Virus record (IMG/VR): IMGVR_UViG_3300030103_003464
Coordinates: 1 to 28,434 of that record
DNA from: a virus
DNA: 28,434 bases
Direction: 5' to 3' (one strand)
Made by a program: the position numbers and the translations under genes. Positions within the stretch are counted from its first letter, which is position 1. Each line of letters starts with the position of its first letter. The notes beneath the pieces were generated by a model, which made no database searches, had not been told where the DNA came from, and saw only the letters and a program-made list of their open reading frames with translations. Positions 1 through 28,434 of the stretch are shown piece after piece.

Positions 1-149
1 CTACTGGTCAGAAATCCTACAGCACCATCATTGGTATTGAAGCAAAGCACGATTGGCAGGCAAGAATTGCTAAAGGTGCAGAGGTTACTGACTTCAACCT
101 GGACAAAATGCCTCAGTCAGAATACATGCCGATGGCATGTGTAGGTTAA
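1..149 (+). CDS. 3' end of an unidentified protein (partial)
   Basis: The reading frame is open from the left edge (codons in phase with base 3) to a TAA at 147-149, giving 49 C-terminal residues that end in MPMACVG. The start lies outside the window. The residues look like ordinary coding sequence, with mixed hydrophobic and charged residues (IIGIEAKHDWQARIAKG), and the next gene follows after only three bases, as expected in a phage operon. I do not recognise the family from this fragment, and no catalytic motif is visible. The call is based on the open frame, the tight spacing to the next gene and the same strand as everything else. Confidence 0.7.
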   Translation, partial: TGQKSYSTIIGIEAKHDWQARIAKGAEVTDFNLDKMPQSEYMPMACVG

Positions 150-152
150 ATT

Positions 153-383
153 ATGTCACTTATCAAATCTTATCTTCACAACAAAATGACTGAAACCACT
201 GACAACATCATCGACCGCGATGTACTTCAGGAGGACATGATTAACCGTATCATAGATGGTATGGATATGGATGGATTGTGTCAACTTGCGTATGATTATT
301 TGAATGAGAATTATGACAAGTATTCCGTGGATGAATTGATTACAGAGGTAGAAGAATACTATCCAGATCTTTTAGAATCTTGA
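153..383 (+). CDS. Small acidic hypothetical protein, 76 aa
   Basis: ATG at 153 lies three bases after the previous stop. An alternative in-frame ATG at 186 would give 65 residues starting MTETTDNIIDR. The product is strongly acidic, with the C-terminal half dominated by Asp and Glu (ELITEVEEYYPDLLES) and predicted to be mostly helical. The segment DGLCQLAYDYLNENYDKYS resembles small acidic proteins of unknown role that I associate with T4-like cyanophage early and middle regions. There is no signal peptide, membrane segment or enzymatic motif. No good Shine-Dalgarno is visible before either start. It is likely translated from the same mRNA as the upstream gene. Function unknown. Confidence 0.75.
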   Translation: MSLIKSYLHNKMTETTDNIIDRDVLQEDMINRIIDGMDMDGLCQLAYDYLNENYDKYSVDELITEVEEYYPDLLES

Positions 384-436
384 TAACATTCTAAGTGTTT
401 CCGAGTGTTTACGAGCGAACGCCAATTTTTTCAACC

Positions 437-586
437 ATGATGACACCAACCGATTTTGACCGTTCTATACTAGAACTGACTGAGAGGAAGTTTAATCTCC
501 AGAAAGAGATTGAAGGAATCGAAGTAACAATTAAGTTTCTGAGATTCCAGAAGTCACGAACTGTCCCCCCTAAAGCGTATCAGTAG
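437..586 (+). CDS. Putative 49-aa coiled-coil-like hypothetical protein
   Basis: The open frame extends upstream to a GTG at 395, but the ATG-ATG pair at 437/440 is the more credible start (MMTPTDFDRSILELTERK). The body is one amphipathic helix with Leu/Ile spacing and alternating Lys/Glu (LELTERKFNLQKEIEGIEVTI), which suggests a short coiled coil. The stop TAG at 584-586 lies inside the C-rich repeated motif that starts at 562, so the last residues (TVPPKAYQ) are encoded by what may be a regulatory element. No Shine-Dalgarno is visible. The short length makes the call moderate. Helical phage accessory proteins of this size are common and function cannot be inferred. Confidence 0.5.
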   Translation: MMTPTDFDRSILELTERKFNLQKEIEGIEVTIKFLRFQKSRTVPPKAYQ

Positions 587-592
587 TGTAAG
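562..592 (+). repeat. C-rich direct repeat, copy 1 (TGTCCCCCCTAAAG-N11-TGTAAG)
   Basis: TGTCCCCCCTAAAG at 562-575 is followed 11 bases later by TGTAAG at 587-592. The same two blocks with the same spacing recur at 1852-1882. This copy lies at the end of the 49-residue ORF and about 70 bases before the gene at 664. It may be a promoter-like or regulatory element, with TGTAAG in a -10-like position. That role is inference; the repetition is directly visible. Confidence 0.6.
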
Positions 593-663
593 GATCACTA
601 GGACGGACCCACCGACACCTCACCGAACTGATTCTAAACTTCACTTCACTAACCTCACTAATC

Positions 664-1023
664 ATGCGTAAGATCGAAAAACAAATGATTGCCGCAATTA
701 AGTCTGAAACTGACTGGCAGTCCGGTAACACAAAGGTCATCAATTTCTTTAATGATGGTGACAAATGTGTTGTCTCTTCTGTGTTCCTTCATGGTAACAA
801 GATTGCAGAAATTACTGATACTGATATGATGATCTTCGATGGAGGTTATCAGTCCGTTACTACAAAATCTAGACTCAATGCACTTTGTGATGAATTCTGC
901 ATTGCTGGTGAAGGAGTATTTCAGAAAGATTTCGCTTGGTATGTGAGAAAGTTTGTAGGTGCGATTAACGGTGAGAAAATCTTCAAAACTGAAGATTTCA
1001 ATAACGGTTATATTTTTGCTTGA
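664..1023 (+). CDS. Conserved small phage protein of unknown function, 119 aa
   Basis: ATG at 664 and TGA at 1021-1023. The protein starts MRKIEKQMIAAIKS and has the pattern TDWQSGNTKV ... VFLHGNKIAEI ... FDGGYQSVTTKSRLNAL ... FQKDFAWYV. I recognise this as a small protein widespread in marine phages (myo- and podoviruses), usually annotated only as hypothetical. The conserved parts are the central 'LHGN-IA' strand and the 'TTKSRLNAL' helix. No catalytic residues are assignable and there is no signal or membrane segment. The leader (593-663) is pyrimidine-rich with repeated TTCAC/CTCAC words and has no Shine-Dalgarno. The C-rich motif at 562 lies just upstream and may drive it. A 201-codon open frame on the opposite strand overlaps this gene but is its shadow. 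Confidence 0.88.
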   Translation: MRKIEKQMIAAIKSETDWQSGNTKVINFFNDGDKCVVSSVFLHGNKIAEITDTDMMIFDGGYQSVTTKSRLNALCDEFCIAGEGVFQKDFAWYVRKFVGAINGEKIFKTEDFNNGYIFA

Positions 1024-1033
1024 TTGATTGATG

Positions 1034-1060
1034 GTCCTAAGTAAGACTCTAAACTGCTTA
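1034..1060 (+). repeat. 27-base direct repeat, copy 1
   Basis: GTCCTAAGTAAGAC followed by two variable bases and TAAACTGCTTA. The copy at 1205-1231 differs only in the two central bases (TC versus AT). It begins 11 bases after the stop of the 119-residue gene and ends 29 bases before the ATG of the 30-residue ORF. TAAG...CTTA can form a weak 4-bp stem. Function unknown; it could be a promoter, processing site or recombination-derived repeat. Confidence 0.8.
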
Positions 1061-1089
1061 TCTTTGTGTCCTTTCTTAACACTTTTATC

Positions 1090-1182
1090 ATGTCCAAAAC
1101 TGAGTTGTTTGATCTCCTTGATTCCTGCAATTCTGGTCGGGAGATTGAACTTATTCTCGATGCAATTACTGAACTTTACTGA
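1090..1182 (+). CDS. Putative 30-aa micro-protein
   Basis: ATG at 1090 and TGA at 1180-1182 encode MSKTELFDLLDSCN followed by SGREIELILDAITELY. The composition is that of a compact two-helix peptide: an amphipathic helix, a Ser-Gly-Arg turn and a second helix. No random-sequence bias is evident, and the frame sits neatly between two copies of a 27-base direct repeat (1034 and 1205), which suggests a gene cassette. There is no clear Shine-Dalgarno in the leader (tcttaacacttttatc). At this length chance cannot be excluded. The helix-turn-helix-like charge pattern and position raise it above background. Function unknown. Confidence 0.55.
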   Translation: MSKTELFDLLDSCNSGREIELILDAITELY

Positions 1183-1204
1183 TAGTCTTTTTATGTGATT
1201 TCCC

Positions 1205-1231
1205 GTCCTAAGTAAGACATTAAACTGCTTA
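1205..1231 (+). repeat. 27-base direct repeat, copy 2
   Basis: Second copy of the element at 1034-1060, identical at 25 of 27 positions. It lies 22 bases after the micro-ORF stop and 24 bases before the terminator hairpin at 1255, so the repeat pair brackets the micro-ORF. Confidence 0.8.
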
Positions 1232-1254
1232 GTTATAAGTGGGTAAGTGATACC

Positions 1255-1283
1255 GAGGGGCATCTAGTCAGTGCCCCTTTTTT
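1255..1283 (+). terminator. Rho-independent terminator
   Basis: Stem AGGGGCA (1256-1262) pairs with TGCCCCT (1272-1278) across a nine-base loop, followed directly by a run of T residues to 1283. This is a textbook intrinsic terminator. It closes the transcript carrying the genes at 664 and 1090 and isolates it from the 1618 gene. Confidence 0.88.
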
Positions 1284-1540
1284 GTATCAACTTATACATA
1301 AAGTATTAAAAAATCAATTAAAAATGGTATTATAAATATGTTTTCGTTTTTTATAGTAAGAGTTAATGTGTAGTATATCTGTAGTTGCTGCGTAGTATCT
1401 GTGGAGGATATTTGTGTTGATTTTAATGTGCTCAGGTCTTGTGATCTAAGCGAGCAGTCTATCACCTTCTCGCAGATATGTCAAGGGACCGCTGATAAGT
1501 TTTTCTGAGGATTGCCGTGTTAAAAATATCAGAATTCCTC
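1284..1540. other. Non-coding stretch with late-promoter word, short repeat and hairpin potential
   Basis: No frame longer than about 11 codons begins here on the + strand. The left part is very A+T-rich and contains TATAAATA (1331-1338). A near-repeat follows: TGTGTAGTATATCTGTAG at 1367-1384 and TGCGTAGTATCTGTGG at 1389-1404. Around 1441-1475 two mutually exclusive stems are possible: GTGAT (1441-1445) with ATCAC (1461-1465), and GCGAG (1450-1454) with CTCGC (1469-1473). No tRNA arms are recognisable. It could be an untranslated leader or a small RNA; the sequence alone does not decide. Confidence 0.5.
1331..1338 (+). promoter_or_regulatory. T4-type late promoter word TATAAATA
   Basis: The exact T4 late -10 consensus TATAAATA sits 48 bases after the terminator in a non-coding region. 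It is nearly 290 bases from the next start codon (1618), so if active it makes a long untranslated leader or a non-coding RNA. In A+T-rich DNA a single 8-base match may be chance. Confidence 0.45.
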
Positions 1541-1550
1541 ATAAATAAAC
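1540..1550 (+). promoter_or_regulatory. Late promoter candidate CATAAATAAAC
   Basis: ATAAATA (1541-1547) matches the NATAAATA form expected for T4-like cyanophage late promoters. It lies 70 bases before the ATG at 1618 and just upstream of a sigma70-type promoter, so the 1618 gene may have both a host-type early promoter and a late promoter. Confidence 0.5.
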
Positions 1551-1559
1551 ACTGGATGA

Positions 1560-1588
1560 TTGACAATATCTCTCACCTACTCTATACT
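1560..1588 (+). promoter_or_regulatory. Sigma70-type promoter for the 1618 gene
   Basis: TTGACA at 1560-1565 (perfect -35), a 17-base spacer, and TATACT at 1583-1588 (one mismatch to TATAAT). Transcription would start near 1595, some 20 bases before the AGGGG Shine-Dalgarno (1606-1610) and the ATG at 1618. This is what an early promoter read by host RNA polymerase should look like. Confidence 0.85.
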
Positions 1589-1617
1589 GTATCAGTAACA
1601 CTCACAGGGGTCCAGTC

Positions 1618-1791
1618 ATGTCAGTTGTTTATCACCAAGCACAAAAGCAGAAGTACAGAGTCACCCTTGAATTAGACGTGATGGAAGACTTCAATCCACA
1701 CAATATGAATTGGAATGAACTTTTTGATTTGGGTGGTGATGAACACTGTGAGGCGTATGTAGAGGATCTGAGTAAACCGTATAGTTGGTAG
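1618..1791 (+). CDS. Small cyanophage-type hypothetical protein, 57 aa
   Basis: ATG at 1618, TAG at 1789-1791. A Shine-Dalgarno AGGGG lies seven bases before the ATG and a near-consensus promoter (1560-1588) just upstream, so the start is well supported. The protein begins MSVVYHQAQKQKYRVTLEL and continues with EDFNPHNMNW, LFDLGGDEHCEAYVEDL and a terminal SKPYSW. The pattern 'strand of alternating hydrophobics, then DFNPH-x-x-W, then a helix, then YVEDL' matches small acidic proteins I recall from T4-like cyanophages. It probably folds as a small alpha/beta protein. Function unknown; position behind an early-type promoter suggests host-takeover or early expression. Confidence 0.85.
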   Translation: MSVVYHQAQKQKYRVTLELDVMEDFNPHNMNWNELFDLGGDEHCEAYVEDLSKPYSW

Positions 1792-1798
1792 TAAGTAT

Positions 1799-1901
1799 CA
1801 TAGAGTCGTGCGTGAGTACGTGTTAGTCAGCGTGGGGGCAGTATCATTAATTGTCCCCCCTAAAGTGTCGCATCTATGTAAGCACGACTCACGACTCTAT
1901 G
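1799..1901 (+). promoter_or_regulatory. Long imperfect hairpin enclosing the start codon of the 1899 gene
   Basis: CATAGAGTCGTG (1799-1810) is a perfect 12-base inverted repeat of CACGACTCTATG (1890-1901). Pairing continues inward with bulges: AGT 1815-1817 with ACT 1887-1889, CGTG 1819-1822 with CACG 1883-1886, and TTA 1823-1825 with TAA 1879-1881. An inner stem joins GGGGGCA (1834-1840) and TG-T-CCCCC (1852-1859) around a short loop. The ATG at 1899-1901 is the last three bases of the outer arm, so folding would bury the ribosome binding region. It contains copy 2 of the C-rich repeat. This is a likely translational control or RNA-processing structure. Confidence 0.7.
1852..1882 (+). repeat. 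C-rich direct repeat, copy 2 (TGTCCCCCCTAAAG-N11-TGTAAG)
   Basis: TGTCCCCCCTAAAG at 1852-1865 and TGTAAG at 1877-1882, with the same spacing as copy 1 at 562-592. In this copy the C-run is also the right arm of the inner stem of the hairpin at 1799-1901. TGTAAG lies 16 bases before the ATG at 1899. Confidence 0.6.
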
Positions 1902-2156
1902 ACCACCGCATTTCAGACAGATCTCACCGATACTACCTACAACGGTTGGACAAACTATGAGACCTGGAATGTAGCACTCTGGATCGGAAATGATCAGGGT
2001 CTGTATCACTTAGCAAAAGAGGCAGGTGATTATCAGACTTTTGTAGATTGTCTGCTGGCGCCTACATTTAGTGATGCCACGACTGATGATGGTGTCATGT
2101 GGAATGACCCTAGAATTAATGTTGTTGAACTCAATGAAATGTTTGAAGAACTTTGA
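1899..2156 (+). CDS. Conserved 'NGWTNYETWNVALWI' phage protein, 85 aa
   Basis: ATG at 1899, TGA at 2154-2156. The open frame continues upstream to a TTG at 1851, but that extension is the C-rich repeat and hairpin, so the ATG is preferred. The diagnostic segment is TYNGWTNYETWNVALWIGND, characteristic of a small family of unknown function found in many phages and their hosts (I recall it as a DUF without a known role). The rest is acidic, with a C-terminal DPRINVVELNEMFEEL helix. There is no membrane segment or signal. The start codon lies in the arm of a perfect 12-bp inverted repeat, so translation is probably structure-controlled. It is followed by the promoter-bearing hairpin at 2168. Confidence 0.88.
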   Translation: MTTAFQTDLTDTTYNGWTNYETWNVALWIGNDQGLYHLAKEAGDYQTFVDCLLAPTFSDATTDDGVMWNDPRINVVELNEMFEEL

Positions 2157-2167
2157 TACTTAGCAGC

Positions 2168-2206
2168 GGGGCAGTTGTTGACACTCTGCCCCGGATCTGG
2201 TATACT
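2168..2206 (+). promoter_or_regulatory. Sigma70-type promoter overlapping a GC hairpin
   Basis: TTGACA at 2178-2183, a 17-base spacer, TATACT at 2201-2206: the same -35, -10 and spacing as the 1560 promoter. It is superimposed on a stem GGGGCAG (2168-2174) / CTGCCCC (2186-2192), so the -35 hexamer sits in the 11-base loop. The hairpin lacks a T-run and is probably not a standard terminator. It drives the 2342 gene through a structured leader. Confidence 0.82.
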
Positions 2207-2215
2207 GAGAGATAA

Positions 2216-2311
2216 CACCTCCGAAACACAGTTAGGGCGGCGGTTGTTGTTATCGTGCCGGGGCGCGATGCCGTATATAAAAACGACTAACTACCCTAAC
2301 CTACAGAGGTG
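2216..2311 (+). promoter_or_regulatory. Multi-helix structured 5' leader (candidate cis-regulatory RNA)
   Basis: Nested complementary segments are visible: CACCTC (2216-2221) with GAGGTG (2306-2311); GTTAGGG (2231-2237) with CCCTAAC (2294-2300); CGGC (2238-2241) with GCCG (2270-2273); and ATCGTGC (2252-2258) with GCGCGAT (2263-2269) closed by a CGGG tetraloop and one G-T pair. All four helices are mutually compatible. The element begins about 3 bases after the expected transcription start of the 2178 promoter and ends 30 bases before the TTG start at 2342. I do not match it to a known riboswitch class; the glutamine-type motifs known in cyanophages are not apparent. Confidence 0.65.
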
Positions 2312-2341
2312 ACAATTCGCGAGTGATATATAATTGAACTT

Positions 2342-2599
2342 TTGAATACATCAGCAGAAAAAAAATTCCGCCAAAAAATTTTTATGGAAAAGGTTTATCA
2401 CATCTATGCAAAGAAAGAATGTTTATATAATAATCTAACAGAAACACAATTCAATGATACATGGGAAACCCTCAAGGGAATGGTTGGTCTAATGAAGACT
2501 GATTATGAACTTGAGGATTTATCATATGAGGAGGTATTTCGCTCCCAAGGGGGAGGTTCGGGAAACTTCAATGATCCACCTGGGTGTGATTCATATTGA
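2342..2599 (+). CDS. Conserved cyanophage hypothetical protein, 85 aa
   Basis: The frame opens with TTG at 2342 (MNTSAEKKFRQKIFMEKV), with an alternative ATG at 2384 (MEKVYHIYAK). I prefer TTG because the segment EKKFRQKIFMEKVYHIYAK reads as one conserved helix, and I recall cyanophage homologues that include it. Further segments are CLYNNLTETQFNDTW and LKGMVGLMKTDYELEDLSYEEV, followed by a Gly-rich tail (SQGGGSGN) and DPPGCDSY. It is a small helical protein with no enzymatic motif. It lies behind a consensus sigma70-type promoter at 2178-2206 and a structured leader, and its stop overlaps the -35 of the next promoter. Function unknown. Confidence 0.82.
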   Translation: MNTSAEKKFRQKIFMEKVYHIYAKKECLYNNLTETQFNDTWETLKGMVGLMKTDYELEDLSYEEVFRSQGGGSGNFNDPPGCDSY

Positions 2600-2624
2600 C
2601 TTTATACATACTACACGTTATAAT
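2596..2624 (+). promoter_or_regulatory. Sigma70-type promoter for the 2648 gene
   Basis: TTGACT at 2596-2601, a 17-base spacer, TATAAT at 2619-2624. The -35 overlaps the stop codon of the preceding gene (TGA 2597-2599). Transcription would start near 2631, leaving a leader of about 17 bases before the ATG at 2648. Confidence 0.8.
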
Positions 2625-2647
2625 TGATCTGAAGGTTAACTCAAGTT

Positions 2648-3415
2648 ATGGCTAAAGGATTCACGGTAAAAGCAAAAACGCCCACAAAGAAAAAAGAAGA
2701 GTGGGATATTCCAGCAATCAAAGAAAGGATGAAAGGTAAGACAATTGTATTTTGTCTGCCCGGTCGAGGATGCTCATATATTTTTCTGAAGAACTTTGTA
2801 CAACTGTGCTTTGATATGGTACAGTCTGGTATTGCTATTCAGATTAGTCAAGACTATTCGTCAATGGTAAACTTTGCACGTTGTAAGGTTCTTGGAGCAA
2901 ACGTACTGCGTGGACCTAAGCAAATTCCTTGGGATGGTAAGTTACAGTATGATTACCAACTATGGATTGACTCGGATATTGTCTTTGACACTAACAAGTT
3001 CTGGCAACTCTGCGATCTTGCATTCCCTGCTGAAGGAGAAGAGAAAGAGATTGTTGCAGGATGGTATGCTACAGAGGACGGCACGACTACCTCAGTAGCA
3101 CACTGGTTGGAGGAAGATGAGTTCCGAACCAATGGTGGAGTAATGAATCATGAAACTGTTGAATCCATCTCTAAACGACGCAAACCATTTACCGTAGATT
3201 ACACAGGTTTTGGATGGGTATTAATTAAGAAAGGTGTTTTTGAAGGTCTTGAGTATCCTTGGTTCGCACCTAAGATGCAAGTCTTTGAATCTGGTAAAGT
3301 TCAGGACATGTGTGGTGAGGATGTCTCATTCTGTCTTGATGCTAAGGAAGAGGGATATGAGATCTGGTGCGACCCTCGGATTCGTGTTGGGCACGAAAAA
3401 ACTCGTATTATCTAA
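2648..3415 (+). CDS. Putative GT-A-type glycosyltransferase, 255 aa
   Basis: ATG at 2648 has its own promoter. A basic N-terminal tail (KAKTPTKKKEEW) precedes a Rossmann-like start, KTIVFCLPGRGCSYIFLKNF (residues about 30-50). The signature of a GT-A glycosyltransferase is the DSD motif at residues 108-110 (WIDSDIVF), the usual metal and nucleotide-sugar binding site. A GED motif follows at 223-225 (CGEDVSFCLDA), where the family places its catalytic acid, and a late His at 249 (VGHEK) could be a third metal ligand. Also typical is VDYTGFGWVLIKKGVFE. No membrane segment is present, so it would act in the cytoplasm, perhaps modifying virion proteins or a host polysaccharide precursor. The acceptor is unknown. 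Confidence 0.78.
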   Translation: MAKGFTVKAKTPTKKKEEWDIPAIKERMKGKTIVFCLPGRGCSYIFLKNFVQLCFDMVQSGIAIQISQDYSSMVNFARCKVLGANVLRGPKQIPWDGKLQYDYQLWIDSDIVFDTNKFWQLCDLAFPAEGEEKEIVAGWYATEDGTTTSVAHWLEEDEFRTNGGVMNHETVESISKRRKPFTVDYTGFGWVLIKKGVFEGLEYPWFAPKMQVFESGKVQDMCGEDVSFCLDAKEEGYEIWCDPRIRVGHEKTRII

Positions 3416-3438
3416 CCGCGTTACTCGGTACACATTAT

Positions 3439-3444
3439 AAGGAG
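3439..3444 (+). promoter_or_regulatory. Strong Shine-Dalgarno AAGGAG
   Basis: AAGGAG ends seven bases before the ATG at 3452. It is the strongest ribosome binding site among the genes here, most of which have none, and it fixes the start of the 44-residue ORF. Confidence 0.75.
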
Positions 3445-3451
3445 ATTACAC

Positions 3452-3586
3452 ATGGCAATTATGAAAGGTGGCGGTTATATTGAAGGTCGCCCGAAAAAGT
3501 CTCGTCAAGGTTCAGGAAAACACACTAAGATTTCCGCGACCTCTCGTAACGGAAAAGAAAAAAGGTATAGAGGACAAGGTAGATAG
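3452..3586 (+). CDS. Highly basic small protein, 44 aa
   Basis: ATG at 3452, TAG at 3584-3586. The start is fixed by the AAGGAG site seven bases upstream. The product begins MAIMKGGGYIEGRPKKSRQG, continues SGKHTKISATSRNGKEK and ends RYRGQGR. About a third of residues are Lys, Arg or His with almost no acidic residues, and many Gly and Ser, giving an extended, nucleic-acid-binding character. I recall a near-identical small protein encoded in other T4-like cyanophages close to the baseplate genes, usually unannotated. It may bind DNA or RNA, or be a minor virion component; neither is shown. It is too short for a domain assignment, but the composition and strong ribosome site make a real gene likely. 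Confidence 0.82.
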   Translation: MAIMKGGGYIEGRPKKSRQGSGKHTKISATSRNGKEKRYRGQGR

Positions 3587-3611
3587 ATAGTAAGAATAGT
3601 GAAGTTTTTCT

Positions 3612-4286
3612 ATGGCTTGCTTGATTGCTAATTTACCCTCTTATGAGGTATGGGTTCGTAAGGAATATCTTACAGACCATCAAAGTGGACACGGTGAATT
3701 TGTAAAAGGCGTCTGGGTATCGGTTAAATCGATTCCTGGGCGTGCTTTTTATTTTGAGACATATTTACCAGAATATGCGGCAATGTATGATAAATTGCCT
3801 ATTAGTGCATTTGTATCTGAACCAAAGAAACCAGAACCTGATCTAACATTACATAACTTACAGTTCTGGAATTGTATGGATTATGGTGTAACTGTAGTAC
3901 AAAAGCAGTTTATTGGTTCTATGCATTATGAGGTGTATACACGCGATTTTGGAACACAAACTGGAACTTATATTTGTACAATTGATAACTATCATCAAGA
4001 TCCTGATGTAATTGACTATGCAACAAGTGAAAATCCATCAGAACATAAGTCACATAACCTGATTGAACTTGATAATGGTCAATTTGCACTGTATCCTAAT
4101 AACAGAACACGTATTTTTGATAACTCTTTAACACCAGAGACGCCAAAAATGCCAGATTTTAAGGTTTCGACCATTTATTATCAAGTTGAGAACGGTCATG
4201 ACCGTGATGGACTTGGAAATGATGAAAATTATTTTTGGAAAACTGCGAAAGAACGCAAAAATAACGACAATTTACCCGAATTTTAG
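3612..4286 (+). CDS. Conserved cyanophage protein of unknown function, 224 aa
   Basis: ATG at 3612, TAG at 4284-4286. The sequence begins MACLIANLPSYEVWVRKEYL and contains YETYLPEYAAMYDKLPISAF-like text (residues about 46-68), QFWNCMDYGVTVVQKQFIGS, an antiparallel beta stretch with TYICTIDNYHQDP, HKSHNLIELDNGQFALYPNN and a C-terminal KVSTIYYQVENG. I recognise this as a protein conserved in T4-like cyanophages, just upstream of gp25, always of unknown function. The fold looks alpha/beta with many aromatic residues. No membrane segment, signal peptide or catalytic triad is evident. Placement before the baseplate operon suggests a role in virion assembly, but this is only inference. The next gene starts four bases after its stop. 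Confidence 0.88.
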   Translation: MACLIANLPSYEVWVRKEYLTDHQSGHGEFVKGVWVSVKSIPGRAFYFETYLPEYAAMYDKLPISAFVSEPKKPEPDLTLHNLQFWNCMDYGVTVVQKQFIGSMHYEVYTRDFGTQTGTYICTIDNYHQDPDVIDYATSENPSEHKSHNLIELDNGQFALYPNNRTRIFDNSLTPETPKMPDFKVSTIYYQVENGHDRDGLGNDENYFWKTAKERKNNDNLPEF

Positions 4287-4290
4287 AAAA

Positions 4291-4461
4291 ATGACCGATT
4301 TTTTAGACAATTTGGCAAATGATCAATACCAAAAAATGCTTCGTGAGATTGCAAATGATGATTTGACACCCAAAAAACGCGATTCTTTAAAAGAAACTGA
4401 GATTTTTGAGAGTGAAGAGGAAACTTCTGTTACTCCTCCACAAACTCTCAATGAATTTTGA
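4291..4461 (+). CDS. Small hypothetical protein, 56 aa
   Basis: The frame is open from further upstream (ATG at 4186), but that part overlaps the end of the 224-residue gene. ATG at 4291, four bases after that gene's stop, is the natural start and gives MTDFLDNLANDQYQKMLREI. The product is a helical N-terminal half followed by an acidic, probably disordered tail rich in Glu, Thr and Pro (EIFESEEETSVTPPQTLNEF). There is no recognised family. Translational coupling to the upstream gene is likely. The stop at 4459-4461 is 10 bases before the late promoter of gp25. Function unknown. Confidence 0.75.
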   Translation: MTDFLDNLANDQYQKMLREIANDDLTPKKRDSLKETEIFESEEETSVTPPQTLNEF

Positions 4462-4470
4462 TTTATACCC

Positions 4471-4484
4471 TAATAAATAAGTAA
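4471..4484 (+). promoter_or_regulatory. Late promoter for the gp25-gp6-gp7-like operon
   Basis: TAATAAATAAGTAA contains AATAAATA (4472-4479), the NATAAATA late-promoter form. The same 13-base core AATAAATAAGTAA occurs before gp8 (19564). Transcription would begin near 4486, leaving only about 15 bases of leader before the GTG at 4501. Confidence 0.75.
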
Positions 4485-4500
4485 TAATTGCTGTATTTTT

Positions 4501-4902
4501 GTGCCTCTACAAAGGGTAAGTCAAGGTTTTAAGGATATTAGTATGTCATTCTTGAGTAATCCTCTGAATGACGATTTAATTGCACTTAAAAATGAGCAAT
4601 CAATTGCTCGTTCAATTAGAAATATCGTTTTTACCTTCCCAGGAGAGAAGTTTTTTAATGAAAGTTTTGGATCGGATGTTTCTAGATCACTTTTTGACAA
4701 TATTGACGATTTGTCAGCATCTACATTACAAGATCAAATAGAAGAATCCATTAAACGTTTTGAACCAAGGGTAAATTTAAGACAAGTTCGTATTATACCC
4801 AATTTTGATAATAATGCATATGATGCAATTGTCGTTTATGACATTGTTGGAATTGATGTTCCAGCACAGGAATTAGAATTTGTTTTGCAAGCAACTAGGT
4901 AA
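4501..4902 (+). CDS. gp25: gp25-like baseplate wedge subunit
   Basis: Phage T4 gp25 / P2 gpW family: a small lysozyme-fold-like protein that nucleates the baseplate wedge with gp6, and the homologue of TssE in type VI secretion. At 133 residues it matches the T4 length (132). Visible family marks are the N-terminal GFKDISMSFLSNPLNDDL, then SIARSIRNIVFTFPGEKFFN, where the EQSIARSIRN helix and 'FTFPGE' turn are hallmarks, then FGSDVSRSLF and FEPRVNLRQVRI. The start is GTG at 4501; an internal ATG at 4543 would remove the conserved N-terminus and is rejected. No Shine-Dalgarno is seen, and the late promoter is very close. The gp6 ATG follows its stop after two bases, indicating coupling. Confidence 0.95.
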   Translation: MPLQRVSQGFKDISMSFLSNPLNDDLIALKNEQSIARSIRNIVFTFPGEKFFNESFGSDVSRSLFDNIDDLSASTLQDQIEESIKRFEPRVNLRQVRIIPNFDNNAYDAIVVYDIVGIDVPAQELEFVLQATR

Positions 4903-4904
4903 CA

Positions 4905-7061
4905 ATGCCACTAGTCAATTTTTCAAATCTGGACTTTAACCAGATTAAAACAACACTTAGAGATTATCTAAAGTCAAACTCTAGTTTTACTGACTATGAT
5001 TTTGAAGGATCTAACCTCTCTACGATTTTAGATGTCCTGGCATATAATACCTATATTACCTCATATAACGCAAACATGGTTGCGAATGAGGCATTTATCG
5101 ATAGCGCAACTTTAAGAGAAAATGTTGTTGCATTAGCAAGAAATATTGGATATGTACCACGTCCTAGAAAGGCAGCCAGAGCAACTATATCCTTCTTTAT
5201 CAATACTTCTAATATAAACCCCAATCCAGTCTCTATAACCCTTAAGAAGGGTCCTGTAGCAACCTCTGCAGGTGCTTTTGGTAATCAATCTTTCGTGTTC
5301 TCTATTTTAGAAGATATTACCGTCCCTGTAATTGATGGTATTGCTACATTCGATGAATTACCAATTTTTCAAGGCACTTTATTATCAACAGAATTTACAT
5401 ATAGTGCTAGAAATCCAAATCAAAGATTTATTTTAAACAATATTGGTATTGACACTGCTTTACTAAGTATTGATGTAAAGGCAAACGAGCAATCAACGCA
5501 AAGAGTTAAATATTCTCTCCAAGATAGTCTTTTTACCGTTGAGTCTGATTCTCGTATTTACTATATTCAAGAAATTGAAGATGAAAAGTATGAGATTTTC
5601 TTTGGTGACGATGTTTTTGGAAAATCACTAGAAGAAGGCAATTTTATCACTGCAAACTACATTATTAATGATGGAGATAGTGCAAATGGTGTTAGTTCCT
5701 TCAATTTTTCTGGGAGATTAACATATACACGAAATTCTAGAGAATACACAGTAACAGATGGCATCTCTTTTGTAACTACTGGATTAGTTGCCTCTGGTGG
5801 AGAGAGTATTGAAACTATCTCATCTGTTAAAAGGTATGCTCCACGCATTTACGCATCTCAAAATAGAGCTTTGACCGCAGATGACTATGAAACTTTAATT
5901 CCGTCAAAGATTTATCCAGAAACTGAATCAATTTCTGTTTTTGGTGGTGAGGACTTGATTCCACCGCAATATGGAAAAGTTTTTATTAGCATTAAACCAA
6001 GATTTGGTGATTTCTTACCAAACCTTGTAAAACAAAATATTAGAAATCGCCTCAAGCAATATGCAGTTGCTGGAATTGTTCCAGAAATTTTAGATTTAAA
6101 ATATTTGTACTTAGAAGTTAATTCTAAGATCTATTATAATTCAAATCTAGCACCAAGTTCGGAATATGTCTCTACAAATGTTCAGGACAATGCAAATAAG
6201 TATTCTGAGTCTTCAGAACTTAATAAGTATGGTGCTAGATTTAAATATAGTAAATTTTTAAAAATTATTGATGATAGTCATGAGTCAGTGACTTCTAATA
6301 TTACGAATATCTCCATGAGAAGGGATTTGAGAGTTGTTACCAATACATTTGCCGAATATCAAATTGGTTTTGGTAATGAATTTTATATTAAGAGAATGAG
6401 TGGATATAATATTAAATCTACTGCATTTAAAATTGCAGGAGTTCCAAATAATATCTATTTGGGAGATTTGCCAAACACAAACAGAATTGATGGTAGCTTA
6501 TTCTTCTTTACTGTTCCATCTGTTAACTCTACAAGTCCATCAATCATTAGAAGAAATGTTGGAACCATTAATTATAAAAAAGGAATTATAACTATTAACC
6601 CGGTTAATATTTTAGCTGGAAAAATTAAGGATGGGCGACCAATTATTGAAATTTCTGCTACTCCACAATCAAATGATGTCGTCGGATTACAGGATCTTTA
6701 TTTGCAACTAGATATAAGTAATAGCACGTTTGATACTGTGGTTGATAGTATATCTTCTGGTCTTGATCCCTCTGCATCTACATATATTTCTTCTTCTAGT
6801 TACGGTAACGGATCTTTGGTTCGTGAAAGCGGTGTTATTGGAACGGTAAATATAGATGGACTATCATCAGACGCTACAACCAGAACAATAGCAACAACCA
6901 CCACTACCACCACCACTACACCTAGTGGAACAACTACCACAACAACTACAACTCCAACCACAACTCCTGCGTCTGGTGGTGGTAGTCAAACCGGTTCCTC
7001 TGGAGGGTCTACAGGGTCCTCAGGCGGTTCCTCAGGCGGCGGTTCATCCTACTCTTACTAA
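4905..7061 (+). CDS. gp6: gp6-like baseplate wedge subunit (baseplate J-like)
   Basis: T4 gp6 / P2 gpJ family, the dimer-forming wedge protein that makes the continuous inner ring of the baseplate. The N-terminal part (residues 1-90) is the best marker: MPLVNFSNLDFNQIKTTLRD, then ILDVLAYNTYITSYNANMVA and an ENVVALARNIGYVPRP stretch, typical of gp6/J-like proteins. The core follows, including EKYEIFFGDDVFGK (about 227-240) and RALTADDYETLIPSKIYPE (about 320-338), both common in J-like proteins. At 718 residues it is somewhat longer than T4 gp6 (660). The excess includes a low-complexity tail (residues 663-718) of Thr runs followed by Ser/Gly repeats. It starts two bases after gp25 and is followed, after a 17-base gap, by the gp7-like gene. 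Confidence 0.94.
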   Translation: MPLVNFSNLDFNQIKTTLRDYLKSNSSFTDYDFEGSNLSTILDVLAYNTYITSYNANMVANEAFIDSATLRENVVALARNIGYVPRPRKAARATISFFINTSNINPNPVSITLKKGPVATSAGAFGNQSFVFSILEDITVPVIDGIATFDELPIFQGTLLSTEFTYSARNPNQRFILNNIGIDTALLSIDVKANEQSTQRVKYSLQDSLFTVESDSRIYYIQEIEDEKYEIFFGDDVFGKSLEEGNFITANYIINDGDSANGVSSFNFSGRLTYTRNSREYTVTDGISFVTTGLVASGGESIETISSVKRYAPRIYASQNRALTADDYETLIPSKIYPETESISVFGGEDLIPPQYGKVFISIKPRFGDFLPNLVKQNIRNRLKQYAVAGIVPEILDLKYLYLEVNSKIYYNSNLAPSSEYVSTNVQDNANKYSESSELNKYGARFKYSKFLKIIDDSHESVTSNITNISMRRDLRVVTNTFAEYQIGFGNEFYIKRMSGYNIKSTAFKIAGVPNNIYLGDLPNTNRIDGSLFFFTVPSVNSTSPSIIRRNVGTINYKKGIITINPVNILAGKIKDGRPIIEISATPQSNDVVGLQDLYLQLDISNSTFDTVVDSISSGLDPSASTYISSSSYGNGSLVRESGVIGTVNIDGLSSDATTRTIATTTTTTTTTPSGTTTTTTTTPTTTPASGGGSQTGSSGGSTGSSGGSSGGGSSYSY
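6891..7058 (+). repeat. Low-complexity tail of gp6: ACN codon tract then Gly/Ser codons
   Basis: From residue 664 there is a run of nine Thr, then PSG, eight Thr, Pro, three Thr, PAS, and then GGGSQTGSSGGSTGSSGGSS-type repeats to the SSYSY end. At DNA level it is a tandem ACN tract (acaaccaccactacc...) followed by GGN/TCN repeats. Such tracts are prone to replication slippage. Confidence 0.9.
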
Positions 7062-7078
7062 GAACGTAAAATAATAAA

Positions 7079-10000
7079 ATGGCAGAAAAGAGAGTTCAAT
7101 TTAGCAACGTAGTTCAGAATCAAGTTCCTGCGTATGTAAGGGATGAATTTCCAAGAGTTGTAGATTTTTTAAAGCAATATTATGTTGCTCAGGAATATCA
7201 AGGTGGTCCTATTGATCTTGCTCAAAATATTGATCAATATTTAAAAATTAATGAAACTACCAATTTAACAGATTCCGTTATTCTTGGTAGTGACATTGAA
7301 ATTTCAGATACTACTATTTCTATTGATCTTACAAAATCTCCTACCGGAACTATTGGGTTTCCAGAGTCTTATGGAATCATCAAGATAAATGATGAAATTA
7401 TTACATATACCGGAAAGACTGATTCTTCTTTTACTGGATGTGTAAGAGGATTTGTTGGTGTTACAACTTATAGAGATCAAACAAAACCAGAACAATTAGT
7501 TTTTGAAGATTCTATTGCAGCAGATCATGATGCTGGATCTAGCATTAACAATTTAAGCATTTTATTCCTAAAAGAATTTTTAACTAAAACAAAATATCAG
7601 TTGACACCTGGATTTGGTAATAGAACATTAACTCCAAATCTCAATCAAAATGTTTTTATTAAACAATCAAAAGATTTTTATCTTAGTAAAGGAACTGACA
7701 GATCTTTTGAGATTTTATTTAAGGCATTATACAATGAAGATGTAACTATTGTAAAACCAAGAGATTTTCTTCTCACTCCATCAAATGCTGATTTTAGAAT
7801 TGTAAATCAAATTGTAGTTGAGGCTGTAGAGGGTGATCCTGTAAATCTCGGTGATTCTGTTCTCAGACAAGACACTTATGGTGATCTTTTTACAACTGCA
7901 TATGCACCAATTACTTCTGTTGAAAAAGTAAATGAGGGCATAGGTAAAACTTTTTACAAACTTAGTATTGACGCTGGATATTCTAGAGATATTGGTGTTG
8001 ATGGTGCCTTGTATGGAAAATTTTCTGCTCACCCCAAAACTCAAGTAATTAGTCAAGTATCTTCTGGTTCTTCAATTGTTGATGTTGACTCAACTGTTGG
8101 ATTCCCCACCAAGGGAGAATTGTATGTAAATTACACTGATGAAACTGTCGGAGTGGTTTCTTATACATCTAAATCATTAACTCAGTTTTATGGATGTACA
8201 AATATTGATTCTACAATAAAAAGAAGTTCAAGTATTGGAATTAATACTTTTGCTTATGGAAATTCTTTTGTAGACGCATCGGAAATTATTAAGGTAAGAA
8301 TCAGCTCTGTTTTAAGCAACCTTTCTATATCAGATAATACCCAGTACCTGGAAAAAAATGACAAACCAATTATAAAAACTTTAGGATCTAAAGCAACAGA
8401 TTCTATTTCTAAAAACTGGGTATATAATGTTCCGACTTTATATAAAGTAAAAAGTTTAGAAATTATTGATTTATCTGACCTTACATATTCTGTAGTTCTT
8501 ACAACAGAGCATTACTTTAAAATTGGAGACTCAATTACAATTATTGATGGTAATAGTGGTGCTGAAAAAGGTTCATCAGTGGTTGCAGTTCCATCTGCAA
8601 ATTCCATCACTGTAAGAGGTCAGGGACAATTAAATGCGAATGCGTCATTTAAGATTAGAAGAAACATTCTAAAAGGAAATTCTAGTGTATCCCCATCTGC
8701 GGTTGCGTATTCTGCAAACGTTCAAAATGTTTATGTTGGTTCTCCAAATTCTAGGGAGAAGCAATCTAAAATTCTTGTTTCCTCTCCATCAATTCCTTTT
8801 TACAATGCACAACCGTTAGAAGTAACAAATAGATCTGTTACGTTCTCTGGGACATTTGTAAGTGGAGAAACTGAACTACAAATTACTTCAACTAATGATC
8901 ATGGATTTTATAGTGGAGACGCAGTATATTACACACCAGAAAAAACCACTGAGAAGTTTATTGATGAAAGTGGAGAAATTGATGAAAGAACCGTTGTAAA
9001 TTCATCTATTCTTACAGAGGGTCTTTATTTTGTAAAAAGAGTTAGTTCTACAACAATTCAACTATCTAAAAGTAGAACTGACATTTATAATTCTACTTTT
9101 GTATCTCCATCAGGTACAGTAACAGTAACAAATAACAACCTTGTTCCATATAATTTAAGAACTAGATCTTTAGAAAGTCAAAAATTATTAAGAGAAGTAA
9201 GAACACCAAATTTTGATGGAAATGTTTATGGAACGGAACCAGGATTTACTGGAGTTCTTGTTAATGGTGTAGAAGTAGCAAATTATAAATCAAATGATAT
9301 TGTTTATTATGGAAAAATAAATGAGATTGAAGTTCTTGCTCCTGGTGACGGATACGATGTCCTAGTTCCACCATCCTTAAGCATTGCTGATCCAATAGGA
9401 ACTGGTGCTACAGGTTATGTGGCAATATCTGGATCTCTTGATGAAATTAATTTATTAGACTCTGGATTTGATTATGAAACCACACCAGTAATTAAAATAA
9501 CTGGTGGAAACGGATCGGGTGCCACAGCATCCGTAAGGATGAAGTTGATCACTCATGAGATTTCTTTTAACTCTCAGATTGAAGGTGGTGAAATTAATTT
9601 AACAAATTCCACAATTGGTATTGGAACATATCATAAGTTTAAGAATGCAGAAAGAATAGTATATGATCCAGATGGACAGAGTGCAATTGGTGGCATAACA
9701 ACAAATTCTTCTTATTTTGTTGGCGTTGTCAATACAACAACAATTAAACTTTTTGAAACTGAAAGAGATGCAATATCAGGTATAAACACCGTTACCTTTA
9801 CAACTGCTGGTTTAGGTAAGCATAAAATTAAATCTTATAATAAAAAACAAGTAATCTCCTCTATAACAGTTATTAACTCTGGAGATGGATATGAAAATAA
9901 GCAGAGAACTGTTGCAACCTCGGGAATCAATACTGCATCAAATCAAATTTCAATTAAAAATCATGATTACAAATCTGGTGAAATTTTAAGATACACTGCT

Positions 10001-13000
10001 GGAGATTCTTCCATTAGTGGATTATCTGATGGTTCGGATTATTATGTAACTAAAATTGATGATAACAATTTTAAACTTTCTAGTGTTGGTGTAGGATCTA
10101 CAACAAAATCATATTATTACCAAACAAAACAATATCTTGATTTGTCTAGTGTTGGTTCTGGAACACATTCATTTAATTATCAACCAATTACAGTTTCTGT
10201 GAAAGGCAAGGTTGGAATTTCATCCGTAGGAACAGAGACTTTTGAAGCACAGATTCAACCTATTTTTAGAGGATCGGTAACATCAGTTCATTTATCAGAT
10301 ACTGGTGTTGGATATGGATCTTCTGAGATTGTTAATTTTAATAGACCTCCTTTAGTCACTTTAATTTCGGGGAGTGAAGCACAATTACAACCAATCGTTG
10401 TTAATGGAACAATTGTAGAGATATTGGTTCTTAATAGAGGAAAACTTTATAATTCTACTCCAAATATTATTTTAACTGGTAATGGCGTTGGTGCAGTTGC
10501 TGTACCTGTAATGTCCAATGGTCAAGTTTCTTCAGTGACTGTGCTTTCTGGAGGAACAGGATATCTTCAACAAAACACATCCGCATCAATTCAGTTCCCA
10601 GGTGCAGGTGCAGAATTATCTGGTAAGGTTCAAAACTGGAGAGTAAATTTATTTGAGAAACATTTTGAAAGTTATACCAATGATGATGGATTTCTTAGAG
10701 TTGGTGTTAATGATAATTTTGGATTACAATACTCACATCTCTATGCTCCTAGAAGTTTAAGAAAGGCATTAAATTCAGTTGATCAAACTGGAAAAATTCT
10801 TTACGGAAATGCTGATCTTAAAATTGCAAACAATGTAGAAGTTGAGTCCTCCGACCACTCACCAATTATTGGATGGGCTTATGATGGTCATCCAATTTAT
10901 GGTCCGTATGGATATGTTGCTAGAGCGGGTGGTGTTGTTGCCCAAATGAAGTCTGGTTATAAAATTGATCTTAAGGCAAATAGACCACCAACTTCATCTT
11001 TCCCTGAAGGATTTTTTGTTGAAGATTATACTCATAAAAATCTTTCTGATGAAACTGTTCTTGATGAAAATAATGGTAGATTTTGTGTAACACCAGAATA
11101 TCCAAAAGGAACATATGCATATTTTGCTACAATTAATACTTTAACTGTTGACTCTGCTGGACCTTTCTTAAATTTCAAAAGACCAGTATTTCCATATCTT
11201 GTTGGTGAAAATTACAAGGGAATTCCTAATGAATTTAACTTCAAACCATCTTCTAATCAGGATTCATTTGATTTAAATAATACTGATTACTTAAGAAATA
11301 CTGATCCGTATAATTTAATTTCAGAAGATGTTGAATATGAATTCTTACCTTTACCAAATAATCTAAAACAAAATTTAGAAATTTCATCCATTAACCCCGG
11401 AGTTCTTGAGAGGGTTGGTATTGTCACTGGAGGAAATAATTATAAAGTAAATGATATTGTTCTGTTCAATGAAGGAGAAGAGGGGGGTGGAACTGGAGCT
11501 AGCGCAAAAGTCATTAGGCTTAAAGGAAAACCTGTTAATAGTGTCAGTGTTGCATCTAGTTCTGTAAGTGGCATAGAATTTGTCCCTGGAAATAAAGGAA
11601 CATATATTGCATTCTCCACAAATCCTCATAATTTTGAAAATAAAGATACCTTAATTGTTTCTGGTCTTTCTACAACATCGTCTCAACTTGAGGGATCTTA
11701 TAAGGTAGGTATTTCATCCAATGTATTGGTTGTCACTGGTGTAGGAACTACATCTTCTGGAATTGGAACTCTTGGTGCTACCGGAATAGTAACTCATTTT
11801 ACTGTATCTGGAAACCTCAGTTATCCAACTATAAAAGAAAATGATATTCTTGGTATTGGTACAGAACAAGTTAGAGTTTTAAATGTAGACCAAAAACTTT
11901 CTAGAATCAGAGTAATCCGTGCGGTTGATGGTAAGCAGGGCGTTGTTGGAGTATCTCATACAGTCACAACAAAAATATATGAAGTTGGTAAAAAATTACA
12001 AATTAACGCAGGATTTAAAACAGATTATGTTTATAGAAGAAATGAGCAAATTTATTTTAATCCGAGCGAAACTGTAGGTTTAGGAACAACAGCAGGTGTC
12101 GGGATTGGATCCACGTTATCATTCTCAAATCCTGGAGCAGGAATCACTGAGAAATTTATTCCAACTAAAACCTTATACATTCCAGGACATGAACTCAAAA
12201 CAGGTGATCGAGTAACATACTCCCCAGGAAATGGTAGCGGTCTTGTTTATCTAGAGAATAGTGTTGGAACATCTAAAACACTTAGCGATGGGACTGATTT
12301 ATTTGTTGCAAAAGTAACCGATGATTTAATTGGTCTTGCGACAGTTCGTGTTGGGTTGGGAAGCACCGGTGCTTTTGCTGGAATTGGAACTACTGTAAGT
12401 TCCTCTACGACGTTATTCTTTAGCGGTATTGGAACTGGTGTATATCATAGTCTTAAAACTAATCATACAGTTCTTACGGGTGAATTAACCAGGAATAAAG
12501 TTACTGTTGCCTTAGCACAGTCTCATGGAATTTTAGGTAATCATGTTGTATTCATGGATGTTAATCCATCTATTACAACTTCATTTACGGTTAAGTATAA
12601 TGATTTTAATAGAAGGGTATTAATCAATCCAAAAGATTTTGTTGCTTCTGGAATCAATACAATATCTAATACTTTTACAATTACAGATCATGGATATAAA
12701 ACTGGAGATAAAGTAGTTCATACATCTACTACTTCATCTGAAGGATTATTTAATAATAAAATTTACAATATTATTCGAGTTGATAATGACAAATTTAAAT
12801 TAGCAGAAGACTATTTTAAAGCAACTCAATTTAAACCAACGGTAGTTGGAGTAACTAGCGCATCCTCTGGAACTCTTTCTTTAATTAATCCACAGATTAA
12901 AGTCTATAGAGATTCAACTGTTGAGTTTGATGTTTCGGATTCTTCTCTTTCATATACAAAACAAGCTTCTTCATACGCTGCATTTGAACTTAATTTCTAT

Positions 13001-16000
13001 CGTGATAAGTTATTTTCCGAGCAATACGATAAGAATGAAGTCAGCACAACTTTTGATGTTACAAGAACTGGAACTGTAGGTGTAACAACTGATGCTAAAG
13101 TTACTCTAAAAGTTAATGGAGATACTCCAAACACTCTTTATTATCGCTTAGATCCAGTTTATGAAAGTGATCTCCCAACAGAGAAATCAGAAATTATCAA
13201 CGATGATGATGTTTTACAAAACAATCAAGTAGAAGTATTATCCAGTTCTTATAGTGGAACTTTCCCTCTTGGTATTGGAGGAACAAACTTCTTCACATAT
13301 ACTCTGGGAATAACTCCCGAAAGAAGTTCTTATAATTCTTCTACTTCAATCCTATCATATGAAACTAATTGTACTCATACTTATGGTCCAATTTCTTTAG
13401 TCGCTATTGAAAATACTGGTAAAAATTATTATAAACTACCCGGATTTAATAGCATAGTTGCTGGCGTAAAAGGATCTCAAATTGGAACAACTGGTATTGG
13501 ATCTGGAGCTGTTTTAGATACTGCCAGTGCATCAATTGGAAAAATTAAAAATGTAAAAATTCAAGATATTGGATTTAATTTTCAAGTAGATAAAACCATT
13601 AGACCTAGCGTACAACTCCCACAAGTTGTTCAGATCATTCCTCTTGCATCATTCCAGTCCGTAGCAATTTCTTCTATTGGAAGAGGTTACTCTTCTGCAC
13701 CACAATTATTAGTATTTGATGGTAAGACTAACGCGCAAGTTACCGATGTAGATCTAAGTTACACTCTGGGTGATAATCGAGTCACTATATTGAAGAATAG
13801 TTATGGCATGAATAATACTCAACCAACTATTCTTCCAATTAAAAACTCAAACGGAGTTGGTATTAGTACAATCGCATATAATGCGACTACAAAGGATGCA
13901 ACTGTCACTCTGGCAGTTGGATTCTCAACAATCAATTCTTTCCCATTTTCTGTTAATGATCAAGTTCTAATTGAGGGTGTTAGTGTTGGTGTAGGATCCA
14001 CTGGCAAAGGATTTAATTCTGAGGCATATGATTATAAGTTATTCACGATTAAATCTGTTACAGAAAATCTAGGTGGTATTGGAACAGTATCATTTAGTTT
14101 GGATGGATTGCTGCAGAATGGTGAGGTAACTGGTGATTTTAATGCTGCCAACTCAACTGGTAGAATTATTAATAGAAATCATTTTCCAATTTTCACTTCT
14201 ACATTAAAAACAATTAATTTTGCAGAGGGTGAAACAGTAAAAACAACTTCTGCCACTGGTTCTGTCTCTGGATGGGATAAGCAGACTGGTTTACTTAGAA
14301 TATCCACCAGTGATGATATAATTGCTGGTGATTTGATTGTTGGACAATCATCCAAGTCTCAGGGAATTGCTTCCTCAGTATTTTATTTTGAGTCTACTTT
14401 AAATACAGACACTCTTTCAAAAGTAACTCAGGGATGGCAGACAAATTCTGGTTATTTAAACGATAATCAACAGAGAGTTCAAGATAGTCTATACTATCAA
14501 AATTTCTCATACTCTCTTCGTTCTAAAGTTGATTTTGACACATGGAGTGATGCTGTAGGATCTCTTAACCATACCCTAGGATTCAAAAAATTCTGTGATT
14601 TCCAAATGGAATCCAAATTATCAGAGGGTTCTAGAAATGCTTTAGTTGTTGGTGTTGCTACAGATTTAACTTCTGTTGAAAATGTCATTTTTATTGAAAC
14701 TTTTATTGATCTTAATTGTGTAAATGATTTTGACTTAGTTAAAGAGAATTCTAGATCTCAAACAACTATTGTTTCTGACGAAATATCGTTTACTAGCAAA
14801 GTTCTAACTGATTTCTTTGAATCTGTTGGTAATAGGGTTCTATCTATTGATGACTTTAGCAATACTTTTAATAGTAATCCAAGACCAACTGCTTTCAGTA
14901 TCTCAAATAGTTTTGATACCACAGAGGTCAGGGCACAAAAGTATATCACATATGTAAAGGACAGAAGATTTACTGCTCAACGTCAGTTGATGATTGTTGA
15001 TCTTCTCCAAGATGGTGCATTTGGTTACATAAACCAATATGGTCGTGTTGAAACAACATATGACCAAGGAACTTTTGACTTTAATATTTCGGGTACAACT
15101 GGACAACTTCAGTTCTTCCCAGAGAAGTCTTCGGTCAATGACTATGATATTACAGTTCTTTCTTATAATCTTGATGATAATCTTCTCGGAGTGGGAACAA
15201 CTGGAATAGGTCCTGTTCTGATTGACACCAAGAGTGTTGCTCTCAATTCAGGATCAACGTCAAGTCTTGTTTCAATTGCTAAGACTTATAGTTCTGTTAA
15301 GTTGATGGTGGAAATTACCCCAGATATTAACAGAACAGAGTTTGCATATGACAACATCAATATTGTACAAGATGGCACAAATGTTTCTGTTCTACAATAT
15401 GGAGAACTAACAACTACTCTTGGAGAACGTTCTTATATTGGATATGGAACTTATCATGCATATATTAGTGGTGACTCATTGAATGTTGATTACATTCCAG
15501 GTTCTGATGTTGGTGTAGGAACAACTGGTGTTCTCAACGCAATGGTAATCGGTGTTGGTAATAGTGAAACCACTGGTATTGGAACATTCGATTTGAATCA
15601 TGCCAGACTTGAGGGTAGAAATACTACTATTTCATCCTCTGGATCTCCGACTGAAAATGTAATTGGAAGTTACAATAGTGGCGAGTATGATGTTGCTCAC
15701 TTTATTGTTCAAGTAACAGATATTACCAATAATCAATATGCTTTATCTGAAGTCCTGGTTGTAGACAACTATCTCTCTGATGATGCATCAGGTGATACTT
15801 TTGACACTGAGTTTGGTGTTATTGAAACCAATGCTGGACTGGGAACAATCGGCACAAGACTTACTGGTGCTGCTGTTGGTGTTGCCGCAACTGTAGAGTT
15901 GGTATTTACACCACCAGCAAGTGTCGCTGCCCAAGCAAAAGTCTTTATGGTAGCTCTGAGACACGCAGATGATGATAAGAGTGAAATTGATTTCACTAAT

Positions 16001-19000
16001 GGATCTATTGAAACTCGTTTCACTCAGTATCAAGGAACTGATAGAGACGTTTTGAGAGCATTTGAACTTAAGCATAGAACTGATCCAATTTTTGAAAGAT
16101 ACTTCCTTGGAGCTGACTCCAGTATTGTTAGCGTTGCTGACAATACTATTAGAATTCCGAACCACTTCTTTGTTAGTGGAGAGCAACTTACATATGTTCA
16201 TGCAGGTGCTGCATCAACACAAGCGATCGGAATTGAGACTGCTTCATTCGTTGGTATTGGTGCTACTGATAAAGTTCCAGGAACTGTTTTTGCTGTTAAG
16301 GTTGATGATGACAAAATCAAACTAGCATCCACTGCAGAAAACGCTCTGAAGGGGACACCAGTGGTTCTAGACTTTACCAGCGTTGGTATTGGAACTTCCC
16401 ATAGATTTGTATCGACAAATCAAAACGCAAAAGGCATTATTGCTATTGATAATGTTATTCAGTCTCCTATCGTATCAACTTCACTTACAACTCACCTCGC
16501 AAAAACAGCGACAACTAGTGATGATATAATTCGTGTTAGCACTGGTATTAACTCAATCTTTGGTGGAGATCTTCTCAAGATTGAAAATGAGATTGTTAAA
16601 GTTACTGGTGTCGGTATTGGTTCAACAAATGCGATTTCTGTTAATAGGCAGTGGTTGGGAACAACTCTTGTTGGACACACAACTGATAGTCTTGTCACTA
16701 AGGTTGTAGGAAACTACAACATTGTCGATAATATTCTTAACTTCGTTGATCCTCCAGTTGGACAAACTCCACTTGGAACATCAACAAATCCACCTGATGA
16801 AAGGGATTGGACTGGCATTGCAACTGGTTCATCTTTCCAAGGAAGAATCTTCTTAAGATCTGGTGTACAAGATTCAACAAATGAAACTTATTTTAGAAAC
16901 CAAGTTCTTGACGACATTTCAGCAACATTCAACGGAACAAATAGAACATTTACCTTGCTAAGTGGTGGAGAAAATGTAGTAGGAGTTTCAACTGAAAATG
17001 GTGTTATTCTTGTCAATGATGTATTCCAAGCTCCTGGAGCAGCAAGTGATTATACAATTACAGAAAGTTCAGGAATCAGTTCTATCACATTTGCAGGAAC
17101 TGCAACTTCAGTTTCATATGATGTTAATAGTTCTAACTTACCAGTTGGTGGTGTAATAGTTTCTGTTGGTATGACTGATAGAGGTCTTGGTTTCCAACCA
17201 CTTATTTCTGCTGGTGGAACTTCAGTTATTTCTGGACTTGGAACTGTTTCCTCTATCAGCGTTGCAAATACTGGTTCTGGCTATAGAGCATCTAGTACTT
17301 ATGAAATCGTGGTTGATACATCTGCTACGGTAGGTATTGGATCAACTGTTATTTTCCTTGAAAATACAAACAGTGTATTCAGTCTTTTAAATCTCCTTAA
17401 TACAGGAACTAACTGTAGTATTGGAGTTGGAACTTTTATTGGAATTGGAAGTGTTATCACTTCTGTTGGTTCCTCATTCGTTCGTGTAGGAACTGGTGCT
17501 ACTAGTATTCATGAAATACCCTCAGGAACACAGGCAGTTGTTAAAATTAGTGATCCTCAAATAGGAATTGCAAATGTAAGTGTTGCAACTAGCACTGTTG
17601 GAGTTGGAACATTCACCCATGTTGGATATTCTACGATTATCGCAGGTAGTATTTCTACAACAGTGACTATTACAAATCCAGGATCTGGATATACAACAAC
17701 GATTCCACCATATGTTGTTGTAGATGATCCATTATCTTACTCAAATATTCCACTTGAATATGCATCTGTTTCTAGTGGAGTTGGAACTAATGCAAAAATT
17801 GATGTTGTTGTTGGGCAAGGATCTAGTATCATTGACTTTACAATTTCTAACACCGGATATGGTTATGTTTCTGGAGATGTTCTAACAGTTCCCATCGGAG
17901 GACTCACTGGTATCCCAACAACATCTTCTTATAGAGAGATGCTTCTCGATGTTCAAAAAACTTTTACTGACGAGTTTAGTGCATGGACATTAGGCACTCT
18001 GCAAATTCTTGATAGTCTTGATGATTTATTTGATGGTGACACGATTGCATTCTCACTGAAGCAGAGTGGAACTTTGGTTTCTATTAGATCTGCCAAAGGT
18101 TCTAAGATTAATGTTCAGGATGTTCTTTTAGTATTCATTAATGACACTCTGCAAGTTCCAGGAGAGGGTTATATATTTAATGGAGGTTCCACAATAACCT
18201 TTACTGAAGCACCTAAAGTTGGAGATACCTCTAAGATTGTTTTCTACAAAGGAACCGGTGCGGTTGATGTTGTATTCAGAGATATTATTCCACCAGTTAA
18301 AGTGGGTGATACTCTGCAAATTAAAGCAGATTTGACAAACAATCAAACATTTGATCAAACTGAAGATCCCAGAACTGTCAACATTATTAATTCTACTGAT
18401 ATTGTTACTACAAATCCATATTATGGACCGGGAAACACTGCAGATGAAAATCTTACAAGACCCGTAATACTATGTCGCCAAACAGAAGATATCATTCTAG
18501 ACGAAACTCTTGTAGGAAAAGATAGAGAGTTGTATGAACCAGGTATTCAACCAACAGCATATATTATCAAATCTGTTGGTATTGGATCTACTGTAGTTTA
18601 TGTTGACAATATTAGACCATTCTTCAATTCTCAAATCGAATCTTCAGATGGCGTTCTTACTTTCCAGGATAAGGTTACCTTACTATCACAAGATACCAAG
18701 ATAGGTGCTGCTGCTACAGCAATTGTTTCTGGACTTGGAACCATTTCTTCTATATCAATCTCTACTGGAGGTTTTGGATATGCGACCACACCAACAATAA
18801 GCATTGGAAACACTGCACAGTCAGTTGGACTTGGAACTACTGCAACTGCTACTGCATCAATAACCGCAGGAGTTGTGACTTCAATTACACTTACTAATGT
18901 TGGAACTGGATATACAAATGTAAAACCACCTCAGGTTCTTGTTTCTCCCCCAACATGTCCAGTTGAAACTAATAATGTCGCTTCTTTCTCTGGAGACAAT

Positions 19001-19537
19001 GGTATAGTTGTTGGATTTGGAACAACAACTTCAGGATCCGATATTCAGATTGTTTTAGATCTTCATGTTCCAAGTGGATCTTTTATGAGAGATGCTTCCT
19101 TAGTTGGAACAGCAGTAACTCTCAGTGGAATTGTTGCAAATGATTACTTAATGATATCCAATTCAAATATTGGTGTTGGTTCTACATCAATTACATCTAA
19201 AGATATTGGTGGTAACAATATTGGAATTGGAACTAGTTTTATTGATAACATTTATCAAGTTGCTTCAGTTTCCAATGTAGAATCTACTATCACTGGAATT
19301 GGAACCACAGTGGTCAGAAGAGTTCAGATGACAGTAACTGGATTTGGAAACACTACCGGTTCTGCATACACAACATCAAATTATATGGGTGATTATAGTT
19401 GGGGTAAAATTAATCTTACCGGCAGAAGCGAGAGTAATGCTTTCACTTTCTACGGAGATAATGGTGTTGGTGGTATTTCTACCTCAGCACTTGTTAGAAG
19501 AACAAATCCTCTAAAATTCTCTAACTATACAGTCTAA
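7079..19537 (+). CDS. Giant gp7-like baseplate wedge / virion structural protein, 4152 aa
   Basis: This sits exactly where gp7 sits in T4, between gp6 and gp8. The N-terminal part carries a gp7-like segment at residues 199-223 (DFYLSKGTDRSFEILF, then KALYNED), close to T4 gp7 DFYSTKGIEASYKFLF as I recall it. A second gp7-like piece follows at 2468-2505 (YYQNFSYSLRSKV ... GFKKF; T4: RSYYVMKIKSNL ... VHPVGF). Between and after lie beta-rich modules. These are GSGY-type repeats (747-1186, 3357-3608, 3881-3960), 'HG-x-x-S/KGD' modules, many VGIGTT turns, a YHYH-like domain (about 1187-1355) and two 'LVFIND-LQVPG' modules (about 3284-3360, 3653-3735). The conserved end is SNYMGDYSWGKINLTG to YTV. 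No signal or membrane segment is present. It probably forms the wedge plus peripheral baseplate structures. T4 gp7 has 1032 residues, so this is fourfold enlarged. Confidence 0.88.
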   Translation: MAEKRVQFSNVVQNQVPAYVRDEFPRVVDFLKQYYVAQEYQGGPIDLAQNIDQYLKINETTNLTDSVILGSDIEISDTTISIDLTKSPTGTIGFPESYGIIKINDEIITYTGKTDSSFTGCVRGFVGVTTYRDQTKPEQLVFEDSIAADHDAGSSINNLSILFLKEFLTKTKYQLTPGFGNRTLTPNLNQNVFIKQSKDFYLSKGTDRSFEILFKALYNEDVTIVKPRDFLLTPSNADFRIVNQIVVEAVEGDPVNLGDSVLRQDTYGDLFTTAYAPITSVEKVNEGIGKTFYKLSIDAGYSRDIGVDGALYGKFSAHPKTQVISQVSSGSSIVDVDSTVGFPTKGELYVNYTDETVGVVSYTSKSLTQFYGCTNIDSTIKRSSSIGINTFAYGNSFVDASEIIKVRISSVLSNLSISDNTQYLEKNDKPIIKTLGSKATDSISKNWVYNVPTLYKVKSLEIIDLSDLTYSVVLTTEHYFKIGDSITIIDGNSGAEKGSSVVAVPSANSITVRGQGQLNANASFKIRRNILKGNSSVSPSAVAYSANVQNVYVGSPNSREKQSKILVSSPSIPFYNAQPLEVTNRSVTFSGTFVSGETELQITSTNDHGFYSGDAVYYTPEKTTEKFIDESGEIDERTVVNSSILTEGLYFVKRVSSTTIQLSKSRTDIYNSTFVSPSGTVTVTNNNLVPYNLRTRSLESQKLLREVRTPNFDGNVYGTEPGFTGVLVNGVEVANYKSNDIVYYGKINEIEVLAPGDGYDVLVPPSLSIADPIGTGATGYVAISGSLDEINLLDSGFDYETTPVIKITGGNGSGATASVRMKLITHEISFNSQIEGGEINLTNSTIGIGTYHKFKNAERIVYDPDGQSAIGGITTNSSYFVGVVNTTTIKLFETERDAISGINTVTFTTAGLGKHKIKSYNKKQVISSITVINSGDGYENKQRTVATSGINTASNQISIKNHDYKSGEILRYTAGDSSISGLSDGSDYYVTKIDDNNFKLSSVGVGSTTKSYYYQTKQYLDLSSVGSGTHSFNYQPITVSVKGKVGISSVGTETFEAQIQPIFRGSVTSVHLSDTGVGYGSSEIVNFNRPPLVTLISGSEAQLQPIVVNGTIVEILVLNRGKLYNSTPNIILTGNGVGAVAVPVMSNGQVSSVTVLSGGTGYLQQNTSASIQFPGAGAELSGKVQNWRVNLFEKHFESYTNDDGFLRVGVNDNFGLQYSHLYAPRSLRKALNSVDQTGKILYGNADLKIANNVEVESSDHSPIIGWAYDGHPIYGPYGYVARAGGVVAQMKSGYKIDLKANRPPTSSFPEGFFVEDYTHKNLSDETVLDENNGRFCVTPEYPKGTYAYFATINTLTVDSAGPFLNFKRPVFPYLVGENYKGIPNEFNFKPSSNQDSFDLNNTDYLRNTDPYNLISEDVEYEFLPLPNNLKQNLEISSINPGVLERVGIVTGGNNYKVNDIVLFNEGEEGGGTGASAKVIRLKGKPVNSVSVASSSVSGIEFVPGNKGTYIAFSTNPHNFENKDTLIVSGLSTTSSQLEGSYKVGISSNVLVVTGVGTTSSGIGTLGATGIVTHFTVSGNLSYPTIKENDILGIGTEQVRVLNVDQKLSRIRVIRAVDGKQGVVGVSHTVTTKIYEVGKKLQINAGFKTDYVYRRNEQIYFNPSETVGLGTTAGVGIGSTLSFSNPGAGITEKFIPTKTLYIPGHELKTGDRVTYSPGNGSGLVYLENSVGTSKTLSDGTDLFVAKVTDDLIGLATVRVGLGSTGAFAGIGTTVSSSTTLFFSGIGTGVYHSLKTNHTVLTGELTRNKVTVALAQSHGILGNHVVFMDVNPSITTSFTVKYNDFNRRVLINPKDFVASGINTISNTFTITDHGYKTGDKVVHTSTTSSEGLFNNKIYNIIRVDNDKFKLAEDYFKATQFKPTVVGVTSASSGTLSLINPQIKVYRDSTVEFDVSDSSLSYTKQASSYAAFELNFYRDKLFSEQYDKNEVSTTFDVTRTGTVGVTTDAKVTLKVNGDTPNTLYYRLDPVYESDLPTEKSEIINDDDVLQNNQVEVLSSSYSGTFPLGIGGTNFFTYTLGITPERSSYNSSTSILSYETNCTHTYGPISLVAIENTGKNYYKLPGFNSIVAGVKGSQIGTTGIGSGAVLDTASASIGKIKNVKIQDIGFNFQVDKTIRPSVQLPQVVQIIPLASFQSVAISSIGRGYSSAPQLLVFDGKTNAQVTDVDLSYTLGDNRVTILKNSYGMNNTQPTILPIKNSNGVGISTIAYNATTKDATVTLAVGFSTINSFPFSVNDQVLIEGVSVGVGSTGKGFNSEAYDYKLFTIKSVTENLGGIGTVSFSLDGLLQNGEVTGDFNAANSTGRIINRNHFPIFTSTLKTINFAEGETVKTTSATGSVSGWDKQTGLLRISTSDDIIAGDLIVGQSSKSQGIASSVFYFESTLNTDTLSKVTQGWQTNSGYLNDNQQRVQDSLYYQNFSYSLRSKVDFDTWSDAVGSLNHTLGFKKFCDFQMESKLSEGSRNALVVGVATDLTSVENVIFIETFIDLNCVNDFDLVKENSRSQTTIVSDEISFTSKVLTDFFESVGNRVLSIDDFSNTFNSNPRPTAFSISNSFDTTEVRAQKYITYVKDRRFTAQRQLMIVDLLQDGAFGYINQYGRVETTYDQGTFDFNISGTTGQLQFFPEKSSVNDYDITVLSYNLDDNLLGVGTTGIGPVLIDTKSVALNSGSTSSLVSIAKTYSSVKLMVEITPDINRTEFAYDNINIVQDGTNVSVLQYGELTTTLGERSYIGYGTYHAYISGDSLNVDYIPGSDVGVGTTGVLNAMVIGVGNSETTGIGTFDLNHARLEGRNTTISSSGSPTENVIGSYNSGEYDVAHFIVQVTDITNNQYALSEVLVVDNYLSDDASGDTFDTEFGVIETNAGLGTIGTRLTGAAVGVAATVELVFTPPASVAAQAKVFMVALRHADDDKSEIDFTNGSIETRFTQYQGTDRDVLRAFELKHRTDPIFERYFLGADSSIVSVADNTIRIPNHFFVSGEQLTYVHAGAASTQAIGIETASFVGIGATDKVPGTVFAVKVDDDKIKLASTAENALKGTPVVLDFTSVGIGTSHRFVSTNQNAKGIIAIDNVIQSPIVSTSLTTHLAKTATTSDDIIRVSTGINSIFGGDLLKIENEIVKVTGVGIGSTNAISVNRQWLGTTLVGHTTDSLVTKVVGNYNIVDNILNFVDPPVGQTPLGTSTNPPDERDWTGIATGSSFQGRIFLRSGVQDSTNETYFRNQVLDDISATFNGTNRTFTLLSGGENVVGVSTENGVILVNDVFQAPGAASDYTITESSGISSITFAGTATSVSYDVNSSNLPVGGVIVSVGMTDRGLGFQPLISAGGTSVISGLGTVSSISVANTGSGYRASSTYEIVVDTSATVGIGSTVIFLENTNSVFSLLNLLNTGTNCSIGVGTFIGIGSVITSVGSSFVRVGTGATSIHEIPSGTQAVVKISDPQIGIANVSVATSTVGVGTFTHVGYSTIIAGSISTTVTITNPGSGYTTTIPPYVVVDDPLSYSNIPLEYASVSSGVGTNAKIDVVVGQGSSIIDFTISNTGYGYVSGDVLTVPIGGLTGIPTTSSYREMLLDVQKTFTDEFSAWTLGTLQILDSLDDLFDGDTIAFSLKQSGTLVSIRSAKGSKINVQDVLLVFINDTLQVPGEGYIFNGGSTITFTEAPKVGDTSKIVFYKGTGAVDVVFRDIIPPVKVGDTLQIKADLTNNQTFDQTEDPRTVNIINSTDIVTTNPYYGPGNTADENLTRPVILCRQTEDIILDETLVGKDRELYEPGIQPTAYIIKSVGIGSTVVYVDNIRPFFNSQIESSDGVLTFQDKVTLLSQDTKIGAAATAIVSGLGTISSISISTGGFGYATTPTISIGNTAQSVGLGTTATATASITAGVVTSITLTNVGTGYTNVKPPQVLVSPPTCPVETNNVASFSGDNGIVVGFGTTTSGSDIQIVLDLHVPSGSFMRDASLVGTAVTLSGIVANDYLMISNSNIGVGSTSITSKDIGGNNIGIGTSFIDNIYQVASVSNVESTITGIGTTVVRRVQMTVTGFGNTTGSAYTTSNYMGDYSWGKINLTGRSESNAFTFYGDNGVGGISTSALVRRTNPLKFSNYTV
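9317..10636 (+). repeat. Tandem GSGY-type beta-repeat array in the gp7-like protein
   Basis: At least six diverged units of the form (I/V)-x-x-(I/V)-x-(V/I)-x-x-x-G-x-G-Y, followed by a proline strand and G-x-GA: IEVLAPGDGYDV, INLLDSGFDYETTP, ITVINSGDGYEN, VHLSDTGVGYGSS, ILVLNRGKLYNSTP and VTVLSGGTGYLQ. Adjacent units are 33-90 residues apart. The array ends just before the YHYH-like domain. Confidence 0.8.
10637..11143 (+). other. YHYH-like domain inside the gp7-like protein
   Basis: Residues about 1187-1355 contain the ordered marks of the YHYH family: HLYAPRSLRKAL, then GWAYDGHPIYGPYGY (1265-1279), an acidic LDENNGRF segment and TPEYPKGTYAYF, where the position normally occupied by Tyr-His-Tyr-His is Y1346-A-Y-F1349. 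The first half (DGHPIYGP) is intact and the second motif has lost its histidine. The family's role is not established; in cyanophages it occurs in large virion proteins. Confidence 0.75.
17147..17902 (+). repeat. GSGY-type beta-repeats, C-terminal array of the gp7-like protein
   Basis: Four units are readable: VSVGMTDRGLGF, ISVANTGSGYRAS, VTITNPGSGYTTTIPP and FTISNTGYGYVSGD, interleaved with VGIGST-type turns. Two more units follow at about 18735-18950 (ISISTGGFGYATTP and ITLTNVGTGYTNVKPP). Confidence 0.78.
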
Positions 19538-19562
19538 ATATCTCTATGTGTTTCTACACGAC

Positions 19563-19577
19563 CAATAAATAAGTAAA
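19563..19577 (+). promoter_or_regulatory. Late promoter for gp8
   Basis: AATAAATAAGTAA (19564-19576) is identical over 13 bases to the element before gp25 (4472-4484). It lies in the 53-base gap between the giant gene and gp8. Its position 14 bases before the ATG mirrors the gp25 arrangement. Confidence 0.78.
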
Positions 19578-19590
19578 AAGTCTTCTTCAA

Positions 19591-21135
19591 ATGGCTGCTA
19601 TCATAACTGATCAGATTAGGATATTAAATGCAAAGAATTTTATTTCTGATGTAACGGATAATTCCTATTATTCGTTTATTGGATTGCCCAATCCTACTGA
19701 TTATCAATCTGACTGGAATAATACTCCGCCGTCACCGAAAGATAATTTTGATCAAGAGAATGATTATTGGGATACCATGATCGCTCTTAAGAAGATTAAC
19801 ACTTCTGATGTTAGACAGGTAGTTCCTAAAATTAATTGGTCTTCTGGTACTACATATGACATGTATCGTCATGACTATAGTAGAACAAACACTGCTAAAG
19901 TTTCTGGTGCAACAAACCTATATTCTGCAACATATTTTGTAATTAACGATGATTATCAAGTTTATATTTGTCTGCAGAATGGAACTGATCCAGATAATCC
20001 AAATGGTAGACCATCCTTGGATGAACCAACTTTCACTGATTTAGAACCAAGATCAGCTGGAACTAGTGGAGACGGTTATGTTTGGAAATATCTTTATAGA
20101 ATTAAACCAAGCGAAATTGTAAAGTTTGAAACTACAGATTTTATTCCTGTTCCATCTGATTGGTCTGTTGGAACAGACAACGCAGCGGTTAGAGATAATG
20201 CTGTAGATGGATCTATCAAAATTGTCACAGTTACTAATCGCGGAGTTGGTTTAGGAACTGCAAACCGAACATACACAAATGTTCCGATCAGAGGTGATGG
20301 GACAGGAGCAACATGCACCATTGCTATTAACAATGACCAAAAAGTTGATACTGTAACTGTTTCCAATCAAGGTTCAGGATATACATATGGAAATGTTGAT
20401 TTAGTGGGAGGAAGTGTTCCAACTGGAACAACTAGACCAACTTTTGACGTTATAATGTCTCCACAAGGAGGGCATGGAGCAGACATTTATAGAGAACTTG
20501 GTGCATATAATGTTCTCCTTTATTCTAGAATAGAAAATGATAATGAAAATCCAGACTTTATAACTGGAAACCAAATAGCAAGAATTGGCATTGTACAAAA
20601 TCCAGAAGAAAGTGTTGGAACTGTATTATCTGGAGATAAAGCAAGTGCTGTTCCTGCTTTAAGATTAGTTGGTGCAGGATATAGTTCTGCAACATTTACT
20701 GCAGATTCTTATGTTACACAAACTGTTGCAACAGGATCTACTGCTGTTGGTCGTGTTATTAACTATGATCAAACAACAGGAGTTTTAAAATACTGGCAGG
20801 ATCGCTCAGTTTCTGGTTTTAATACTGTTGGAACTGCTCAAACTCAACCAACTTATGGTTTTGATCTGACAGAATTCACATCTGTACCATCAACTGGTGG
20901 AAATTTGACTATCGTACCATCTAGTGGTTCTAATTTAGCAATTGATACCTCTTTTACTGGTGTTAGTACAGTAATAAATAATAGGACATATTATCTTGGT
21001 CAAACATTTACTGGCGGTGTTGCGGATCCAGAAGTTAGACAACATTCTGGAAACATCATCTATGTAGACAATAGACCTTCGATTACTAGGTCATCCAACC
21101 AAAAAGAAGATATCAAAGTCATTTTGCAGTTCTAA
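19591..21135 (+). CDS. gp8: gp8-like baseplate wedge subunit
   Basis: T4 gp8 family, the dimeric wedge protein that binds gp7 and gp10. The N-terminal half has the family pattern: an initial AAIITDQIRILNAKNFISDV, SYYSFIGLPNP, a Trp-Asp 'YWDTMIALKKI' and VVPKINWSSGTTYDMYRHD. Next is the strongly conserved SGDGYVWKYLYRI, matching T4 'GDGYVWEYLFEI'. The C-terminus is also conserved: HSGNIIYVDNRPSITR at 485-500, then an EDIKVILQF end (T4: HSGEMIYMENRPP, INILFTF, from memory). At 514 residues it is about 180 longer than T4 gp8 (334). Part of the excess is two GSGY-type repeats at 211-275 (VTVTNRGVGLGT, VTVSNQGSGYTYG). It has its own late promoter, and the next gene begins six bases after its stop. 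Confidence 0.93.
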   Translation: MAAIITDQIRILNAKNFISDVTDNSYYSFIGLPNPTDYQSDWNNTPPSPKDNFDQENDYWDTMIALKKINTSDVRQVVPKINWSSGTTYDMYRHDYSRTNTAKVSGATNLYSATYFVINDDYQVYICLQNGTDPDNPNGRPSLDEPTFTDLEPRSAGTSGDGYVWKYLYRIKPSEIVKFETTDFIPVPSDWSVGTDNAAVRDNAVDGSIKIVTVTNRGVGLGTANRTYTNVPIRGDGTGATCTIAINNDQKVDTVTVSNQGSGYTYGNVDLVGGSVPTGTTRPTFDVIMSPQGGHGADIYRELGAYNVLLYSRIENDNENPDFITGNQIARIGIVQNPEESVGTVLSGDKASAVPALRLVGAGYSSATFTADSYVTQTVATGSTAVGRVINYDQTTGVLKYWQDRSVSGFNTVGTAQTQPTYGFDLTEFTSVPSTGGNLTIVPSSGSNLAIDTSFTGVSTVINNRTYYLGQTFTGGVADPEVRQHSGNIIYVDNRPSITRSSNQKEDIKVILQF

Positions 21136-21141
21136 AGGATT

Positions 21142-24100
21142 ATGCCACAGCAAACGAACCTCAACGTAGCACCATATTTTGACGATTTTGATGCGAATAA
21201 TGACTTTCATAAAGTATTGTTCAAACCTGGATATCCTGTTCAGGCAAGAGAATTAACAACACTTCAATCAATTTTACAAAATCAGATTGAAAAGTTTGGT
21301 AAACACTTCTTTAAAGAGGGTGCCAAGGTGATTCCAGGTAATACTGGATATAGTCAGTATTACTATGGTGTTCAATTAGTTAATAGTTTTAATGGAGTTC
21401 CTGTTGAAGCATACGCTGATCAACTTGTAGGAACCAAAATAACTGGGCAAAATTCTGGTGTCACAGCATATGTTGATAAAATTCTTTCATCAACAGATTC
21501 TGAAAGAGGTAATCTTACACTTTATATTAATTACCTAAGTTCCAATACCACTAATAATGCAACTCAAACTTTTTCTGATGGAGAATCTTTAATTTGTGAT
21601 ACTGTACTGTCATCTGGTCTTCTTGGCAATACAACTATTGAAGTTGGAGCACCTTTTGCAAATACATTGCCTGCTACAGCTGCAGTAACTGGTTCATCTT
21701 TTCAGATTCAAAATGGCATTTACTTTATTAGGGGTCAGTTTGTAAACGTAGCGACAGAAACCCTAATTCTAGATCAATACAATGCTTCTCCATCTTACAG
21801 AATTGGTCTATTAGTTACTGAAGAAATTATCACTGCAGATATTGATGAAACTTTAAATGACAACTCTCAGGGATTTAATAACTATGCTGCTCCAGGAGCA
21901 GATAGATTAAAAATTAGTGCTCGGTTAAGTAAAAAACCAAATATTGATTTTCAAGATGACGATTTTGTTGAACTTGCAACTGTCGCTGATGGTGTATTAA
22001 GATCTAAAGTAAAAAATACTGATTATGAATCTAATTTTATGGACGTTCTCGCAAGGAGGACATTTGCAGAATCTGGACACTATACTGTTAAAAATTTTGA
22101 TGTAAGTGTTGAAAATTCACTCAACAACAATAAAGGAAATAGAGGATTATTTCAAGCAGGTCAGTTTACACCTGGAGGAACTCCGGTAACAGACAATCTA
22201 GGGTTATATAAAATTTCTCCAGGTAGAGCATTTGTAAAAGGATATGAAGTTGAAACTATAGGACCAACTTTTCTAGACTTTAATAAACCAAGAACTACAA
22301 AAACAATTGAAGATGAGAGTATAATTTATAATACTGGACCAACCATAAAAATTAACAATGTATATGGTGTACCAAAAGTAAGTTTAGGAAGTACCTTTAC
22401 CGTAAGTTTAAGAGATCAAAGAATCGGATCTGATGGAGAAGAACCCTCTACTGGATCTGAAATTGGTCTTGCTAGAGTATATGATTTTTCTCTAGAAAGT
22501 GGGTCTTATAATTCCAGTCTTCCTGCAACAAATGAATGGGACATTTCTCTTTTTGATGTTCAAACATTTTCAATAGCAACTCTTAATGAAAATCACACTT
22601 TAAGTGTTCCTACATTTATTAAAGGACTTCAAACTGGGGCAACTGCCTTTTTAAGAAGTGCTGTAACAAATTCTAAGTCTCTCACTCTTTATGAAGTAGA
22701 AGGACAATTTAATGCGTTTGAACCACTATCATTTAATGGTGTTGATAGTGGATATGTTGGTGTTGCTATTACTAACTTTGGAATTTCTGATGCAAAATCA
22801 ATTTACGGTTTAGCAAATGCTGGATTCAGTACATTTAATGCGGATGTTATTCAATCACCTAAGACTTTAGTTGGCGTTGCAACAATTACCGCTACCGCTA
22901 CATCTGGTTCAATTGGAATTAGCACTGTTAGAAGCACTAATCCAAGATTTCCTGGAGATATTAAAGAGAATAATCTAGTTCGTTATTCTGATGTCAATAG
23001 AACCGGAAACTTTAATAGTGACCCTGTTTTTGCAAGAGTTGTTTCTGTTGGAGCATCACATGTTACAATTACTGGTATTAATACTGTAACTGGTGTTGCT
23101 ATTGGTGGAACTGTTGCTACTCAAATTGAGGTTCAAGACTTTACAGTTCTTACTACTCAATTGCAGTCATCTAGTGATAACACTTTGTTCACTGTTTTAC
23201 CAAAAAGTAATATTGCAACAGTTGATTTAACTGGTGCAAATATAACTATTAGAAAAGAATTTACTGTAAATATTTCTAGTAATCAATTATCAACTCCAGT
23301 CAGTGTTGATGAAAATGAATCTTTCTTACCATTTGATGCAGAGAGATACTCTCTAATTAGAAGTGATGGAGCAACTGAGGTTTTAACATCTGATCGTTTT
23401 TCCTTTAGTAATGGTGGAAAAACACTTCAAATACTAAACTTAGGATCTAATAATACTGGAGCAACTTTACTTACAACTGTAAGAAAAGAAAAACCAAAAT
23501 CAAAAGTTAAGTCACTCAATAAAGTAAACGTATTAGTAGTTGACAAATCAAAACTCTCCGCTTCAGGGACTGGATCTACAACACTAAATGATGGATTATC
23601 ATATGGAGCATATCCGTTTGGAACTAGAGTTCAGGATGAAAGAATTTCTCTGAATGTTCCAGATATTATTACTATTCATGGTATTTTTGAATCTTCTGAT
23701 ACTAGTGAAGCATCTGCACCAAAGGCAACTTTTACTGCTTTAAACAGTTCATCTACAACAACGTCAGAATTTATTCTTGGTGAGGAAATTGTTGGACAAA
23801 ATAGTGGAGCGGTAGCTATTGTTGCAGAAAAATTATCGGATAGTCAAATATCTTTTGTTTATAAAAGTGATATAACCTTTAGAGAGGGTGAAAATATTAT
23901 CTCTGGAGATACTGATATTGAGGGAACTATTGCATCTCTTGATGCACCTAGTTTTGAAATTTCTAATAACTATACTTTTGTTAATGGGCAAGAAGGAACC
24001 ATCCAGAATTTTGGTTTCTTAAAAAGAAAAGCAGATTCGCTTGCCCCATCAAAACAACTTAAAGTATATTTTTCTAATGGATTTTTTCAATCAACAGATG

Positions 24101-27100
24101 ATGGAGACATCACAACTGTTGAATCATATAATGCCTTTGATTATGCCACAGAAATCCCAAATGTAGAACAAACTGCGGTTAGTGATATTATTGATATTAG
24201 ACCAAGAGTTTCTGAGTACACTGTTTCTGAAAATTCTAGATCACCTTTAGAATTTTTGGGTAGATCATATAATGCAAGTGGAAATTCTGCAGCAAATACT
24301 TTAGCATCTGATGAATCAATTCTTATCAATTTCTCTTACTATCTTGGTAGAATTGATAGAATTTATTTGACTAAAGAAGGTGCATTCCAAGTAAAATATG
24401 GAGAACCATCAGAGAGACCAGCCAAACCAGGTCCTGTTGATGATGCTATTGAAATTGCCACATTAACTCTTCCTCCATATCTTTATAATACTGCTCAAGT
24501 TGGAATTACTTATCTAGAGCATAAACGATTTACTATGAGCGACATTCGTCGCATCGAAAATAGAGTTAGAAATCTTGAATTTTATACTTCACTCTCATTA
24601 CTAGAAACTAATACTGCTAACCTTTTTGTTCCTGATGCAAATGGATTGAATAGATTTAAGTCTGGATTCTTTGTTGACAATTTTACAGGATTTAAACCAC
24701 AAGAGCAGTATGTTGAGATTAAAAATAGTATTGACTTAAAAAATAAAGAACTTAGAGCAAAACATTACACAACTTCAGTTGACTTGATTTTTGGTCCTGT
24801 TGTAAATCAAGATTCTACTCAAGATTTAAATTTTGCTTCTATTGAAGGTATTAATGTAAGAAAATCTAATGATGTGGTTACTCTTGATTATGCTGAGGTT
24901 GAGTGGTTATCACAAACATTTGCAACTAGAACTGAAAATGTAACTCCATTTCTTATTAGTTTCTGGCAGGGGTCAATGGAATTGACTCCAGCATCTGATA
25001 CTTGGGTTGATCAAACTAGATTAGAAGCAAAAACTGTTAACATAGAGGGTAATTATGCGGAAACTTTCAACGCTGCTGTAGAGGCGGGTCAAATTGATCC
25101 ACAAACAGGTTTTGGACCAGTTATTTGGGACTCATGGGAAACTAATTGGATAGGTGTTGATGTTGTTAACACAACTAGAGAAAGAACAGAAACAAGAGGT
25201 GGTGAGTGGATTGGTTGGGCTGGACAACCAGGTGGTGGAAGAAGACCTGCTTTTGGTACAAGAACCACTACAACAATTAGAGAACAAATTCAAGAAACCA
25301 GAAGAAGAGGTATAGCAAGTAGAACTGGTTTGGCGACTGTTGTTACTGAACAATTTGATCAAATATCTACAGGAGATCGTGTTGTAAGTAGAGATCTCGT
25401 TCCATTTATGAGATCCAGAAACGTTGAATTTATTTCTAAGAGAGTAAAACCTTTGACTAGATTATATGCTTTCTTTGATGGTGTAGATGTTTCTAAGTAT
25501 TGTGTTCCTAAACTTCTAGAAATAGAAATGCTCTCTGGAACATTTGAGATTGGTGAAACTGTAACTGGAACAGTAATTCAAACTGGACTAGGACCAGATG
25601 TATCAAACACTGCGGCAAGTATTACTTTTAGAGTTGCAGCAGCAAATCATAAAGAGGGTGCTTATAATATCCCAACTAAAACCTATCCAGAAAATCCATA
25701 TGTTTCTGGACAAGATCTCCCAGCATCATATTCATCAACATCAACGGTCCTTAATGTTGACACATTCTCTCTACAAGCAGAGGTTCAAGGTCAATATCAA
25801 GGGTATGTAGAAACTGGGATGACTTTAAGAGGTTCAACTAGTGGAGCTAGAGCAAACATTACTAATGTCAGATTAATTTCTGATATTGCTGCTCACATTG
25901 CGGGTAGTTTCTTTATTCCAAATCCAAATAATATAAACCATCCCAGATTTGAAGTTGGAACCAAAACTTTTGTCCTTATTAATAACGAGGACAATGATCA
26001 GGATATTTGTACTACAATTTCAGAAGAGGCATTTAGCGCGTCTGGAACTCTAGAAACTGTTCAAGAAAATATCATTTCTGTTAGAAATGCCCGTGTTGAA
26101 AATAGACAACAATTCCAATCCAGAAATGTTAATGAAACTCTTGGAACTGAAGTTGTTAATAGTGAAGTAACTGGTCGAAGATCTGAGAGAGTTGAAATTG
26201 GTTGGTATGATCCTCTAGCTCAATCCTTCCTTGTAGAGGATGAGACTGGAATCTTCTTGACTAGATGTGATGTTTATTTCCGAACGAAAGATGACATGGA
26301 TATTCCAGTTGTCTTCCAAATTAGATCTATGAAGGATGGACTTCCTTCACAACATGTCTTACCTTTCTCTGAGGTTGTTCTTGATCCAAATGATGTTAAT
26401 GTATCAGCTGATGGGTCTGTAGCGACTTCATTTACATTCAAAGCACCAGTTTATTTGGAAGGTGGAAATCAAGAATATGCTATTGCACTAGCATCTAACT
26501 CTACTAAGTATACAGTTTATGTTTCTAGAGTTGGTGAAAATGACCTTCTCACTCAAACCTTTATTTCCAACCAACCATATCTTGGATCTCTGTTTAAGTC
26601 ACAGAATGCTTCTACATGGGAACCAAGTCAATGGGAGGATCTTAAATTTAATCTTTATAGAGCAGACTTTGTGGACAATGGTTCTGTTGAATTCTATAAT
26701 CCAGAACTTACAAATGGTAATAATCAGGTCGCTACTTTAAATGGAAATGCATTAGAGGTAAAATCAAGACAAGTTCGAGTTGGACTTGGAACAACCGTTG
26801 GAGATAGCACTTATGTTGTTGGCAACACGTTCTCCCAATTAGGAACAAATGCTACCGGTGATCTAACTGGAGTTGCTGGAATTGCAACAGGAACTCTTAA
26901 TTTAATTAATGTTGGTTTAGGTTACACTCCTGCAAGTGGACAATTCCAATTTAATGGTGTTGATATGGTTACCGTTACTGGTAGTGGTAGAGGTGCTAAA
27001 GCAGACGTTACCGTTCAAAATGGAGTTGCAATCGCAGCTACACTTGGAAGTGGTGGATCTGGATATCAAGTTGGTGACGTTTTGACCGTCAATACCATTG

Positions 27101-28434
27101 GACTAAGTTCTGTTGGACAGAATATGAGATTATCAATCACTGGTATCGGTGTTACTCAAGAACTAATTCTTGACAATGTTCAAGGTGATTTTGTTGTTGG
27201 CGCAGCAAATACAGTTCAGTTTGTCAACTCCTCAGGAATCACCACTGACCTAAATTACTCTCTTGGCGGAGATGTTCAGATTTCTTCTGTAAACGTAGTA
27301 AATGATGGTCTTCATATCAAGGTCAATCATAAAAACCATGGTATGTATTTTAATGATAATAGAGTAACTCTTTCTGGTATTCTACCTGATATTAGACCAA
27401 CAAAACTAAGCACTGCCTATGGTGCCGATGCTACTACAGCACTTTCTGTTGATAGTGGGAATGGATTCTCCACATTTGAAAATGTCGGAGTTGGAACAAC
27501 TAATAAAGGTTACTTATTAATTGGTAATGAAGTTATTGAATATGATAATGTAAGTGGAGGTAATATTGGTGGAAATATTGTAAGAGGAACAAATCCAATC
27601 GCATATCCGATTGGAACTCCTGTTTACAAATATGAGTTGGGTGGAGTTAGTCTCCAAAGAATTAATAGAACTCATAATCTTAATGATGTAACCGTTTCCA
27701 ATCCAATCAGTTTTGATTCTTACAATATTAAAATTGATACAAGTAGCACTACTGGAACGGGTAGAAACACTGATGTTGGGCATCCAAAGTTATATCTTAA
27801 TAACACTAAGAGCACTGGTGGATACAATGTAAAAGCTACTCAAAATATTCCTTTTGAAATCATAACTCCATCTGTTCAAAATGTAACTGTCAAAGGAACT
27901 TCTATTTCTGCAGAACTTAGAAGCACTACATCTAAAAGTTTGAGTGGAAGTGAACTGCCTTATCTTGATACTGGATTTGAACCAATCGCATTGAATGCAG
28001 CGAATTACTTAGATTCTCCAAGAATGATTGCGTCTAAAGTCAATGAGGATGCTAAACTTGTAAATACTCCCGGACAGAAGTCAATGAATATGAGACTTCT
28101 AATGAATACTACTGATACTAGAGTATCTCCTGTGGTTGATGCCCAAAGAGTAAGTACTATTCTTACATCAAATAGAGTCAACAATATTATTACAAATTAT
28201 GCAACTGACCCAAGAGTTAATGTAATTGAAAATGATCCTACTGCATGTCAGTATATTTCTCAAGAAATTGTTTTAGAACAATCTGCATCTTCTATTAAAA
28301 TTCTTGCAGAAGTACATGCTACTACTAACGCTGATGTCAGAGCATTCTATGCCTTTAATGTAAACGAAGGAAAAGAACCAATCTTTATTCCATTCCCAGG
28401 TTATTCAAATCTAAATGAAAGGGGTCAAGTAATT
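21142..28434 (+). CDS. DUF4815-type virion structural protein (partial, at least 2431 aa)
   Basis: ATG at 21142 opens a frame that runs without a stop to the right edge; the end is outside the window. The N-terminus (APYFDDFDANNDFHKVLFKP, GYPVQARELTTLQSILQNQI) is the DUF4815 signature of phage structural proteins. Further segments I recognise from large cyanophage virion proteins are YTMSD-like helix RRIENRVRNLEFYTSLSLLE (about 1134-1153), an Arg/Thr-rich stretch leading to VPFMRSRNVEF and LYAFFDGVDVSKYC (about 1424-1455), DPLAQSFLVEDETG (about 1690) and NQPYLGSLFKSQN. GSGY-type repeats occur at about 1915-1985 and an 'IGNEVIEYDN' module near 2127. It follows gp8, the place of gp9/gp10 in T4, so it is probably a peripheral baseplate component. 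Assignment to gp10 is not supported by sequence. Confidence 0.88.
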   Translation, partial: MPQQTNLNVAPYFDDFDANNDFHKVLFKPGYPVQARELTTLQSILQNQIEKFGKHFFKEGAKVIPGNTGYSQYYYGVQLVNSFNGVPVEAYADQLVGTKITGQNSGVTAYVDKILSSTDSERGNLTLYINYLSSNTTNNATQTFSDGESLICDTVLSSGLLGNTTIEVGAPFANTLPATAAVTGSSFQIQNGIYFIRGQFVNVATETLILDQYNASPSYRIGLLVTEEIITADIDETLNDNSQGFNNYAAPGADRLKISARLSKKPNIDFQDDDFVELATVADGVLRSKVKNTDYESNFMDVLARRTFAESGHYTVKNFDVSVENSLNNNKGNRGLFQAGQFTPGGTPVTDNLGLYKISPGRAFVKGYEVETIGPTFLDFNKPRTTKTIEDESIIYNTGPTIKINNVYGVPKVSLGSTFTVSLRDQRIGSDGEEPSTGSEIGLARVYDFSLESGSYNSSLPATNEWDISLFDVQTFSIATLNENHTLSVPTFIKGLQTGATAFLRSAVTNSKSLTLYEVEGQFNAFEPLSFNGVDSGYVGVAITNFGISDAKSIYGLANAGFSTFNADVIQSPKTLVGVATITATATSGSIGISTVRSTNPRFPGDIKENNLVRYSDVNRTGNFNSDPVFARVVSVGASHVTITGINTVTGVAIGGTVATQIEVQDFTVLTTQLQSSSDNTLFTVLPKSNIATVDLTGANITIRKEFTVNISSNQLSTPVSVDENESFLPFDAERYSLIRSDGATEVLTSDRFSFSNGGKTLQILNLGSNNTGATLLTTVRKEKPKSKVKSLNKVNVLVVDKSKLSASGTGSTTLNDGLSYGAYPFGTRVQDERISLNVPDIITIHGIFESSDTSEASAPKATFTALNSSSTTTSEFILGEEIVGQNSGAVAIVAEKLSDSQISFVYKSDITFREGENIISGDTDIEGTIASLDAPSFEISNNYTFVNGQEGTIQNFGFLKRKADSLAPSKQLKVYFSNGFFQSTDDGDITTVESYNAFDYATEIPNVEQTAVSDIIDIRPRVSEYTVSENSRSPLEFLGRSYNASGNSAANTLASDESILINFSYYLGRIDRIYLTKEGAFQVKYGEPSERPAKPGPVDDAIEIATLTLPPYLYNTAQVGITYLEHKRFTMSDIRRIENRVRNLEFYTSLSLLETNTANLFVPDANGLNRFKSGFFVDNFTGFKPQEQYVEIKNSIDLKNKELRAKHYTTSVDLIFGPVVNQDSTQDLNFASIEGINVRKSNDVVTLDYAEVEWLSQTFATRTENVTPFLISFWQGSMELTPASDTWVDQTRLEAKTVNIEGNYAETFNAAVEAGQIDPQTGFGPVIWDSWETNWIGVDVVNTTRERTETRGGEWIGWAGQPGGGRRPAFGTRTTTTIREQIQETRRRGIASRTGLATVVTEQFDQISTGDRVVSRDLVPFMRSRNVEFISKRVKPLTRLYAFFDGVDVSKYCVPKLLEIEMLSGTFEIGETVTGTVIQTGLGPDVSNTAASITFRVAAANHKEGAYNIPTKTYPENPYVSGQDLPASYSSTSTVLNVDTFSLQAEVQGQYQGYVETGMTLRGSTSGARANITNVRLISDIAAHIAGSFFIPNPNNINHPRFEVGTKTFVLINNEDNDQDICTTISEEAFSASGTLETVQENIISVRNARVENRQQFQSRNVNETLGTEVVNSEVTGRRSERVEIGWYDPLAQSFLVEDETGIFLTRCDVYFRTKDDMDIPVVFQIRSMKDGLPSQHVLPFSEVVLDPNDVNVSADGSVATSFTFKAPVYLEGGNQEYAIALASNSTKYTVYVSRVGENDLLTQTFISNQPYLGSLFKSQNASTWEPSQWEDLKFNLYRADFVDNGSVEFYNPELTNGNNQVATLNGNALEVKSRQVRVGLGTTVGDSTYVVGNTFSQLGTNATGDLTGVAGIATGTLNLINVGLGYTPASGQFQFNGVDMVTVTGSGRGAKADVTVQNGVAIAATLGSGGSGYQVGDVLTVNTIGLSSVGQNMRLSITGIGVTQELILDNVQGDFVVGAANTVQFVNSSGITTDLNYSLGGDVQISSVNVVNDGLHIKVNHKNHGMYFNDNRVTLSGILPDIRPTKLSTAYGADATTALSVDSGNGFSTFENVGVGTTNKGYLLIGNEVIEYDNVSGGNIGGNIVRGTNPIAYPIGTPVYKYELGGVSLQRINRTHNLNDVTVSNPISFDSYNIKIDTSSTTGTGRNTDVGHPKLYLNNTKSTGGYNVKATQNIPFEIITPSVQNVTVKGTSISAELRSTTSKSLSGSELPYLDTGFEPIALNAANYLDSPRMIASKVNEDAKLVNTPGQKSMNMRLLMNTTDTRVSPVVDAQRVSTILTSNRVNNIITNYATDPRVNVIENDPTACQYISQEIVLEQSASSIKILAEVHATTNADVRAFYAFNVNEGKEPIFIPFPGYSNLNERGQVI

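Follow-up and report, generated by a model that had tools for sequence, protein, structure and literature searches.

A 27-base repeat that occurs twice in a fragment of a cyanophage genome represents an RNA element which, judged from the way its sequence varies between copies, folds as an H-type pseudoknot; both this structure and its wide distribution can be taken as nearly certain. The element lies mainly outside ORFs, usually on the strand of its neighbours, and resembles coremin, a short RNA of beet necrotic yellow vein virus (BNYVV) and other RNA viruses. By analogy with coremin, we propose, with a probability of roughly 0.6, that the phage element is a roadblock of the exonuclease-resistant type that would protect downstream phage RNA from 5'-3' decay.

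The window analysed here is the whole stretch of 28,434 bases. It matches 258 phage records, all Synechococcus, Cyanophage or Prochlorococcus, and by these similarities it is a fragment of a marine T4-like cyanophage (Kyanoviridae). No tRNA was found in the window. The repeat, GTCCTAAGTAAGAC-NN-TAAACTGCTTA, is present on the + strand at 1034-1060 (NN = TC) and at 1205-1231 (NN = AT), so that only the two central bases differ between the copies, as the initial annotation had described. Matches to it were absent from 100 dinucleotide shuffles, and no further copies were found within the window at up to three mismatches. The features of this region are as follows.

664-1023, + strand: 119-codon ORF, upstream of copy 1 and conserved in cyanophages
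1034-1060, + strand: predicted pseudoknot RNA, copy 1, from the repeat search and stem covariation
1034-1036 paired with 1045-1047, + strand: S1 of copy 1, with a possible fourth pair G1033-U1048
1037-1060, + strand: remainder of copy 1, with L1 C1037; S2 1038-1043 paired with 1055-1060; L2 A1044; L3 1048-1054 (TC-UAAAC)
1090-1182, + strand: 30-codon micro-ORF lying between the two repeats; it begins 29 nt downstream of copy 1 and stops 22 nt short of copy 2
1205-1231, + strand: predicted pseudoknot RNA, copy 2, from the repeat search and the descriptor
1205-1207 paired with 1216-1218, + strand: S1 of copy 2, with L1 C1208 and S2 1209-1214 paired with 1226-1231
1215 and 1219-1225, + strand: L2 A1215 and L3 (AT-UAAAC) of copy 2
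1255-1283, + strand: intrinsic terminator-like hairpin (1255-1279) with a T run, 23 nt downstream of copy 2

The repeat had been placed right after the ORF upstream of it, which is a fair description for copy 1, 10 nt from the stop of the 119-codon ORF, and a looser one for copy 2, at 22 nt. The 30-codon ORF is probably real, since its peptide is kept in the cyanophage relative L003 with five of the six base differences being synonymous; tblastn gave no match to it at E ≤ 1 among 50,697 phage records. The terminator-like hairpin is also present in L003, with its loop changed, and a stable RNA of about 80 nt would be bounded by this hairpin and copy 2. Another intergenic repeat, TGTCCCCCCTAAAG with similar flanks, is located ahead of ORFs at 554-599 and 1844-1889 of the window (72% identity over 46 nt) and is possibly a separate regulatory signal.

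Elements of the form seen in the window consist of S1 (N-GUC:GAC-N), L1 (C), S2 (URAGYA:UGCUYA), L2 (W) and L3 (NN-UAAAC). In the broad consensus N-GUC:GAC-N is placed around C, then U-NNN-Y-A and W, and S1 is followed by two bases in most copies, by U/A-AAAC-U and by the S2 partner. The two interleaved stems are retained across the variants. Pairing was assessed using searches in which one stem was left open. With S1 open and only its C3:G12 pair fixed, 153 of 158 unique sites paired at both open positions; 102 of these sites were not GT:AC, yet 97 of them still paired, with many pair types. With S2 open except for A10:U22 and G23, 177 of 208 sites paired at all four counted positions, the stems including GGAC:GUCC, GGUC:GACC, CAGC:GCUG and GGCU:GGCC.

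The covariation score of 100 chosen sequences was 0.592, against 0.215 when shuffled and at most 0.167 when slid, although these rows were selected by a descriptor that requires pairing, and the open-stem searches are the fair tests. Columns 2:17 and 7:29, where pairing was not required in the 100-row alignment, paired in 84 and 64 of the 100 rows, respectively. The general descriptor found 468 sites in 3.27 Mb of collected loci and a single site in the reversed sequence. In Synechococcus phage S-CRM01 the pair 9:23 also switches to U:A. C4, A10, AAAC and U22 hardly vary, in loci that were mostly seeded with those bases; of the 454 copies, 376 fit a search pattern and the other 78 fit none.

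Outside the window the repeat recurs and is kept as an RNA structure. When IMG/VR was scanned for exact matches to the 25 fixed bases, three contigs were obtained, namely L003 and the unrelated phages L001 and L002, which have different bases at the NN place. A looser pattern gave 16 contigs, and broader patterns gave at least 120 contigs each. Using a 33-mer BLAST query, the element was found in phage records of S-H38, S-SM2, S-CRM01, a crAss-like phage and Roseobacter phage CRP-6; four of the 12 records returned (two Klebsiella and two Streptococcus satellite phages, with partial coding matches) were not counted. A TGAGC-type query, for which seven loci were inspected, matched 106 phage records, including Mycobacterium, Arthrobacter, Nostoc and Lactobacillus phages and Roseobacter SIO1, as well as Escherichia and Vibrio phages; the Escherichia S1 has a mismatch. 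Bacterial genome contigs contributed 93 stretches, and the 80 genome titles considered among these include Clostridia, Saccharibacteria, Deltaproteobacteria, Bacteroidota and one Acinetobacter. Most element-carrying loci (279/344) have one copy.

Seven small Acinetobacter plasmids were also matched. The two that were inspected have perfect or near-perfect copies (L405 4001-4027 and L406 3001-3026) approximately 660-930 nt upstream of repM, and one copy-bearing Acinetobacter plasmid carries a predicted tet(39).

A known RNA family was considered and rejected at the level of Rfam. Rfam 15 gave no match at E ≤ 1 in positions 1-3600 of the window; in eleven other loci only tRNAs and one hammerhead elsewhere passed the gathering cut-off, and in twenty genome loci the listed coordinates placed no match at the element, apart from a DUF2800 RNA that ends beside it in L323. 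This DUF2800 RNA (2824-2981, - strand) lies directly downstream of the element copy in a Clostridia genome. The hammerhead, a type II ribozyme at 8689-8759 of L002, is on a contig with two element copies. No prior report of the element in phages was found in text and sequence searches of open-licence PMC papers.

The position of the element was examined at 454 unique sites, 366 of which lie outside ORFs of at least 50 codons as called by a crude ORF caller. Where an ORF was present on each side (336 of these sites), both ORFs were on the strand of the element in 265 cases, and 27 sites were between divergent ORFs. At the 338 sites where a long ORF ends no more than 100 nt upstream, the distance from stop to element peaked at 6-8 nt (135/338), with two sites at 3-4 nt after the stop and none at 0-2 nt. 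The next start usually follows some 20-30 nt after the element. The element thus seems to occupy space free of both terminating and initiating ribosomes, and because of this placement the RNA seems to need its folded state. Several chromosomal copies do not fit, since the stop codon lies within the element and a ribosome would unfold the RNA there.

A very short conserved peptide ORF whose stop is overlapped or followed by the element was seen in the genome contigs L309, L312, L319, L326, L353, L354, L363, L365, L390 and L391, and in L347, L349, L369, L381 and L386. The peptide ends in H-C-x-x-G-C or H-C-x-x-C-G ... S and occurs in Deltaproteobacteria, Actinobacteria, Omnitrophota and others; it is perhaps a peptide precursor or a leader gene.

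Proteins encoded downstream (90 of 150 eligible scanned) and upstream (82 of 151 scanned) of the element are mixed, and its neighbours include SSB, scaffold, thioredoxin, primase/helicase, endolysin and HNH proteins, tRNAs and terminators. A tRNA lies within 150 nt at 27 of the 454 sites, downstream at 22 sites versus upstream at 10, and all 37 neighbouring tRNAs are on the strand of the element. In L016 a copy is located between tRNA-Leu and tRNA-Pro. Upstream of phage tRNAs, the same locus carries another structured element, about 75 nt long and also repeated (456-530 and 953-1040), which ends in another possible pseudoknot, GACC-UGUCAG-UAG-GGUC-UAAA-CUGACA. In S-CRM01 the descriptor finds seven copies, each on the + strand; five are in tRNA arrays, one of them filling the gap between tRNA-Met and tRNA-Leu, and two are 6-8 nt after protein genes. 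An eighth descriptor match, at 38693, is tetraloop-like and without the fourth pair, and is taken as chance because shuffles give 1.4. A minus-strand site at 73031-73052 was matched by pattern and is absent from the descriptor matches.

Small ORFs beside the element differ among the cyanophages L003, L008 and L010, and at the same place the relatives L006, L007 and L009 gave no match with the general descriptor. Units are therefore gained and lost between cyanophages, yet the RNA structure of the repeat is conserved. The check proposed in the initial annotation, on whether small ORFs between copies vary or are absent, is borne out in part. The initial annotation had offered an expression signal copied before each unit as one reading, which came close, the element being an RNA that acts in cis and recurs in transcript gaps, ahead of ORFs and of tRNAs.

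Coremin (xrRNA-C), from benyviruses (BNYVV RNA3) and other RNA viruses, is described as stalling the 5'-3' exonuclease Xrn1 (Dilweg et al. 2023, PMC10520033; Flobinus et al. 2018, PMC5869530). The searches described in the 2023 study covered RNA viruses only, and its account has coremin requiring a downstream hairpin in vitro, calls the structure unsolved and the blocking mechanism elusive, and gives the loops CGAAAU, CGCAAU and CGAGAU as Xrn1-resistant (PMC10520033). Compared with coremin as described there, the phage element has the same commonest S1 (GUC:GAC), the same first loop base (C) and loop end (A-D), a spacer ending in UAAACU, a hairpin of about the same size and a location in UTR or intergenic RNA.

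In the window, both copies have the GUC:GAC stem of the 4-bp coremin hp1, and the fourth pair is possible in copy 1 but not in copy 2. The coremin loop lp1 is YGAD or YGNNAD; the window loop, C-UAAGUA-A, keeps the Y and the A-D, has U for G and is 8 nt long (octaloop). The spacer ending in UAAACU is present in both copies, whereas hp2, which directly follows the spacer in coremin, is absent. Since the loop G and the downstream hairpin are missing, the window elements are coremin-like and not coremin. They differ further in the 6-bp pseudoknot stem S2 between the loop and the 3' strand and in belonging to DNA phages of bacteria, and S2 may stand in for hp2. Downstream stems showed no excess after octaloops (120/440 versus 137/440 shuffled) or after hexaloops (31/107 versus 184/535 shuffled and 135/321 nearby windows).

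The hexaloop form of coremin was itself found in DNA phages, in at least 120 IMG/VR contigs. Among the 107 unique sites examined (none in reversed sequence), which were retrieved with a pattern that itself required the coremin loop, the fourth S1 pair is formed in 91. The commonest loops are CGAAAU and CGCAAU, with CGAGAU also frequent, and in some copies stem, loop and spacer equal the CGAAAU loop tested in the BNYVV context. Hexaloops also peak at 6 nt after stop codons (8/45). They are present in Enterococcus phage SEsuP-1, Lactobacillus phages Lj928, LR2 and JNU_P5, and Synechococcus phages S-CRM01 and S-CBWM1, directly after tRNA-Glu in the last two; S-CRM01 carries both octaloop and hexaloop. 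The two forms live in the same phages and in the same places. Tetraloop, pentaloop and heptaloop coremin forms were not found in the collected loci, a result of little weight in loci fetched with other patterns. The element is thus a new coremin-like RNA, one that forms a true pseudoknot and occurs in hosts of a new realm.

Among 5,426 E. coli genomes, the octaloop query gave no match and a weak hexaloop match was obtained in seven. One of these hexaloop-like copies, in E. coli SI-NP020 (L526 2501-2521), lies 105 nt upstream of an integrase-domain gene. Absence of the element from gammaproteobacteria was therefore rejected, given these matches and those in Vibrio and Escherichia phages.

The proposed mechanism is as follows. 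Each repeat encodes a compact H-type pseudoknot of the coremin kind. Located where a stop codon or tRNA is followed by a gap in the transcript's genes, it would remain folded. It would then act as a mechanical roadblock to decay arriving from the 5' side, so that the upstream RNA is degraded while the downstream gene, tRNA or 3'-terminal small RNA would survive, protected, as a fragment. For the two copies in the window, the protected RNAs would be the message of the micro-ORF (copy 1) and the terminator-bounded RNA of about 80 nt (copy 2). The fold of the element, its spread, its position and strand and its likeness to coremin are observed; the decay block, the enzyme concerned and the benefit to the phage are what we infer. 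Flavivirus xrRNAs share the proposed job of a folded roadblock to 5'-3' exonucleases, but have much larger three-way-junction folds and no sequence likeness to the element; a flaviviral xrRNA is described as blocking bacterial RNase J1 in vitro (PMC5760640).

In most hosts the enzyme would be RNase J, which scored above the family cut-off in 33 of the 40 carrier genomes searched (chosen from the 93) and was split in one more. The carriers below the cut-off are mainly Bacteroidota and Acinetobacter, and Vibrio and Escherichia hosts are not known to have RNase J. Strict dependence on RNase J was rejected in view of these Bacteroidota and Acinetobacter genomes, the Vibrio and Escherichia phages and the Acinetobacter plasmids. 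RNase J cannot be the only target; in carriers without it another enzyme acting from the 5' side would be blocked, possibly 5'-end-dependent scanning nucleases, or the function would be broader. Alternatively, as the element lies close to stop codons, it could serve the upstream gene or the terminating ribosome.

Other functions were weighed against this roadblock. It is unlikely that the element is a protein- or ligand-binding RNA, an operator or riboswitch that controls downstream translation in the manner of the T4 gene 32 pseudoknot. Binding sites typically combine conserved loop bases with stems that are free to vary, and single-strand DNA-binding protein is the top PHROG of assigned function downstream (6 of 90 proteins scanned), but the neighbours overall are very mixed, the tRNA gaps hold nothing to translate and Rfam gave no match. 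The PreQ1-I riboswitch and the T4 gene 32 operator are small H-type pseudoknots in bacterial and phage leaders. They differ from the element in their conserved bases and in being linked to a single gene or a metabolite, and the window has no Rfam match.

Quite unlikely is a processing site or a small self-cleaving ribozyme at which phage transcripts are cut, between tRNAs for instance. The occurrence of the element in tRNA arrays and the hammerhead ribozyme on one carrier contig would suit such a role; against it, Rfam gave no ribozyme match, the core matches a roadblock RNA not known to cleave, and copies flush against tRNAs leave no obvious separate cleavage product.

The spacing of 6-8 nt after the stop is also that of known readthrough and frameshift pseudoknots, and could suggest a pseudoknot acting on the terminating ribosome through readthrough, frameshifting or reinitiation. 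The frame past the stop is not kept open, with at least 30 codons open in 31 of 178 cases in frame versus 52 of 356 in other frames, and copies between tRNAs have no nearby stop codon. Stop-codon readthrough was rejected on these counts, and a ribosome-linked role as a whole is very unlikely, even though coremin is also described as stalling scanning ribosomes in vitro (PMC10520033).

Equally doubtful is a barrier to a different machine, either 3'-5' exonucleases, with protection of the upstream gene, or Rho moving 5'-3'. Of the two distances, that between the element and the stop upstream is the more sharply defined, and Rho would load in gaps that follow stops. The element is also placed upstream of tRNAs more often than downstream of them, and between divergent ORFs, which does not fit such a barrier; cyanobacteria are not known to have Rho. 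The mobile or duplicable cassette boundary put forward in the initial annotation, that is, a recombination or insertion repeat, has a negligible chance of being right even though two near-identical copies bracket the micro-ORF and nearby small ORFs vary among phages, because the stems vary by compensating substitutions and not as DNA copies flanking a unit, single copies outnumber pairs, and the same 25 bases occur in unrelated phages with no common flanks.

A roadblock to 5'-3' decay is thus the reading we prefer. Its wider form, which we hold with slightly less confidence but still on balance favour, is that xrRNAs extend beyond eukaryotic RNA viruses, and that roadblocks of the coremin type, as the hexaloop and the new pseudoknotted octaloop, are present between genes and tRNAs in DNA phages from many bacterial phyla, where they would shield phage RNA against bacterial 5'-3' decay, with the octaloop covariation indicating the loop-spacer pairing of coremin. 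In the phages, covariation pairs the loop with the strand after the spacer, and one A-U pair joins the common loop A to the U of UAAACU. This pairing bears on the question of mechanism raised for coremin in the 2023 study (PMC10520033), and the structure is directly testable. If the proposal is true, phages of most bacterial groups and RNA viruses of plants, fungi and the sea would share a tiny RNA device against 5'-3' decay, which would open a new side of the conflict between phage and host and provide a simple, portable stabiliser for bacterial RNA.
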